Assembly (NCBI RefSeq): GCF_029626225.1
Contig: NZ_JARUBP010000001.1
Span: 2,728,001-2,792,000, forward strand
Origin: Asanoa sp. WMMD1127
GTDB lineage: Bacteria; Actinomycetota; Actinomycetes; Mycobacteriales; Micromonosporaceae
Length of the DNA stretch: 64,000 bases
Direction: 5' to 3'
Part shown: positions 1 to 64,000 of the stretch, piece by piece
Layout: every line of letters begins with the position of its first letter
Numbering within the stretch: position 1 is the stretch's first letter
Program-made: the position numbers and the translations under genes
The notes under the pieces: model-generated
What the model saw: the letters and a program-made list of their open reading frames with translations, nothing else
Database searches by the model: none
What the model was told of the DNA's origin: nothing

Positions 1-166
1 TGCCCCAGAAGCGGACCATCCGCTCGTAGACGGGCTTGCGGGTGACGTAGGCGGCGGTCTGCAGGTAGACGAGCAGCGTCACCAGGCCCAGCGTCACGAG
101 CACGAACAGGAAGTGGATCGAGGTCGTGGTGGCGAACTGCAGGCGGGCGAGCGGCAAGGGGTCCAT
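1..166 (-). CDS. cydA: cytochrome bd oxidase subunit I, N-terminal fragment
   Basis: Only the first 55 codons are inside the window; the gene runs off the left edge. The reading begins MDPLPLARLQFATTTSIHF and continues through a hydrophobic helix into YERMVRFWG, which matches the conserved N-terminus of CydA (LxRxQFxxTxxxHFxF, then the RFWG turn). CydA carries the quinol site and haems of the high-affinity bd oxidase in the cytoplasmic membrane. The ATG at 164-166 is preceded by a purine-rich GGAGGGG stretch 5-6 bases upstream. The upstream region holds BlaI-type dyads, so expression is probably tied to the neighbouring blaR/blaI pair (inference). Confidence 0.9.
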   Translation of the reverse strand, partial: MDPLPLARLQFATTTSIHFLFVLVTLGLVTLLVYLQTAAYVTRKPVYERMVRFWG

Positions 167-238
167 GGCCACCCCTCCGAGGGGATAGTGAGCTTCGCTT
201 GTTATAGCGACTCTACACGTAGCGTACCTACCTATATG

Positions 239-256
239 TCCTACGTCTTGTAGTAG
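239..256. promoter_or_regulatory. BlaI-type operator upstream of cydA
   Basis: On the cydA strand this reads CTACTAC-N5-GTAGGA, an 18-bp imperfect dyad. The identical CTACTAC-N5-GTAGGA occurs immediately before blaI (1571-1588). Two more CTAC/GTAG dyads flank it: CTACACGTAG at 213-222, and a longer inverted repeat at 250-277 whose arms are GTAGTAGTCATG and its complement with two extra bases. BlaI/MecI/CopY repressors bind TACA/TGTA-like dyads (family knowledge). The match to the blaI promoter is seen directly; that BlaI binds here is inferred. Confidence 0.65.
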
Positions 257-299
257 TCATGGACATGACTCTACTACGTCGTGTCGTAAATGGGTGCGC

Positions 300-1205
300 T
301 CAGGAAAGGAAGAGCGCGATGGGGAGCGCCGCCAGCACGGAGGTGACGGTGAGGGCGACCATGGCCGCCAGCGGGGTGGGGCCCAACGGCGCGCGGAGCC
401 GGCGCACGCGGGCGACGATGTCGTGGTCGGCCGCGGCGAGCATGCCGGCGGGCGTCACGCGCGACGGCGCGGTGGCGAACCGGGCCAGCGCGGCGGCCAG
501 CAACGCGTCGGTGTGCTGGCGGCGGGCCCGGTCGTCGGCGCGCATCTCCACCAGCAGCGCGACGGCGGCCATGGCGCGGACCACCCAGCTCACCCCCGGC
601 AAGGCGCGGACGAGGGCGGAGAACGGCAGCAGCACCAGGTCGTGCCGCTCCTTGGCGTGCGCCTGCTCGTGGCTGAGCACGGCGGCCAGCTCGTCGCGCG
701 GCAGCAGGCTGAGCACGCCGGCGCTGATCACCACCCGGGGGCGCAGGCCGGGCACGCAGTAGGCGGCGGCGCCGGGATGGTCGAGCACCAGGGCGCCGGG
801 CGCCGCCGGATCGGCCCGCGCGACCAGCGCGAGCAGGTCGCGTTGGCGCTGCCGGGCCTTGACGGCGTGCCGCAGGCTGGCGCCCGTCGACCAGAAGAGC
901 ACCGCCCCGATGCCGAGGCCGATGCTGATCAGGGCGAGGTGACCGAGGCCGAGCTCGGCCGGGAGGCGGCCGCCGGCCAGGTCGTGGGCCAGCGTCCGAA
1001 TGGCCGTGCCCGGTGGTTGGCCATAGGGCTGGAGGCCGATGGAGATCGGAATGCCGATCGCCGAGAGGCCGACCGCGAGGCCGATGCCCTGCCAGCAGAG
1101 AATCGCGATGGTCGGGCTGGTGGCCGGCCAACGGGACCGGAACATCACCAGGGCGACCAGATAGCAGCCCAGCACCGCCGCGCCGAAGTGTGCGGTGTAG
1201 AGCAT
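300..1205 (-). CDS. blaR: M56-family membrane metallopeptidase, BlaR-like sensor
   Basis: A 301-aa integral membrane protein with hydrophobic segments near residues 5-22, 36-56 and 85-105 and one close to the C-terminus. A zinc-protease HExxH-type motif, HEQAH at 179-183, sits in the context VLSHEQAHAKERHDL typical of peptidase family M56. Family members sense a signal and cleave their partner BlaI-type repressor. It lacks the extracellular penicillin-binding domain of staphylococcal BlaR1, so the signal is unlikely to be simple beta-lactam acylation. It follows blaI with a 4-base gap and is surely cotranscribed. Actinobacterial pairs of this form are common; the regulated targets here probably include cydA (inference from shared operators). 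Confidence 0.85.
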   Translation of the reverse strand: MLYTAHFGAAVLGCYLVALVMFRSRWPATSPTIAILCWQGIGLAVGLSAIGIPISIGLQPYGQPPGTAIRTLAHDLAGGRLPAELGLGHLALISIGLGIGAVLFWSTGASLRHAVKARQRQRDLLALVARADPAAPGALVLDHPGAAAYCVPGLRPRVVISAGVLSLLPRDELAAVLSHEQAHAKERHDLVLLPFSALVRALPGVSWVVRAMAAVALLVEMRADDRARRQHTDALLAAALARFATAPSRVTPAGMLAAADHDIVARVRRLRAPLGPTPLAAMVALTVTSVLAALPIALFLS

Positions 1206-1209
1206 CGGA

Positions 1210-1563
1210 TCAGCCTTTGTCCTTGTCGAGCGCCGCGCGCAGCACGTCGGCCTCGTCGCCGGTCACCGACCGGGCGAACCGCACGAGCGCGGCGTCGCGC
1301 TCACCGGCGAGGTCGAGCGCGTCGAGCATGAGCTGCGCGATGTAGGCGTCGCGGCCGGCCACCGGCTGATAGCTCCAGGCCCGCCCGGTGCGCTCGCGGT
1401 TGACCATGCCCTTGCCGGCGAGCCGGTCGAGCACCGTCATCACGGTCGTGTAGGCCAGGTCACGCCCGTCGAGGCCGTCGACGACTTCGCGGACCGTGGC
1501 CGGCGCGGAGCGATCCCACAGGACGTCCATCACCGCCCGTTCGAGATCTCCCAACCGTGTCAC
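1210..1563 (-). CDS. blaI: BlaI/MecI/CopY-family transcriptional repressor
   Basis: A 117-aa winged-helix repressor: LGDLERAVMDVLWDRSAPATVREV is the classic N-terminus, followed by the recognition helix TTVMTVLDRLAGKG and a C-terminal helical dimerisation segment. BlaI proteins bind DNA as dimers and are inactivated by proteolysis by the partner BlaR. The GTG start at 1563 is chosen because a TAGGAT -10 box ends 6 bases upstream, which fits a leaderless message. It is the first gene of the blaI-blaR unit and lies 9 bases after the stop of the 972-aa gene. The operator dyad overlaps its own promoter, so autoregulation is expected. Confidence 0.92.
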   Translation of the reverse strand: MTRLGDLERAVMDVLWDRSAPATVREVVDGLDGRDLAYTTVMTVLDRLAGKGMVNRERTGRAWSYQPVAGRDAYIAQLMLDALDLAGERDAALVRFARSVTGDEADVLRAALDKDKG

Positions 1564-1570
1564 GCGTCGA

Positions 1571-1588
1571 TCCTACCTTCCGTAGTAG
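1571..1588 (-). promoter_or_regulatory. blaI promoter/operator
   Basis: The minus strand reads CTACTAC-N5-GTAGGA and overlaps the -10 element TAGGAT (1575-1570), which ends 6 bases before the GTG start of blaI. A repressor bound here would cover the -10 region. The site also overlaps the last codons of the upstream 972-aa gene. The same 18-bp pattern lies before cydA at 239-256. Confidence 0.65.
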
Positions 1589-4491
1589 CGAATGGCTGTG
1601 CCCCCTGCCACTGCCGCGACGAGGCCGGCGGCCAGCGCGATCAGCGGCAGGTTGGTCGGGATGCCGAGATAGACCGTGATGCCGAGGATCCGCGACAGGC
1701 CCCAGGGGAGCAGGGCGAGCTGGTCGTTCCAGATGGTCAGGGCGCGCTCGAGGCCCAGCGCGGCGATGCCCGCGGCGACCGTGGCACAGGCGGTCCCGGC
1801 GGCCGCCACGGTGGTGGCGACGGCACGCCTACCGCCGTTCTGCGCGAGTGTGGTCGCGACGAAGAGCCAACCGAAGGCCGCGAAGGCCACGGTGATGTAC
1901 GCGGCCCGGGCGCCCGGCGCAGTCCAGAACTCGAGCCAGTAGTGGCCCGGGCCACGCACGGCCAGGACGGCGAGCAGCAGGACCGTGCGGAGCAGGATCA
2001 CCCCACCGACGGCCGCCCAGACCCGCGGGCCGCCGAGCAGCCGGGCGGCGACGGCGAACACCAGCCAGGCGGTCAGCACGAGGACGAGGTGGGCGGGCGC
2101 GGCGAACCAGGTGTAGACGAGCCGGCTGGCGACGAGGGCCACGGCGGGGATCGCGATGACGAGCCAGCCGGGTTTGTCGGGGGCGCGCCACGGGCGGGTG
2201 GCGCCGAGCCAGAGCGCGCGGCAGGCGGCATTGCGGTTGAGGGCGCCGGCGGCGAGGACCAGCAGGACCAGCGCCAGCAGCACGCGGGCCAGCCAGGCCA
2301 TCGCCGGGTCGCGGTCGGCGCGCTGCGCGCCGAGGTCCGCCGCGGTGAACTGGAAGGCCGGCAGGTCGCGGTCGGCGGCGTACCGCGTGAGGTGTCGGGT
2401 CCGGCGCTCCGTGTAGGTCTCGGTCGCCGCCTGCCACTGCGCCCGGGCCGTGGCGCTGCCGGTGTCGAGCCATTGCGCGTGCCGCAGCACGGTGGTCCGG
2501 TAGGCGGCCAGCGTCTCGAACAGGTCGACCTGGTAGTCCAGCGTGTCGGTCAGCCGTTGCCGCAGCGCCGGGTCGTGCCAGGTCGTCGGGTCGGTGCCGG
2601 CGACCAGGTCGCGCATCTCCTTGGCCAGCGCGACCGCCTGTTCGCCGCCGGCGATCGCCTCGTCGAGCCGGTCCTTGCTGACGGCGTAGATGCTGTCGAG
2701 GGCGGCCGAGTCGCCGGTGACGATGTCCCACTCGAAGATCCACATCATCGGCGGCGGCTCGAGGCCGAGCGCCTTGACCTGCTTGTCGGCGTACGGTCCG
2801 ATGTAGAGCCCCGTGGTGACCGCCGCCCGGGACCGGGCCAGCATGTCCAGCACGGCCCGCTCGGTGGCCGGGTGCGTGGTGAAGGTCTGGCGGACCCAGT
2901 CGCGGGTGATCTCCTCGGCCGGGGTGCCGGGCCGCCACGCGAGGCGCGCGGCGGCATAGGTGTTGAGGTCGTAGAGCTGCCAGAAGCCGTCCCGCAGATA
3001 GAGCGACATCGGCCCGGCCCGCAGTGGTCCGCCGTCCTGGGTCCAGGTCCAGATGCCCTCGACGTTGGGGTTTGCGGCGAGGAATGTGCGCAGGGCCCGC
3101 TGGTGCAGGGCGGTGAGGTCGTTGGGCAGGGAGCCGAACGCCTCGAACTCGCGCCGCGACTGGAACTCGACGATGCGCCGCTGCGGGCCGCGGCTCAGGG
3201 TGGGGTTCAGCGGGAGGTGGCTGTAGAAGTCGCCGGCCGTGTACTTGGTCGAGACGATCAGGTTCGGTTGCGTCAGGCCCGCCAGGACCTCGTCGTACGA
3301 GTCGGGGTTGGTGTGCAGGTCGCCGACCGCGCCGACGCCGACCGTCCAGCTGCGGAAGATGATGTCCCGGTTGCCGTTGGCCGCGGTGTCCAGCAGCGCC
3401 GTCAGCATCGCCCGGACGGCCTCCGGCGTGGTGACCGCCAGCCGCGACTCGTAGTCCCAGCCCTGCTGCTTGTACACCGCCCCGCCCTCGCCGACCCGGA
3501 TCATCAGACCGCTGGCGTACGGCATGCGCGCGAAGAGCTCGGCCAGCCCCTGCTGGTAGACCGCCCAGAGCTGCGGATCGGTGGTGTCGAGGCCGCCGGT
3601 GGTCCGCTTCAGGTAGCGCTCCAGCGGTGGCGACAGGGCGAGCATGTCGGTGAGCAGGTAGACCCGCATGCCGCTGTCGGACGCGTACCGGAAGATCGGG
3701 GCGAACGCGGTGACCAGGGCCTCGTTGCGGCCTCGGTGGTCGTCGTCCGGGGCGTAGACGTCGAGGCCGTCGAAGGTCACGTATTCGAGGAAGCCGGGGA
3801 TGACGATGCCGTTGTAGCCCTGGCCGCGCGAGTGGTCGACGAACTGCCGGAACTGTTCGTCGATGCGGCGGACCGCGGCCTGGTCGACCCAGGGCGCGGT
3901 CGGCAACAGCGCCTCGCCGACGACGTCGGTGTTGAGCGAGTAGTCGGTCGCGTCGGCGATGGCTTCGCGGCCGACCGAGCCGGCGTCGGTGAGGCGGAGG
4001 CCGAGCCTCGGCGTGACGGTCCCCTGGCTCGGCAGCGCGGCGCCGGACCGGATGCGGTCGGCGACGGCGTAGAGCCCGGCGGCGGCGCCGGCCGCGCTCG
4101 TGCCCTCGATGGTGCCGTCGGCCGTCACCCGGTAGGTCTCCGGCGAGGTGTTGCCGGGCACCGTCACGATCCGGGCCCGCAGCTGGGCCGGGCCGGTGTC
4201 GTCGTCTCGGGTGATCGCCGGCCGGGTGCGGCCCCGGGCCGCGAGGGCGTCGGCGACCTGCTCGGCCGCGCGGGCGATCTGGCCGTCGTCGGGGATGCCG
4301 ATCGTGGTGATCGCGGGCGGGGGCGCGAGGGGTGCTGATGTCGTGTCGTTCGGTGGGTGCTCGACGGGCACGTCCGCGTCGGCATAGCTCAGGCCGAGCG
4401 CGCCGTCGACGCCATAGGCCACCACGCCACCGGCCGCGAGCAGCACGGCGACGGCGACACCCACGACCCGACCCGCTTTCACGGCGGTCAT
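1573..4491 (-). CDS. membrane-anchored glycosidase-like protein with C-terminal membrane domain
   Basis: A 972-aa protein. Residues about 8-30 are a signal anchor. Residues about 60-150 resemble the alpha/beta domain that precedes the catalytic barrel in GH20 and GH67 enzymes (ETYRVTADGTIEGTSAAGAAAG). Residues about 165-500 look like a TIM barrel, with YNGIVIPGFLEYVTFD, GMRVYLLTDML, GLMIRVGEGG and DIIFRSWTVG. A mostly helical stretch follows, then five or six membrane helices from about residue 720 to the end. The alpha-glucuronidase-like assignment is by pattern only; I cannot name the catalytic acids or the substrate. Fusion of a barrel to a large C-terminal membrane domain is unusual. The ATG at 4489-4491 is the first start before the signal anchor. 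It transcribes toward blaI. Confidence 0.6.
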   Translation of the reverse strand: MTAVKAGRVVGVAVAVLLAAGGVVAYGVDGALGLSYADADVPVEHPPNDTTSAPLAPPPAITTIGIPDDGQIARAAEQVADALAARGRTRPAITRDDDTGPAQLRARIVTVPGNTSPETYRVTADGTIEGTSAAGAAAGLYAVADRIRSGAALPSQGTVTPRLGLRLTDAGSVGREAIADATDYSLNTDVVGEALLPTAPWVDQAAVRRIDEQFRQFVDHSRGQGYNGIVIPGFLEYVTFDGLDVYAPDDDHRGRNEALVTAFAPIFRYASDSGMRVYLLTDMLALSPPLERYLKRTTGGLDTTDPQLWAVYQQGLAELFARMPYASGLMIRVGEGGAVYKQQGWDYESRLAVTTPEAVRAMLTALLDTAANGNRDIIFRSWTVGVGAVGDLHTNPDSYDEVLAGLTQPNLIVSTKYTAGDFYSHLPLNPTLSRGPQRRIVEFQSRREFEAFGSLPNDLTALHQRALRTFLAANPNVEGIWTWTQDGGPLRAGPMSLYLRDGFWQLYDLNTYAAARLAWRPGTPAEEITRDWVRQTFTTHPATERAVLDMLARSRAAVTTGLYIGPYADKQVKALGLEPPPMMWIFEWDIVTGDSAALDSIYAVSKDRLDEAIAGGEQAVALAKEMRDLVAGTDPTTWHDPALRQRLTDTLDYQVDLFETLAAYRTTVLRHAQWLDTGSATARAQWQAATETYTERRTRHLTRYAADRDLPAFQFTAADLGAQRADRDPAMAWLARVLLALVLLVLAAGALNRNAACRALWLGATRPWRAPDKPGWLVIAIPAVALVASRLVYTWFAAPAHLVLVLTAWLVFAVAARLLGGPRVWAAVGGVILLRTVLLLAVLAVRGPGHYWLEFWTAPGARAAYITVAFAAFGWLFVATTLAQNGGRRAVATTVAAAGTACATVAAGIAALGLERALTIWNDQLALLPWGLSRILGITVYLGIPTNLPLIALAAGLVAAVAGGTAIRYYGR

Positions 4492-4591
4492 ATTAGGTAC
4501 GGACGGCGGTCCTGGCGATCATCAGTTCTTGATCTCGTCCTTGATCTCGTGGAGGCACACCGTTTCGCGTCGATGAACTACGTTCTCTCCC

Positions 4592-6304
4592 GTGACGGGC
4601 GATGGCGTACGGGTGGGCATCGACTACGGCACTTCCCACACGGTGGCGGTTTTGGCCGAACCGGGTCGCGAGCCGCGGACCGTGCTGTTCGACGGCTCGC
4701 CGCTGCTGCCGAGCGGCGTCTGCGCCGACGGCACCGGGCGGTTGCTGGTCGGTCGCGACGCCTGGCACACGGGGTTGTCGACGCCGGCCGCCTTCGAGCC
4801 GTTTCCCAAGCAGCGCATCGGCGACGGGGTCGTGCTGCTCGGTGAGCGCGAGCTGCCGGTCGAGGAGCTGATCGCCGCGACGCTGGCCCGGGTCGGGCAG
4901 GAGGCGGCCCGGATCGCGGGGGCGCCGCTGGCGTCGGCCACGGTGACGTACCCGGCGGCGTGGGGCGCGCAGCGACGGCAGGTGCTGTCGGCCGCCGCCG
5001 CGTCGGTATTTCCGTCCGTCGACCTGGTGGCCGAGCCCGTCGCCGCGGCCAACCTGTTCGCCGGGGTCGCCGGCCAGGCGGTGCCGGTCGGGCGGTGCGC
5101 GGTGGTCTACGACTTCGGGGCGGGCACGTTCGACGTGTCGGTGGTCCGGCGGGAGCCCGCCGGCTTTGCCGTGCTGGCCAGCGAGGGGCGTGCGGACTGC
5201 GGCGGCCTCGACGTCGACGCGGCGATCGTGCGGCGGTTGGGCGAGACCGTCGGCCGGGCGGATGCGGCGGTCTGGGAGCGGCTGGCCAACCCGGCGTCCA
5301 CTGGTGACCGGCGGGCCAGCCGGCAGCTCTGGGACAACGCGCGGTCGGCCAAGGAGATGCTTTCGCGGGCCGCCAGCACCGTTCTGCACGTTCCGTTGCT
5401 CGAGGTCGAGGTGACGCTCGGGCGGGAGGAGCTCGAAGAGCTCACGGAGCCGATCGTGGCCGGCACGATCGAGGCGACCAGGGCGGCGCTGTCGTCGGCG
5501 GGGATCGCGTCGGCGGACCTGGCCGCCGTCTACCTGACCGGCGGTTCGAGCCGGATGCCGGCGGTCGGCACGGCGTTGCACCGGGCCTTCGGGGTGGCGC
5601 CGGTGCTGGTCGAGCAGCCGGAGCTGGTGGTGGCGGAAGGCAGCGTGCGGTCGGCGACCGTCGACCCGCCGGCGGTGCCGGTCGCGACGCCGGTGCGGCC
5701 CGCGCGCCGTACCCGGCGGGTCGCGGTGTTGTCCGGTCTGGTCGTGCTGGTCGCGGCGGCCGCCGTGGCGGTGGTCCCGTTGCTGGGCCGCGGCGATGGT
5801 GGTGGTCGGAAAGCTGTGAACGCGGCGGTGTCGTTCTCGCCGTCGGTCTCCGCGCGGCCGTCGTCGTCGGTCACGCCGTCGCGTTCGCCCTCGGTCGATC
5901 CGTGCGTGCTGGGTCGGTGGCGGTCGACCGCGAAAGGCCAGATGATGATCAAAATCGACGGCGTGGAGACCGCGTTCAAGGGCGGCGGGGGAGTCGTACA
6001 GACCTACACGGCCGACGGCGCCGCCAAACTGGTCTACCGGAACACCACCTGGGCGGCGACGGTCAAGGGTTCGAAGTGGACCTACAAGGTCAACGGCACG
6101 GCCAGTGCCAAGGTCTTCCACCAGGGCGGCTACGAGTACGTGGCCGCCACCACCGGCGACGGCGAAGGCGTGCTCTACGAGGACGGCCGGCGCGACAACT
6201 CCATCAAGCTGGACCTGGTGAACGGCCGGGAGAAATACTTCTGCACGGGCAACACCCTGGTGTTCGTCAACGGCGGCGACACGTCGGAATGGGTGCGCCA
6301 GTGA
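4592..6304 (+). CDS. Hsp70-like ATPase fused to a membrane segment and external domain
   Basis: A 570-aa protein. Residues 1-355 are an actin/Hsp70-fold ATPase with phosphate-1 motif GIDYGTSHT (9-17), phosphate-2 motif VYDFGAGTFDVSVV (from 172) and adenosine motif YLTGGSSRMP (from 314). A single membrane helix spans about 377-398, followed by a Ser/Pro-rich linker and a C-terminal external domain of roughly 140 residues. It has no recognisable DnaK substrate-binding domain or lid, so it is not a housekeeping chaperone. Actinomycetes carry many such membrane Hsp70 relatives of unknown job. The GTG start at 4592 follows a TACGTT -10 box at 4579-4584, suggesting a leaderless transcript. It converges with the next gene with one base between stops. 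Confidence 0.8.
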   Translation: MTGDGVRVGIDYGTSHTVAVLAEPGREPRTVLFDGSPLLPSGVCADGTGRLLVGRDAWHTGLSTPAAFEPFPKQRIGDGVVLLGERELPVEELIAATLARVGQEAARIAGAPLASATVTYPAAWGAQRRQVLSAAAASVFPSVDLVAEPVAAANLFAGVAGQAVPVGRCAVVYDFGAGTFDVSVVRREPAGFAVLASEGRADCGGLDVDAAIVRRLGETVGRADAAVWERLANPASTGDRRASRQLWDNARSAKEMLSRAASTVLHVPLLEVEVTLGREELEELTEPIVAGTIEATRAALSSAGIASADLAAVYLTGGSSRMPAVGTALHRAFGVAPVLVEQPELVVAEGSVRSATVDPPAVPVATPVRPARRTRRVAVLSGLVVLVAAAAVAVVPLLGRGDGGGRKAVNAAVSFSPSVSARPSSSVTPSRSPSVDPCVLGRWRSTAKGQMMIKIDGVETAFKGGGGVVQTYTADGAAKLVYRNTTWAATVKGSKWTYKVNGTASAKVFHQGGYEYVAATTGDGEGVLYEDGRRDNSIKLDLVNGREKYFCTGNTLVFVNGGDTSEWVRQ

Positions 6305-6305
6305 C

Positions 6306-6833
6306 TCACCCGGACGCGTCGAAGGTCTCGATCCTTACGCGATAGGCCGGCTCGCCGGCTTCCGGGTTGAGCAACACGACGAAGTCCGGCAGAGCGTCGG
6401 GCCCGGGCCCACCATCGGCGCGTTGCTGGCCCGGCTCGGCCGCCCAGTCGACGAGAGCCACGCGGACCCTCCAATGTGCACAGTCCGGCAACGGAACCCG
6501 CAGTCCCGTTTCGGTGCCCACGTGCTCGATGCCACTGATCACGGCATCGTGGTCCGGAGCGACGAACCGATAGGCGTCCGACACCACGGCGGCGTACCGC
6601 CGTTCCCGCCCACTCAACCCAGCCGGCGCCGCGACCGACCCGACCCGAGCGACGAACTGAAACGCCCCGTCGGCCCCGATGTTGATGGGCACAAAGGCAC
6701 CGGCAGCGATGTGCCGCATGACGTCCTCGTCATCGAGCAGCTCACCCTCCCAGTCGGTGGTCGGCGGAAAGCTCGCAGGAGACCAGAGCCCGAACAGCCC
6801 CGCCTCGGTAGCCAACGCCTCGGTGACCTCCAT
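6306..6833 (-). CDS. hypothetical protein, 175 aa
   Basis: I do not recognise the family. It is a soluble, acidic protein with no signal peptide or membrane segment. It contains FVPINIGADGAFQFVARVG and later LPDFVVLLNPEAG, suggesting a compact alpha/beta fold. Codon use (G or C at third positions) fits a real gene, and the ATG at 6831-6833 is the natural start. It stops one base from the end of the Hsp70-like gene, facing it. Some polymorphic-toxin immunity proteins have this size and composition, but no toxin is nearby and I do not claim that role. Confidence 0.55.
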   Translation of the reverse strand: MEVTEALATEAGLFGLWSPASFPPTTDWEGELLDDEDVMRHIAAGAFVPINIGADGAFQFVARVGSVAAPAGLSGRERRYAAVVSDAYRFVAPDHDAVISGIEHVGTETGLRVPLPDCAHWRVRVALVDWAAEPGQQRADGGPGPDALPDFVVLLNPEAGEPAYRVRIETFDASG

Positions 6834-6995
6834 GGTTGCCGAAACCTACACCCGAGCGACGGCCCCGCACATGGCACTCCGCGGCCACGGCCCCGGCGGC
6901 TGAGCCCCGGCTGCGCGAGGCAGGCCGGAAGGGCGGCTGCCGCCGCTGTCACTGCTCGCGACACCGACCCGCGACCGTGCTGCGCACAGGCCGCC

Positions 6996-7178
6996 GACGG
7001 CAGGTCCCGCAGCTTCACGGCTCGCGTCGCTCACCCGCCGCCCGCCGCCGGCCGCCGGCCGCCGGCCGCCCGTCGCCGGCTACCCGCCGCCCGCCGCCGG
7101 CCGCGCCGCCCGCAGCCGCCGGGCGGGACGCCGTCGACGGCAGGTCGCGCAGCTTCACGGCTCGTGTTGCTCACCCGC
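6996..7178. repeat. 43-bp imperfect direct repeat, two copies
   Basis: Copy one is at 6996-7038 and copy two at 7136-7178; both begin GACGGCAGGTC and end CTCACCCGC. By eye 40 of 43 bases match, and the copies are offset by 140 bp. On the minus strand both read as similar short coding-like segments (SREAAGPAV and SREAARPAV), so they may be decayed copies of one sequence. Function unknown. Confidence 0.7.
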
Positions 7179-7360
7179 AGCCCCGCCGCCGCCGGTCGGG
7201 GCGGCGCCGACGGCAGTTCTTCGCCGCCGTCACCCAGGCGAGGGCGCCACCCGGCCGCGCGCGGCTGCGGACGCGGCTCCCTCGGCGCGCAACCGCCGGA
7301 CTGCCCGCAAGCGGCGTTGCCCACCCCGCAGCTGCTGTGGGCGTGCCGCCCTTGACGCGG

Positions 7361-7440
7361 CGTCCCCGCGTCCCCGCGTCCCCGCGTCCCCGCGTCCCCG
7401 CGTCCCCGCGTCCCCGCGTCCCCGCGTCCCCGCGTCCCCG
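7361..7440. repeat. 8-bp tandem repeat, ten exact copies
   Basis: The unit CGTCCCCG is repeated ten times without interruption over 80 bp. A unit of 8 is not a multiple of three, so the array is unlikely to be coding. It is a candidate slipped-strand (variable-number) locus. Confidence 0.9.
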
Positions 7441-7470
7441 CGCTGGCGCGGTGCGGCGGTGGCGTGGTGG

Positions 7471-8292
7471 TCAGATGCCCTTCGGGTGCCAGACCGTCTT
7501 GGTTTCCAGGAACATGGTCATGCGGCTCAGGCCTGGGTCGGCGGACCAGTTGGGTCGGCCGGCCGGTGGGCGGACGACGCGTTTGAGGTTGCCGGCGGCC
7601 GCTTCTTCGAGCGACGCCGCCAGTTCGGCGTCTTCGACGCCGGCCAGGTCGATGGCGTTGACGTCCATGTGGGCGGCCAGCCACGGCGCGGTCTCGGCGG
7701 GGTTGCCGGTCAGGATGTTGACCACGCCGCCCGGTAGGTCGGAGGTCGCCAATACCTCCGCCAGGGTCACCGCGGCCAGCGGGCTCTCCTGGGCGGCCAG
7801 CACGATCACCGTGTTGCCGGTGACGATCGCCGGGGCCACGACGCTGACCAGGCCGAGGAACGACGGCGGGGCGACCAGGCCGACCACGCCGGTCGGTTCC
7901 GGCGACGACAGGTTGAAGTAGGGGCCGGCGACCGGGTTGGCGCCGCCGTAAACCTGCGCCAGCTTGTCGGACCAGCCCGCGTACCAGACCCAGCGGTCGA
8001 TCGCCTCGTCGACCTCGGCGGCCGGTAGGCCCAGGCCGACGAACTGGTCGCGGCGGCCCTCCAGCATCTCGGCGACGCGGTAGAGGATCTGGCCGCGGTT
8101 GTAGGCGGTCGCGCCCGACCAGGCCTTCACCGCCGCGCGGGCGGCGACCACGGCGTCTCGGACGTCTTTGCGGGAAGCCAGGGCCACGTTGGCATCCTGT
8201 GCGAGGTAGGAGCGGCCGGACTCGCTGCGCGGGAACTTGCCGCCGATGAACAGTTTGTAGGTCTTGCGGACCGCCACGCGTGCGTCAGACAT
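7471..8292 (-). CDS. degenerate aldehyde dehydrogenase-like protein (probable pseudoenzyme)
   Basis: A 273-aa protein aligned with the N-terminal NAD-binding half of aldehyde dehydrogenases: YKLFIGGKF at the start, WYAGWSDKL, and LPGGVVNILTGNPAE. The catalytic residues are missing. There is no cysteine anywhere, the PWNFP loop reads PPSFL, and the conserved NAD-site lysine of the LKPAE motif is replaced (VLAAQESPL). It is about 200 residues shorter than active enzymes. The start is placed at ATG 8292 (MSDARVAV), which overlaps the end of the preceding active dehydrogenase by 8 bases (ATGTCTGA), so the two are translationally coupled. It probably serves as a partner or scaffold for that enzyme (inference); catalysis is not expected. 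Confidence 0.8.
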   Translation of the reverse strand: MSDARVAVRKTYKLFIGGKFPRSESGRSYLAQDANVALASRKDVRDAVVAARAAVKAWSGATAYNRGQILYRVAEMLEGRRDQFVGLGLPAAEVDEAIDRWVWYAGWSDKLAQVYGGANPVAGPYFNLSSPEPTGVVGLVAPPSFLGLVSVVAPAIVTGNTVIVLAAQESPLAAVTLAEVLATSDLPGGVVNILTGNPAETAPWLAAHMDVNAIDLAGVEDAELAASLEEAAAGNLKRVVRPPAGRPNWSADPGLSRMTMFLETKTVWHPKGI

Positions 8293-9715
8293 CGAGGTAT
8301 GCCTCCAGCCCGTGGCGACCGCCTTCACGGCCGTAGCCGGACTCCTTGTAGCCGCCGAACGGCGACGTGGGGTCGAACTTGTTGAACGTGTTGGCCCAGA
8401 CCACACCGGCCCGCAGGCGGTCGGCCATCCAGAGGATCCGGGAGCCCTTCTCTGTCCAGACGCCGGCCGACAGCCCGTAGGGCGTGTTGTTGGCCTTCTC
8501 CACCGCTTCCGCGGGGGTGCGGAACGTCAGCACCGACAGCACCGGGCCGAAGATCTCCTCGCGCGCGATGCGGTGCGCCTGGGTCACGCCGGTGAAGATC
8601 GTCGGGGCGAACCAGAACCCCTGGTCGGGTAGCTCGCACGGCGGCGACCACCGCTCGGCGCCCTCTTCGCCGCCGATGTCGGACAGCGTGCGGATGCGCT
8701 CGAGCTGAGCCGCCGAGTTGATCGCGCCGATGTCGGTGTTCTTGTCGAGCGGGTCGCCCACCCGCAGCCGCGCCATCCGCCGCTTGAGTGACGCCAGCAC
8801 CGGCTCGTAGACCGACTCCTGCACCAGCAACCGCGAGCCCGCACAGCAGACATGGCCCTGGTTGAAGAAGATGCCGTTGACGATGCCTTCGACCGCCTGG
8901 TCGATCGGCGCGTCCTCGAAGAGCACGTTGGCGGCCTTGCCACCCAGCTCGAGCGTGACCTTCTTGCGCGAGCCGGCCACGGCGCGGGCGATCGCCTTGC
9001 CCACCTCGGTCGAGCCGGTGAACGCGATCTTGTTGACGCCGTCGTGCTCGACCAGCGCCCGACCGGTCTCGCCGGCGCCCGTGACGATGTTGACGACGCC
9101 CGGCGGCAGCTCGGCCTGCTGGCAGATCTCGGCGAACAGCAGCGCGGTCAGCGGTGTGGTCTCCGCCGGCTTGAGCACCACCGTGTTGCCGGCGGCCAGC
9201 GCCGGCGCGATCTTCCAGGACAGCATCAGCAGCGGGAAGTTCCACGGGATGACCTGGGCCGCGACGCCGAGCGGGCGCGGCGACGGGCCGAACCCGGCGT
9301 GCTCGAGCTTGTCGGCCCAGCCCGCGTAGTAGAAGAAGTGCGCCGCGACCAGCGGGATGTCGACGTCGCGGGACTCGCGGATCGGTTTGCCGTTGTCGAG
9401 CGACTCCAGGACGGCCAGCTCGCGGCCGCGCTCCTGGATGATCCGGGCGATCCGGTAGAGATATTTCGCCCGATCACGGCCCGGCATCTTCGACCAGACC
9501 TTGTCGTACGCGGAGCGGGCCGCCGCCACCGCGCGGTCGACGTCGGCCGGGCCGGCCTCGGCGATCTCGGACAGGACCTCTTCGGAGGCGGGATTGATCG
9601 TCTTGAAGCTCGCACCGTCGGTCGGGTCGACGAAGGCACCGTCGATGAACAGCCCGTAGGACGGCTTGATGTCGACGACCGCGCGGGACTCGGGGGCGGG
9701 GGCGTATTCGAACAT
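8285..9715 (-). CDS. NAD(P)-dependent aldehyde dehydrogenase
   Basis: A 476-aa enzyme of normal family length, oxidising an aldehyde to the acid with NAD(P). The motifs are complete: IPWNFP (156-161), VVLKPAETTPL with Lys182, FTGSTEVG, ELGGK with Glu256, and the nucleophile in FFNQGHVCCAGSR with Cys290. The start at ATG 9715 (MFEYAPAPES) lies 2 bases after the deoC stop. The operon order deoC, this gene, then the degenerate paralog suggests it disposes of the acetaldehyde released by DeoC, feeding acetate/acetyl-CoA metabolism (inference). An upstream in-frame extension overlaps deoC and is not used. Confidence 0.92.
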   Translation of the reverse strand: MFEYAPAPESRAVVDIKPSYGLFIDGAFVDPTDGASFKTINPASEEVLSEIAEAGPADVDRAVAAARSAYDKVWSKMPGRDRAKYLYRIARIIQERGRELAVLESLDNGKPIRESRDVDIPLVAAHFFYYAGWADKLEHAGFGPSPRPLGVAAQVIPWNFPLLMLSWKIAPALAAGNTVVLKPAETTPLTALLFAEICQQAELPPGVVNIVTGAGETGRALVEHDGVNKIAFTGSTEVGKAIARAVAGSRKKVTLELGGKAANVLFEDAPIDQAVEGIVNGIFFNQGHVCCAGSRLLVQESVYEPVLASLKRRMARLRVGDPLDKNTDIGAINSAAQLERIRTLSDIGGEEGAERWSPPCELPDQGFWFAPTIFTGVTQAHRIAREEIFGPVLSVLTFRTPAEAVEKANNTPYGLSAGVWTEKGSRILWMADRLRAGVVWANTFNKFDPTSPFGGYKESGYGREGGRHGLEAYLDV

Positions 9716-9717
9716 CG

Positions 9718-10668
9718 TCAGTCCAGCGTGAAGTAGTCGGGACCGGAGTAGACCCCGGTCGTGAGCTTGGTGCGCTGCATCAGCAGGTCGTTGAGCAGCG
9801 TCGAGGCGCCGAACCGGAACCAGTCGGGATCGAGCCAGTCGTCGCCGGCGGTCTCGTTGACCACCACCAGGTATTTGATCGCGTCCTTGGTGGTGCGGAT
9901 GCCGCCCGCCGGCTTGACGCCGACCTGGCGCCCGGTCAGGTCGCGGAAGTCGCGCACCGCCTCGAGCATCACCAGCGTCACCGGCAGTGTCGCCGCGACC
10001 GGGACCTTGCCCGTCGACGTCTTGATGAAGTCGCCGCCGGCCAGCATGCCGATCCACGAGGCCCGGCGGACGTTGTCGTAGGTGGCCAGCTCCCCGGTCT
10101 CGAGGATGACCTTGAGGTGGGCGTCGCCGCAGGCCTGCTTGACGGCGGCGATCTCCTCGAAGACCTCGAGGTAGCGGCCGGCCAGGAACGCGCCCCGGTT
10201 GATCACCATGTCGATCTCGTCGGCGCCCGCCGCGACGGCGGCCTTCGTGTCGGCCAGCTTGACCTCGAGCGGCGCCTGGCCGGAGGGGAAGGCGGTCGCG
10301 ACGCTGGCCGTGTGGATGCCGGAGCCGGCCAGCGCCTCGGCGGCGACCGGGACCATCGCCGGGTAGACGCAGATCGCGGCCACCGGCGGGCAGGTCGGGT
10401 CCGCCGGGTCGGGCCGTCGCGCCTTCGCGCACAGCGCGCGGACCTTGCCGGGGGTGTCGGCGCCTTCCAGCGTGGTCAGGTCGACCATGCGGATCGCCAG
10501 GTCGATCGCCCAGGCCTTGGCGGTCGTCTTGATCGACCGGGTGCCGAGCATCGCGGCGCGCTGCTCCGCGCCAACCTGGTCGACCCCGGGCAGACCGTGC
10601 AGAAATGTCCGAAGGGCCGCGTCGGAGCTTGTTACTGAGGACAGGTCCGACGCCGTCGTCGCTGTCAT
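9718..10668 (-). CDS. deoC: deoxyribose-phosphate aldolase
   Basis: A 316-aa class I aldolase splitting 2-deoxyribose-5-phosphate into glyceraldehyde-3-phosphate and acetaldehyde, the last step of deoxynucleoside breakdown. Diagnostic segments are EIDMVINRGAFLAG, LKVILETGEL, DFIKTSTGK (Schiff-base lysine) and VGVKPAGGIRT (second lysine). It is longer than the about 220-aa E. coli-like forms in having an N-terminal extension, as in many actinobacterial forms. The start at ATG 10668 (MTATTASDL) is preferred to a far-upstream extension that would run through the upp promoter. It leads the deoC-aldehyde dehydrogenase operon and is divergent from upp. Confidence 0.95.
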   Translation of the reverse strand: MTATTASDLSSVTSSDAALRTFLHGLPGVDQVGAEQRAAMLGTRSIKTTAKAWAIDLAIRMVDLTTLEGADTPGKVRALCAKARRPDPADPTCPPVAAICVYPAMVPVAAEALAGSGIHTASVATAFPSGQAPLEVKLADTKAAVAAGADEIDMVINRGAFLAGRYLEVFEEIAAVKQACGDAHLKVILETGELATYDNVRRASWIGMLAGGDFIKTSTGKVPVAATLPVTLVMLEAVRDFRDLTGRQVGVKPAGGIRTTKDAIKYLVVVNETAGDDWLDPDWFRFGASTLLNDLLMQRTKLTTGVYSGPDYFTLD

Positions 10669-10705
10669 GCGCACGAGTGTACGGGTGCCGCCAGAGCGCG
10701 CGGAG

Positions 10706-10732
10706 TTATCCACAGGCGGGCGGCTGTCCACA
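10706..10732 (+). promoter_or_regulatory. two DnaA-box-like sites in the deoC-upp promoter region
   Basis: TTATCCACA at 10706-10714 is a perfect match to the consensus DnaA box, and CTGTCCACA at 10724-10732 differs from the actinobacterial TTGTCCACA form at one base. Both are in the same orientation and offset by 18 bp, about two helical turns. They lie between the divergent starts of deoC and upp. The matches are direct; a role for DnaA in controlling nucleotide salvage is inference. Confidence 0.5.
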
Positions 10733-10774
10733 GGCCCGCCCACAGATCTCGCCCTACCGGTACGTTGACCAACC

Positions 10775-11407
10775 GTGGACGTACAAGTAATCAACCATCC
10801 CCTCGCCGCGACGCGCCTGACCGCGATGCGGGAGAAGGGCACCGAGCCCGGCAGCTTCCGGGCGGCGCTGCACGAGCTCACCACCATGCTCGTCTACGAG
10901 GCGGCGCGCGCCTTCCCGACCGAGAGCTACGCCATCGAGACCCCGGTCGCGCCGACCGAGGGCATCCGGCTGGCCAACCCGCCGCTGCTCGTCCCCGTCC
11001 TACGCGCCGGGCTGGGCATGGCCGACTCGGCGCTGGCGCTGCTACCCGAGTCGTCCATGGGCTTCGTCGGCCTGGCCCGCGACGAGGAGACCTTCGAGCC
11101 GCGCGCCTACCTGGAGTCACTGCCCGCTGTCCTGTCCGGCATCCCGGTGCTGGTCCTCGACCCGATGCTGGCCACCGGCGGGTCGCTCGAGCACTGCTGC
11201 CGCCTGCTGGCCGACCGCGGCTGCACCGACATCACCGTGATCTGTGTGCTGGCCGCCCCAGAAGGCATTGCCCGGCTGGAGCGCTCCGGGTTGCCGTTGC
11301 GCCTCGTGACGGCCTCGGTCGACGAGCAGCTCAACGAGAAGATGTACATCGTGCCCGGCCTGGGCGACGCCGGCGACCGGCAGTTCGGTGGAATGCCCCG
11401 ATTTTGA
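10775..11407 (+). CDS. upp: uracil phosphoribosyltransferase
   Basis: A 210-aa enzyme making UMP from uracil and PRPP in pyrimidine salvage. The PRPP-binding loop is seen in [12 protein letters not shown], and the uracil-binding C-terminal segment is present as [15 protein letters not shown], with the usual length for the family. Translation begins at GTG 10775. A TACGTT box at 10761-10766 eight bases upstream suggests leaderless transcription. It is divergent from deoC, so salvage and degradation genes share one promoter region. Confidence 0.97.
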
Positions 11408-11462
11408 CGCATGGACGACCAGTGAGTGCGGCGCGGGCGCGAAGCGGCTACCGTTCCGGGCC

Positions 11463-12152
11463 ATGACCACTGTTCCCATCGCCGAGGAGCTGTTGCTGCT
11501 CGCATACGACAACGAGTCCGGAAAAGCGACCGGTTCGCGCATCGGGCTCGACCTCGGCATGGCCGCGGCAGTGCTGGTGGAGTTGGCCCTCGCGGGCCGG
11601 ATCGCGTACGCGGACGGCAACATCGTGGTGGTCGACTCGACACCGACCGGCGTGCCCGTGGCCGACGCCGTCCTCTCCAAGATCGAGTCAGACGTGCCCC
11701 ACACGCCCGCGTCGTGGCTCCAGCGCCTTCGCCACAAGCTGCGCGACCGCATCCTCACGGACCTGGTCAACCGGGGCGTGATCCGCGACGTCGACGAGGT
11801 CGAGCTCGATTTCATCCACGTCCACCGCTACCCCTCGGTCGACGCGACGGTCGAGAACGAGACCCGCGGCCGCCTGGCCGCCGCCCTGGCCGGCGAGGGC
11901 GCCACCGACGAGCGCACCGCCGCCCTGGCGACCCTGATCGCCGCCACCCGCATGGAGGCCGCGCTGGGCCTGACCGGCGAGGAAGCCGCGACCGCCCACG
12001 AGAAGCTCGAACGCATTGCCAGCGGCGCCGGCTTCTCCGGCGGCGTCAGCCTCGACCAGTCGACAGTCCGCCCGTCGGTCGCCCTGGTCGTCATCGCCCT
12101 CGGCAAAGCCATCCAGGCGGCCCTGGGCACCCCCCGCCCGGTCACCCACTAA
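11463..12152 (+). CDS. GPP34 (GOLPH3-like) family protein
   Basis: A 229-aa all-helical protein beginning MTTVPIAEELLLLAYDNESGK, the typical opening of bacterial GPP34 proteins, which share the fold of the Golgi phosphoprotein GOLPH3. The eukaryotic member binds phosphatidylinositol-4-phosphate; the role in actinomycetes is unknown, although many species carry several copies. A TACCGT box 8 bases before the ATG again suggests a leaderless message. The upstream in-frame region (from 11388) overlaps the end of upp and is not used. Confidence 0.88.
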   Translation: MTTVPIAEELLLLAYDNESGKATGSRIGLDLGMAAAVLVELALAGRIAYADGNIVVVDSTPTGVPVADAVLSKIESDVPHTPASWLQRLRHKLRDRILTDLVNRGVIRDVDEVELDFIHVHRYPSVDATVENETRGRLAAALAGEGATDERTAALATLIAATRMEAALGLTGEEAATAHEKLERIASGAGFSGGVSLDQSTVRPSVALVVIALGKAIQAALGTPRPVTH

Positions 12153-12307
12153 CCGCCCTGCTCGCCCAGTCGACCAAGCCGGCGCCCGACGAGGCCCTGG
12201 CAATGCCCAGGCCGCAGGCATCGCGGGTGTGCGCGTCGCTGGTAAGTCGCTGTGGGCGCGGGCGATGGTGACATCGGACAGCGACCGCCCCACTACGCTG
12301 TGAAATC

Positions 12308-14101
12308 GTGGCGTCTGCCGTAAGTGACCCCGTTTCGCCCGGTGGGGTGCAGCGGATCACTCCGGCCTGGGTCGGTCCGGCCGTCACGGTCGCCGTGGCG
12401 GTGCTCTACCTCGGGGCCGCGTTCGCCGTGACCAGCGGCTTCTGGGGAGACCTCGGCACGGCCACCCCGGCAGTCAACCCACAGGACCACGTCTTCTTCC
12501 AATGGGTGCTCGCCCACGGCGGCCAGGTGGCCGAGCACGGGATCTATCCCTTCACCACCAAGTCGCTGAACATGCCCGACGGCGTCAATCTCATGGCGAA
12601 CACGTCGGTGCTCGGGCTGGGCATCCCCATGTCGCCGATCACCCTGTTCGTCGGGCCGCAGGCCGCGTTCGCCGTGCTGCTGGTGATCGGGCTCGCGGGC
12701 ACCGCGTTCGGCTGGTACTGGGCGTTCAGTCGCCACCTCGGCACCGGCAACCGGCTGGTCGCCTTCGCCGGCGGAGCGCTCTGCGGGTTCGCGCCCGGGA
12801 TGGTCAGCCACGCGCAGGGGCACGTCAACTGGACCGCGCAGTTCGTGGTGCCCTGGCTGGTCGTCGCGGTCATCCGGCTCGGCCGGCCCGGCCGCGCGAT
12901 CCGGCGGGGGATCTGGCTGGGGATCCTGGTCACCTACCAGGCTTTCGTCAACGAGGAGGTGCTGCTCTACACCGCCCTCGGGATCTTCGTCTTCGTGCTC
13001 TGCTACGTGATCTTCAATCCGCGGGCCGTCAAGGAGCGCGTCCCGAGCTTCCTCGGCGGGCTCGCCGTCGCGATCGTGCTGGCCGCCGCGCTGCTCGCGT
13101 ACCCGCTCTGGGTCCAGTTCTTCGGCCCGCAGAGCTACCGCGGCGTCCCGACGGCGGTCAAGGACGTGAGCACCGACCTGGCCGCCTACCCGGCCTTCGC
13201 CCGGCTGTCGATCGCCGGCAGCACCGCCGAGGCCGAGCGGCTCACGCAGGGCCCGGCCGAGGAGAACAGCTTCCTGGGCTGGCCACTGCTGATCGTCTGC
13301 CTGATCGCCGTCGTGCTCACCTGGCGCCGGCGCACGACGTGGGCGCTGGTCGTCACCGGCTTCGTCTTCACCGCGCTCTCGCTGGGCCCGCGCATCATGA
13401 TCGACCAGGACGACACCGGCGTCGACGGCCCGTGGCGGTGGCTGGAGAACCTCCCGATCTTCAACTCGGTCGTGCCGACCCGGCTCTCCCTGATCGTCGT
13501 CCCGGTGGCCGCCGCCCTGCTCACCGTCGGCGCCGGCCGCGCCCTCGAGCTCGGCCGCGGCCGCCGGCCCCCCGTCACCAAGACGATCCGCGCGCTGACC
13601 GCCGCCGCCGTCCTGGCCGCGCTCATCCCGCTCGCCCCCAAGGCGATCCCGACCACGGACGTGGCGCCGACTCCGGCGTTCGTCACGGCCGGCCTCTGGC
13701 GCGACTACGCCACCGACGGGCGCGCGCTCGTGTTCGTGCCGGTGACCGACAACATCTACCTCGACGGCATGCGCTGGGCCGCCCAGGCCCAGATCGGATT
13801 CGCGATCGCCGGCGGCTACTTCCTGGGCCCCGCGACCGAGGGCTCCGACAACCGCGCCATCTTCAACGCGCCGACCCGCTTCACCACGGCGCTGTTCGAC
13901 CAGACGAGCCGCTCCGGCGACCTGCCGCCGGTCACCGACGAGACCCGCGCCAAGTTCACCGACGACCTGACGTTCTGGCGCGCCGACGCGTTGGTCCTGC
14001 CACAGACAGAGACCAACGCGGGCCAACTCCGGCTGCTGGTAGTCGACCTCACCGGCGAGATCCCGGACGACATCGGCGGCGCCTGGGTCTGGCGGCTCTA
14101 G
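12308..14101 (+). CDS. polytopic membrane protein, GT-C glycosyltransferase-like
   Basis: A 597-aa protein with about ten or eleven predicted membrane helices in the first 430 residues and a soluble C-terminal domain. An early external loop with TPAVNPQDHVFFQWVLAHG resembles the acidic first loop of GT-C-fold glycosyltransferases, which use lipid-linked sugars outside the membrane. This fits a cell-envelope polysaccharide role, but donor and acceptor cannot be told. The GTG start at 12308 is preceded by TACGCT at 12294-12299. The stop is one base from the end of the convergent phosphomutase gene. Confidence 0.65.
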   Translation: MASAVSDPVSPGGVQRITPAWVGPAVTVAVAVLYLGAAFAVTSGFWGDLGTATPAVNPQDHVFFQWVLAHGGQVAEHGIYPFTTKSLNMPDGVNLMANTSVLGLGIPMSPITLFVGPQAAFAVLLVIGLAGTAFGWYWAFSRHLGTGNRLVAFAGGALCGFAPGMVSHAQGHVNWTAQFVVPWLVVAVIRLGRPGRAIRRGIWLGILVTYQAFVNEEVLLYTALGIFVFVLCYVIFNPRAVKERVPSFLGGLAVAIVLAAALLAYPLWVQFFGPQSYRGVPTAVKDVSTDLAAYPAFARLSIAGSTAEAERLTQGPAEENSFLGWPLLIVCLIAVVLTWRRRTTWALVVTGFVFTALSLGPRIMIDQDDTGVDGPWRWLENLPIFNSVVPTRLSLIVVPVAAALLTVGAGRALELGRGRRPPVTKTIRALTAAAVLAALIPLAPKAIPTTDVAPTPAFVTAGLWRDYATDGRALVFVPVTDNIYLDGMRWAAQAQIGFAIAGGYFLGPATEGSDNRAIFNAPTRFTTALFDQTSRSGDLPPVTDETRAKFTDDLTFWRADALVLPQTETNAGQLRLLVVDLTGEIPDDIGGAWVWRL

Positions 14102-14102
14102 A

Positions 14103-15749
14103 TCACCAGATCCCGAGAGCCGCCGCCGTCTCGGTGCGCAACGCCCGCACGGACGCCGCCGCCCGCTCCCGCGCCGCGCCCACGTCACCGTCGACCACGG
14201 GCTCGACCACCTCGAGATACGCCTTCAGCTTCGGCTCCGTCCCGGACGGCCGCACCACCACCCGGGCCGACTCGGTGCGCAGGATCAGGACGTCGTTCTC
14301 CGGCGCCATGTCCTCGACCGCGATCACCGGATCGTCGAGCAGCGACCCGGGCGTCTTCGTCCGGATGTACGTCATCGCCGTCTCGATCTCCGGCAGCGCG
14401 TCGACGCGCACCGACAGCTGATCTGTCGCGTAGACGCCGAACTCGGCCGCGAGCTCGTCGAGCCGGTCACCGATCGTCCGCAGCGACGCCTTCAACCCCG
14501 CGGCCATCTCGGCCACCAGCAGCGCCGCCGTGATGCCGTCCTTGTCGCGCACCAACTCCGGCGCCACGCAGTAGCCCAGCGCCTCCTCGTAGCCGTACGC
14601 CAGATCCTCGCCGGCCCGCACGATCCACTTGAACCCCGTCAGCGTCGCCCCGTAGGGCACGCCCCGCCGCGCGCACAGCTCCGACAGCAACGACGACGAG
14701 ACGATCGTCGTCGCATAGCGCCCGGCCACCCCGCGCCGCTGCAGGTGGTCGGCGAGCAGCACACCCACCTCGTCGCCGCGCAGCATGCGCCAGCCCAGCG
14801 GCCCCGGGATCGCCACCGCGCACCGGTCCGCGTCGGGGTCGTTGGCGATCGCGATGTCCGCACCGGTCACCGTGGCCAACTCGACCACCCGGTCGATCGC
14901 CCCGGGCTCCTCCGGGTTGGGGAACGCGACCGTCGGGAACATCGGGTCGGGCTCGGCCTGCTCCGCCACCTCGTGCGGCCGCGCGAACCCGGCCCGCGCG
15001 AACGCCGCCGCCAGCACCGGCGCGCCGACTCCGTGCAACGGCGTGTAGGCCACCGCGAGATCCCGCGGCCCGTCCGGGTCGACCACCCGGGCCGCATTCT
15101 CCACATAGGACTCGACAATGTCGTCGTCGAGGACCACACCCAGATCACCCAGGGGTACGGTCGACAGGCGCCCGACGGCCGCGATGGCGGCCGAGATCTC
15201 GGCGTCGGCCGGCGGCACGATCTGCGCGCCCGCGCCCAGAACGCCGCCCAGCTCCGCCCCGAGGTAGACCTTGTAGCCGTTGTCCTGCGGCGGGTTGTGA
15301 CTCGCCGTCACCATCACGCCGGCGGCCGCGCCCAGCTTGCGCACGGCGTACGCCAGCACCGGGGTCGGCAGTGGACGCGGCAGCAACATGGCCTCGCGCC
15401 CGGCGCCGGTGGCGACCTGGGCCGTCCGCTCCGCGAACGCCCGCGAGCCGTGCCGCGCGTCATATCCGATGACCAGAGGCCCGGAAGCGCCGCGGGCCCC
15501 CAGCCAGTTGACCAGCCCGGCCGCAGCCTGGGTGACCACCGCCAGGTTCATCCCGTTGGGTCCCGCCCGCAGCGGGCCGCGCAGCCCGGCCGTGCCGAAG
15601 GTCAGCGGCCCGGCGAACCGGTCGGCCAGGTCGGCGGCGGTGCCGGGCAGCCCGTCGAGCACCCGGGCCAGCTCCGCCCGGCTCGCGTCGTCGGGATCGT
15701 CGGCGAGCCAGGCCCGCGCGCGGGCCGCCAGGTCGTCCAGCTCAGTCAT
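14103..15749 (-). CDS. pmmB: phospho-sugar mutase (phosphomannomutase/phosphopentomutase type)
   Basis: A 548-aa alpha-D-phosphohexomutase. The four family landmarks are present: the phosphoserine loop VMVTASHNPPQDNGYK, the metal-binding loop NDPDADRCAV, the sugar-binding segment GYEEALGYCV and the phosphate-binding VVRPSGTEPKLKAY near the C-terminus. The family moves phosphate between C1 and C6 (hexoses) or C1 and C5 (pentoses). With deoC and upp close by, as in the mycobacterial pmmB-upp cluster, phosphopentomutase activity in nucleoside breakdown is plausible but not shown by sequence. The ATG at 15749 gives a normal length. Confidence 0.9.
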   Translation of the reverse strand: MTELDDLAARARAWLADDPDDASRAELARVLDGLPGTAADLADRFAGPLTFGTAGLRGPLRAGPNGMNLAVVTQAAAGLVNWLGARGASGPLVIGYDARHGSRAFAERTAQVATGAGREAMLLPRPLPTPVLAYAVRKLGAAAGVMVTASHNPPQDNGYKVYLGAELGGVLGAGAQIVPPADAEISAAIAAVGRLSTVPLGDLGVVLDDDIVESYVENAARVVDPDGPRDLAVAYTPLHGVGAPVLAAAFARAGFARPHEVAEQAEPDPMFPTVAFPNPEEPGAIDRVVELATVTGADIAIANDPDADRCAVAIPGPLGWRMLRGDEVGVLLADHLQRRGVAGRYATTIVSSSLLSELCARRGVPYGATLTGFKWIVRAGEDLAYGYEEALGYCVAPELVRDKDGITAALLVAEMAAGLKASLRTIGDRLDELAAEFGVYATDQLSVRVDALPEIETAMTYIRTKTPGSLLDDPVIAVEDMAPENDVLILRTESARVVVRPSGTEPKLKAYLEVVEPVVDGDVGAARERAAASVRALRTETAAALGIW

Positions 15750-15795
15750 CCCGCTTTGATAGCACGAGCCGGAGCCACGGGCCGGACCGGCCGGG

Positions 15796-17628
<1,833 letters not shown>

Positions 17629-17797
17629 TGAAAAGCCGCCGGGGGGTCGAGGGCCAGTTACCAACCTCCCTATCTTGGGGGAGCCGGCCCGATAAGGGAA
17701 ACCGCATCACCTGTTGTGATGGATCATCGACGTTGGGTACGAACGACCCGAACCGTCTGTGCCCGATCCCTCACGGGCCACGGCCCCCGGCGAGGCT

Positions 17798-17803
17798 TAG
17801 GAT
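17798..17803 (+). promoter_or_regulatory. -10 element of the mutase gene
   Basis: TAGGAT ends 6 bases before the ATG at 17810, placing the transcription start at or next to the start codon. This is one of about ten genes in the window with a TAnnnT box 6-8 bases from the start codon and no Shine-Dalgarno sequence. Confidence 0.5.
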
Positions 17804-17809
17804 CCGTTA

Positions 17810-19390
<1,581 letters not shown>

Positions 19391-19807
19391 CCGGACGCCT
19401 TGTTACGGTGCGTTAAACTCGCACTGGAACTGCACGGTTACTCAGAGCGACCAAGATCTGCCGGACCAGGTGTGCGGCTGCGACGACCCAGAACGTGTCA
19501 GCGTAAGTGGTCTCACCCGGCAAGGTGACCATCCGCCGGGTAGATTGATGACCAGATAACCGGATTTCCCGCGCGATCAGCGGTGTGCCCGTGTCCACCG
19601 CCACCATCACGCGTTGTAGGAGGTGTGGGACAGTTGGCAGGTTTCAATGCGCCCGCCGACGCGACCCCGCCACTCGACGAACGCTCCTACCAGGGCTTTC
19701 GTGACCCTGCGCGATCCGATCACTACCGTAATGATGTTGCGCAGCGTCACCGTCGGAGGTCTAGGCTAGCCGAGTCCCTTTCCGCCCAGAGTGATCGAGA
19801 TTTTCAC
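19391..19807. other. 417-base interval before the M20 gene
   Basis: I see no convincing gene. It has mixed, less GC3-biased composition. A strong TAGGAGG at 19617-19623 is followed ten bases later by TTG (19634), in frame with the amidohydrolase. The following 58 codons are poor in GC3, so I treat them as leader rather than protein. A CCCGG/CCGGG hairpin lies near 19515-19540. A 65-codon minus-strand frame (19413-19610) has no supporting features. Confidence 0.45.
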
Positions 19808-21073
19808 GTGACGAGTGCGTTGACGCTGCCGCCCGACAGCAGCCCGCTGGCGTCAGCTTGGCCGGAGACGCCCCCGGGCGCCGACCCCCTTCCAGGTCAG
19901 CTCGACCGCTGGCTTGCCGCGCGGGGCGCCGAACTCGTAGCCGTACGTCGTCACATCCATGCCCACCCGGAGCTGTCCCACCAGGAGTTCGAGACCGCTT
20001 CCCTGGTCGCCCGGGAGCTGGCCGTCGCCGGCCTGACGCCGCGCCTGCTGCCCAAGGGCAATGGCGTGATCTGCGACGTCGGCGAGGGCGACCGGGTGAT
20101 CGCGCTGCGGGCCGATCTCGACGCGCTGCCGCTGCCGGACGGCAAGGACGTGCCCTACCGGTCCACCGTCGACGGTGTGGCCCACGCCTGCGGCCACGAC
20201 GTGCACACCACGATCCTGCTCGGCACCGGCCTGGCGCTGGCCCAGCTGGCCGAGCGCGACGAGCTGCCCGGCCGGGTCCGCCTGCTGTTCCAGCCCGGCG
20301 AGGAGTGCATCCCGTCCGGCGCCCCCGAGGTGATCACCGCCGGCGGTCTCAAGGACGTCGCCGCGGTCTACGCGCTGCACTGCGCGCCGCAGCTGCCGGT
20401 CGGCCTGGTCGGCGTGCGCTCGGGCCCGTTCACCGCGGCCGCCGACACGATCGAGGTCAACCTGCGCGGCACGGGTGGCCACACCGCCCGCCCGCACCTG
20501 ACCACCGACCTCGTGCACGCCATGGGCCGCGTGATCGTCGACGTGCCGTCGCTGCTCGACCGCCGCGTCGACGCGCGGGCCGGCGTCTCGATGGTCTGGG
20601 GCCGGGCGCACGCGGGCGAGGCCTACAACGCCATCCCGGCCGAGGCAAACCTCAAGGGCACGGTCCGCATCCTCAACCGCGAGGCCTGGCGCGAGGCGCC
20701 CGAGCTGATCACCAAGCTGATCCGCGACGTCGTGGCCGCGACCGGCGCCGAAGTGGAGATCACCTACACCCGCGGCGTGCCGCCGGTGATCAACGACCGG
20801 ATGGCCACCGCGGTGGTCGCCGGCGCGGCCGGCGCCGCCCTCGGCCCCGACCGGGTGGTCGAGGCCGAGATCAGCATGGGTGGCGAAGACTTCGCCTTCT
20901 ATCTCGAGCAGGTGCCCGGCGCGATGATCCGGCTCGGCACCACGCCGCAGGGCGCGGAGGTCAAGCCCGACATCCACCAGTCCACGTTCGACGTCGACGA
21001 GCGGGCGATCGGCTACGGCGTGCGCGTCATGGTGCACACCGCGCTGGCCGCCCTCGCCGCCGGCACCTTCTAA
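19808..21073 (+). CDS. M20-family amidohydrolase (AmiB / hippurate-hydrolase type)
   Basis: A 421-aa dinuclear zinc hydrolase. Visible landmarks: HAHPELSHQEFET near the N-terminus, RADLDALPL, ACGHDVHTT (metal ligands), QPGEEC, the dimerisation-domain loop GTGGHTARPH and the C-terminal GGEDFAFYLEQ. Members remove acyl or amino-acid groups from amides (N-acyl amino acids, hippurate, p-aminobenzoyl-glutamate); the substrate cannot be told here. The start is uncertain; GTG 19808 (VTSALTLPP) is chosen because codon bias begins there. It overlaps the stop of the facing DUF4349 gene by 4 bases. Related amidases lie near lpdA, pmmB and upp in mycobacteria. Confidence 0.87.
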   Translation: MTSALTLPPDSSPLASAWPETPPGADPLPGQLDRWLAARGAELVAVRRHIHAHPELSHQEFETASLVARELAVAGLTPRLLPKGNGVICDVGEGDRVIALRADLDALPLPDGKDVPYRSTVDGVAHACGHDVHTTILLGTGLALAQLAERDELPGRVRLLFQPGEECIPSGAPEVITAGGLKDVAAVYALHCAPQLPVGLVGVRSGPFTAAADTIEVNLRGTGGHTARPHLTTDLVHAMGRVIVDVPSLLDRRVDARAGVSMVWGRAHAGEAYNAIPAEANLKGTVRILNREAWREAPELITKLIRDVVAATGAEVEITYTRGVPPVINDRMATAVVAGAAGAALGPDRVVEAEISMGGEDFAFYLEQVPGAMIRLGTTPQGAEVKPDIHQSTFDVDERAIGYGVRVMVHTALAALAAGTF

Positions 21074-22086
21074 GCGTCCTCCCGCTCCGGCTCGTCGGCC
21101 CGCGCCGGCTGGGTCGGTATCGTCGGTCCGGCCAGCGCGACCGCGGGCCGGGGCCGGCGCCGTCGCACCCACCAGAAGGCGAGCAGACCCAGGCCGGCCA
21201 GCACGAGCCAGGGGATCAGCGCGCCCAGCACCGTCAGCACGACGCCCAGCGTGGCCACGAACGCGTTCCAGCCGCCGCGCAGGCCGGCCATGAAGCCCGT
21301 GTCGTCGTCGTCCGGCGGGAGCGCGGGCGCCTGCGCCTGGGGGCCGAGCAGGGTCGCGGTGATCGTGGACAGCGCCGTGAGGTCGTCGAGCCGCCGCTTC
21401 TTGCCCTCGAGCGACGCCAGGTCGGCCTCGCGCCGGCCGAGCTCGTTCTCCAGGGAGACCAGCTCGTTCATCGTCTTGGCCTGGGCCAGCAGGCGGCGGG
21501 CGCTCTCCACCCGGGCGCGCTGGGTGGTGATGCGGGCGTCGAGGTCGACGACGTCCTCCGTCACGTCCTCGGTGCTGATCTCGCGCCGGTCGTCGGTGCC
21601 CTTGCCGGCGATCTCGTCGACGACCGCGGTGAACCGGTTGGCCGGCACCCGCAGCGTGAGCACCGCCTCGGACCGGCCGCCGTCGTCGGTGCGCTTGTCG
21701 CCCCCGACGAAGCCGCCGGCGCCCGTGACCGACGACGTGATCTCGGCCGCCGTGCGCTCGACGTTCTCCACCCGGATCGTGATCGACCCGGTGTAGATGA
21801 TCTGACGCTGGTCGACCGCAAGCTTTTCGGCGGGTGTTCCGCCCTGGGCCTGCTGCGCAGCCGACCCGCCCTCGGCCGCCTTGGCCTCCGGCGCGCTGGC
21901 GTCGCGGCCGGCGCCCGGGGCGACCGCCGCGTTGTCCCGCGTGCCGCCGTCGCTGGCGGCCATGGGTTCCGCGGCGCCGCTGCTGCCCGAATCCTCGGCG
22001 CCGCTGCAACCGGCCAGGGCCAGCCCAGCCGCGAGCCCACCGGCCGCGAGCGCGGCCAGCGCCCGCCCCCGTCGTACGCTGCCCAT
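21070..22086 (-). CDS. DUF4349-domain lipoprotein
   Basis: A 338-aa protein. Residues 8-28 form a signal peptide ending in the lipobox LAGCSG, so it should be lipid-anchored outside. A low-complexity Ala/Gly/Ser linker is followed by the DUF4349 domain (about 90-240) with RQIIYTGSITIRVENV, GGFVGGDKRTDDGG and LRVPANRF, then a coiled-coil segment rich in Arg/Glu/Leu (190-230), and a C-terminal membrane helix (about 275-305) before a basic tail. DUF4349 proteins are envelope proteins of unknown role; the domain looks adhesive. The ATG at 22086 is unambiguous. Confidence 0.88.
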   Translation of the reverse strand: MGSVRRGRALAALAAGGLAAGLALAGCSGAEDSGSSGAAEPMAASDGGTRDNAAVAPGAGRDASAPEAKAAEGGSAAQQAQGGTPAEKLAVDQRQIIYTGSITIRVENVERTAAEITSSVTGAGGFVGGDKRTDDGGRSEAVLTLRVPANRFTAVVDEIAGKGTDDRREISTEDVTEDVVDLDARITTQRARVESARRLLAQAKTMNELVSLENELGRREADLASLEGKKRRLDDLTALSTITATLLGPQAQAPALPPDDDDTGFMAGLRGGWNAFVATLGVVLTVLGALIPWLVLAGLGLLAFWWVRRRRPRPAVALAGPTIPTQPARADEPEREDA

Positions 22087-22201
22087 ATCAGTCCCCTCCG
22101 AATTCGTCCGCGAGTTCGTCGGTCAGACGTGCCGCGTGCGCACGCCGGTTCCGGCAGACTCGCCAGGGGACATCACGATTCGGCAGCCAGGGGGTCACGA
22201 G

Positions 22202-22834
22202 ATGCGACTGACCAAGTTCGGCCATTCCTGTGTACGCGTCGAGCAGGACGGCGCCGTGCTGGTCATCGATCCCGGCAGCTTCACCGAGCGGGCCGCGCTC
22301 GACGGTGTCGACGCCGTGCTGATCACACATGAGCACCCCGACCACCTCGACGTCGACGCCGTGGCCGACGCGCTGAGCAAGCGTTCCAACGTCACCGTCC
22401 ACACCAACTCCGACGTGGCCGCCAAGCTCACCGCGCTCGGCGACGTCGTCACCACCGTCGAGACCGGACAGTCCTTTTCGGCCGCCGGGATGCCGGTGCG
22501 CGCGTTCGGCGGCGTACACGCCGAGATCCATCCCGACATCCCGCGGATCGCCAACCTCGGCTTCCTGGTCAACGACTCGCTCTATCACCCCGGCGACTCG
22601 TTCGACGTGCCCGAGGGAGCCCGCGTCGAGACGCTCTTCGTGCCGGTGTCGGCGCCCTGGTTGAAGATCAGCGAGTCGGTCGACTTCGTGCGGGCGGTCG
22701 CGCCGCGCCGGGCGTTCGCGCTGCACGACGGGATCGTCAACGACGCCGGCGGCAAGCTCGTCGACGGCGTCCTCGGGCGCCTGCTCAAGGTCGACTACCA
22801 GCGCCTGGCCCCGGGTACGAGCGTCGATGCCTGA
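22202..22834 (+). CDS. MBL-fold metal-dependent hydrolase
   Basis: A 210-aa metallo-beta-lactamase-fold enzyme of the UlaG/L-ascorbate-lactonase-like type: MRLTKFGHSCVRVE at the N-terminus, DPGSF, THEHPDHLD (zinc ligands) and YHPGDSFDVPEGA. The ATG at 22202 has a purine-rich AGGGGG upstream. The stop overlaps the next gene by 8 bases (ATGCCTGA), and that gene overlaps a third by 4, so these form a three-gene operon. Substrate unknown. Confidence 0.9.
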   Translation: MRLTKFGHSCVRVEQDGAVLVIDPGSFTERAALDGVDAVLITHEHPDHLDVDAVADALSKRSNVTVHTNSDVAAKLTALGDVVTTVETGQSFSAAGMPVRAFGGVHAEIHPDIPRIANLGFLVNDSLYHPGDSFDVPEGARVETLFVPVSAPWLKISESVDFVRAVAPRRAFALHDGIVNDAGGKLVDGVLGRLLKVDYQRLAPGTSVDA

Positions 22835-23684
22835 CCCGGTCGTCGAGCTCTACACCGCACCGCCGGACGGGTTCATCGCGGCCCGCGACGACCTGGTGGC
22901 GGAGGCCAAGGCGGCCGGCCAGAAGGACCGCGCCAAGCAGCTGGGCAAGCTGCGCAAGCCCACCGTCGCCGCCTGGGTCGTCAACCTCCTGGCGATCCGC
23001 AAGCCGGAGCTGATCGACCAGCTCGTGGAGCTTTCGGCCGCGCTGCGGTCGGCCCAGCGCGAGCTGAAGGGCGACGCCCTGCGCGAGCTGACCAGACAGC
23101 GCCGGGACGCGGTCAACGCGCTGGTCAAAGAGGCGGTGTCGCTGGCCACCAAGGCCGACCCGGGCAACCGCGGCAAGCTGCCGGTCGCCGACGTCGAGGC
23201 CACCCTGACCGCCGCGGTCTCCGACGCCGAGGTCGCCGAGCAGCTGCGCTCGGGCCGGCTGGTCCGGGCCGCCAGCTACGCCGGGTTCGGCGAGGTGCCC
23301 CGTCCGCAGCTCCGGCTCGTTACCGACGAGCCGCCCGAGCCCGCGCCGGCCGAGGAGGACGGCCGCGGCGCGAAGCGGGCCGCCGAGGCGGAGCGCGCGG
23401 CCCAGAAGCGGGCGGCGCAGCGGGAGCTGCACGCGGCGCAGACGGAGGAGAAGAGCACCGCCAAGGAGCTCGACAAGGCCACCAAGGCCGAGGCCGACGG
23501 CGTGGCGGCGGTCGAACGGGCGGAGGCGGCCCTGCAGGCGGCCGAGCGGGCCCGGGCCGACGCCGACGCCGCGCTCGGCCAGCTCCGGGCGGCCCGCAAG
23601 GCGGCCGAACGCGCCGCCACCCAGGCCCGCCGCCGCGTCGGCGAGGTCGAGGCGGTCATCGAGGCTTTGGACGAGGACGAATGA
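22827..23684 (+). CDS. Ala-rich coiled-coil protein, 285 aa
   Basis: The family is not firmly identified. The N-terminal half is helical, with RKPTVAAWVVNLLAIRKPELI. The C-terminal third (about 170-280) is an uninterrupted charged Ala/Arg/Glu helix likely to form a coiled coil. It has no signal peptide or membrane segment. Proteins of this type are common in actinomycetes as conserved hypotheticals. It is coupled to the MBL-fold gene upstream (8-base overlap) and to the SCO6745-like gene downstream (4-base overlap, ATGA), suggesting a joint function. Confidence 0.75.
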   Translation: MPDPVVELYTAPPDGFIAARDDLVAEAKAAGQKDRAKQLGKLRKPTVAAWVVNLLAIRKPELIDQLVELSAALRSAQRELKGDALRELTRQRRDAVNALVKEAVSLATKADPGNRGKLPVADVEATLTAAVSDAEVAEQLRSGRLVRAASYAGFGEVPRPQLRLVTDEPPEPAPAEEDGRGAKRAAEAERAAQKRAAQRELHAAQTEEKSTAKELDKATKAEADGVAAVERAEAALQAAERARADADAALGQLRAARKAAERAATQARRRVGEVEAVIEALDEDE

Positions 23685-24457
23685 CCCCGGAGCAGACCGC
23701 GCAGGCGTCGCGGGAGGTGGTGGTGGAGCTCGGTGGCGCGTACGCCGAGTGCCCCCGGACCTTGCGCCGCGCCCGCCAGCTCGGGCTCTCCGGTTGGGCG
23801 TTCTACGTGGCCGGTCGGGGTGGCGCGCTCGGTGACGTGCGGCCCGACACGGTCGCGGCGGCGCTCGGCTTCATCGCGCCCGAGGCGGTGGCCGACGGCT
23901 GGGACGGCGCCCGCCGGGTGCTGCCGCCGCCCGAGGTCGCGGCCGTGCACCTGGCCGAGTGCTGCCGGTGGGGCGTCGAGCAGCTCGGCGACTTCCCCCG
24001 GGTCGAGCGCCTGGTCGAGCTGACGCAGCGGGTGGTGCTGCACGCCGACGCGTCCGCGTTGCCGCTGTTCGCCGCCTGGCGGGCCATGCCGGTGCCCGAC
24101 GACCGGCCGGGCGCCCAGGCGGCGGTGCTGCTGCACCTGCTGCGGGAGCATCGGGGCGGCGCGCACCTGCTGGCCGTGCGGGCGAGCGGGCTGAGCCCGC
24201 TGGAGGCGATCATCTCCGGACCGGAAGGCGAGGCGGGGGCCGTGGCGTGGGGCTGGCAGCCGCCGTACCCCGGTGTCGGTCCGCTGCTCCGCCGCCGGGT
24301 CTGGGCCGAGGCGGTGACGGACCGGATCGCGGCGTCGGCGTACGCGGCGCTCACCCTGGAGGAGCGGATCGAGCTGCTCGGCCTGCTCGACAGCGCGCGC
24401 AAGGGCATCCGTCCGGCGCGCACCGAGCCGGACCCGGACGGCGCCGCCCGCGCCTAA
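23681..24457 (+). CDS. SCO6745-like family protein
   Basis: A 258-aa helical protein. It shows the pattern of the SCO6745 family: WAFYVAGRGGALGDV early, HLLREHRGGAHLLAVRASGLSPLEA in the middle and a helical C-terminus. Members resemble a winged-helix/HTH fold but their function is not established. It starts at the ATG overlapping the preceding stop by 4 bases and ends the MBL-fold operon. Confidence 0.7.
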   Translation: MTPEQTAQASREVVVELGGAYAECPRTLRRARQLGLSGWAFYVAGRGGALGDVRPDTVAAALGFIAPEAVADGWDGARRVLPPPEVAAVHLAECCRWGVEQLGDFPRVERLVELTQRVVLHADASALPLFAAWRAMPVPDDRPGAQAAVLLHLLREHRGGAHLLAVRASGLSPLEAIISGPEGEAGAVAWGWQPPYPGVGPLLRRRVWAEAVTDRIAASAYAALTLEERIELLGLLDSARKGIRPARTEPDPDGAARA

Positions 24458-24498
24458 TTCACTCGCGTCGACGCCCGGCGATGTGAGACAACCTCCGG

Positions 24499-25458
24499 GT
24501 GACGTTCCCCGACGGCTGGACCACGCGCCGGCCCACCCTCGACGACCTGCCGGCGATCCTGGAGCTGATGCGGGCGAGCGACATCGCGGCCACCGGCGAG
24601 CCGGAGACCGGCGAAGACGACATCCGGGCCGCGCTCACCTCGCCGCACGTCGACCCGGCAAAGGACCTCTGGCTGGCCTACCTGCCCGACGGCCGGCTCG
24701 GCGGCTGGGCCTACATCGACAACGAGAACGGCGGCGACAGCGAGTTCGTCGAGGTCTACGTGCACCCCGACGGCGGGGCGCCGGGCCGGGCGCCGCTGCT
24801 CGACCTGGTGGTGCGCCGGGTGGCGGAGCGGGCCACCGAGCGCGGCTTCGCCACGGTGACCGCCAAGGCCGGCGCGCTGCCGGCCGAGCGCGACTACGTC
24901 GCCGAGATCGAGGCGCGCGGGTTCACGTTCGTCAAGCGCTACGCCCGGATGCGCCGCCAGCTTGATGGCCAGATCCGGCCCCCGGAGCTGCCCGACGGCG
25001 TGACGATCCGGCTGGTGCGGCCGGACGACGAGGCGGACATGCGCCTGTTCCACCGGGTCTACGACACGGGCTTCCGCGACGCCTACGACTACCAGCCGCG
25101 CGACTACGACGCCTGGCGGACCTCCGTCGACAAGCTGAGCTCGGTGGCCTGGGACGAGTGGTTCGTCGCCGAGGTCGACGGCGTGCCGGCCGGCATCCTG
25201 ATGTCGTCCGACCAGATGCTCGAGCAGAACGAGGGCTGGATCAAGAACCTCACCGTGCTGCGGGAGTTCCGCCGGCGCGGGGTCGGAGGCGCGCTGCTGC
25301 GGCACGCGTTCGCGGTCTACGCCGCCAAGGGCCGCACCCAGGCCGGTCTCGGCGTCGACCTGTCCAGCCCGACCGGGGCGGCCAACGTCTACCTCGCCGC
25401 CGGCATGACCCCGATCTACGAGGCCGACATCTTCGAACAGCAGATCGCGGCGGCCTAG
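24499..25458 (+). CDS. tandem-GNAT acetyltransferase (MshD-like architecture)
   Basis: A 319-aa protein with two GNAT domains (about 8-145 and 165-319). The second has a good acetyl-CoA pyrophosphate loop, LREFRRRGVGGALL. The first is degenerate. The same two-domain layout occurs in mycothiol synthase MshD, but MshD-specific context is lacking and the substrate is not assignable. The GTG start at 24499 opens MTFPDGWTTRRPT. It converges with the cyclotransferase gene, overlapping by 4 bases. Confidence 0.85.
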   Translation: MTFPDGWTTRRPTLDDLPAILELMRASDIAATGEPETGEDDIRAALTSPHVDPAKDLWLAYLPDGRLGGWAYIDNENGGDSEFVEVYVHPDGGAPGRAPLLDLVVRRVAERATERGFATVTAKAGALPAERDYVAEIEARGFTFVKRYARMRRQLDGQIRPPELPDGVTIRLVRPDDEADMRLFHRVYDTGFRDAYDYQPRDYDAWRTSVDKLSSVAWDEWFVAEVDGVPAGILMSSDQMLEQNEGWIKNLTVLREFRRRGVGGALLRHAFAVYAAKGRTQAGLGVDLSSPTGAANVYLAAGMTPIYEADIFEQQIAAA

Positions 25459-25916
25459 ACCTCTGGCGTCGCGGTCTTGGTGGGGCGGCCGCGGAGCTCG
25501 TTGACGTAGTCGTCGGGGGCGCCGGCCTTCTGGGCGGCGTTGGCGATCTCGGAGAGATACCACGCCGTCGGCAGGCCGCCCTCGTAGCCGTTGAAGACGT
25601 AGACCCAGACCGTCTGGTCGCCCTCCAGCGTGACCGCGCGCAGGTGCAGCTTGCGGTAGGTCTCACCGGTCACCCCCTCGACCTCGTCGAGCTGGGCGGC
25701 ATCCCACGGGTGGACGTCGTAGAGCGCGACGAAGACCCGGTCGCCGGGTGACTCGACGATCGTGGTGACCGCGCCCTCCCACCCGATGACGTCTTCGCCC
25801 GCGAAGGTGAGACGCCAGCCTTCGAGCCAGCCGGTGCCCACCATCGGCGAATGCGGACAGTAAGCACGCATTCGGGCGGGATCGAGGTTTGAGCCGTACG
25901 CGGCGTAATGACGCAC
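25455..25916 (-). CDS. gamma-glutamylcyclotransferase-like protein
   Basis: A 153-aa protein with the hallmark YAAYGSNLD loop near the N-terminus, and VFVALYDVHPWDAAQLDEVEG and VYVFNGYEGGLPTAWYLSEI further on. The fold cyclises gamma-glutamyl compounds to 5-oxoproline. The GTG at 25916 (MRHYAAYGSNL) is preferred; a start at 25961 would add 15 residues reaching into the lpdA promoter. It is divergent from lpdA, 45 bases apart. Actinomycetes use mycothiol rather than glutathione, so the natural substrate is open. Confidence 0.85.
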   Translation of the reverse strand: MRHYAAYGSNLDPARMRAYCPHSPMVGTGWLEGWRLTFAGEDVIGWEGAVTTIVESPGDRVFVALYDVHPWDAAQLDEVEGVTGETYRKLHLRAVTLEGDQTVWVYVFNGYEGGLPTAWYLSEIANAAQKAGAPDDYVNELRGRPTKTATPEV

Positions 25917-25961
25917 GGCGATGACGATAGCCCGGTTGGCCGGTGGTGGAGAATACGACAC

Positions 25962-27365
25962 GTGACACGAATCGTTATCGTGGGTGGCGGCCCGGCTGGC
26001 TACGAGGCAGCGCTGGTCGCCGCGCAGCTCGACGCCGACGTGACCGTCGTCGAGGCGGAGGGCGCCGGCGGCGCCTGCGTGCTGTCGGACTGCGTGCCCT
26101 CAAAGACCTTTATTGCCAGCTCAGACGTGGTGACGGCCTACCGTGACACCGAGCGCTTCGGCGTCCACTCCGGTGGGCTCGACGCCGTGACGGTCGATGC
26201 CGCGGCGGTCAACGCGCGGGTGAAAAACCTGGCCCAGGCCCAGTCGAGCGACATTCACAACAAGCTCGTCAAGGCGGGCGTCACCTTCGTGGCGGGCACA
26301 GCCCGGCTTGGCGCTGACACGTTGGGTCACACCCATCGGGTCGAGGTCACACCGGCGAGTGGTGACGCGCCGTACGCGGTCGATGCCAGCACGGTGTTGA
26401 TCGCGACCGGGGCCACCCCGCGCGTGCTGCCGACGGCGACGCCCGACGGCGAGCGGATCCTCGACTGGCGCCAGCTCTACGACCTCCCGGAGCTGCCCGA
26501 GCACCTGATCGTGATCGGCTCGGGCGTGACCGGCGCCGAGTTCGCCAGCGCCTACCTGGCGATGGGCGTACGCGTGACGCTGGTCTCCAGCCGCGACCGG
26601 GTGATGCCGCACGAGGACGCGGACGCCGCGCAGGCCATCGAGCGGGTCTTCCGCTCGCGGGGCATGACGATACTCAACAACTCCCGGGGCAACGCGGTGC
26701 GGCGCACCGCCGACGGCGTCGAGGTGGAGCTGAGCGGCGGCGGCACGGTCACCGGCTCGCACGCCCTGATCGCGGTCGGCTCCGTGCCCAACACCGAGGG
26801 TCTGGGGCTGGAGGAATACGGCGTGGCGGTGGCCAAGGGCGGCTACGTCACCGTCGACCGGGTCTCCCGCACCAACGTCCCGGGGATCTACGCGGCCGGC
26901 GACTGCACCGGCGTCCTGCCGCTGGCCAGCGTGGCGGCGATGCAGGGCCGCATCGCGATGTGGCACGCGCTGGGCGAGGCGGTCCAGCCGCTGCGGCTGC
27001 GCACCGTCGCGGCCAACGTCTTCACCGACCCGGAGCTAGCGACCGTCGGGGTCAGCCAGAACGACGTCGACGCGGGGCGGGTGCCGGCCCGCGAGGTGAT
27101 GCTGACCTTGGGCGGCAACGCCCGGGCGAAGATGGCCGACCTGGGCGACGGCTTCGTCAAGCTGTTCTGCCGGCCCGCCAGCGGTCAGGTGGTGGGCGGC
27201 GTGGTGGTGGCGCCCAAGGCGTCGGAGCTGATCCTGCCGATCACGCTGGCGGTCGAGAACAACATGACCGTCGACCAGCTCGCGCACACCATCACGATCT
27301 ATCCCTCGCTGTCGGGGTCGATCACTGAGGCGGCGCGTCAGCTGATGCTGCACGAACTGGAGTAG
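25962..27365 (+). CDS. lpdA: LpdA-type NAD(P)H-quinone dehydrogenase (flavoprotein disulfide reductase family)
   Basis: A 467-aa FAD protein: GGGPAGYEA at the N-terminus, second dinucleotide fold IGSGVTGAEFAS, and YAAGDCTGVLPLASVAAMQGR. It resembles mycobacterial LpdA, which reduces quinones rather than lipoamide. The C-terminal catalytic His-Glu of true lipoamide dehydrogenases is absent (HTITIYPSLSGSITEA). However, both redox cysteines are present (GGACVLSDC, Cys39 and Cys44), whereas in mycobacterial LpdA, as I recall, the first is replaced. The GTG start at 25962 opens MTRIVIVGGG. The gene overlaps the facing dedA gene by 44 bases. Confidence 0.9.
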   Translation: MTRIVIVGGGPAGYEAALVAAQLDADVTVVEAEGAGGACVLSDCVPSKTFIASSDVVTAYRDTERFGVHSGGLDAVTVDAAAVNARVKNLAQAQSSDIHNKLVKAGVTFVAGTARLGADTLGHTHRVEVTPASGDAPYAVDASTVLIATGATPRVLPTATPDGERILDWRQLYDLPELPEHLIVIGSGVTGAEFASAYLAMGVRVTLVSSRDRVMPHEDADAAQAIERVFRSRGMTILNNSRGNAVRRTADGVEVELSGGGTVTGSHALIAVGSVPNTEGLGLEEYGVAVAKGGYVTVDRVSRTNVPGIYAAGDCTGVLPLASVAAMQGRIAMWHALGEAVQPLRLRTVAANVFTDPELATVGVSQNDVDAGRVPAREVMLTLGGNARAKMADLGDGFVKLFCRPASGQVVGGVVVAPKASELILPITLAVENNMTVDQLAHTITIYPSLSGSITEAARQLMLHELE

Positions 27366-28035
27366 CGTCCAGCGGCGCCGGTTGGGGTTGGCTGCGCAGG
27401 GCCGCCGGCTTCCACAGGGCCAGCCCCCAGCCGGCGCCCGCGAACACGACCGCGGCGATCACCGCCACCACGATCAGGCGCCACCCCGACGAGGTGAGCG
27501 CCGCGCCGCCGAGGTGGCCGACCAGCGTGCCGTAGGTGGCCCAGCCCACCGCGGCCAGCGCCTGGTAGAGCGTGAAGTGCTTGTAGGGGTAGCGGGCGCG
27601 GCCGGCCGAGAAGCACGCGGCCATCCGGCCACCGGGCACGAACCGGCAGATCAGGATGACGACCGGCCCGGGCTCGCGCAGCCCGCGGGTCAGCTTGCGG
27701 GCGGCCCGCCGGGCCTTGCCGGTGGGGGCCGCCGCCGACTTGGCGACGTCGTCGGTCTGGATGCCGCAGCGCTGCCGCAGCCGGGCGATCAACCCGGTGC
27801 GGTGGTGGGTGGACCGGCCCAACAGATAGCAGGCCCAGTCGCCGACGATGACGCCGAGCGCGCCGACCGCGATCGTGGTGGGCAGGCTCAGGTGTCCGTA
27901 TGCGGTCAGCGCCCCGCCTGTGATCATGATGGCCTGGGTGGGGATCACCGGCACGAAGGCGTCGACGATCAGCAGGCCGAGCAGCAACAGGTAAGCGGAC
28001 ACGGGAGACGTCACCGTGCCGAGCACGTCCGCCAT
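27322..28035 (-). CDS. DedA/SNARE-associated (VTT) family membrane protein
   Basis: A 237-aa polytopic protein with the DedA landmarks: an N-terminal helix ending VDAFVPVIPTQ, GDWACYLLGR, and FVPGGRMAACFSAGRARYPYKHF. DedA relatives act as lipid (undecaprenyl-phosphate or phospholipid) flippases in several bacteria. A start at ATG 28035 is favoured because GGAGGG lies 8-9 bases upstream; a GTG at 28044 overlaps that site. Its last 44 bases overlap lpdA on the other strand, an unusually long convergent coding overlap. Confidence 0.88.
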   Translation of the reverse strand: MADVLGTVTSPVSAYLLLLGLLIVDAFVPVIPTQAIMITGGALTAYGHLSLPTTIAVGALGVIVGDWACYLLGRSTHHRTGLIARLRQRCGIQTDDVAKSAAAPTGKARRAARKLTRGLREPGPVVILICRFVPGGRMAACFSAGRARYPYKHFTLYQALAAVGWATYGTLVGHLGGAALTSSGWRLIVVAVIAAVVFAGAGWGLALWKPAALRSQPQPAPLDATPVRAASADAPPQ

Positions 28036-28303
28036 CCGCCCCACCCTCCATCCCCGCCGGGCTCAGGATAGTTTCCGAAAAGCCCAGATGGGGGGCACTT
28101 GACCAGCGGCACCATGCCGCTGTCCGGCATTCGACCCTACAGACGTCGGAGTGCTGGCGGCGTACCGTGGAAATGTGCGGTCCGGCACGTCGGGTCCCCC
28201 GTTCCTGGTGTGCCGGGCCGCCACCCGCTGGGCCGTCGGCAGGTCCCGTGCCGACGGCCCTTGGTGTTACAGAGCCGCAACGACCGCGGCGTAGCGTGCG
28301 CCC

Positions 28304-29866
28304 ATGGCGGACCTGTTCGAGGACTATCGGCTGGGCCCGGGCTGGGACGAGATGTTCGCCGCGGCGGGGATGCCACGGGAAAGCTACGAGACGCTGCACG
28401 CCACCCTCCAGCCGCTGTCCAGCGCCGACCTCGGCGTGCGGGCCGACGTGCTGGCGCGCGCCTTCCTGGACCAGGGCATCACGTTCGCGCTCAAGGGCGT
28501 CGAACGGCCGTTCCCGCTCGACATCGTGCCTCGGATCATCACAGCGGCCGAGTGGGCGGTGGTCGAAAGCGGTGTAGCGCAACGGATCCGGGCGCTGGAG
28601 GCGTTCCTGGCCGACGTCTACGGCGCCGGCGAGGTGCTGGCCGACGGTGTCGTGCCACGGGCCGTCGTGGTGACCAGCGCGCACTTCCACCGCGAGGCGG
28701 TGGGCATCAAGCCACACAACGGCGTACGCGTGCACGTCGCCGGCGTCGACCTCATCCGCGACGAGGCCGGGGCGTTCCGGGTGCTCGAGGACAACGTGCG
28801 GGTGCCGTCCGGGGTCAGCTATGTGATGGAGAACCGGCGGGCGATGAGCCACGTGCTGCCGGAGGTGTTCGCCTCCACCCGGATCCGGCCGGTCGAGTCC
28901 TACCCCAGCCAGCTCCTGGGCGCCCTGCGCGCCGCGGCGCCCGCCGGGGTGCGCGAGCCCACCGTGGTGGTGCTCACACCGGGTGTCCACAACTCGGCGT
29001 ACTTCGAGCATGCGCTGCTGGCCCGTGAGATGGGCGTCGAGCTGGTCGAAGGGCGCGACCTGATCTGCGCCGGCAACCAGGTGGCGATGCGCACCACGGC
29101 CGGCGAACAGCGTGTCGACGTGATCTACCGGCGGATCGACGACGAGTTCCTCGATCCGGTGCAGTTCCGGTCCGACTCGATCCTCGGCGTCGCCGGACTG
29201 CTGAACGCCGCCCGGGCCGGCCAGGTGACGATCGCCAACGCGGTGGGCAACGGGGTCGCCGACGACAAGCTGCTCTACACGTACGTCCCCGAGCTGATCC
29301 GCTACTACCTCGGCGAGGAGCCTGCGCTGCCCAACGTGGAGACCCACCGGTTGGCCGACCCGGACGTCCTCGCGTACGTCCTGGACCGGTTGGACACGCT
29401 GGTGCTCAAGCCGGTCGACGGCTCCGGTGGCGCCGGCATCGTGATCGGCTCGCAGGCCACCGACGCGGAGCTGGCCGAGCTGCGGCTGGCACTCCACCGC
29501 GACCCGCGGGGCTGGATCGCCCAGCGCGAGGTCAAGCTCTCGATGGTGCCGACGCTGATCGGCAACCGCCTCCGGCCGCGACACGTCGACCTGCGGCCGT
29601 TCGCGGTCAACGACGGCGACCGGATCACGGTGCTGCCCGGCGGGTTGACCCGGGTCGCGCTGCCGGAGGGTGCGCTGGTGGTCAACTCCAGCCAGGGCGG
29701 TGGCTCCAAGGACACCTGGGTGCTGGCCGCTCCCCAGGCGCCCGTCGAGCCGCCGCCGGCGCCGATCTCCCACCGCAGCGCCGAGGCGCCACGCCCCGAT
29801 CCCGGGCCGGGCGTCACCTCGGCCCAGCAGCAGCAACAGCAGCAGACGGGTGGTGTGCCGTGCTGA
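28304..29866 (+). CDS. circularly permuted ATP-grasp type 2 protein
   Basis: A 520-aa protein of the COG2308 family. Typical segments: PFPLDIVPRIIT, HREAVGIKPHNGVRVHVAGVDLIRD, VLEDNVRVPSGVSYV, RRIDDEFLDPVQF and LKPVDGSGGAGIVIG. The family is predicted to ligate amines or amino acids to a carboxylate, probably making a peptide-like product together with the next two genes. A Gln run and Pro-rich tail end the protein. A TAGCGT box 6 bases before the ATG suggests leaderless transcription. It overlaps the next gene by 7 bases. Confidence 0.93.
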   Translation: MADLFEDYRLGPGWDEMFAAAGMPRESYETLHATLQPLSSADLGVRADVLARAFLDQGITFALKGVERPFPLDIVPRIITAAEWAVVESGVAQRIRALEAFLADVYGAGEVLADGVVPRAVVVTSAHFHREAVGIKPHNGVRVHVAGVDLIRDEAGAFRVLEDNVRVPSGVSYVMENRRAMSHVLPEVFASTRIRPVESYPSQLLGALRAAAPAGVREPTVVVLTPGVHNSAYFEHALLAREMGVELVEGRDLICAGNQVAMRTTAGEQRVDVIYRRIDDEFLDPVQFRSDSILGVAGLLNAARAGQVTIANAVGNGVADDKLLYTYVPELIRYYLGEEPALPNVETHRLADPDVLAYVLDRLDTLVLKPVDGSGGAGIVIGSQATDAELAELRLALHRDPRGWIAQREVKLSMVPTLIGNRLRPRHVDLRPFAVNDGDRITVLPGGLTRVALPEGALVVNSSQGGGSKDTWVLAAPQAPVEPPPAPISHRSAEAPRPDPGPGVTSAQQQQQQQTGGVPC

Positions 29867-30801
29867 GCCGGATCGCCGAGTCGCTCTACTGGATCGGCCG
29901 CTACGTCGAGCGGGCCGAGGACACCGCTCGCATCCTGGACGTCCACCTGCACCAGATGCTCGCCGACCCGTGGGTGCCCGAGGAAACCGCGTGCCGCTCG
30001 CTGCTGTCGGTGATGGGCGCGCCGGTGCCGGACACGGGACCGCTCTCCGCCGCCCGCGTGGTCGCGCTGCTCGGGCTCGCCGCCGACAACCCCAGCTCGG
30101 TGGCCGGCGCGCTGGCCGCGGCCCGGGAGAACGCCCGAGGCGCCCGCGAGACCGTCTCGTCCGAGATGTGGGAGTGCCTCAACGCCACCTGGCTCGCCCT
30201 GCCGGAAGCGCGCGCCCGGGTGGAGCAGCAAGGCGTGCACGCCTTCTTCGGTTGGGTCCGCGACCGCTGCGCCGTGCTGGCCGGCCTCACCGACGCCACG
30301 ATGAGCCGCGACGAGGGTTGGCTGTTCCTCGTGCTCGGCCGCAGCGTCGAACGGGTCGACATGTCGGCGCGGTTGCTGTCGACCCACGTCCAGGCCGGGG
30401 GCTCGATCCCGTCGTGGCTGACGCTGCTGCGGTCGTGCGGGGCGTGGGAGACGTTCCTGCGCACCTACCGCGGCTCGCTCGACGACCGGCACGCCGCCGA
30501 GTTCCTGCTCCTCGACCGGCTCTTCCCGCGGTCGGTGTTCGCGGCGCTGTCGACCGCCGAGTCGTGCCTGACCGAACTGGCGCCCGGCCCGGGCCGGGCC
30601 GGCGTCGCGACGGACGCGCAGCGGATCGTCGGCCGGTCCCGGACCAACCTCGAGTTCCGGGGCGTCGACGAGCTGCTGGCCGACCTGGCCGGCGTCCTGG
30701 ACGGTGTGGAGCGCACGTGTTCGCAGGTCAACCAGGCGGTGTCCACCCGGTACTTCCGGCAGACCTCCGCGGTGAGCTGGGTTACGGGGGCGGTGGCGTG
30801 A
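29860..30801 (+). CDS. alpha-E domain protein
   Basis: A 313-aa all-helical protein beginning LSRIAESLYWIGRYVERAEDTAR, the signature opening of the alpha-E family (COG2307), always found beside the permuted ATP-grasp protein. Its biochemical job is unknown; a scaffold or partner for the ATP-grasp enzyme is the usual proposal. It overlaps both neighbours (7 and 4 bases), so the three proteins are probably made in step. Confidence 0.92.
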   Translation: MLSRIAESLYWIGRYVERAEDTARILDVHLHQMLADPWVPEETACRSLLSVMGAPVPDTGPLSAARVVALLGLAADNPSSVAGALAAARENARGARETVSSEMWECLNATWLALPEARARVEQQGVHAFFGWVRDRCAVLAGLTDATMSRDEGWLFLVLGRSVERVDMSARLLSTHVQAGGSIPSWLTLLRSCGAWETFLRTYRGSLDDRHAAEFLLLDRLFPRSVFAALSTAESCLTELAPGPGRAGVATDAQRIVGRSRTNLEFRGVDELLADLAGVLDGVERTCSQVNQAVSTRYFRQTSAVSWVTGAVA

Positions 30802-31646
30802 ACAGCTGGCGGCTGGAGATCGAGCACAGGACCGGCTTCCGGTACGACGGCCAGGTCGCCGCTTCCTACAACGAGGCCCGGATGACCCCACGGGACGAGC
30901 CGCACCAGGCGGTCCTCGACGCGCGGGTGGAGGTCTGGCCCGAGGCCAGCACCCATCGCTACGTCGACTACTGGGGCACGGTGGTGACCGCGTTCGACGT
31001 GCACACGCCGCACGACCGGTTGACCGTCACCGCCACCGCGGTGGTCGAGACGCTGCCGCCCGGCGACCTGCTGGCCACCGCGACCTGGGCCGAGCTGGCC
31101 GACCCGGGCACGGTGGACCGTTGGCACGAGCTGCTGCTGCCGAGCCCGCACACCGCGCTCGACGACGAGCTGACCGCACTGGCCGACGAGATCCGGGGTG
31201 GGCACGGCACGCCGCACGCCGCCGCTCGGGCCGTGTGCGAGACCGTGCGCGCCGAGGTGGCGTACGTGGCGGGTTCGACCGGTGTGCAGACCGACGCCGT
31301 GCAGGCCTGGCGGCAGCGCAGCGGCGTCTGCCAGGACCTCAGCCACCTGACCGTCGGGCTGCTCCGATCGATGGGCGTGCCGGCCCGGTACGTCTCCGGC
31401 TATCTGCACCCCACGCCGGACGCGCCGGTCGGCGAGACCGTCGTCGGCCAGAGCCACGCCTGGGTGGAATGGTGGGCCGGTCGGTGGATGGGCTTCGACC
31501 CGACCAACGGCGTGCCGATCGGCGAGCGGCACGTGGTGATCGGCCGCGGCCGGGAGTACGGCGATGTGCCGCCCCTCAAAGGCGTCTACGCCGGCCCGCC
31601 CAACACCGGCCAGGGCGTCGAGGTGAAGATCACCCGGGTCCGCTAG
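30798..31646 (+). CDS. transglutaminase-like cysteine protease
   Basis: A 282-aa protein of the bacterial transglutaminase group. The N-terminal beta domain opens WRLEIEHRTGFRYDG. The catalytic triad is visible: Cys in RQRSGVCQDLSHL, His in GQSHAWVEWW and Asp in GFDPTNG. It starts at GTG 30798, overlapping the alpha-E stop by 4 bases. The trio is widespread; the protease may cleave or cross-link the ATP-grasp product (inference). The stop overlaps that of the facing lipid kinase gene by 4 bases. Confidence 0.93.
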   Translation: MNSWRLEIEHRTGFRYDGQVAASYNEARMTPRDEPHQAVLDARVEVWPEASTHRYVDYWGTVVTAFDVHTPHDRLTVTATAVVETLPPGDLLATATWAELADPGTVDRWHELLLPSPHTALDDELTALADEIRGGHGTPHAAARAVCETVRAEVAYVAGSTGVQTDAVQAWRQRSGVCQDLSHLTVGLLRSMGVPARYVSGYLHPTPDAPVGETVVGQSHAWVEWWAGRWMGFDPTNGVPIGERHVVIGRGREYGDVPPLKGVYAGPPNTGQGVEVKITRVR

Positions 31647-32572
31647 CGGTCGACGGTGTCGGTGGCGGCCATCACGCGCAGGGCGTTGGCGGCCAGGCCG
31701 ATCCGCAGCGGCGTGTAGCCCCGCGGCTCCCCGTCGACCTCGACCGGCACCGGGCGGTCGGTCTCGACCAGGATCTCGTCGGTGGCCAGGAACGGATCCT
31801 CGCCGTGGGAGCGGCGGTGGCCGGTCGCCGCGTTGCGGGCCGTCTCGCGCAGGAGCCGCGCGCGGTTGGCGTCGCCGACGGGGTACGCGACCAGCAGCCG
31901 GTCGTCGGCGTCGGCGTCGGCGGTGATCGGGCGGCCGGCGTGGAACCCGCCATTGGCGACGTAGAGCTGATGGGTCACGTAGTCGTGCGACCGGCCGTCG
32001 GTGCGCACGGTCACCCGCATCGCCCGGTGGCGGGTGAGCAGGGCCAGCGCGGTCGCGGGATAGGCGAGGCGGCCGATGACCTTCTTGAGCCGCGGCGGGG
32101 CGGTCGCGAAGATCGCGGCGGACAGGCCGATGCCGACGTGGTTGGCGAACGGCATGTCGCCGGCCAGGCCCAGGTCGACGTCGATCACCTTGCCGCCGGT
32201 CAGGATGGCGACGGCGGCGTCGAGGTCGAGCGGGATGCCGAGCGTACGGGCGAAGTTGTTGGTCGTGCCCAATGGCAGCAGCCCGAGCGCGACGTCGCGG
32301 TGCGCCAGATGCCGGGCGGCAGCGCCGATCGTGCCGTCACCGCCGCCGACGACGAGCAGGTCCGGCCCGAGCTCCGTCGCCGACTCCAGGCTGCTGCGCA
32401 ACTGTCTCGGGTCCTCGATCGGGAACCGGCCCAACAGCTCGAACCCGGCGGCCTCGACCCGGCGCAGCACCTCGGGATAGAGCCGGCGGCCCCGCCGGGA
32501 GTGGGCGTTGACCAGCAGCACGGCCCGGCGGCCCGTGCGGATCGCCGAGGTCAGCTCCGGCTTCGTGCGCAT
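31643..32572 (-). CDS. diacylglycerol/YegS-type lipid kinase
   Basis: A 309-aa protein of the DAGK catalytic family. VLLVNAHSRRG opens the domain, VVGGGDGTIG is the nucleotide-binding loop, and LPLGTTNNFARTLGIP is the conserved GT-NxxAR region. The C-terminal beta sandwich includes VEVDGEPRG. It phosphorylates a membrane lipid alcohol from the cytoplasmic face; the lipid is not predictable. ATG 32572 (MRTKPEL) is used; the frame continues far upstream into the ThrRS leader and is not coding there. Confidence 0.9.
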   Translation of the reverse strand: MRTKPELTSAIRTGRRAVLLVNAHSRRGRRLYPEVLRRVEAAGFELLGRFPIEDPRQLRSSLESATELGPDLLVVGGGDGTIGAAARHLAHRDVALGLLPLGTTNNFARTLGIPLDLDAAVAILTGGKVIDVDLGLAGDMPFANHVGIGLSAAIFATAPPRLKKVIGRLAYPATALALLTRHRAMRVTVRTDGRSHDYVTHQLYVANGGFHAGRPITADADADDRLLVAYPVGDANRARLLRETARNAATGHRRSHGEDPFLATDEILVETDRPVPVEVDGEPRGYTPLRIGLAANALRVMAATDTVDR

Positions 32573-32640
32573 GGGGGGTCCTCGTCGGTCGGGGAGATAT
32601 TCGGGTGCGTCCCGGGCGGCCGGCTCGCTAGCCTGGCGAC

Positions 32641-32694
32641 ATGGTTGGGCCAGCACGCACGACGACGCCGGGATGTCCCGGCGTGCCTCGCTGA
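32641..32694 (+). CDS. putative leader peptide with three Thr codons, upstream of ThrRS
   Basis: A 17-codon frame reading MVGPARTTTPGCPGVPR then TGA, with three consecutive ACG threonine codons at 32659-32667. It lies 88 bases before a threonyl-tRNA synthetase gene and is followed by two hairpins able to refold into an alternative structure. That is the arrangement of ribosome-mediated attenuation: a ribosome starved of Thr-tRNA would stall in the first hairpin's left arm. No strong ribosome-binding site is visible (CTGGCGAC precedes the ATG), which is the main weakness. Translation is not proven. Confidence 0.55.
   Translation: MVGPARTTTPGCPGVPR
32665..32684 (+). promoter_or_regulatory. attenuator hairpin 1:2 overlapping the Thr codons
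   Basis: ACGCCGGGA (32665-32673) and TCCCGGCGT (32676-32684) are perfectly complementary, and the left arm starts at the third ACG codon. The right arm (CCCGGCG, 32677-32683) is also complementary to CGCCGGG at 32728-32734, the right side of the next hairpin. It could therefore act as an antiterminator when a stalled ribosome covers the left arm. Confidence 0.55.
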
Positions 32695-32711
32695 CCCTAC
32701 CGTCATCGATC

Positions 32712-32738
32712 CAGCCCCGGGCGACTCCGCCGGGGCTG
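32712..32738 (+). terminator. putative attenuator terminator hairpin 3:4 before ThrRS
   Basis: CAGCCCCGG (32712-32720) pairs perfectly with CCGGGGCTG (32730-32738) around a 9-base loop. There is no U-run after it, as is usual for high-GC actinobacterial terminators, so it may instead work through Rho or by changing access to the AGGAG ribosome-binding site at 32771-32775. Its right arm competes with hairpin 1:2 as described for that element. Confidence 0.5.
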
Positions 32739-32781
32739 TGCTGTTGGTGGGGTCGTCGCGGCCGTCTCAACAGGAGCCACC

Positions 32782-33981
32782 ATGATCGACCATCGCAAGC
32801 TCGGGCGTGAGCTCGGCATCTTCCATTCTGATCCACGCTCGGGTGCGGGCCTGCCGCTGTGGTTGCCGGCGGGCGCCGCGGCCCGGCACGCGGTCGAGGA
32901 ATACCTGCGCGACCTCGAGCAGCGCAACGGCTACCAGCACGTCTACTCGCCACCGTTGGGGCGACGGGAGCTGTTCGAGCTGTCCGGCCATCTCGGCTAC
33001 TTCGCCGACGACATGTTCCCGCCGATGCGGCTGTCGTCCGACGACGAGCTGATGCTGCGGCCCGCGCTCTGTCCGCACCACTGTCTGGTCTACCTCGCGC
33101 GCGGGCGCTCGTACCGGGAGCTGCCGTTGCGGATAGCGGAGATCGGCGGCATGTACCGCAGTGAGCGGTCCGGCGTGCTCGGCGGGTTGTCGCGGGTCCG
33201 GGCGATCCATCTCAACGACGCCCACATCTTCTGTGCCCTCTCGTCCGTCGGCGAGGAGGTGGCGTCGGTGCTGTCCCTGGTCGACGCCGCGCATGCGGCC
33301 CTCGGCGTGCGGGTGAGCTCGCTGCGGCTCTCGCTGCGGGGGCCTGGCGCGAAATACATCGGGTCGCCCGAGTCGTGGGAGATGGCGGAGTCGCTGCTGC
33401 GGTCGGCACTGGGCGACCGGTCCTATGTGGAGGCGCCCGGTGACGCGGCGTTCTACGGGCCTAAGATCGACATCCAGGTGGCGGACGCGGCGGGGCGGGA
33501 GTGGACCCTGTCGACCGTACAGCTGGATTTCGACAAGCCGGAGCGCTTCGATTTGTCCTATGTGGATGCGTCTGGTTCGCGGCAACGGCCTGTTCTCGTG
33601 CACCGCAGCCTGGTGGGCAGCATGGAGCGGCTGTTCGGTTACCTGATCGAGGCGCACGAGGGTGCGTTCCCGGTCTGGTACGCGCCGGTGCAGGTGCGGG
33701 TGCTGCCGGTGTCGGAGGGTGTCGCGGGGGCGGCGTACTCGTTCTCGGCCGCGGCGGCGTCGCGCGGTCTGCGGGTCGACGTCGACGTCGAGGGCGGGTC
33801 GCTGGGGGCCCGCATCCGCGACGCGGCGGCGCTGCGGGTGCCCTACGTGGCGGTGATCGGCGAGCGCGAGGCCGCCGGCGGTCAGGTGGCGTTGCGGCTG
33901 CGCGGCGGTCGCGAGCTGCCGCCGATGCCGATCGCGGACGCGCTCCGGCTGATCGGCGAAGAAGGAAGGCTCCCTTCCTGA
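32782..33981 (+). CDS. thrS-like: short threonyl-tRNA synthetase lacking TGS and editing domains
   Basis: A 399-aa class II synthetase comprising only the catalytic core (about 1-290) and the anticodon-binding domain (about 300-399). The usual ~640-680-aa ThrRS also has N-terminal TGS and editing domains; both are missing. The zinc ligands are retained as Cys97 (ALCPHH), His148 (NDAHIF) and His274 (VLVHRS). Motif 2 (MYRSERSG) and motif 3 (GSMERLFGYLIE) are present. AGGAG six bases before ATG 32782 fixes the start. Such second copies without proofreading occur in other bacteria and may serve in threonine or zinc stress, or resist ThrRS inhibitors. The leader suggests induction by lack of charged tRNA-Thr. 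Confidence 0.9.
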   Translation: MIDHRKLGRELGIFHSDPRSGAGLPLWLPAGAAARHAVEEYLRDLEQRNGYQHVYSPPLGRRELFELSGHLGYFADDMFPPMRLSSDDELMLRPALCPHHCLVYLARGRSYRELPLRIAEIGGMYRSERSGVLGGLSRVRAIHLNDAHIFCALSSVGEEVASVLSLVDAAHAALGVRVSSLRLSLRGPGAKYIGSPESWEMAESLLRSALGDRSYVEAPGDAAFYGPKIDIQVADAAGREWTLSTVQLDFDKPERFDLSYVDASGSRQRPVLVHRSLVGSMERLFGYLIEAHEGAFPVWYAPVQVRVLPVSEGVAGAAYSFSAAAASRGLRVDVDVEGGSLGARIRDAAALRVPYVAVIGEREAAGGQVALRLRGGRELPPMPIADALRLIGEEGRLPS

Positions 33982-33988
33982 CGGGAGC
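33963..33988. terminator. bidirectional terminator between ThrRS and nhaA
   Basis: AGGAAGG (33963-33969) and CCTTCCT (33973-33979) form a perfect 7-bp stem with a 3-base loop, and GCTCCC/GGGAGC gives an overlapping alternative ending at 33988. It sits across the ThrRS stop codon and just before the stop of the convergent nhaA gene, so it can serve both. Confidence 0.55.
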
Positions 33989-33990
33989 GG

Positions 33991-35268
33991 TCAGCGCTGG
34001 TAGACGTCGGGCACGCCGTCGGCGTCGTCGTCGCGCTCTTCCTCTTCCACGAGCGTGCGGTAGTGGCGGTTGCGGGCGCGCAGCACCACGCTCGCCACTA
34101 TCGCCGCCACCACCGAGCCGGCGAGGATGCCCAGCTTCGCGGCTTCGTCGCGGGGGCTGCCGGGGCCGAACGCGAGCTCGCCGATCAACAGCGAGACGGT
34201 GAAGCCCACGCCCGCGAGCATCGCCACGCCGAGCACGTCCCACCAGGACAGCCCTTCGCTGAGTTGGGCGCGGGTGAAGCGCTGCACCAGCCAGCTCGAG
34301 GCCAGGACACCGACGGTCTTGCCCACCACCAGGCCCAGCACGATGCCGATCGTCACCGGGTCGGTGACCGCGTCGCCGCCCGCGATCGTCACTCCCGCCG
34401 CGAAGAAGGCGAACAGCGGCACCGCGAAGCCGGCGGACAACGGGCGCCACCGGTGCTCGAAGTGCTCGGCCAGCCCAGGCCCCTCGCCAGGCGCGCGGCG
34501 GCGCACCGGGACGGCGAACGCGAGCAGCACGCCGGCCACGGTGGCGTGCACCCCGGACGCGTGCACCAGCGCCCACGTCACCAAGGCCAGGGGCAGCAGC
34601 AGCCACCACGACCGCACCCGGCGCTGCACCAGCACCGCGAAGGCGGCGAGCGGCACGAGCGCCAGCAGCAGGGGCACCAGGTGCAGGCTCGACGTGTAGA
34701 AAACCGCGATCACCACGATCGCCAGCAGGTCGTCGACCACCGCCAGGGTGAGCAGGAACGTTCGCAGCGAGCTGGGCAGGTGGGTGTTGATCAGGCCGAG
34801 CACGGCGAGCGCGAACGCGATGTCGGTCGCGCTCGGAATGGCCCAGCCCCGCGGCGCGCCGTCGGCCGCGGCGAGGTTGACCACCGTATAGATCAGCGCG
34901 GGCACTGCCATACCGCCGACCGCGGCGGCGACCGGCAGGGCAGCCCGCCGCGGATCGCGCAGGTCACCGGCGACGAACTCCCGTTTGAGCTCCAGGCCGG
35001 CGACGAAGAAGAAGATCGCGAGGAGACCGTCCGCCGTCCATTCGGCAATGGACAGGTTCAGGTGCAGGGCGCTGGGTCCGAAATGCGCGTCGGAGATCCG
35101 CTCGTAGGTGCCCGATACCGGGGAGTTCGCCAGAATCACCGCGATCAACGCGGCGGCGACCAGCAGCAACCCACCGGCCGTCTCCGTGCGCAGGATGTCG
35201 GCGATGCGGGTGGACTCGACGAGGCTGCCCCGACCGAAAAGTCGGTTTGCTGGCTTTTGGTCGGTCAC
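33991..35268 (-). CDS. nhaA: Na+/H+ antiporter NhaA
   Basis: A 425-aa polytopic membrane protein of NhaA type with about 12 helices. The family's ion-binding aspartates lie in [37 protein letters not shown] and [19 protein letters not shown] are near-invariant family segments. It extrudes Na+ in exchange for protons, aiding pH and salt homeostasis. The C-terminal tail is acidic ([12 protein letters not shown]). The start is GTG 35268. It is divergent from the DUF389 gene, 98 bases apart. Confidence 0.96.
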
Positions 35269-35366
35269 AGGCGTCTCCCGGCACGGTCGGCAACGGCATC
35301 GCCGACCAGCCTTCCCGGCACACCTCCCTCGACCCTACTTGGTCAACTCGTGGTTGGCTGTGGCCC

Positions 35367-36335
35367 GTGCTGCATCTACGGATCATCGTGCCGGCCGCGC
35401 TCCGGCCGGACGTCGAGCGCCTGTTGCACGGCACGGCGGCCGTGACCCATGTCGTCGTGCTCCCCGGCGCGGCCACCCAGCCGGTCGGCGACCTCGTGCT
35501 GGCCGACGTCGTGCGGGAGGGTGCGAGTGACGTCATCGAGGCGCTGCGCGCCCTCGGGGTCGAGGCGATCGTCGCGGAGAACGTCGACGTGCCGCTGTCC
35601 CGGTACGCCGACCGGGCGGCCCGCCGCACGCCGGGCCTCGGCGTCGACGCGGTGGTGTGGGAGGAGATCGAGCACCGCACGGGCGAGGAGACGGAGCTGT
35701 CCGGCGCGTACCTGGCCTTCATGATCGTCGCCACCGCGATCGCCGGCATCGGTGTGCTGCTCGACCAGCCGATCCTGATCGTCGGCGCGATGGTGGTGGG
35801 TCCGGAGTTCGGTCCCCTGGCCGCGTTGTGCGTCGGCCTGGTCCAGGGCCGGTGGGCCCTGGTGCGGCGCTCGCTGATCGCCCTGGTCGTCGGGTTCGCG
35901 GTGGCGATGCTGGTCACGGTCGGCACCACCTGGCTGCTCGACGCGGCCGGCCTCGTCAGCAAGGAGATGCTGGTAGCCCCACGGCCGCTGACCGACTTCA
36001 TCTGGCGGCCCGACGCGCTGTCCTGGGTCGTCGGCTTCCTCGCCGGCGTCGCCGGAATGCTGTCGCTGACCTCCGCCAAGTCGGCGACGCTGGTGGGCGT
36101 GCTGATCTCCGTAACCACGGTCCCAGCGGCGGCGAACGCCGCGGTGGCCCTGGCCTACGGCGTACGCGGGGAGGCGGTGGGTTCGGCGGCTCAGCTCGCG
36201 ATCAACCTTGCCGCGATCGCGCTGGCAGGGGTGCTCACCCTGCTGGTCCAGCGGTTGTGGTGGCGGCGCACACGCCGGGCCCGGCCGGCGCCCACACCGA
36301 TCGCCGGCAAGCGCGCCGACGCGTCCACGCCCTGA
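35367..36335 (+). CDS. DUF389-family membrane protein
   Basis: A 322-aa protein. A soluble ferredoxin-like N-terminal domain (about 1-95, LHLRIIVPAALRPDVERLL) precedes six or so membrane helices with the DUF389 signature LIVGAMVVGPEFGPLAALCVGL and a later SATLVGVLISVTTVPAAANAAVALAYG. Function unknown; DUF389 proteins resemble small transporters. The GTG start at 35367 gives the normal N-terminus; a longer frame begins in the nhaA promoter region and is not used. Confidence 0.88.
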   Translation: MLHLRIIVPAALRPDVERLLHGTAAVTHVVVLPGAATQPVGDLVLADVVREGASDVIEALRALGVEAIVAENVDVPLSRYADRAARRTPGLGVDAVVWEEIEHRTGEETELSGAYLAFMIVATAIAGIGVLLDQPILIVGAMVVGPEFGPLAALCVGLVQGRWALVRRSLIALVVGFAVAMLVTVGTTWLLDAAGLVSKEMLVAPRPLTDFIWRPDALSWVVGFLAGVAGMLSLTSAKSATLVGVLISVTTVPAAANAAVALAYGVRGEAVGSAAQLAINLAAIALAGVLTLLVQRLWWRRTRRARPAPTPIAGKRADASTP

Positions 36336-36639
36336 GGTCCGCGGCGCGGCTGCGGCCTCGCGGCACGGGTGGTCGTCCGGTCGTCGGGCGCTCGAAACTA
36401 CCTATGAACCGATGCCATCGCGAAAACCCTTGGCGCCCGGTGATACGTCCGTCGACTGGAATACCGCAGGTATTCGGTGGCGGTTGGAATAGCGAACCTT
36501 TTCGACATGCCAACCACCCGGCGCCGCATGCTTCTTTGATTGTCTGCGTTTCGCAGCGGTCGTTTTGAGTCGACGGCCTGGGCCGACGCGGAATCGCCAC
36601 TCGTGTCGCGAATGACTCGTCGCAGACCTGATCTCCGGC
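36336..36639. other. 304-base interval, less GC-rich
   Basis: I see no gene. The base composition is clearly less GC-rich than in flanking genes from about 36400. One perfect hairpin, GAATACC-GCA-GGTATTC, is at 36459-36475 and could terminate the DUF389 transcript or the facing repeat-protein gene. No transposase or integrase remnant is recognised. Confidence 0.5.
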
Positions 36640-38160
36640 CTATGACCGCGCGGCGGTGGCATCCCGCAGGCGATCGCGGCTCTGGTTTACCATACGATTC
36701 GGTTTCGACAGGCACCGGAGTGGCCGCCGCCGTCTTCGCCGTTTACTGCTCAGCAAGCCCGGCTGCGTCCGGCTCACGAAACGCGACCGAGTCGGCGCGA
36801 GTTCCCTAGGGGCGGAGCTGATCGCCTCGGGCTGACCAGGCCCGGCTGTGGCGGGCTTGGCAGAGGTGATCGGAGTCGAGGCCGCCAGCCCAGTGGACGC
36901 GGCGCTGATCGCCTCGGGCTCACCAGGCCCGGCTGCGGCGCGCTTGGCAGAGGTGATCGGAGTCGAGGCCAGCCCAGCGGGCGCGGCGCTGATCGCCTGG
37001 GGCTCACCAGGCCCGGCTGCGGCGGGCTTGGCAGAGGTAATGGGAGTCGAGGTCAGCCCAGCGGACGCGGCGCTGATCGCCTCGGGCTGACCAGGCCCGG
37101 CTGCGGCGGGCTTGGCAGAGGTGATCGGAGTCGAGGCCAGCCCAGTGGACGCGGCGCTGATCGCCTCGGGCTGACCAGGCCCGGCTGCGGCGGGCTTGGC
37201 AGAGGTGATCGGAGTCGAGGCCAGCCCAGCGGACGCGGCGCTGATCGCCTCGGGCTGACCAGGCCCGGCTGCGGCGGGCTTGGCAGAGGTGATCGGAGTC
37301 GAGGCCAGCCCAGCGGACGCGGCGCTGATCGCCTCGGGCTGACCAGGCCCGGCTGCGGCGGGCTTGGCAGAGGTGATCGGAGTCGAGGCCAGCCCAGCGG
37401 ACGCGGCGCTGATCGCCTCGGGCTGACCAGGCCCGGCTGCGGCGGGCTTGGCAGAGGTGATCGGAGTCGAGGCCAGCCCAGCGGACGCGGCGCTGATCGC
37501 CTCGGGCTGACCAGGCCCGGCTGCGGCGGGCTTGGCAGAGGTGATCGGAGTCGAGGCCAGCCCAGCGGACGCGGCGCTGATCGCCTCGGGCTGACCAGGC
37601 CCGGCTGCGGCGGGCTTGGCAGAGGTGATCGGAGTCGAGGCCAGCCCAGCGGACGCGGCGCTGATCGCCTCGGGCTGACCAGGCCCGGCTGCGGCGGGCT
37701 TGGCAGAGGTGATCGGAGTCGAGGCCAGCCCAGCGGACGCGGCGCTGATCGCCTCGGGCTCACCAGGCCCGGCCGCGCCCATCTCGGATAGGGATCGGCC
37801 GGCCGATGGTGCGCCCGTGGCACCCCCAGCCGCCAGGCCCGGAACGCCGCCGGGTCGGGGCGCAACCCGCTCGGCCGGCACCGCTGGGACGGGCTCGATG
37901 TCGACCGGCCCGGCGCGGACGGACTCGACCGGCCGGGCCGCTGTCAGTCGCTGATCCCACGCCGCCAGCACCTCCGCGTCACCGGGAACATGGCCATACG
38001 CGCGGCGCAACTTCCGGGCATGCCGCTGTGCCAGCCCCCATTCCCGATGTCGCGCATGCTCATGACGAAAATCATCACCCGCGACCGAATAATCGCGGCG
38101 TCGATTTTTATCTCGCGCGGCGGCCAACCGAGCCGCCGGAAAGAGTTGGAGCTGCCGCAT
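36640..38160 (-). CDS. repeat protein with 28-residue tandem repeats
   Basis: A 506-aa protein. Residues 1 to about 80 are a basic, helical domain opening MRQLQLFPAARLAAARDKNRRR and containing HARHREWGLAQRHARKLRR. A short linker follows, then eleven full copies plus a partial copy of a 28-residue Ala/Pro/Ser/Thr-rich unit containing PEAISAASAGLASTPITSAK, and a strongly basic tail with six consecutive arginines. It has no signal peptide or membrane segment. The repeats stay in the frame of the N-terminal domain throughout, which supports a real gene. The frame is open in other phases too, so confidence is moderate. The basic ends suggest nucleic-acid binding (inference). The surrounding DNA is less GC-rich. 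Confidence 0.55.
   Translation of the reverse strand: MRQLQLFPAARLAAARDKNRRRDYSVAGDDFRHEHARHREWGLAQRHARKLRRAYGHVPGDAEVLAAWDQRLTAARPVESVRAGPVDIEPVPAVPAERVAPRPGGVPGLAAGGATGAPSAGRSLSEMGAAGPGEPEAISAASAGLASTPITSAKPAAAGPGQPEAISAASAGLASTPITSAKPAAAGPGQPEAISAASAGLASTPITSAKPAAAGPGQPEAISAASAGLASTPITSAKPAAAGPGQPEAISAASAGLASTPITSAKPAAAGPGQPEAISAASAGLASTPITSAKPAAAGPGQPEAISAASAGLASTPITSAKPAAAGPGQPEAISAASTGLASTPITSAKPAAAGPGQPEAISAASAGLTSTPITSAKPAAAGPGEPQAISAAPAGLASTPITSAKRAAAGPGEPEAISAASTGLAASTPITSAKPATAGPGQPEAISSAPRELAPTRSRFVSRTQPGLLSSKRRRRRRPLRCLSKPNRMVNQSRDRLRDATAARS
36818..37772. repeat. 84-bp tandem repeat, eleven full copies plus part
   Basis: Units start at 36818, 36905, 36989, 37073, 37157, 37241, 37325, 37409, 37493, 37577 and 37661; a partial unit starts at 37745. 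All are 84 bp except the first, which is 87. The seven units from 37157 to 37744 look identical by eye, while the outer ones carry a few changes. The array lies inside the repeat-protein gene, and 84 is a multiple of three, so copy-number change would keep the frame. Near identity points to recent amplification or continuing gene conversion. Confidence 0.95.
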
Positions 38161-38450
38161 ATAGAAATTGTCTCGAAAGCCAGCTCACACCGCCACCATT
38201 CGATCTTCCAGAATAGTTCCGTCAGTGAAAATTTGGCTGTGCCAAATGGGAAACCGCACGCCCTACCAGGGCGATCCCACTCCCGCTCTCGTTCCGCTGG
38301 CCAAGCCGTCGCTGACCACGTAGATAGAAGCGGGGCATGCGTCTTACCCAGCCTTCAGATGAACGCTCCGGGTTGCCGGCCGACTCCGCTCTGCCTCCAT
38401 CGACACATCACCCTCGTAAGCCGCCGGCGATGCGACACCGGCTCATTTGC

Positions 38451-38629
38451 GGTGCGTGGCCCTCCGCGGTGCGTGGCCCTCCGCGGTGCGTGGCCCTCCG
38501 CGGTGCGTGGCCCTCCGCGGTGCGTGGCCCTCCGCGGTGCGTGGCCCTCCGCGGTGCGTGGCCCTCCGCGGTGCGTGGCCCTCCGCGGTGCGTGGCCCTC
38601 CGCGGTGCGTGGCCCTCCGCGATGCGTGC
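38451..38629. repeat. 17-bp tandem repeat, ten exact copies plus a degenerate one
   Basis: The unit GGTGCGTGGCCCTCCGC is repeated head to tail from 38451 to 38620 and a decayed eleventh copy (GATGCGTGC) follows. Seventeen is not a multiple of three, so this is probably not coding. It is a minisatellite-type locus. Confidence 0.92.
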
Positions 38630-38632
38630 ATC

Positions 38633-38726
38633 GAAGCAGAGCAAAGGAGCGTAGCGTTACGCCGTGCGCCGCTGGCGATGCGACGCCGACCCAGGCGCGA
38701 TACGTCGATGGAAGCAGAGCAAAGGA
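38633..38726. repeat. 16-bp direct repeat flanking 78-bp spacing
   Basis: GAAGCAGAGCAAAGGA occurs exactly at 38633-38648 and 38711-38726. A related inverted copy of the neighbouring sequence lies at 38389-38404, on the other side of the 17-bp array. The pieces look like the ends of a small duplicated intergenic element. Confidence 0.75.
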
Positions 38727-38737
38727 AAACTGGAGCG

Positions 38738-39184
38738 TCACGCCGCGACGGCGACGGCTGCGGCGAGGCCGATCCAGAAGATCTGCAGGGCGGTCCGGCG
38801 ACCGATCGGTTCGACGGGGCGGCCGCCGAGCGAGAGCTTGCGTCGGGCCGCGGAGACGTTGGCCGGGAACATCGCGACCATGAGCAGTGCCAACCCGATC
38901 GCCGCGAAGCGGGCGGTGGCCGGGATGAGCAGGCCGACGGCGCCGATCAGCTCCAGCACGCCGGTGACCGTGACCAGCAGAGCCGGCCGCGGCAGCCCAG
39001 GCGGCACCATCGCGATCATGCCCGCCCGCATCTTGGGCGCGAAGTGGGCGAGGCCGGTGACCACGAACATGACCGCGAGCCCGACCCGGAGCGCGGGCAG
39101 CCAACCGTCGAGGGCGTCGATGCCGGCGAGGCCGGCCACGCGGGCGAGGACGAAACCGACAACGAGGAAGACGAGGGGTGCCAT
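38738..39184 (-). CDS. DoxX-family membrane protein
   Basis: A 148-aa protein with four membrane helices and the DoxX pattern: VGLAVMFVVTGLAHFAPKMRAGMIAMVP followed by LVTVTGVLELIGAVGLLIPATARFAA. DoxX proteins are associated with quinone or thiol redox systems, but their exact role is uncertain. It is divergent from the TetR-type gene, and two operators lie in the shared 69-base promoter region. Confidence 0.9.
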   Translation of the reverse strand: MAPLVFLVVGFVLARVAGLAGIDALDGWLPALRVGLAVMFVVTGLAHFAPKMRAGMIAMVPPGLPRPALLVTVTGVLELIGAVGLLIPATARFAAIGLALLMVAMFPANVSAARRKLSLGGRPVEPIGRRTALQIFWIGLAAAVAVAA

Positions 39185-39198
39185 GACGGATCTCCAAT

Positions 39199-39240
39199 CT
39201 TGTCATTGTCAAGTTAGCACCTCAACTTGTCAGTGGCAAG
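39199..39240. promoter_or_regulatory. twin TetR-type operators
   Basis: CTTGTCATTGTCAAG (39199-39213) and CTTGTCAGTGGCAAG (39226-39240) share the palindrome CTTGnCAnTGnCAAG. Their centres are 27 bp apart, and they fill the gap between the doxX and tetR-type starts. They are almost certainly the binding sites of the adjacent regulator (inference from position and symmetry). Confidence 0.8.
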
Positions 39241-39253
39241 TTACAGTGGCGGC

Positions 39254-39832
39254 ATGAGAGACACCCGGCCCTATCACCACGGCGACCTGCGCCGGACCCT
39301 GCTCGCGGCGGCCGCCGAGGCGATCACCGAGAGCGGCCCCGCCGCGTTGAGCCTGCGCGACCTCGCCCGCCGGGCCGGCGTCTCACATGCCGCGCCGGCC
39401 CACCACTTCGGCGACAAGGCCGGCCTGCTCACCGCGCTGGCCGCCGAGGGCTTCGACCTGCTGGCCGACGAGCTCGACCGCACCCGGGCCGCCGGCGGCG
39501 GGGTGCTCGAGGCCGGCGTGGGCTACGTCCGGTTCGCGGTCGCCCATCCCGCGCACTTCGACGTGATGTTCCAGCCGAAACTGTTCAACCGCACCGACCC
39601 GGAGCTACTGGCGGCCGAGGATCGTGCCTCGGGCGCGCTGGCAGCTGCCGTCGCCACAGTGGGCGCGAAGGAGCTACGCGGCTCCGACGCGCGCATCGCC
39701 GGCCTGTCCGCCTGGTCGATCGTGCACGGATTCGCGACGCTGTGGTTGAGCGGAGCGCTCCGGACGGACCTGGGCAATGATCCGGAGGAGGCGGCCCGCG
39801 CCGTGATCCGGCCGCTGTTCGCGCGGGGCTGA
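39254..39832 (+). CDS. TetR/AcrR-family regulator
   Basis: A 192-aa regulator. The N-terminal HTH (about 10-60) includes LSLRDLARRAGVSHAAPAHHFGDKAGLLTALA, and the C-terminal ligand-binding domain resembles the TetR_C_13/WHG type (FDVMFQPKLFN). ATG 39254 (MRDTRPYHHG) is preferred over 39227, which would lie inside the second operator. It likely represses both itself and doxX. Confidence 0.92.
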   Translation: MRDTRPYHHGDLRRTLLAAAAEAITESGPAALSLRDLARRAGVSHAAPAHHFGDKAGLLTALAAEGFDLLADELDRTRAAGGGVLEAGVGYVRFAVAHPAHFDVMFQPKLFNRTDPELLAAEDRASGALAAAVATVGAKELRGSDARIAGLSAWSIVHGFATLWLSGALRTDLGNDPEEAARAVIRPLFARG

Positions 39833-39833
39833 G

Positions 39834-43054
<3,221 letters not shown>

Positions 43055-43081
43055 ATTCGGGAGTGTATCGGCGGGGATGAT

Positions 43082-43099
43082 CAACTTACCCGGGAGTTG
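43082..43099. promoter_or_regulatory. dyad in the accA3-padR intergenic region
   Basis: CAACT (43082-43086) and AGTTG (43095-43099) form an inverted repeat with an 8-base spacer, in the 70-base gap between divergent starts. A second palindrome, TCAACGTTGA, is at 43733-43742 between the PadR-type gene and the exporter it probably controls. Both contain CAAC/GTTG half sites. This is possible PadR binding (inference). Confidence 0.35.
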
Positions 43100-43124
43100 C
43101 TGTGGGATGTGCAACGCTTGGCAC

Positions 43125-43742
43125 GTGTCGGCAACTCGGATGATGATCCTCGGCGCGGTGCGGCTCATGCAGCCGGTGCACGGCTACGACGTGCGGCGTG
43201 AGCTGCTCAGTTGGGGCGCCGATCGGTGGGCCAACGTACAACCTGGATCGATTTATCACGGGCTGCGCAAGCTGGCCGAGGAGGACATGCTGCGCGAGGT
43301 CGGCACCGACCAGGTCAACGGGCGGCCGGCGCGCACGTCCTACGAGATCACGGCCAAGGGCGAGGCCGAGTTCGAGACGCTGCTGCGCGACCTCTGGTGG
43401 AACGTGGCCATGCCGGCCGATCCGTTCTTCGCCGCCTTCTCCTTCCTGCCGTCGCTGCCGCGGGAGGAGGCGTCGGCCGCCCTGCGCAACCGGGCCACGG
43501 TGCTGCGGGCGACGGCCGACGGGATGCGGTCCTCGCTGGAGTCGCGCTGGATCAACGAGCTCAAGCCGACGCACGTGGCCTGGATGTTCGAGCTCAGCAT
43601 CGCGCGGATGGAGGGAGAGATCGCGTGGTGCGAGCGCATCGCGGAGTTGATCGAGTCGGGAGTGTCGTACCTGCCCGATAGCCTCCGCGAGTCTCCCGAG
43701 TTCCGCGACTATCTCGACAGGACAAGCAATATTCAACGTTGA
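43125..43742 (+). CDS. PadR-family regulator
   Basis: A 205-aa regulator. The N-terminal winged helix ([26 protein letters not shown] ... [16 protein letters not shown]) is typical PadR, followed by a helical C-terminal dimerisation domain (PadR subfamily 2). The GTG start at 43125 ([10 protein letters not shown]) is chosen; upstream codons overlap the accA3 promoter. It sits 59 bases before a drug-type ABC exporter that it likely represses, the usual PadR arrangement. Confidence 0.9.
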
Positions 43743-43801
43743 CCAGTCGAGTTATATCGCGTTAGAGTCCCGGGTGACATCAGTCGACCCGGGGGTGGTT
43801 C

Positions 43802-44764
<963 letters not shown>

Positions 44765-44770
44765 CTCGAG

Positions 44771-45535
44771 ATGAAGTTCCTCCGTGACTGCTGGCTGATC
44801 TTCTCGCGCCAGATCCAGCTGCTGCTCCGCAACCCGATCTGGGTCTTCGTCGGCGTCTTCCAGCCGGTGATGTACCTACTGCTCTTCGCACCCCTGCTCA
44901 AGCCGGCCCTGTCGCCGCTCGGCGTCACCACCGACGCCGAGGCCTACCGGGTGTTCGTCCCCGGCCTGCTGGTGCTGCTGGCGATCTTCGGCGGCCTGTT
45001 CCAGGGCTTCGGCCTGATCGCCGAGCTGCGCGCGGGGGTGATCGAGCGGTCCCGGGTGACGCCGGTCAGCCGGTTCGCGCTGCTGCTGGGCCGCTCGCTG
45101 CGCGACGTGGTGTCGCTGATCGCCCAGGCCGGCATCATCACGATCCTGGCGCTCTTCTTCGACCTGCGCGTCTTCATCGGCGACCTGCTGCTGGCCTACC
45201 TGATGCTGGCGCTGATCGCCCTGATGACCTCGGCGGTCTCCTACGGGGTGGCGCTGGCCGTCAAGAGCGAGGACGCGCTGGCCCCACTGATGAACACGGT
45301 GGCCCAGCCGGTGCTGCTGCTATCCGGCATCCTGCTACCGCTCCAGTTCGCGCCGGGCTGGCTCGAGGCGGTCGCCAAGTGGAACCCGTTCTCGTGGGCG
45401 GTCGACGGCACGCGGGCGCTGTTCGCCGGCGACATCGGCAACGACCGCGTCTGGCAGGGCCTGCTGATCGTCGCGGTGCTCACCGTGCTGTCGGTCTGGT
45501 GGGCGGCCCGGGAGTTCGCGCGCAGCGTGCGCTGA
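44771..45535 (+). CDS. ABC exporter permease, DrrB type
   Basis: A 254-aa ABC-2 permease with six membrane helices: PIWVFVGVFQPVMYLLLFAPLL at the first, ELRAGVIERSRVTPVSRFALLLGR in the connecting region, and a late LSGILLPLQFAPGWLEAVAKWNPFSWAVDGTR. It is the membrane half of the PadR-regulated exporter, cotranscribed with the ATPase. Confidence 0.94.
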   Translation: MKFLRDCWLIFSRQIQLLLRNPIWVFVGVFQPVMYLLLFAPLLKPALSPLGVTTDAEAYRVFVPGLLVLLAIFGGLFQGFGLIAELRAGVIERSRVTPVSRFALLLGRSLRDVVSLIAQAGIITILALFFDLRVFIGDLLLAYLMLALIALMTSAVSYGVALAVKSEDALAPLMNTVAQPVLLLSGILLPLQFAPGWLEAVAKWNPFSWAVDGTRALFAGDIGNDRVWQGLLIVAVLTVLSVWWAAREFARSVR

Positions 45536-45617
45536 TTCCGGGCTGGGGTGTCCGCGGGCCGGGGGGGCCGCGGGCACCCATTCCTGTGCAAGCGCTCTCT
45601 CCGCGTACCGTGAGGTC

Positions 45618-46820
45618 GTGCCCCGCCTCGTCCACGACCGGATAACCCTGCTGCTGTACGCGCAGCTGGGCGTGTGGGGCTTCTTTCTCTACGGTTTCGG
45701 GCCGGTGGTGCCGCTGCTCCGCGACGAGCAGGGCGTCAGCGCGGCGCTGGCGAGCCTGCACGGCACCGGTCTCGCGGCCGGCATCCTGATCGCGGGCTTC
45801 ATCTTCTCCCCGGTGTCCCGGCGGATCGGTCGCGGCGCCACGATCTGGACCGGCCTCGCCGGCGTGGTGCTGGTCGTCGGGATCCTCTGGGTCGCCCGAC
45901 CGCTGCCGGTCACGGTCGGCGCGGCGGTGGTGGTGTCGGTGTTCGGCTCGTTCATCGTCAACGGCGTCAACGCCGCTCTGTCCGATCATCAAGGTGCGGC
46001 GGCGCCGGCGGCACTGAGCGAGGCGAACGCGACGGCGGCCTTCACGGGCGTGGTGGCGCCGCTGGTGGTCGGGGCGTTCGTGGCGGCCGGGCTGGGTTGG
46101 CGGCCGGCGCTGTCGCTGGTGGTGGTGCTCATCGTCGGCGTGCTGGTGCTCGGTTCGCTGTGGCGGGTGGGCACGCCGGCGCGCCGTGCTGTTGCCTCCG
46201 GCGGCTCTGTTTCGTCGGGCACGTTGTCGCGGCCTTACTGGATCGCCCTGGTGCTGTTGGCGGCGACCTCGTCGATCGAGGTGTGCTTCTCGCTGTGGGC
46301 GGTCGACGTGCTGCGTACCCACGCCGGCATGGCGTCGGGACCGGCCGCGGCGGGCTTCGCGGCGGTGCTGGCGGGGATGTTCGTGGGCCGCCTGGCCGCG
46401 GGCCGCATCGCTCTGCACGTGCCGACGGTGCGCCTGCTGTTGCTGTCGCTGGTGGTCACGTTCGGCGGCTTCGCGTTGTTCTGGGTGGCGACGGCGCCGT
46501 GGTTGGCCGTGGTCGGCCTGCTGGTGGTGGGCCTGGGCATGGCGGTGCAGTACCCGCTGGTGATCTCGCTGGCTCTGGCCGCCGCCCCCGGCCAGGCGGA
46601 CCGAGCGTCGGGCCTGACCTCTTATCCCGTGGCCTTCGGCTTCGGCGTGGCGCCGGTGCTGTTGGGGGCGTTGGCCGACCGCTCGGGTACGCACCTGGCG
46701 TTCCTGGTGCTGCCGGCCTTCATCGGGGCGGCGGTGCTGCTGACGGCGTGGTTGGCGCGGTCGCTAGCTCTTCCAGAGGTCGGTGAGCCGCACTCCGAGA
46801 TCGTCGAGCAGGTGGCGTAG
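45618..46820 (+). CDS. MFS transporter
   Basis: A 400-aa protein with twelve predicted helices. The loop between helices 2 and 3 carries a degenerate MFS motif (FSPVSRRIGRG), and the two six-helix halves are separated by a cytoplasmic loop near 190-205. The substrate is unknown; the pattern resembles the sugar/drug MFS groups. The GTG start at 45618 has a TACCGT -10 box 6 bases upstream (leaderless). Its 3' end overlaps the facing maf gene by 57 bases. Confidence 0.88.
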   Translation: MPRLVHDRITLLLYAQLGVWGFFLYGFGPVVPLLRDEQGVSAALASLHGTGLAAGILIAGFIFSPVSRRIGRGATIWTGLAGVVLVVGILWVARPLPVTVGAAVVVSVFGSFIVNGVNAALSDHQGAAAPAALSEANATAAFTGVVAPLVVGAFVAAGLGWRPALSLVVVLIVGVLVLGSLWRVGTPARRAVASGGSVSSGTLSRPYWIALVLLAATSSIEVCFSLWAVDVLRTHAGMASGPAAAGFAAVLAGMFVGRLAAGRIALHVPTVRLLLLSLVVTFGGFALFWVATAPWLAVVGLLVVGLGMAVQYPLVISLALAAAPGQADRASGLTSYPVAFGFGVAPVLLGALADRSGTHLAFLVLPAFIGAAVLLTAWLARSLALPEVGEPHSEIVEQVA

Positions 46821-47396
46821 CAGCGGCAGCGACAACCCGACGACGGTGCCGTGGTCGCCCTCGATCCGCTCGACGAACGGCCCCCCGAGCCCGTCGATGG
46901 TGAACGCGCCGGCGACGTGCAACGGTTCGCCGGTCCCGACGTACGCGGCGATCTCGTCGTCGGTGAGCTCCGCGAAGTGCACGACGGTAGACCCGACGGC
47001 GCCGACGGTCACGCCGGCCAGGTCGATCAGGTAGTGCCCGGTGTGCAGGACGCCCGACCGCCCCCGCATCCGCCGCCAGCGTTTTGTCGCGTCGTCGGAG
47101 TCGGTCGGCTTCCCGTAGACGGCGCCCTCGAACTCCAGCACGGAGTCACACCCGAGCACCAGCAGCCGCCCACCGGGCCCGACACTGATCCCCTCGGCGG
47201 GCAACCGCCGCGCGACCTCGGTCGCCTTCATCCGCGCCAGGGTCAGGCAAAGCTCCTGCGGGCTGTCCTCCCGCACGACGGACTCGTCAACCCCACTGAC
47301 CACGACCTGGGGATCGATCCCGGCCGCGTTGAGCAAGGCCCGCCGGGCGGGACTCGCAGACGCCAACACCAACGTTGTAGTTCCAGCCGCTCGCAC
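46764..47396 (-). CDS. maf: Maf-family nucleotide pyrophosphatase
   Basis: A 210-aa protein. LVLASASPARRALLNAAGI is the Maf opening, and GCDSVLEFEGAVYGKP and the following RRMRGRSGVLHTGH carry the catalytic Asp and conserved basic residues. Maf proteins hydrolyse non-canonical or dTTP/UTP-type nucleotides, cleaning the pool. Maf normally lies between accE and accA3 in actinomycetes; that relative order is kept here although other genes intervene. The start is GTG 47396. Confidence 0.94.
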   Translation of the reverse strand: MRAAGTTTLVLASASPARRALLNAAGIDPQVVVSGVDESVVREDSPQELCLTLARMKATEVARRLPAEGISVGPGGRLLVLGCDSVLEFEGAVYGKPTDSDDATKRWRRMRGRSGVLHTGHYLIDLAGVTVGAVGSTVVHFAELTDDEIAAYVGTGEPLHVAGAFTIDGLGGPFVERIEGDHGTVVGLSLPLLRHLLDDLGVRLTDLWKS

Positions 47397-47402
47397 GAAA
47401 AG

Positions 47403-48488
47403 CTACGCTACCGTCCCCCTTTCCCGACGATGCCGACGGGCACGCAGGATGAGCACGAAGGCCGTAATAACACCCGCAACGGCAACCAAAACCCCGACCC
47501 ACGGTGGCCGGTCGCTGTCCCGGGGTGGCGCGGCCACGCTCGAGGTTGGCTGCGGTGGCGAGGGGGTGGCTTGGGAGAGCGGGGGGACGTCGGCGGTCAG
47601 CGCGGCAACGATGTTGAGCACACCAAAGCCATACTGATCGTCCCGACCGGGCGGACCCTTGTCGGTCGCGGTAGCGGTAAGCCGATGCACCACCTCGGCA
47701 GCAGACAACTCCGGAAACCGACTACGCACCAACGCCACGGCCCCAGAAACGATCGCAGCGGCGTCCGAGGTGCCCGTGCCAGCGCCATACGCGCCGCCAA
47801 GCCTCGTTGTCATGATGTCTTCGCCTGGCGCGGTGAGGGCAACGCTCTCCCCGGTTGCGGATATAGCCGCGATGTCGCCGTTATGGTCCGTTGCTCCTAC
47901 TGCCAACACGCCGGGATACGCTGCCGGGAAGCCTACATTTGATCTTGGTTGGTTTCCTGCGGCCGCGACCACCACTACATCGGCATCGACTGCAGCCTCG
48001 ACTGCAGCGCGCAGCCGGTCCGACGGATTCCCGCCCCCAGAAACGTTGATTACTTCGGCGCCGTGGGTCGTTGCCCAAGCGATTCCTTCCGCGACAGCGT
48101 CCTGTCCCTTTGGGCTATCCCCTAGGCCAGCGGCCACCGGCAGGATTTTTGCCTTTGGTGCAAGGCCGAGCGCGCCGGCCGAACCGTCGCCGTGGGCTGC
48201 GATAATGCCCGCCATACCCGTGCCATGGCCAGTGGAATCCGTGTGGCCATCGGAGCCTGCTGTGCCGAGAACGTTTGTGCCGGGAAGGACGTTGCTACGC
48301 AAGTCTGGATGGAGCTCCACTCCACTGTCGACGACCGCTACAGTTACACCAAGACCTTGGCTGAGCTCGTGCGCCGCGACGGCGTCCAACGCTCGAAGAT
48401 GCCATTGTTGATCACGGGTGACGTCCGCCGCGACGCTTCCTGGTGCCGCTAATAAGCACGCAACTAGCGACACTGCGAGTCGAAACAT
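47403..48488 (-). CDS. mycP-like: mycosin-like S8 serine protease (type VII secretion-associated)
   Basis: A 361-aa subtilisin-type protease. A signal peptide (1-21) is followed by the triad Asp54 (VVDSGVELHPDL), His88 (GHGTGMAG) and Ser241 (GTGTSDAAA), with oxyanion Asn179. A Pro-rich stretch and C-terminal membrane helix (about 328-350) anchor it with the catalytic domain outside. This layout is that of mycosins, which cleave ESX substrates or stabilise the secretion machine. It overlaps the preceding PPE-like gene by one base (TGATG). Its DNA is less GC3-biased than its neighbours, suggesting transfer. Confidence 0.88.
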   Translation of the reverse strand: MFRLAVSLVACLLAAPGSVAADVTRDQQWHLRALDAVAAHELSQGLGVTVAVVDSGVELHPDLRSNVLPGTNVLGTAGSDGHTDSTGHGTGMAGIIAAHGDGSAGALGLAPKAKILPVAAGLGDSPKGQDAVAEGIAWATTHGAEVINVSGGGNPSDRLRAAVEAAVDADVVVVAAAGNQPRSNVGFPAAYPGVLAVGATDHNGDIAAISATGESVALTAPGEDIMTTRLGGAYGAGTGTSDAAAIVSGAVALVRSRFPELSAAEVVHRLTATATDKGPPGRDDQYGFGVLNIVAALTADVPPLSQATPSPPQPTSSVAAPPRDSDRPPWVGVLVAVAGVITAFVLILRARRHRRERGTVA

Positions 48489-49693
48489 CACCGTTGTCCC
48501 AGGCCGATCGCCGGCCCTGGGTCTATCTCTGCCTTGGGTGGCGGCAACACCACAGGCGGGACACCTTGGCGCAGCTCCCAAACAGTGTCGGGATCGCGGC
48601 GTTTAATCTCAGCGTCACTGCTGGGGCTTCGTTGGGCTGGGATCGGTGCGGGATGGCCGCCTGCGATCACCCCGCCGGGCGGATTCACTCGGGGTGCGGC
48701 TCCTGGTGGCGGTTCACTGAGAGGTGCGGGTGCCCGCTGCGAATGGCGAGTCGGCGCAGCCCCAATGACCCCTCCAGGCGTGATCGCTTTGCCTGTGGTG
48801 GAGGCGGTGTAACCGGAGCGGGTTGAACGGGCGGCCGGGTCCGTCCCGCGTGGCTGTTTGAGGTCTGAAGCAGGCGAGCCGCCGACAACTCCCCCGGGGG
48901 AAGTGATCTTTCCCTGGGGTTGTCTTGCGGGCGCTGCCGGTTGCGTCGGAACTGCGTTGCTGACGGCTGACGGTAGGGTTTGATGCGTCGGTTTAGGGCC
49001 GGTGCCGGAGATACCAACGGGAGGACTCAACGTCTGGACTTTCGGTATAGCAGTCAGCCCGCGTGCTGACGGTGAAGGCTTGCCTTCCCACGCGTCCGAC
49101 GCGTAATACGGCGGTGGCTGGCGGAATTGGTCTTGGGCTTGCACAAGCGCGCTGCTGAGATCGGACATCACTGCGCGAGCCCTCGTGTTCAGGCGCTCTA
49201 GGTCGGCGTCCGTTACCGGGGAAGGGCCGATCGTCGTGCCGGGGAGTTGGGAGGTCTTTGTGGACTCTATTAGGGCGTCGTGGTGCTTTCGGGCCTTTAG
49301 CTTTTCGGCATACTCCGACTGGATGGCGGCGACCTTTGTGCGCGCCGACTCCAACGTTGTCGTCGCCGTGGTCAGGGCGCCGTAGTTCGTGGCGGCTACC
49401 TCGTGCGTCGTGCGGACGTGGGCGATCAGGTAGTCCAGCCGCGCGATGAAGGCGCGCGATGCCGGGCTCTTCTCGGGCGGCCACGCCTCCGCCAGCTGGT
49501 CCCGGTAGACCTGCAATCGCGCCATGTGGGTGGCGGTCAGCTCTGAAAGCTTCCGCAAGCCCGAAGCATGGCGCCAGTGGGGATCAGTCTGCTGCGGCTC
49601 CAGCATCCGCCACATCGACGGGGTGTCGTGGCGCGACCAGTCCGTCGCGGTGGGAAGGCGACCACCCTCCAGCGGGTCACGCATCCGGCTCAC
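48488..49693 (-). CDS. PPE/WXG-like secreted protein with Pro-rich tail
   Basis: A 401-aa protein. The N-terminal 190 residues are helical with W-rich positions (WRMLEPQQTDPHWRHASGLRK and LAEAWPPEKSPASRAFIARLDYLI), resembling the long helical hairpin of PPE/WXG substrates of type VII secretion. The rest is a low-complexity Pro/Gly/Thr tail containing the recurring PGGVI motif three to four times. It has no classical signal peptide. Start is either GTG 49693 or ATG 49684; the first overlaps the previous gene. The adjacent mycosin supports a secretion role; no EccB-EccE genes are in the window. Confidence 0.65.
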   Translation of the reverse strand: MSRMRDPLEGGRLPTATDWSRHDTPSMWRMLEPQQTDPHWRHASGLRKLSELTATHMARLQVYRDQLAEAWPPEKSPASRAFIARLDYLIAHVRTTHEVAATNYGALTTATTTLESARTKVAAIQSEYAEKLKARKHHDALIESTKTSQLPGTTIGPSPVTDADLERLNTRARAVMSDLSSALVQAQDQFRQPPPYYASDAWEGKPSPSARGLTAIPKVQTLSPPVGISGTGPKPTHQTLPSAVSNAVPTQPAAPARQPQGKITSPGGVVGGSPASDLKQPRGTDPAARSTRSGYTASTTGKAITPGGVIGAAPTRHSQRAPAPLSEPPPGAAPRVNPPGGVIAGGHPAPIPAQRSPSSDAEIKRRDPDTVWELRQGVPPVVLPPPKAEIDPGPAIGLGQR

Positions 49694-50084
49694 CCCAGCC
49701 CGCGGGCGTTTTGTCCAGAGCGGCCTTGACCTCGTCCACCCGGGCCAGCGCGAACGCGTCCGTGTCGCGGTAGTTGCGGCTCACTTCGCCCGCCGCGACG
49801 GCGAAGCCGCCGGTGACGTCCTGGTAGTAGTACACGGTGTAGGCGGTGTCCTGCGCCGACGCCACATGGCGATCGAGGAAGCTCAGCAACTCCGGAAAAT
49901 CGGTATAAGCCGGTGGTAGCTCCGCCAAAATGTCGTCGAAGATCGGCGACACGTGCGGGGCGAAGTTGTCTCTGACCTCGGCGTCGAGTGCCGCGGCGAA
50001 CTCTTCCATGCGGCCGATGTCCGCCTCGATCTGGGCGTAGTCGCGCAGCCAGGCCGGTGGGAGGTCTTCGTTGGACAGTGCCAT
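49677..50084 (-). CDS. small helical protein beside the PPE-like gene
   Basis: A 135-aa acidic helical protein with no signal or membrane segment, opening MALSNEDLPPAWLRDYAQIEADIGRMEEFAAALD. Size, composition and position before a PPE-like gene suggest an ESX-type (WXG100/EspC-like) partner or a dedicated chaperone, though the central WxG turn is not clear. Its stop overlaps the next gene's start region by 8-17 bases, so the two are coupled. Confidence 0.6.
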   Translation of the reverse strand: MALSNEDLPPAWLRDYAQIEADIGRMEEFAAALDAEVRDNFAPHVSPIFDDILAELPPAYTDFPELLSFLDRHVASAQDTAYTVYYYQDVTGGFAVAAGEVSRNYRDTDAFALARVDEVKAALDKTPAGWGEPDA

Positions 50085-50172
50085 CCCGACCGACCTCCTC
50101 GCGCGTCACCGAGTCGTTGCTGACCGTGAGGTTAGTCCCGCCGCACCAGCCGCGCAGCCCCCAATGTGCGAC

Positions 50173-50370
50173 TTAGCGCGGCAACCCCGACGCCCGCCAA
50201 GCGCCGGGACCTGGCAGCACCGGGCCCGGTCGGGCGGATCGCACCCATTGCGACGAAACCGGCGCGGCCGAAAAAGGCACAGGGCGGAACGACAGGACCC
50301 CTACCAGGGCCGCCAGCTCCTCGGGGGTGGGCGTACCGCGGGTGACCTTGAACAGGGGTTCCTCCGACAT
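50173..50370 (-). CDS. accE: acyl-CoA carboxylase epsilon subunit
   Basis: A 65-aa protein with the family opening FKVTRGTPTPEELAALVGVL and ending PGPGAWRASGLPR, which is the conserved C-terminus of actinobacterial AccE subunits. AccE bridges the alpha and beta subunits and raises activity. It usually follows accD directly; here it is nearly 7 kb away, with a kinase and other genes between. ATG 50370 is used; a longer frame (to 50436) has no support. Confidence 0.85.
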   Translation of the reverse strand: MSEEPLFKVTRGTPTPEELAALVGVLSFRPVPFSAAPVSSQWVRSARPGPVLPGPGAWRASGLPR

Positions 50371-50453
50371 CCCACCAGCGTACGGTCGGTCTGCGTCACA
50401 TGAGCAACTGCCGGCCGTGTGGCGTTCGGCGGGCACAGGTACGGTTTTGGGTG

Positions 50454-52598
50454 ATGTCGATGACTCAGCCGCAGCTCGTCGCCGACCGGTATCGACTCGT
50501 CGAGCCGCTCGGTCAAGGCGGCATGGGCCGGGTCTGGCGCGCCCTCGACGAGGTGCTGCACCGCGAGGTCGCGATCAAGGAACTGGTGCCACCGCCGGGG
50601 CTCACCGACGACGAGCGCCGGGAGATGCGGGAGCGGTCCTTACGCGAGGCGCGCGCGATCGCGCGGCTCAACCACATCAACGTTGTACGCATCTTCGACG
50701 TCCTGCGCACCGACGGCGACCCCTGGATCGTCATGGAATACGTCGCCTCCCGTTCGCTGCAGGACGTGATCGCCGGCGACGGGCCACTGCCGCCCGCCCG
50801 TGTCGCGGAGATCGGCCTCGGCATGCTGGCCGCCCTCCGCACCGCCCACCGCGCCGGGGTCGTGCACCGCGACATCAAGCCCGCCAACGTGTTGCTCGCG
50901 GAAGACGGTCGGGTCGTGCTCACCGACTGGGGGCTGGCGACCATCCCAGGCGACCCGACGGTGACCCGCACCGGGCTGGTGCTCGGCTCGCCCGCTTACA
51001 TCGCCCCCGAACGCGCCCGCGACGGCACGTCCGGTCCCCGCACCGACATGTGGTCCCTCGGCGCGACCCTCTACGCCGCCGTCGAAGGGCAGTCGCCGTT
51101 CGCGCGGCCCTCGGCCCTGGCCACCCTCGCCGCGCTGGCCACCGAGCCGCCGGCCCCGGCGCGCAAGGCCGGGCCGCTCCGGCCCGTCCTCAATGGACTC
51201 CTGCGGAAGGACCCGGCCGACCGGATCGACCCGGACGAGACCGACCGTCTCCTGCGCCGGGCCGCCGGGCGCAAGACCATCCCGCGTCGCGCCCTCCTGG
51301 ACGGCGTACGCCGGCCCACCGCCCTCCGCGGCCTCCCGGCCGCCCCCGCATCGCCGGCCGCGCCAACCCCCCAAAGCCCGGCCCCGGCCAACGGCCTGGC
51401 GGCCGCACCGCAGAGCGCTCCTCCCGTGCCGCGGCAACGCCCGCCGCACAACCCACCCGGCGCCGGCGTCTGGCCGATCTCGCCGGCCGCGGCCCCGACG
51501 TCGCCGGCGGCACCGACGGCGGCCGCCGCCGCCCCGAGCGCGCCGACCACACCGACCCCCGGCAGCGAGGACGACCGACCACCGGTCATCCCCGGCTCCC
51601 CGGCGGGCCCGACCACCCGCCCGACCTCACCGGCGGCCCGCCCGACCTCACCCGCCGCCCGCCCGACCTCCGCCCCGCCGGTGACCGGCGACGTCGCGCC
51701 CACGGCCCGCCCCACCTCCGCCCCGCCGGCGGCACCCGCCTCCCCGGCCGGCCCGACCGCCCGCCCCACCTCGCCCGCCGGCCGCGCCGCGGTCCCACCA
51801 CCGCCACCGCCACCCCCGACGGCCCAGGGCACCATCCACCAGAGCACCGGAAAGAGTCCACGAAGGACGGACCACCGCACCCGCTCGCTGGCCGTGCTCG
51901 CCGCCGCCACGGCCGCGGTCGTGCTCATGATGGCCGTCGTCCTGCTCCTGCTGCGCGACGACGGCGGCAAGGGCACCAACGGCGCCAACCCCAACCCCAG
52001 CGCCAGCGCGCCCAACCAGGGCGGCGGCCAGCCGGGGGCCAACCAGACCGCGTCCGGCGCGCCGACCCAGTCGCCCACCGGCCAGGAGCCGGGACAGGGG
52101 GAGGGCCAGGAGCCGACGGCCCCACCACCGCCGCAGGGCGAGCCGGGCTTCACGCTGCCCGCCGGCTGGACCATGCGCGACGACGGCAGCGGCTTCAAGG
52201 TGCCCGTCCCCAACGGCTGGACCTTCAGTCGCGATGACGACGGTCGGGCCAAGTGGACCGAGCCCAACGGCAACCGCTTCCTGCTGATCGAAGGGACCCG
52301 CAACCCGAAGCCGGACCCCCGCCAGGACTGGCTCACCAACGAGCAGTACCGCAAGGGCGGCTACAACAACTACCGCCGAATCCGGATCGAGACGGTCGAC
52401 TACTGGGACAAGGCCGCCGACTGGGAGTTCACCTACACCAGCAACAGCGGGACCCGCCTCCACGTGCTCAACCGTGGCTTCGTCACCGCGAAGGACCAGG
52501 CGTACTCGATCTATTTCAGCACTCCCGACAGCCAGTGGCGGGCCAGCCGGGGCATGCTCAACGTGATCATCGAAGGGTTCAAGCCGGCGAGGCAGTGA
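50454..52598 (+). CDS. membrane receptor-type Ser/Thr protein kinase with DWG motif
   Basis: A 714-aa PknB-type kinase. The glycine loop GQGGMGRV is at 20-27, the lysine is Lys42 (VAIKEL), HRDIKPAN starts at 138, and APE is at 184-186. The activation-loop DFG reads DWG (158-160), a rare substitution. Residues about 270-470 are a very Pro/Ala-rich linker with PTSPA-type repeats, then one membrane helix (about 480-505) and a C-terminal external domain with PVPNGWTFSRDDDG resembling that of the kinase at 15796-17628 (NVPKGWKKAGGG). Start at ATG 50454 (MSMTQPQL); nearby alternatives exist at 50451 and 50460. It is divergent from accE. Confidence 0.93.
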   Translation: MSMTQPQLVADRYRLVEPLGQGGMGRVWRALDEVLHREVAIKELVPPPGLTDDERREMRERSLREARAIARLNHINVVRIFDVLRTDGDPWIVMEYVASRSLQDVIAGDGPLPPARVAEIGLGMLAALRTAHRAGVVHRDIKPANVLLAEDGRVVLTDWGLATIPGDPTVTRTGLVLGSPAYIAPERARDGTSGPRTDMWSLGATLYAAVEGQSPFARPSALATLAALATEPPAPARKAGPLRPVLNGLLRKDPADRIDPDETDRLLRRAAGRKTIPRRALLDGVRRPTALRGLPAAPASPAAPTPQSPAPANGLAAAPQSAPPVPRQRPPHNPPGAGVWPISPAAAPTSPAAPTAAAAAPSAPTTPTPGSEDDRPPVIPGSPAGPTTRPTSPAARPTSPAARPTSAPPVTGDVAPTARPTSAPPAAPASPAGPTARPTSPAGRAAVPPPPPPPPTAQGTIHQSTGKSPRRTDHRTRSLAVLAAATAAVVLMMAVVLLLLRDDGGKGTNGANPNPSASAPNQGGGQPGANQTASGAPTQSPTGQEPGQGEGQEPTAPPPPQGEPGFTLPAGWTMRDDGSGFKVPVPNGWTFSRDDDGRAKWTEPNGNRFLLIEGTRNPKPDPRQDWLTNEQYRKGGYNNYRRIRIETVDYWDKAADWEFTYTSNSGTRLHVLNRGFVTAKDQAYSIYFSTPDSQWRASRGMLNVIIEGFKPARQ

Positions 52599-52651
52599 GA
52601 AACCCCCTTCCGGTGGGTATTGACCCCCGCGGAACGGAAGGAGGTGACGAC

Positions 52652-52870
52652 ATGGTCCATCGACGACACGGGTCCCTGGCGAGCTATCTGCTCTGGGCGC
52701 TGGTCGCGATCGGTGACCTCATGCTCGTCGTGGTCAACGCGGGCCTCACCGTGCTGATCGGCCTCCTGTGCCTGGCGACCGGCGGTGTGGCCGCCGGCTG
52801 CGCGTCGCGCGTGCGGCGGGCGCGCCGGCTCGCGGCCGCCTCGGCCGTGCCTCTGGAGCGCAACGCATAG
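52652..52870 (+). CDS. small membrane protein, 72 aa
   Basis: The family is not recognised. Two hydrophobic segments (about 10-27 and 30-48) are followed by a basic tail. It has one of the best ribosome-binding sites in the window, AAGGAGGTGA six bases before ATG 52652, which strongly supports translation. It lies 53 bases after the kinase and 14 before the membrane-protease gene, so it may be part of a kinase-protease unit. Confidence 0.75.
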   Translation: MVHRRHGSLASYLLWALVAIGDLMLVVVNAGLTVLIGLLCLATGGVAAGCASRVRRARRLAAASAVPLERNA

Positions 52871-52884
52871 TACTGTCGCGGGCC

Positions 52885-53625
52885 ATGCGGCTCGACGAGG
52901 TCACGGACATCTGGGATCGCCTGTTCGGCGCTCAGCCCGACCCACCTTCCTGGCTGGTCGTGGTGACCGCCCTCCTGGCGCTCGCGGTGGTCCTGGTCCG
53001 CGGGCCGTGGCGGGTGGCGCGCAACGCCATCACGATCGCCCACGAGGGCGGCCACGCCCTGGCCGCGCTGCTCACCGGCCGCCGGCTGCGCGGCGTCCGG
53101 CTGCACTCCGACACGTCCGGCCTGACGCTTTCCGCGGGGCGGCCGACGGGTCCGGGCATGGCGATGACCCTCTTCAGCGGGTACGTCGCCCCGTCGCTGC
53201 TCGGTCTCGGCGGAGCGGTGCTGCTCGGCGGCAACCACATCACGTTGCTGCTGTGGGTGACCGTCGCGTTGCTGCTGGCGATGCTCCTGCTGATCCGCAA
53301 CCCGTACGGCGTCTTCTCGGTCGTGGTCACCGGCGCCGTGGTGTTCGCCGTCTCCTGGTTCGGCTCGCCCCAGGTGCAGGCCATCTTCGCGTACCTCGCG
53401 GTCTGGTTCCTGCTGATCGGCGGTGTGCGGCCGGTCGGCGAGCTGCAGACGCTGCGCAGCCGGGGCCGGTTGCCCGACTCCGACGCCGACCAGCTCGCCC
53501 GCGTCACCCACGTCCCGGCCCTGCTCTGGGTCACCCTGTTCGGCGTCGTCACCCTCGTCGCCCTGGCCATCGGCGCCTGGCTGCTCGGCGAGCCGATCCT
53601 CCGCACCGCGGGAATCGCCACTTGA
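52885..53625 (+). CDS. M50-family-like membrane metalloprotease
   Basis: A 246-aa protein with about six membrane helices and a zinc-protease motif in ITIAHEGGHALAALLTGR (HEGGH). It matches the short M50-type/peptidase M50B-like group. Such proteases cut membrane proteins, including anti-sigma factors, and a sigma/membrane-partner pair follows directly (inference). ATG 52885 is used; the in-frame extension upstream overlaps the small membrane protein. Confidence 0.85.
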   Translation: MRLDEVTDIWDRLFGAQPDPPSWLVVVTALLALAVVLVRGPWRVARNAITIAHEGGHALAALLTGRRLRGVRLHSDTSGLTLSAGRPTGPGMAMTLFSGYVAPSLLGLGGAVLLGGNHITLLLWVTVALLLAMLLLIRNPYGVFSVVVTGAVVFAVSWFGSPQVQAIFAYLAVWFLLIGGVRPVGELQTLRSRGRLPDSDADQLARVTHVPALLWVTLFGVVTLVALAIGAWLLGEPILRTAGIAT

Positions 53626-53649
53626 GGCAACCGAACCGCGGGCTGCCGC

Positions 53650-54156
53650 GTGTTGCTTTTCGTGGACGGCGCGGACTTCGACGAGTTCTACCGGGCCAGC
53701 CGGCAGCGGCTGCTCGGTTTCGTCTACGTGCTGACCGGTGATCTGTCCGAGGCGCAGGACGCCGTCCAGGAGGCCTACATCCGGGCGTGGCAACGCTGGT
53801 CGACGGTGCGTGACTACGACGACCCGGAAGCGTGGATGCGGGTCGTGGCCGCGCGGATCGCGGTCAGCCGCTGGCGGAGCCTGCGCAGCCGGGCCCGCGC
53901 CTACCTGCGGCACGGCGCCGTCGAGTCGGTGCCGCCACCCACCACCGACACCGTCGAGGTGGTTGCCGCGTTGCGCCGGTTGCCGGAGGAGCAACGCACG
54001 GCGATCGCGCTGTACTACCTGATGGGCATGCCGGTGGCCGAGGTCGCCCGGGAGACCGGCGCGCCCGAGGGCACGGTGAAGGCGCGCCTGGCCCGCGGCC
54101 GCGTGGCGCTGGCCGGGCTGCTCGCCGTCGAGCTGGGGGAGGTGGCCGATGCGTGA
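53650..54156 (+). CDS. ECF sigma factor, SigE-type small family
   Basis: A 168-aa sigma-70 family factor. Region 2 is FDEFYRASRQRLLGFVYVLTGDLSEAQDAVQEAYIRAW, and region 4 is LRRLPEEQRTAIALYYLMGMPVAEVARETGAPEGTVKARLARGR. It overlaps the next gene by 8 bases, the usual coupling of sigma and anti-sigma factor. GTG 53650 is used; GTG 53661 would remove four residues. Confidence 0.92.
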   Translation: MLLFVDGADFDEFYRASRQRLLGFVYVLTGDLSEAQDAVQEAYIRAWQRWSTVRDYDDPEAWMRVVAARIAVSRWRSLRSRARAYLRHGAVESVPPPTTDTVEVVAALRRLPEEQRTAIALYYLMGMPVAEVARETGAPEGTVKARLARGRVALAGLLAVELGEVADA

Positions 54157-55051
54157 CGAGATCGACCTCGCCCAACGGCTCGCCGCCGACCTCGGCCGGG
54201 TCGAGTGGGCCAACGGCGAGGAGCTGCGCCGCATCGGTCGCCGCCGCAGCCGGCGGGCCGCGCTGTCAGCCTCGTTGTGCGTACTCCTGCTGTTCTCCGG
54301 CATCTGGATCGCGGCCACGCGGCCTTTTCAGCAACCGGCCGAGCAGGTGGATCTGTTCGGCGCGGCCGGCGCACCGGCGGTGCCCGAGCCCGTGGCCACC
54401 ACGATCGGCCCGCAGGACCCGGCCTGGATACCGCCGGAAGCGCTGCTGACGCCGGAGGACGTCGCGCCGGGGCTCATCGCGACCGACGTGTCCGTCGACC
54501 AGAACCGGCCGGTCGGCGACTGGGTGCTGCCCGTCGCGTTGTGCAACACCTATGCGACCGTGCCGACCTACCAGGGCGTCTACCAGTTCCGCCGGCAGCA
54601 GACGGTCGGCTATCCACCCAAGGTGCCGGGTGAACCCAAGACCGCGCTGTCCGTGCTCCGCCAGACGGTGATGCGGCTGCCCGGCGATGTCTCCCGGCAG
54701 CTGGTGGCCGAGGCGGTCCAGCTGACCAAGGCCTGCCCGAAGTACGTGGCCGACGGGACGCTGTCCGCCGACGACCCCACGGGGTTGCCGAAGAAGGTGC
54801 GCACCACACACGCCTGGGTGCTGGTCGACCAGGGTTTCGCGGGCGACGACTCATTGCTCTTCCAGCACAGGGTGACCGCCATGACCGGCCAGCGGGATGC
54901 GGACCTCGGCGCGTCGGCGGTGCTCGTGATCCGCGTCGGCGACCTGGTCGCGACCGTGGAGCAGGTGGGCGACGAAGGCCCGGCCGTCCCGCTGAAGCTG
55001 GCCACTCGCGCCGCCGCCTGGTTGTGCACGGCCGCCACGCCGCCCTGCTGA
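54149..55051 (+). CDS. membrane-anchored partner of the ECF sigma factor
   Basis: A 300-aa protein. A short cytoplasmic N-terminus (1-38) with RRIGRRRSRRAA precedes one membrane helix (about 39-57), and a large external domain follows with several cysteines. Topology and coupling to the sigma gene fit an anti-sigma factor or sensor; no zinc-binding HxxxCxxC is seen, so the anti-sigma call is inference. Confidence 0.7.
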   Translation: MRDEIDLAQRLAADLGRVEWANGEELRRIGRRRSRRAALSASLCVLLLFSGIWIAATRPFQQPAEQVDLFGAAGAPAVPEPVATTIGPQDPAWIPPEALLTPEDVAPGLIATDVSVDQNRPVGDWVLPVALCNTYATVPTYQGVYQFRRQQTVGYPPKVPGEPKTALSVLRQTVMRLPGDVSRQLVAEAVQLTKACPKYVADGTLSADDPTGLPKKVRTTHAWVLVDQGFAGDDSLLFQHRVTAMTGQRDADLGASAVLVIRVGDLVATVEQVGDEGPAVPLKLATRAAAWLCTAATPPC

Positions 55052-55062
55052 CCGAGGCCCGC

Positions 55063-55581
55063 TCAGGCGCCGCGGGCGAGCTCCGCCACCGCGCGCCGGT
55101 GCGCGTCGTCGTCAGCCAACCGCGCCAGCACCGCGTCGCTGATCTCCGCGAGCGCGTCGAGCTGATCGGGCGTCAGCAGATCCAGGAGGTACGTCCGGAC
55201 GGCGGCCACCCGGTCGTCGGCCGCACCCTCGACGGCGGCCCGGCCGGCCTCCGTCAGCCGGAACACGGCGCCACGCGAGTCCTCGACACAGTCCTCCCGG
55301 GCGACCAGGCCGCGGGCCTGCATGCGCCCCAGGTGGTGGGAGAGCCGGCTCTTCTCCCACTGCACCTCACAGCGCAGCGCCAGCCCGCGCAGCCGGTGCT
55401 CGGGGGCCTTGAGCAGCGCGGACAGGATCCCGTAGTCGGCGTCGGACAGCCCCGTCTCCTGCATCAGCTGCCGGTTGAGCTGGCTGGCGAGCAGCCCCTG
55501 CATGCGGCGGTAGCGGTCCCACGCCCGCTGCTCGCGCGCCGACAGCGCCTTGGGACGCGTACGGGTGCCGTTGGTGGCCAT
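55063..55581 (-). CDS. MarR-family regulator
   Basis: A 172-aa winged-helix regulator: LMQETGLSDADYGILSALLKAPEHRLRGLALRCEVQWEKSRLSHHLGRMQARGLV contains the HTH, followed by wing residues REDCVEDSRGAVFRLTEAG. It is divergent from the luciferase-like/hemerythrin gene, and two matched operators lie in the shared promoter region. MarR proteins respond to phenolics, oxidants or drugs. Confidence 0.93.
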   Translation of the reverse strand: MATNGTRTRPKALSAREQRAWDRYRRMQGLLASQLNRQLMQETGLSDADYGILSALLKAPEHRLRGLALRCEVQWEKSRLSHHLGRMQARGLVAREDCVEDSRGAVFRLTEAGRAAVEGAADDRVAAVRTYLLDLLTPDQLDALAEISDAVLARLADDDAHRRAVAELARGA

Positions 55582-55599
55582 CCTGTGACGATAGCCATT

Positions 55600-55642
55600 G
55601 GTTGACGTATCAGCCAGTTGCGTTATGGTTGACGCGTCAACC
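55600..55642. promoter_or_regulatory. twin MarR-type operators
   Basis: GGTTGACGCGTCAACC (55627-55642) is a perfect 16-bp palindrome. GGTTGACGTATCAGCC (55600-55615) has the same left half and a near match on the right. Centres are 27 bp apart. Both lie between the divergent MarR-type gene and the fusion gene, so the regulator probably controls both. Confidence 0.82.
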
Positions 55643-55663
55643 GTCCCCCATCGGAGGTACCCC

Positions 55664-57265
55664 TTGACCGACTACGGGCACGAGCTGTTGTTCGGCACCT
55701 TCGTCACCCCGCGGGCCGACGCGCCCGAGCGGGTGGTCGCGCTGGCGCAGGTCTCCGAGCAGGCGGGGCTCGATCTGGTCACCGCGCAGGACCATCCCTA
55801 CCAGGCGGCGTTCCTCGACACCTGGACGCTGCTGTCGATGATCGTCGGCCGCACGCAGCGCATCCGGGTCTCGCCCAACGTGGCCAACCTGCCGCTGCGC
55901 CCGCCGGCCGTGCTGGCCCGCTCCGCCGCGACGCTCGACCTGCTCAGCGGCGGTCGGGTCGAGCTGGGGCTGGGTGCCGGCGCCTTCTGGGACGCGATCG
56001 CGGCCAACGGCGGCCCGCGCCGGACCCCGGCCGAGTCGGTCGAGGCGCTCGAAGAGGGCATCGCGGTGATCCGGGGGATCTGGGGCCAGACGGGCCCGTC
56101 GGTACGCGTCGACGGCCGCCACTACCAGGTCAAGGGCGCGAAGGTCGGCCCCGAGCCGGCACACGACATCGGGATCTGGGTCGGCGCCTACAAGCCCCGG
56201 ATGCTCCGGCTGATCGGGCGGCTGGCGGACGGGTGGCTGCCGTCGCTGGGCTACGTCGACGTCGACCAGCTGTCGGCGCTGAACCGGCTGATCGACGACG
56301 CGGCCGTCAACGCCGGGCGGTCGCCGGCCGACATCCGGCGGCTCGTCAACATCAGCGGCGTGTTCGGGCGCTCCGGCGGGGGCATCTCCGGTACGCCAAG
56401 CGAGTGGGCCGAGCAGCTGGGTGAGCTCACGCTGGCCCATGGCTTCAGCGCGTTCATCCTGGCCTCCGACGACGCGTCGACGATCCAGCGGTTCGGCGTC
56501 GAGGTCGCGCCCGCGGTGCGCGAGCTGGTCGCGGCGGAACGCGCCCGCCCGCGCGCCACGCCGCAGGACGATGACGCGGGCCAAGGCGGCGTCGAGCCCG
56601 CCGTCGAGGGCCGTGCGCGCGAAGGGGAAGGCCCGCGGGAGTCGATCACCGTGTCGGGCGAGATCCCCGGACTCGGCATCGTCCCCACCCCGGACGACGG
56701 CACGCGGCTGGCCAGCCGCACCGTCTGGGACGAGAGCGAGCGCCCGGTGGCGCCGCGGATCGACGCGGAGCGGACCTACACGCGGCACGAGCGGGCCCGC
56801 GGCCAGCAGCTCGTCGACATCCACGACCACCTGCGGCAGGAGCTGGCCCAGGTGCGCGACCTGATCGACCAGGTCGAGGCCGGCCTGATCGGGGTGGGCG
56901 ACGCGCGCTCGGCGATCAACGAGATGACGCTGCGGCAGAACAACTGGACGCTGGGCACCTACTGCGAGTCGTACTGCCGGCTGGTCACCACCCACCACAC
57001 CATCGAGGACGCCTCGATGCTGCCGTTCCTGCGGCAGGCCGACCCGCGGCTCGGCCCGGTGACGCTGCGGCTCGAGGACGAGCACAAGGTCATCCACGAG
57101 GTGATCGAGAGCGTCGACCGCGCGCTGGTGGCGCTCGTCGGCGGCGAGGGCGACCTCAAGGGCCTGCGGGCCGAAGTCGACCTGCTCACCGACACGCTGC
57201 TCTCCCATCTGTCCTATGAGGAGCGTTCGCTGGTCGAGCCGCTGGCGCGCTACGGCGCCCACTGA
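55664..57265 (+). CDS. luciferase-like flavin oxidoreductase fused to a hemerythrin domain
   Basis: A 533-aa two-domain protein. Residues 1 to about 300 are an LLM-class flavin-dependent oxidoreductase (LLFGTFVTPRADAPERV, GLDLVTAQDHPYQ, LSGGRVELGLGAGAF, ELTLAHGFSAFIL). After an acidic/Arg linker (about 300-375), residues about 385-533 are a hemerythrin-like di-iron helical bundle with DIHDHLRQEL, THHTIEDASMLPFL, EDEHKVIHEVIE and HLSYEERSLVEPL supplying the His/Glu ligands. The fusion suggests a flavin enzyme coupled to oxygen or NO sensing. TTG 55664 is preferred because GGAGG lies 7 bases upstream. It is controlled by the divergent MarR-type gene. Confidence 0.9.
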   Translation: MTDYGHELLFGTFVTPRADAPERVVALAQVSEQAGLDLVTAQDHPYQAAFLDTWTLLSMIVGRTQRIRVSPNVANLPLRPPAVLARSAATLDLLSGGRVELGLGAGAFWDAIAANGGPRRTPAESVEALEEGIAVIRGIWGQTGPSVRVDGRHYQVKGAKVGPEPAHDIGIWVGAYKPRMLRLIGRLADGWLPSLGYVDVDQLSALNRLIDDAAVNAGRSPADIRRLVNISGVFGRSGGGISGTPSEWAEQLGELTLAHGFSAFILASDDASTIQRFGVEVAPAVRELVAAERARPRATPQDDDAGQGGVEPAVEGRAREGEGPRESITVSGEIPGLGIVPTPDDGTRLASRTVWDESERPVAPRIDAERTYTRHERARGQQLVDIHDHLRQELAQVRDLIDQVEAGLIGVGDARSAINEMTLRQNNWTLGTYCESYCRLVTTHHTIEDASMLPFLRQADPRLGPVTLRLEDEHKVIHEVIESVDRALVALVGGEGDLKGLRAEVDLLTDTLLSHLSYEERSLVEPLARYGAH

Positions 57266-57269
57266 GCGG

Positions 57270-58859
57270 CTAGAGCGGGATGTTGCCGTGCTTCTTGGGC
57301 GGCAACGTCTCCCGCTTGGTGCGCAGGGCTCGCAGGCCGCGGACGATCTGCACCCGCGTCTCGTGCGGCGGGATCACCGCGTCGACGTAGCCCCGCTCCG
57401 CCGCGATGTAGGGGTTGGCCAGCGTGTCCTCGTACTCCTGGATCTTCGCGGCGCGCAGGGCGGCCGGGTCGTCGGCCTCCGCGAGCTCGCCGCGGTAGAG
57501 GATGTTGACCGCGCCCTGCGCCCCCATCACGGCGATCTGCGCGGTCGGCCACGCGAAGTTCAGGTCGGCGCCGAGGTGCTTCGAACCCATCACGTCGTAC
57601 GCCCCGCCGTAGGCCTTGCGGGTGATGACGGTGAGCTTGGGGACGGTGGCCTCGGCGTACGCGTAGATGAGCTTGGCCCCGCGCCGGATGATGCCGTCCC
57701 ACTCCTGGCCGGTGCCGGGCAGGAAACCGGGAACGTCCACAAAGGTCAGCACCGGGATGTTGAACGCGTCGCAGGTCCGCACGAACCGGGCCGCCTTCTC
57801 GGACGCCGCGATGTCGAGCGTGCCGGCGAAGTGCAGCGGCTGGTTGGCCACCACGCCGACCGGTCGGCCCTCGACCCGGCCGTAGCCGACCACGATGTTC
57901 TGCGCGTAGAGCGGCATCACCTCGAGGAACTCGCCGTCGTCGAGCACGTGGGTGACCGCGGTCTTGATGTCGTAGGGCTGGTTGGCCGAGTCGGGCACCA
58001 GCGTGTCGAGCTCGCGGTCGTCGTCGGTGATGTCGAGGGTCGCCGGGGCCGGGAAGACGGGCGGCTCGTCGAGGTTGTTGGCCGGCAGATAGGACAGCAG
58101 CGCCTTGACGTAGTCGATCGCGTCGTCCTCGTCGGTGGCCAGGTAGTGCGCATTGCCGCTGCGGGTGTTGTGCGTGCGGGCACCGCCGAGGTCCTCCATG
58201 CCGACGTCTTCGCCGGTGACCGTCTTGATCACGTCGGGACCGGTGATGAACATGTGCGACGTCTGGTCGACCATCACGGTGAAGTCGGTGACCGCCGGCG
58301 AATAGACCGCGCCACCGGCGCAGGGACCCATGACCAGCGAGATCTGGGGTACGACGCCCGAGGCGCGCACGTTGCGGAAGAAGATCTCGCCGTAGAGGCC
58401 GAGCGAGACCACGCCCTCCTGGATCCGGGCGCCGCCGGAGTCGTTGATGCCGATGATCGGGCAGCCGGTCTTCATGGCGAGGTCCATCACCTTGACGATC
58501 TTCTCGCCGAAGACCTCGCCGAGCGAGCCGCCGAACACGGTGAAGTCCTGCGCGAACACGCAGACCTGGCGGCCGTCGACGGTGCCGTAGCCGGTGATCA
58601 CGCCGTCGCCGTACGGCCGGGTCCTGTCGAGTCCGAAGGCGACCGAGCGGTGCCTGGCCAGCTCGTCGAGCTCCACGAAGCTGCCCTCGTCGAGCAGCAT
58701 CTCGATCCGCTCGCGAGCGGTCTTCTTGCCGCGCGCGTGCTGCTTCTCGACCGCGCGCGCCGAGCCCGCGTGGGTGGCGTCGTCGACCCGGGCCGCGAGG
58801 TCGGCGAGCCGCCCGGCGGTGGTGCGGATGTCGACCTCGGCACTGCGTTGATCTGTCAC
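57270..58859 (-). CDS. accD: acyl-CoA (propionyl-CoA) carboxylase beta subunit
   Basis: A 529-aa carboxyltransferase. The N-terminal half has [23 protein letters not shown] and [13 protein letters not shown]. The C-terminal half has [36 protein letters not shown] and [16 protein letters not shown]. It transfers CO2 from biotin on AccA3 to propionyl- or acetyl-CoA to give (methyl)malonyl-CoA. The AccD5-like length and a full set of oxyanion loops favour propionyl-CoA. The start is GTG 58859, with TACGAT 6 bases upstream. It is convergent with the fusion gene (4-base gap). Confidence 0.96.
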
Positions 58860-58958
58860 GGCCCGATCGTAACGACGGTTCAGTCCGCCGAGGTTGTGCG
58901 GTTCGTCTCGACGCGTCCGTAGCGTTTCGCGGTTAATGCCCGATTCGTTAGACCTCAC

Positions 58959-59642
58959 GTGATGACGGTCGTCGGACTCCTGTTCCTGATCGGAGGCGCC
59001 GGCGTCCTCCTCACCATGAACCGGCTGCTGTGGCCGCTCGACGAGAGCGACCCGGCCGGACGCCCGGGCGGACCCGGGCGCGCGTCGGTGGCGGGCGGCC
59101 GGCCGGGGCCGGCCCGCCACCCACGCCAACGCCTCCCGACCCGCGCCACCGCCGCGCGCCGGCCGAAAGCCGCGACCGCCGGTCACGCCGCCGGCTCGCC
59201 GCCGCCGGCAGCGCTCGGCGCGCGCCCGCCGGTCACCGCCCAGCGGACGCCGGTGTGGGTGGGGTCGACGGCGCGCCGGATCCCGCCGCCGGCGACCGAG
59301 CAGGCCGCGCCGGCCGGAACGTCGGCAAGAGACGCCGCGGGGCGGGCCCGGTCCGGGGCCCGCACGGCGGCGCAGGGCAACGGGTGGCGCCCGGCGCCAC
59401 CGGTCGATCCATCGTCAGCTCGCCGCCCAGCCTCCGCGCCGGCCAGGACGCGCCAGACCGCGGCCGCGCCGCAGGATCAGGCCGCGGTGCCGCGGCATGC
59501 TGCCGAGGAGCGGCCGCCGACGTCGTCGTGGGCGCAGGTGCGGGTGGTCACCGTTCCGGACCGGGCGCCGGCGCCGGCGGGCGGGCGGGTCTACGGCGGG
59601 GGCGCCCGCCGCGCGGACGGCCCGGCCAACCGCTGGTCGTAG
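58959..59642 (+). CDS. single-pass membrane protein with disordered Ala/Pro/Arg tail
   Basis: A 227-aa protein. One N-terminal membrane helix (2-24) is followed by a long low-complexity basic Ala/Pro/Arg segment with no recognised domain. It starts at GTG 58959 or ATG 58962. It lies 9 bases before birA. Strong composition bias makes the assignment weak, but the signal-anchor start and spacing to birA support a gene. Confidence 0.5.
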
Positions 59643-59651
59643 GCTTGCCGG

Positions 59652-60533
59652 GTGCCCGGCTCGCCGTACACCGACCTGGATCGTCCGCCGCTCAACGCGC
59701 GCGCTCTCGAGCGTGCCCTGATCGGTCCCGGCGAGCTGTGGACCCGGATCGACCTCAAGGCGGAGACCCCCTCCACCAACGCCGACGTCGCGGACGCCGC
59801 CCGCAGCGGGGTGCCCGAAGGGCTGGTCGAGGTCACCGAGTGGCAGACCGCCGGCCGGGGACGGCTGGGCCGCACCTGGGTGTCGCCGCCCCGGGCCGGG
59901 CTCGCCGTCAGCGTCCTGCTCCGCCCCGGCGCCGCCGACCCGGAGCGGGATTGGCCTGCGCTGCCGCCCAAGGCGTACGCCTGGCTGCCCCTGCTCGCCG
60001 GTGTCGCCCTCGCGGAGGCCGTGATCCGGCTCGCCGAGCTGCCCGACGGCGTGCTGCCGGAGCTGAAGTGGCCCAACGACCTGCTGATCGGCGGCGCGAA
60101 GTGCGCGGGCATCCTCGCCGAGGGCGTGCCGGACGGCGCGGGCGGTCCGGCCGTGGTCATCGGCCTCGGGCTCAACGTGACGCTCCGCCAGGAGGAGCTG
60201 CCGCGGAGCCCGACCGGTCTGCCGGCGACCTCGCTGCGGCTGGCCGGCGCCGAGGTGACCGATCGTGACCCCCTGCTGCGGGCCACGCTGCGCGGCCTGG
60301 CGACCTGGTACGAGCGGTTCCGCCTGGCCGGGGGCGATGCCGCGGCGAGTGGGCTGCGGGGCGCCTACCTGAGCCGGTGCGCGACGGTCGGCCGCCAGGT
60401 GCGGGTGCTGCTGCCGGGCGGCGACGAGTTCGCCGGCGAGGCGACGGGGGTCGACGACACGGGTCGGCTGGTCGTCCGCAGCCCCCACGGCGACCGCACC
60501 GTGGCCGCCGGTGACGTGCTGCACCTGCGCTGA
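59652..60533 (+). CDS. birA: biotin--[acyl-CoA carboxylase] ligase
   Basis: A 293-aa BirA without the N-terminal DNA-binding domain. Signature segments: ETPSTNADVADAA, TAGRGRLGRTWVSPP (biotinoyl-AMP loop), LKWPNDLLIGGAKCAGILAE and the C-terminal SH3-like domain GRQVRVLLPGGDEFAGEATGVDD. It activates biotin and attaches it to Lys in the EAMKM motif of AccA3. Starts at GTG 59652. It sits beside accD as in other actinomycetes. Confidence 0.96.
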   Translation: MPGSPYTDLDRPPLNARALERALIGPGELWTRIDLKAETPSTNADVADAARSGVPEGLVEVTEWQTAGRGRLGRTWVSPPRAGLAVSVLLRPGAADPERDWPALPPKAYAWLPLLAGVALAEAVIRLAELPDGVLPELKWPNDLLIGGAKCAGILAEGVPDGAGGPAVVIGLGLNVTLRQEELPRSPTGLPATSLRLAGAEVTDRDPLLRATLRGLATWYERFRLAGGDAAASGLRGAYLSRCATVGRQVRVLLPGGDEFAGEATGVDDTGRLVVRSPHGDRTVAAGDVLHLR

Positions 60534-60588
60534 GATACGACAACAGCCGGGGGTACGCGCCGGCAGGGCGAGGCAGTAGGTTCACCCC

Positions 60589-61143
60589 GTGGCATTTCCC
60601 GAAGACGTGCTGACCAGTGAGGAGCGCGTGGTCCTGCACGTGCACCCGCACTGGAAGACGCTCGCCCGCCCCATCGTGTTGGGCCTTCTGGTGGTCGCCG
60701 CGGCAGTGGTCGCGTTGATCTTCGTGCCCAGCGGGCTCGGTCAGCTGATCATCGGTGGCGTCGCGCTGCTCGTCCTGCTCTGGCTGCTGCTGCGGCCGGT
60801 GCTCGTCCGGCAGACCACCCACTACGTCTTCACCGACCAGCGCATCCTGCTCCAGGTCGGCATCTTCAACCGCGACCGGCGCGACATCCCGCTGAGCCGG
60901 GTCAACGACCACTCGATGAACCAGCACTTCGTCGAGCGCCTGCTCGGCACCGGCACGCTGGTCATCGAGTCGGCCGGCGAGCGCGGCCAGCAGGTCCTGC
61001 ACGACATCCCGCGCGTCGAGAAGGTGCAGACGCTGCTCTACGAGCTCGTCGAGGCCGACCACGACCGCGACAGCCTCGACGAGGGCGAGATGCGCGACAT
61101 CATGCGCGAGCACCGCGAAGCGACCGCCGGCGACAACCCTTAG
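60589..61143 (+). CDS. PH-domain (bPH2/YdbS-like) membrane protein
   Basis: A 184-aa protein. Two membrane helices (about 24-45 and 48-70) are followed by a bacterial pleckstrin-homology-type domain (LVRQTTHYVFTDQRILLQVGIFNRDRRDIPLSRVND). Its role is unknown. The GTG at 60589 has a TAGGTT box 6 bases upstream (leaderless). A PH-domain protein next to birA is also seen in mycobacteria as I recall. Its stop overlaps the facing Eis-type gene by 4 bases. Confidence 0.88.
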   Translation: MAFPEDVLTSEERVVLHVHPHWKTLARPIVLGLLVVAAAVVALIFVPSGLGQLIIGGVALLVLLWLLLRPVLVRQTTHYVFTDQRILLQVGIFNRDRRDIPLSRVNDHSMNQHFVERLLGTGTLVIESAGERGQQVLHDIPRVEKVQTLLYELVEADHDRDSLDEGEMRDIMREHREATAGDNP

Positions 61144-62321
61144 AACTCGGCGAAGACGTACGGCGGGCGGGGCGGGAACAGTACGCGCAGCGCTTCGGCG
61201 GCCTCGACAGGCACCGTGCCCAGGCCGCGCAGGGTGATCTCGGCCGGGTCGAGCACGCCGTAGACCAGCGCCGACAGCCCGGCCGCGGTCAGCGACACGG
61301 CGGCCGGCGCGTCGCTGCGGTCGACGGCCAGCGTCCCCGATGTCCCGTCGAGGTGGTAGCGGCCGCCCAGCAGCGCGTCGTCGACCACGTCGACGGTGAT
61401 CGCCACGGGGCCCGCCGCGATGCCTTCGAGGCCGTCGAGCGAGAGCACGCGGGCCATCGGCGCGTTGGAGCCGGCCGAGCGCGTGTCGGCGGTAGTCGCG
61501 ACGCGGATGTCGTCGGCCCACAGCTCGGGCGTCTCGCCGGGCAGCAGCCCCAGCTTGACCCGGTCGACCTGGTCCGCGTGCCGGGCCAGGAACTGCAGCA
61601 GCAGGGCCCGCCCGCGCGGGCCGGTGTGCAGCAGGGTGTCGGCCGACAGCTCGCCGAGGTGGTCGTCGATCCGGTACGACAGGGCGCCGGCGACCTCGCC
61701 GTCGACGTGGGCGGTGACCACCCATTTCCGGTCGTCCCGCAGGGAGACGGCGCGGAAGTCGGGGAACACCGCGAAACCGTGCCGCTCGTCGAGCAGCCGC
61801 AGGGTCAGCGCGCGCAGGTCGGCGTAACCGTCGGCGATCCGGCGCCAGCGCAGTTCGCCGGGCAGGTCCGCCCGGAGCAGGTCGCCGAGACCGTCGGGGG
61901 AGAACGTGGCGGACCGGTGCTGCGGCAGGCTCACGTAGCCGAACCGCGCGTAGAAGGACGGTCGGAACGGGTAGAGCGCGGAGACCGGGTTGCCCTCGTC
62001 GCGCATCTCCTCGAGGAGCTGGTTGAGCAGCGCGCGGACGAAGCCGCGGCGGCGGGCCAGCGGGTGCGTCGCGACGCCCGCTACGCCGGCCATCGGCAGG
62101 ACCATGCCGCGCACGTTCTGCTGCATCGGGATGGCGGACGCGGCGGCCAGCGTGACGCCGTCCTCCTCGGCGACCAGCGTGTGGTTGCCCGAGTGGTAGG
62201 GCAGGAACTCGCGGTAGTGCGCGGAGACGGCCTGCTCGGTCGGCGACTTGTCGAACGCGTACGACTGGAGCGGGAACGACGTGGTGAGCCGCTCGTCGCC
62301 GCTGACCCGACGGATTCTCAA
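61140..62321 (-). CDS. Eis-type GNAT acetyltransferase
   Basis: A 393-aa protein. An N-terminal GNAT domain with VATHPLARRRGFVRALLNQLLEEM is followed by a second degenerate GNAT domain and a C-terminal SCP2-like domain, ending in Phe as Eis proteins do (the C-terminal carboxylate helps catalysis in that family). Eis enzymes acetylate amines, including aminoglycosides; the substrate here is not known. The start is TTG 62321, overlapping the preceding gtrA stop by 4 bases (TTGA), so it is coupled to that gene. Confidence 0.88.
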   Translation of the reverse strand: MRIRRVSGDERLTTSFPLQSYAFDKSPTEQAVSAHYREFLPYHSGNHTLVAEEDGVTLAAASAIPMQQNVRGMVLPMAGVAGVATHPLARRRGFVRALLNQLLEEMRDEGNPVSALYPFRPSFYARFGYVSLPQHRSATFSPDGLGDLLRADLPGELRWRRIADGYADLRALTLRLLDERHGFAVFPDFRAVSLRDDRKWVVTAHVDGEVAGALSYRIDDHLGELSADTLLHTGPRGRALLLQFLARHADQVDRVKLGLLPGETPELWADDIRVATTADTRSAGSNAPMARVLSLDGLEGIAAGPVAITVDVVDDALLGGRYHLDGTSGTLAVDRSDAPAAVSLTAAGLSALVYGVLDPAEITLRGLGTVPVEAAEALRVLFPPRPPYVFAEF

Positions 62322-62902
62322 CGGTGGCGGCGGGCCGTGCCGGCGGACTCGAACTCCTCGACGACCTCGGCCAGCTCGGCGACCGGGTCGAAGGTGGCGA
62401 TCACGTCACCGTCGACGGGGTGATGGCTGTGCTGCCTGACCGGAGCGACCGCCGGGGCAGCCGGCTCGGCCGCCGGCCGGAACACGAAGGTCCGGTAGGT
62501 GTAGAACCGGAAGATCGTGGCCAGCCCCAGCCCGAGGAACTTGAAGACGTTGAGCCAGAGCAGGCTGTGCGTGCCCAGGCCGTATTTCGCGATGCCCAGC
62601 ACGCCGAGCTCGATCACCAGGCCGGTGGCGTTGAACAGCACGAAGAGCGCGGTCTCGCGGCGCATGGCCGACTTGGGCCGGTCGCGGTAGGTCCAGTGCC
62701 GGTTCATGAAGTAAGACGTGATCGTCGCGAAGACGGTCGCGACGACGTTGGCCTTCAGCTGCCCGTTGTGGAAGACGGTGAGGGCCAGGGCATTGAACAC
62801 CACGAAGTTGATGACGGTGTTGATGCCACCGACGATGCCGAACTTCAGCGCCTCACGAACGAGTTTGTTCCAGCGCTCAGGCAGGTGTCGGTCCACGCGC
62901 AT
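62318..62902 (-). CDS. GtrA-family membrane protein 1
   Basis: A 194-aa protein with four membrane helices: LKFGIVGGINTVINFVVFNAL opens the GtrA domain, followed by TITSYFMNRHWTYRD and FRFYTYRTFVFR. GtrA proteins move or flip polyprenyl-linked sugars for cell-surface glycans. The C-terminal tail is acidic and soluble. It precedes the Eis-type gene in one transcript. A second GtrA gene lies 70 bases upstream. Confidence 0.92.
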   Translation of the reverse strand: MRVDRHLPERWNKLVREALKFGIVGGINTVINFVVFNALALTVFHNGQLKANVVATVFATITSYFMNRHWTYRDRPKSAMRRETALFVLFNATGLVIELGVLGIAKYGLGTHSLLWLNVFKFLGLGLATIFRFYTYRTFVFRPAAEPAAPAVAPVRQHSHHPVDGDVIATFDPVAELAEVVEEFESAGTARRHR

Positions 62903-62972
62903 TGGGCCACCTTACGGGAGATGGGCGGTTCAGTTGGGGCCAACGGTGGTGGTTGCGGGGGAACTCACTCCC

Positions 62973-63524
62973 CTAGTCACCCTTGGTCACGGGCACTGAA
63001 GCGGACGGTGTCGGTGGTGCTGCCGCCGCGTCGATGAAAACGAACCGCCGGTAGGACCAGAAACGGAAGAGGGTGCCGACCGCCGTGCCGATGAACTGGC
63101 CGGAGATGTTGTCGGCGAGCGCCGTCTGGAACACGCTCGGCCAGAAATTGCCGAGGATGTAATGGCTGATGCCCAGGCAGGCCAGGCCGATGCCGAGACC
63201 GACGGCATTGAAGAAGAAATAGAGCACGTATTCGCGGCGCAGGCCGTTGCTGGCGCGGTGTCGCCAGGTCCAGAACCGGTTGCCGACGAAGGCGAGGCTC
63301 GCGGCGATGACCGTGGAGATCGTCTTCGCGATCAGCGGCGGGGTGCCCGCGCCGGAGATCAACAAGTTGAAGATCAGCAGGTCGACCAGGAACGCGATGC
63401 CCCCGACCGTGCCGAATTTGCCGAGCTCTTTGACCAGGTGACCGAACCTGTCGCGCAGCCGCGCCACCACCCCTTGCGGGGCGGCCGAAGATGACGACTC
63501 GTCGTCGGCAACGGTTGCGGACAC
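62973..63524 (-). CDS. GtrA-family membrane protein 2
   Basis: A 183-aa protein with four membrane helices and the same landmarks as its neighbour: KFGTVGGIAFLVDLLIFNLL, ASLAFVGNRFWTWRHR and FRFWSYRRFVFID. The two are diverged paralogs in tandem. The N-terminal 30 residues are a Ser/Ala-rich soluble extension. GTG 63524 is the start. Confidence 0.92.
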   Translation of the reverse strand: MSATVADDESSSSAAPQGVVARLRDRFGHLVKELGKFGTVGGIAFLVDLLIFNLLISGAGTPPLIAKTISTVIAASLAFVGNRFWTWRHRASNGLRREYVLYFFFNAVGLGIGLACLGISHYILGNFWPSVFQTALADNISGQFIGTAVGTLFRFWSYRRFVFIDAAAAPPTPSASVPVTKGD

Positions 63525-63636
63525 GGCCCGAGACTACCGTCTGTGCGCATCCCTCGTTCGGTACGCCGGAAACGTTAACCAGACGGTGATCCACGCCGGG
63601 CGGCGACGGGATTGGCCCCGGCGCCGCCCGAAACGA

Positions 63637-64000
63637 TCACCCCGCGGCGGGCAGGTCGGCGAGCTCGTCCAGCGCGGCCCGGCAGTCGGCGCAGGTGGCC
63701 AGGTGGCCGTCGACCGAGCTGCGGGCCCGCCGGGCCAGCCGCCCGCGGAGGTAGCCGGCGAGCCGCGCCGCGACCTGCCGGCACGCCGGCGCGGCGGCCG
63801 GCGCCACGTGCTCCTGCAGGTAGATCTGGCGCAGCCGCTCCCGGGCACGGAAGGCCAGCGCGGCGACCCCGCCCGGGGTCAGGCCCAGCCGGCCCGCCAC
63901 CTGGGCCGCCGACTCGCCCTGGACGGCGGTGTGCCAGAGCACCGCCCGCCAGCGCTCGGGCAGTCGGGCGAAGGCCCGGGCCGCGTAGAGCCGGTCGAGC
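63637..64000 (-). CDS. ECF sigma factor with fused zinc-finger, C-terminal fragment
   Basis: The gene enters from the right edge and its N-terminus is missing. The visible part begins RLYAARAFARLPERWRAVLW, continues through sigma region 4 (QGESAAQVAGRLGLTPGGVAALAFRARERL) and ends in an anti-sigma-type zinc finger (HLATCADC, zf-HC2). This fused sigma/zinc-finger layout is common among actinobacterial ECF factors. Only the last about 120 residues are seen. Confidence 0.85.
   Translation of the reverse strand, partial: LDRLYAARAFARLPERWRAVLWHTAVQGESAAQVAGRLGLTPGGVAALAFRARERLRQIYLQEHVAPAAAPACRQVAARLAGYLRGRLARRARSSVDGHLATCADCRAALDELADLPAAG

Follow-up and report, generated by a model that had tools for sequence, protein, structure and literature searches.

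Genomic context of the short threonyl-tRNA synthetase gene

In Asanoa sp. WMMD1127, a gene encoding a short threonyl-tRNA synthetase (ThrRS) is preceded by a small frame with a run of threonine codons and by two hairpins, which raises the question of whether this gene is controlled by ribosome-mediated attenuation. The window, i.e., the whole stretch of 64,000 nucleotides that was analyzed, corresponds to G000:C1:2728001-2792000 on the plus strand. The leader frame, hairpin 1, and hairpin 2 are all located between a lipid-kinase gene and the short ThrRS gene. The features of this region are as follows.

Start taken as 32572, minus strand: divergent lipid-kinase gene, 5' neighbour of the leader region
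32629..32634, plus strand: -10 box TAGCCT, 12 nt 5' of the leader ATG, predicted leaderless promoter
32641..32694, plus strand: leader ORF MVGPARTTTPGCPGVPR, 17 codons, ATG at 32641 and stop codon TGA at 32692-32694
32659..32667, plus strand: three putative regulatory Thr codons, ACG ACG ACG; Thr run kept in relatives
32665..32684, plus strand: hairpin 1, 8 bp, ACGCCGGG/CCCGGCGT, loop ATGT; left arm A at 32665-32672, right arm A' at 32677-32684
32712..32738, plus strand: hairpin 2, CAGCCCCGG/CCGGGGCTG, terminator-like, without a U-run
32772..32776, plus strand: Shine-Dalgarno sequence AGGAG of thrS
32782..33981, plus strand: short ThrRS, 399 aa, editing domain not found

The 17-codon frame with its three consecutive ACG codons and both hairpins are present where the original prediction had placed them. 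The prediction also named the lack of a clear ribosome-binding site for the leader as a weak point. This site is indeed absent, but the objection drawn from it does not stand, as the promoter spacing fits leaderless translation: the site is missing because the leader is probably translated leaderless, with TAnnnT 12–14 nt before the start codon. Translation of the leader itself we infer from the conservation of its frame and promoter. The promoter spacing also puts the predicted transcription start at the leader ATG, and not downstream of 32694, where it would have spoken against attenuation. Frames of 10–30 codons with an ATG or GTG start, TTT, and TAnnnT 12–14 nt before have two occurrences in the 64 kb, namely the leader ORF and a frame at position 260 of the minus strand, and 60 dinucleotide shuffles contain none.

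Several tandem repeats were also found in the window. An 84-bp repeat at 36812-37777 (11.5 copies, 97% matches) lies within a minus-strand frame of 506 aa, in which the peptide is repeated correspondingly. A 17-bp repeat at 38449-38628 (10.6 copies, 99% matches) is open in several frames, and the 8-bp repeat GCGTCCCC is present in 10.4 perfect copies at 7360-7442.

The short ThrRS

The short ThrRS scores 433.9 bits against TIGR00418 (thrS), compared with a cut-off of 383.65. Pfam detects the class II core and anticodon-binding domains only, in agreement with the earlier claim that this synthetase lacks its editing domain. The full-length ThrRS of the same genome (L002:667-2715, 683 aa) also has tRNA_SAD. 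Short and full-length ThrRS are 42% identical over the part that they have in common. A leader with two consecutive Thr was not found in the ~660 nt examined upstream of the Asanoa housekeeping ThrRS gene.

The closest named relatives are from Asanoa, with 84–86% protein identity. In the family, a protein match at E ≤ 1e-120 is present in 261 of 354 genomes, a count in which a few matches near 1e-121 may be the main enzyme. Among solved structures, the best match of the short ThrRS is that of Staphylococcus aureus ThrRS (1nyq; 357 bits), with the next sequence at 273 bits. This clear best match suggests that the short ThrRS did not arise simply by truncation of the main enzyme, and it may point to an old transfer. 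According to passages of PMC11252418, a Gly decides the obafluorin and borrelidin sensitivity of Escherichia coli ThrRS. The short ThrRS keeps that Gly after the active-site Tyr, in AFYGPKI. With the one marker examined unchanged, a drug-insensitive ThrRS is not indicated.

Conservation of the leader in close relatives

The leader sample comprised 110 loci (L001 and L005-L113), namely the best 30 loci of the family protein search and the best 80 of 135 from a second search for relatives, and gave 97 distinct 180-nt upstreams of the closest short-ThrRS orthologues. TT[P/S] occurs within a frame in all 97. The leaders are 17, 18, 19, or 20 codons long in 59, 32, 3, and 3 upstreams, respectively, and end with TGA in 92, TAG in 4, and TAA in 1. 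TAnnnT is found 12–14 nt before the leader start codon in 96 of the 97 (81, 13, and 2 by spacing), L111 being the leader without the box. Homologous leaders without Thr codons, which the original prediction had named as counter-evidence, were not encountered: at least two consecutive Thr are present in 97/97, and three in 92. The five leaders with a run of two are all from Salinispora. At the first Thr position, 60 upstreams carry ACC, 32 ACG, and 5 AAC; at the second, 94 have ACG and 3 ACC; at the third, ACG is invariant. The first two Thr codons thus differ by synonymous ACC/ACG changes among relatives.

This pattern bears on two other ways of controlling a synthetase gene. Protein-binding autoregulation, as of the mRNA of E. 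coli thrS, appears very unlikely here. Although E. coli ThrRS is mentioned as a regulator of its own expression in passages of PMC2965389, autoregulation would leave the leader frame, the Thr run, and the leaderless promoter spacing unexplained. A T-box riboswitch or other direct tRNA sensing would suit a regulated gene that encodes an aminoacyl-tRNA synthetase, and unusual, possibly translational T-boxes before ileS are described for actinobacteria in part of PMC1262725. However, the feature conserved here is a frame with synonymous Thr-codon changes. The window has no Rfam match at the gathering threshold, and at E ≤ 10 over 32560-32800 a plant miRNA family alone was retrieved (E 1.7), far below its gathering score. 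With no convincing Rfam match and no T-box covariance-model match, a T-box or other known RNA family was rejected, and direct tRNA sensing is considered extremely unlikely.

Covariation and folding of the hairpins

Two further elements extend hairpin 1 in the window.

32647..32654, plus strand: outer stem of hairpin 1, 5' side, 7/8 pairs with 32690-32697 by eye
32690..32697, plus strand: outer stem, 3' side, overlapping the leader stop codon

Alignment A1 contains 62 of the 97 leaders, picked by hand for diversity. Over the outer stem, the inner stem, and hairpin 2, 91.7% of cells are paired and 10 pairs show two-sided changes; covariation in both hairpins had been proposed as a check on the original prediction. 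Double-change cells number 53 in A1, compared with 18.9 ± 4.2 in shuffles (reached in 0/500), and slid controls are at most 54% paired; these shuffles ignore kinship, and related sequences can exceed all of them without structure. The outer stem connects the beginning of the leader with the stop codon, with double changes at 5 of 7 pairs and 79.5% of cells paired in A1. In 28 of the 62 leaders this stem lacks its middle pair, and the stem is not part of the minimum-energy fold of the window leader. The inner stem (hairpin 1) is nearly fixed, with 99.7% of cells paired in the 62 leaders. In L052, a C-G pair of the inner stem has become U-A with pairing kept, and the codon after the Thr run has changed from Pro to Ser; therefore, the stem and not Pro is conserved. 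Outside Micromonosporaceae, hairpin 2 shows weak covariation, with 2 pairs carrying double changes and 190/500 shuffles reaching this level, in alignment A2 (43 of 47 non-family sequences; L199, L240, L154, and L252 were dropped, with hairpins poorly placed or not found).

The 145-nt leader of the window folds at -76.8 kcal/mol (z -2.74), and 0 of 200 dinucleotide shuffles are as stable. A terminator scan of 32400-32900 gave no match and no U-run, such promoter and terminator scans being uninformative for a high-GC actinobacterium. The absence of a U-run after hairpin 2, conceded in the original prediction, was confirmed. In 77 of the 97 upstreams, the 8 nt after the hairpin contain 0–2 T, with hairpin ends set roughly by the script. 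Compared with leader-peptide attenuators, the locus has a Thr-rich short frame and a downstream gene for the same amino acid, and it lacks a classical U-run terminator. The classical terminator form is not claimed.

Distribution in actinobacteria

A covariance model, R1, was built from alignment A1. In the Asanoa genome, R1 scores the window leader with E 2.9e-13, and the next match has E 0.15. A search of 394 class genomes gave 86 matches in 79 genomes at E ≤ 0.001. A protein search of the same 394 genomes at E ≤ 1e-115 gave 61 short ThrRS genes, 56 of which have an R1 match at most 420 nt upstream. Among the other five, leaders are readable in L197-L199, and G643 and G504 are at contig ends. 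A leader, as a model match or readable, is therefore present in 59/59 class short ThrRS genes not cut by a contig end.

Thirty of the 86 R1 matches are not upstream of a listed short ThrRS gene, and 25 of them were inspected. One precedes a short ThrRS below the cut-off (L196), and three precede full-length ThrRS genes (L189-L191); at the other 21, a Thr leader before ThrRS is absent, and many are gene-end hairpins. L128, one more R1 match, has the leader and runs past the end of its contig. Four opposite-strand echoes beside other R1 matches (G567, G440, G697, and G709) are outside the inspected 25. A pattern search of 346 phylum genomes gave matches in 69 genomes. Of 13 loci inspected, L248 and L252, both outside the class, have a leader and a short ThrRS, a combination absent at the other 11; five further matches are already known leaders (G000, G371, G410, G442, and G453). 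The short ThrRS of L252 (G987) has 51% identity, the lowest fetched, and its leader has a GTG start and a TAG stop.

A like leader was also found before the full-length ThrRS gene in 5/5 genomes of genus g150 and in G728. The leaders on full-length genes are L260-L264 and L189-L191, with L260 and L262 being the same loci as L189 and L190. In three of these six genomes (G592, G705, and G728), a short ThrRS was not detected by protein search.

Collectively, the comparison across genomes indicates that this putative attenuator is real and widespread in actinobacteria. Incidental hairpins in GC-rich sequence might be suspected from one genome viewed alone, which shows high GC and no U-run. Conservation across relatives is the decisive sequence evidence against chance, with the leader in 97/97 family upstreams and a model match or readable leader in 59/59 uncut class genes. 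The comparative data refute the chance reading, and the probability left to it is negligible.

Predicted antiterminator and proposed switch

We consider it very likely that a ribosome-mediated threonine attenuator controls this auxiliary ThrRS without an editing domain, and the original reading of the locus largely holds by comparative sequence evidence. That reading also proposed mutually exclusive folds, in which the right arms of the two hairpins pair. CCCGGCG (32677-32683) is perfectly complementary to CGCCGGG (32728-32734) in the window, and competing pairings are predicted. However, the partner that the folds of relatives predict for the right arm of hairpin 1 is a different one, the left arm of hairpin 2, at the following positions.

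32677..32681, plus strand: A' part of the predicted antiterminator, CCCGG, pairs with 32717-32721
32717..32721, plus strand: B part of the predicted antiterminator, CCGGG, in the left arm of hairpin 2

In the mechanism that we infer, which covers translation, stalling, the switch, its output, and the induction of thrS by starvation, transcription would start at the leader ATG and the leader would be translated leaderless. With ample Thr-tRNA, the ribosome would reach the stop codon and cover A', hairpin 2 would form, and expression would be low. With scarce Thr-tRNA, the ribosome would stall on the three Thr codons and open hairpin 1. The freed A' would then pair with the emerging left arm of hairpin 2, so that hairpin 2 would be prevented and ThrRS made. 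As the output step, hairpin 2 may terminate transcription, a downstream segment D may control the Shine-Dalgarno sequence, or both may occur.

Among 96 leaders, a set without L052, which did not fit the script's pattern, the stop codon follows CC(C)GG of A' at a distance of 15 nt in 85. Given the usual ribosome footprint, this distance predicts that A' is covered while a ribosome stands at the stop codon, and that a ribosome at Thr1 or Thr2 would open A and thereby release A'. In folds of the ribosome-freed RNA, A':B has at least 4 pairs in 95/96 (Thr1), 95/96 (Thr2), and 94/96 (Thr3) leaders; these folds end at the left arm of hairpin 2, as in co-transcriptional folding, and pairing between the two right arms could not appear in them. 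A':B is nearly invariant and shows no covariation, and the inner-stem change in L052 has no matching change in B. Composition could account for part of the A':B match, given how common CCCCGGGG is as a hairpin motif in these genomes.

At equilibrium with A' free, hairpin 2 beats A':B by a mean of 12.3 kcal/mol in 93 Micromonosporaceae and 9.7 in 44 others, a comparison covering 137 of 143 leaders (L007, L024, L052, L088, L129, and L154 were dropped). A':B is favoured in 3/137, and in 14/137 when the RNA is cut just after hairpin 2. A clean thermodynamic switch was rejected, with hairpin 2 favoured in 134/137. Since hairpin 2 wins at equilibrium, a working switch would have to act kinetically, unless the output is at another step.

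Predicted pairing of the hairpin 2 apex with a segment upstream of the Shine-Dalgarno sequence

Two segments downstream of the leader frame suggest a second output.

32720..32731, plus strand: segment L, at the apex of hairpin 2, able to form 12 contiguous pairs with D
32746..32757, plus strand: segment D, complement of L, with a second match (by eye) between its first 5 nt and 32777-32781 next to the Shine-Dalgarno sequence

The L:D set comprised 144 distinct leader-to-gene stretches from 176 loci. L111 (no -10 box), L200 (contig end), the housekeeping gene L002, and L173 and L235 were skipped; the last two are one genome, whose leader was readable in a separate inspection. In many of the 144 stretches, the Shine-Dalgarno sequence is preceded by a segment D with complementarity to the hairpin 2 apex. 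A variant with the same sensor and a translational output can be drawn from this arrangement: hairpin 2 would hide L, D would pair beside the Shine-Dalgarno sequence, and initiation would be blocked; on stalling, A':B would free L, L would pair with D, and the Shine-Dalgarno sequence would open. This variant seems possible rather than probable.

The L:D duplex energy beats 100/100 within-group permutations in both Micromonosporaceae (96; -17.0 vs. -16.5 kcal/mol permuted) and others (46; -21.4 vs. -19.4 kcal/mol), but the permutation test, which used 142 of the 144 stretches (L252 and L007 were dropped), is blind to each genome's own composition. Among the 43 non-family sequences of A2, 95.9% of L:D cells are paired vs. 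92.3% shuffled (0/500 reach), double-change cells number 16 vs. 4.3 ± 1.7 (0/500), and slid controls are at most 60% paired; the pair-type count, however, is no better than shuffled (357/500 reach). In A2, L:D is more variable than hairpin 2. Within Micromonosporaceae, alignment A3 (32 of a non-redundant 44, with twelve diverged rows omitted by hand) is 87.7% paired for L:D, but it has 1 double-change cell and 52/500 shuffles reach the percentage. The leaders of genus g150 have an L:D-like match by eye, with different letters. In the unconstrained fold of the window leader, by contrast, D is paired with 32692-32702 and not with L.

D is also matched to the Shine-Dalgarno region better than permuted in 100/100 in both groups (95 and 46), with windows that overlap by 2 nt, whereas D:Shine-Dalgarno pair counts are weak in one alignment and negative in another (0 double changes; 468/500 shuffles reach). 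Predicted Shine-Dalgarno accessibility barely shifts between states, from 0.093 to 0.156 (96) and from 0.344 to 0.361 (46), and Shine-Dalgarno opening by free energy is unconvincing with so small a computed change. A missing U-run would favour a translational output, but gene-end hairpins elsewhere are also without strong U-runs, so its absence says little. These observations hint at translational control as a serious variant of the attenuator reading.

Comparison among genomes establishes the leader, the promoter spacing, the Thr run, the hairpins, the association with ThrRS, and L:D in other families. Beyond this, we tentatively propose an RNA family that is unmatched in Rfam 15 and not confined to a single class of Actinomycetota, whose leaderless Thr leader would drive a pairing cascade of A:A', A':B, B:B', L:D, and D:Shine-Dalgarno. 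Both hairpin 2 and translation initiation would respond to stalling, giving two readouts, and the target would be a non-editing ThrRS in most carriers and the full-length ThrRS where no short copy was detected.

Comparison with known systems

A leader named thrL is listed before thrS (SLIV_19410) for Streptomyces lividans TK24 in a 2021 study (PMC8079986, in part). Its peptide is MKRVRPFLETTPGFVPAR, and it is described there as leaderless, with one hairpin and no uridine-rich stretch; RNA-seq shows that its transcript begins at the leader start, and trpL2 of S. lividans likewise lacks a uridine-rich stretch. The treatment of thrL in the parts of PMC8079986 available to us consists of one table line and a short RNA-seq passage, without comparison, antiterminator, or L:D. 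In both systems, ThrRS directly follows a leaderless TT(T)P leader, the leader here being assigned as leaderless by promoter spacing, and the S. lividans peptide is similar to leaders of the form M(K/Q)R..TTTP..VPAR that other families carry in the present data. A thrL-type leader before thrS is already known from S. lividans, and the kind is not new. Genus g70, which we presume to be Streptomyces, carries the leader before short ThrRS. The S. lividans leader peptide was not found in 101 g70 genomes, with weak matches in 33 (best E 0.85); of six inspected, one (L213) is upstream of a short ThrRS. Arithmetic on locus tags hints that SLIV_19410 may correspond to SCO3778, which is a guess.

SCO3778, a threonyl-tRNA synthetase, is among the sigma-E sites under ethanol stress in part of PMC10771440. 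Passages of PMC7157823 report that paralogous AlaRS and TrpRS of Streptomyces coelicolor are stress-induced, and SCO3778 was not found in its main text as available to us. According to parts of PMC1262725, a 2005 survey, actinobacterial cys operons have leaders without obvious terminators, and no conserved structure was found upstream of threonine operons. In the open-access literature, which excludes subscription journals, no Thr leader before thrS was found besides that of PMC8079986. Nor was a comparative case, an antiterminator, L:D, a tie to a non-editing short ThrRS, or a leader on a full-length gene found in print there.

If the attenuator reading is true, a drop in Thr-tRNA, whether starvation causes it or a drug that inhibits the main ThrRS, would turn on a non-editing enzyme in many actinobacteria. 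Ser-for-Thr errors under stress may then rise, a conjectural cost in fidelity. A sequence and structure model now exists for an element unmatched in Rfam 15, and the L:D pairing offers a concrete handle on how attenuators without a U-run may act in high-GC bacteria.

Other systems also place a second synthetase under regulation. In 2010, Vecchione and Sello reportedly described an auxiliary antibiotic-resistant TrpRS gene of S. coelicolor that is controlled by ribosome-mediated transcriptional attenuation. The two systems share a second synthetase under ribosome-mediated attenuation, but the TrpRS system concerns Trp and is drug-resistant, whereas the one described here concerns Thr and no such resistance is indicated. 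Bacillus subtilis is said to have two ThrRS genes, thrS and thrZ, with a shared antitermination element, as attributed to Putzer in 1992. That element is a T-box, and thrZ is full length. B. subtilis would have in common with the present system a second ThrRS whose expression depends on tRNA charging; the present system differs in having a leader peptide in place of the T-box and a short ThrRS in place of the full-length thrZ. In Anabaena, ThrRS T2 is a stress-induced second ThrRS with impaired editing, as described in parts of PMC4787780 and PMC9437257. T2 is induced by low zinc and retains an impaired editing domain, whereas the short ThrRS of Asanoa is without an editing domain.
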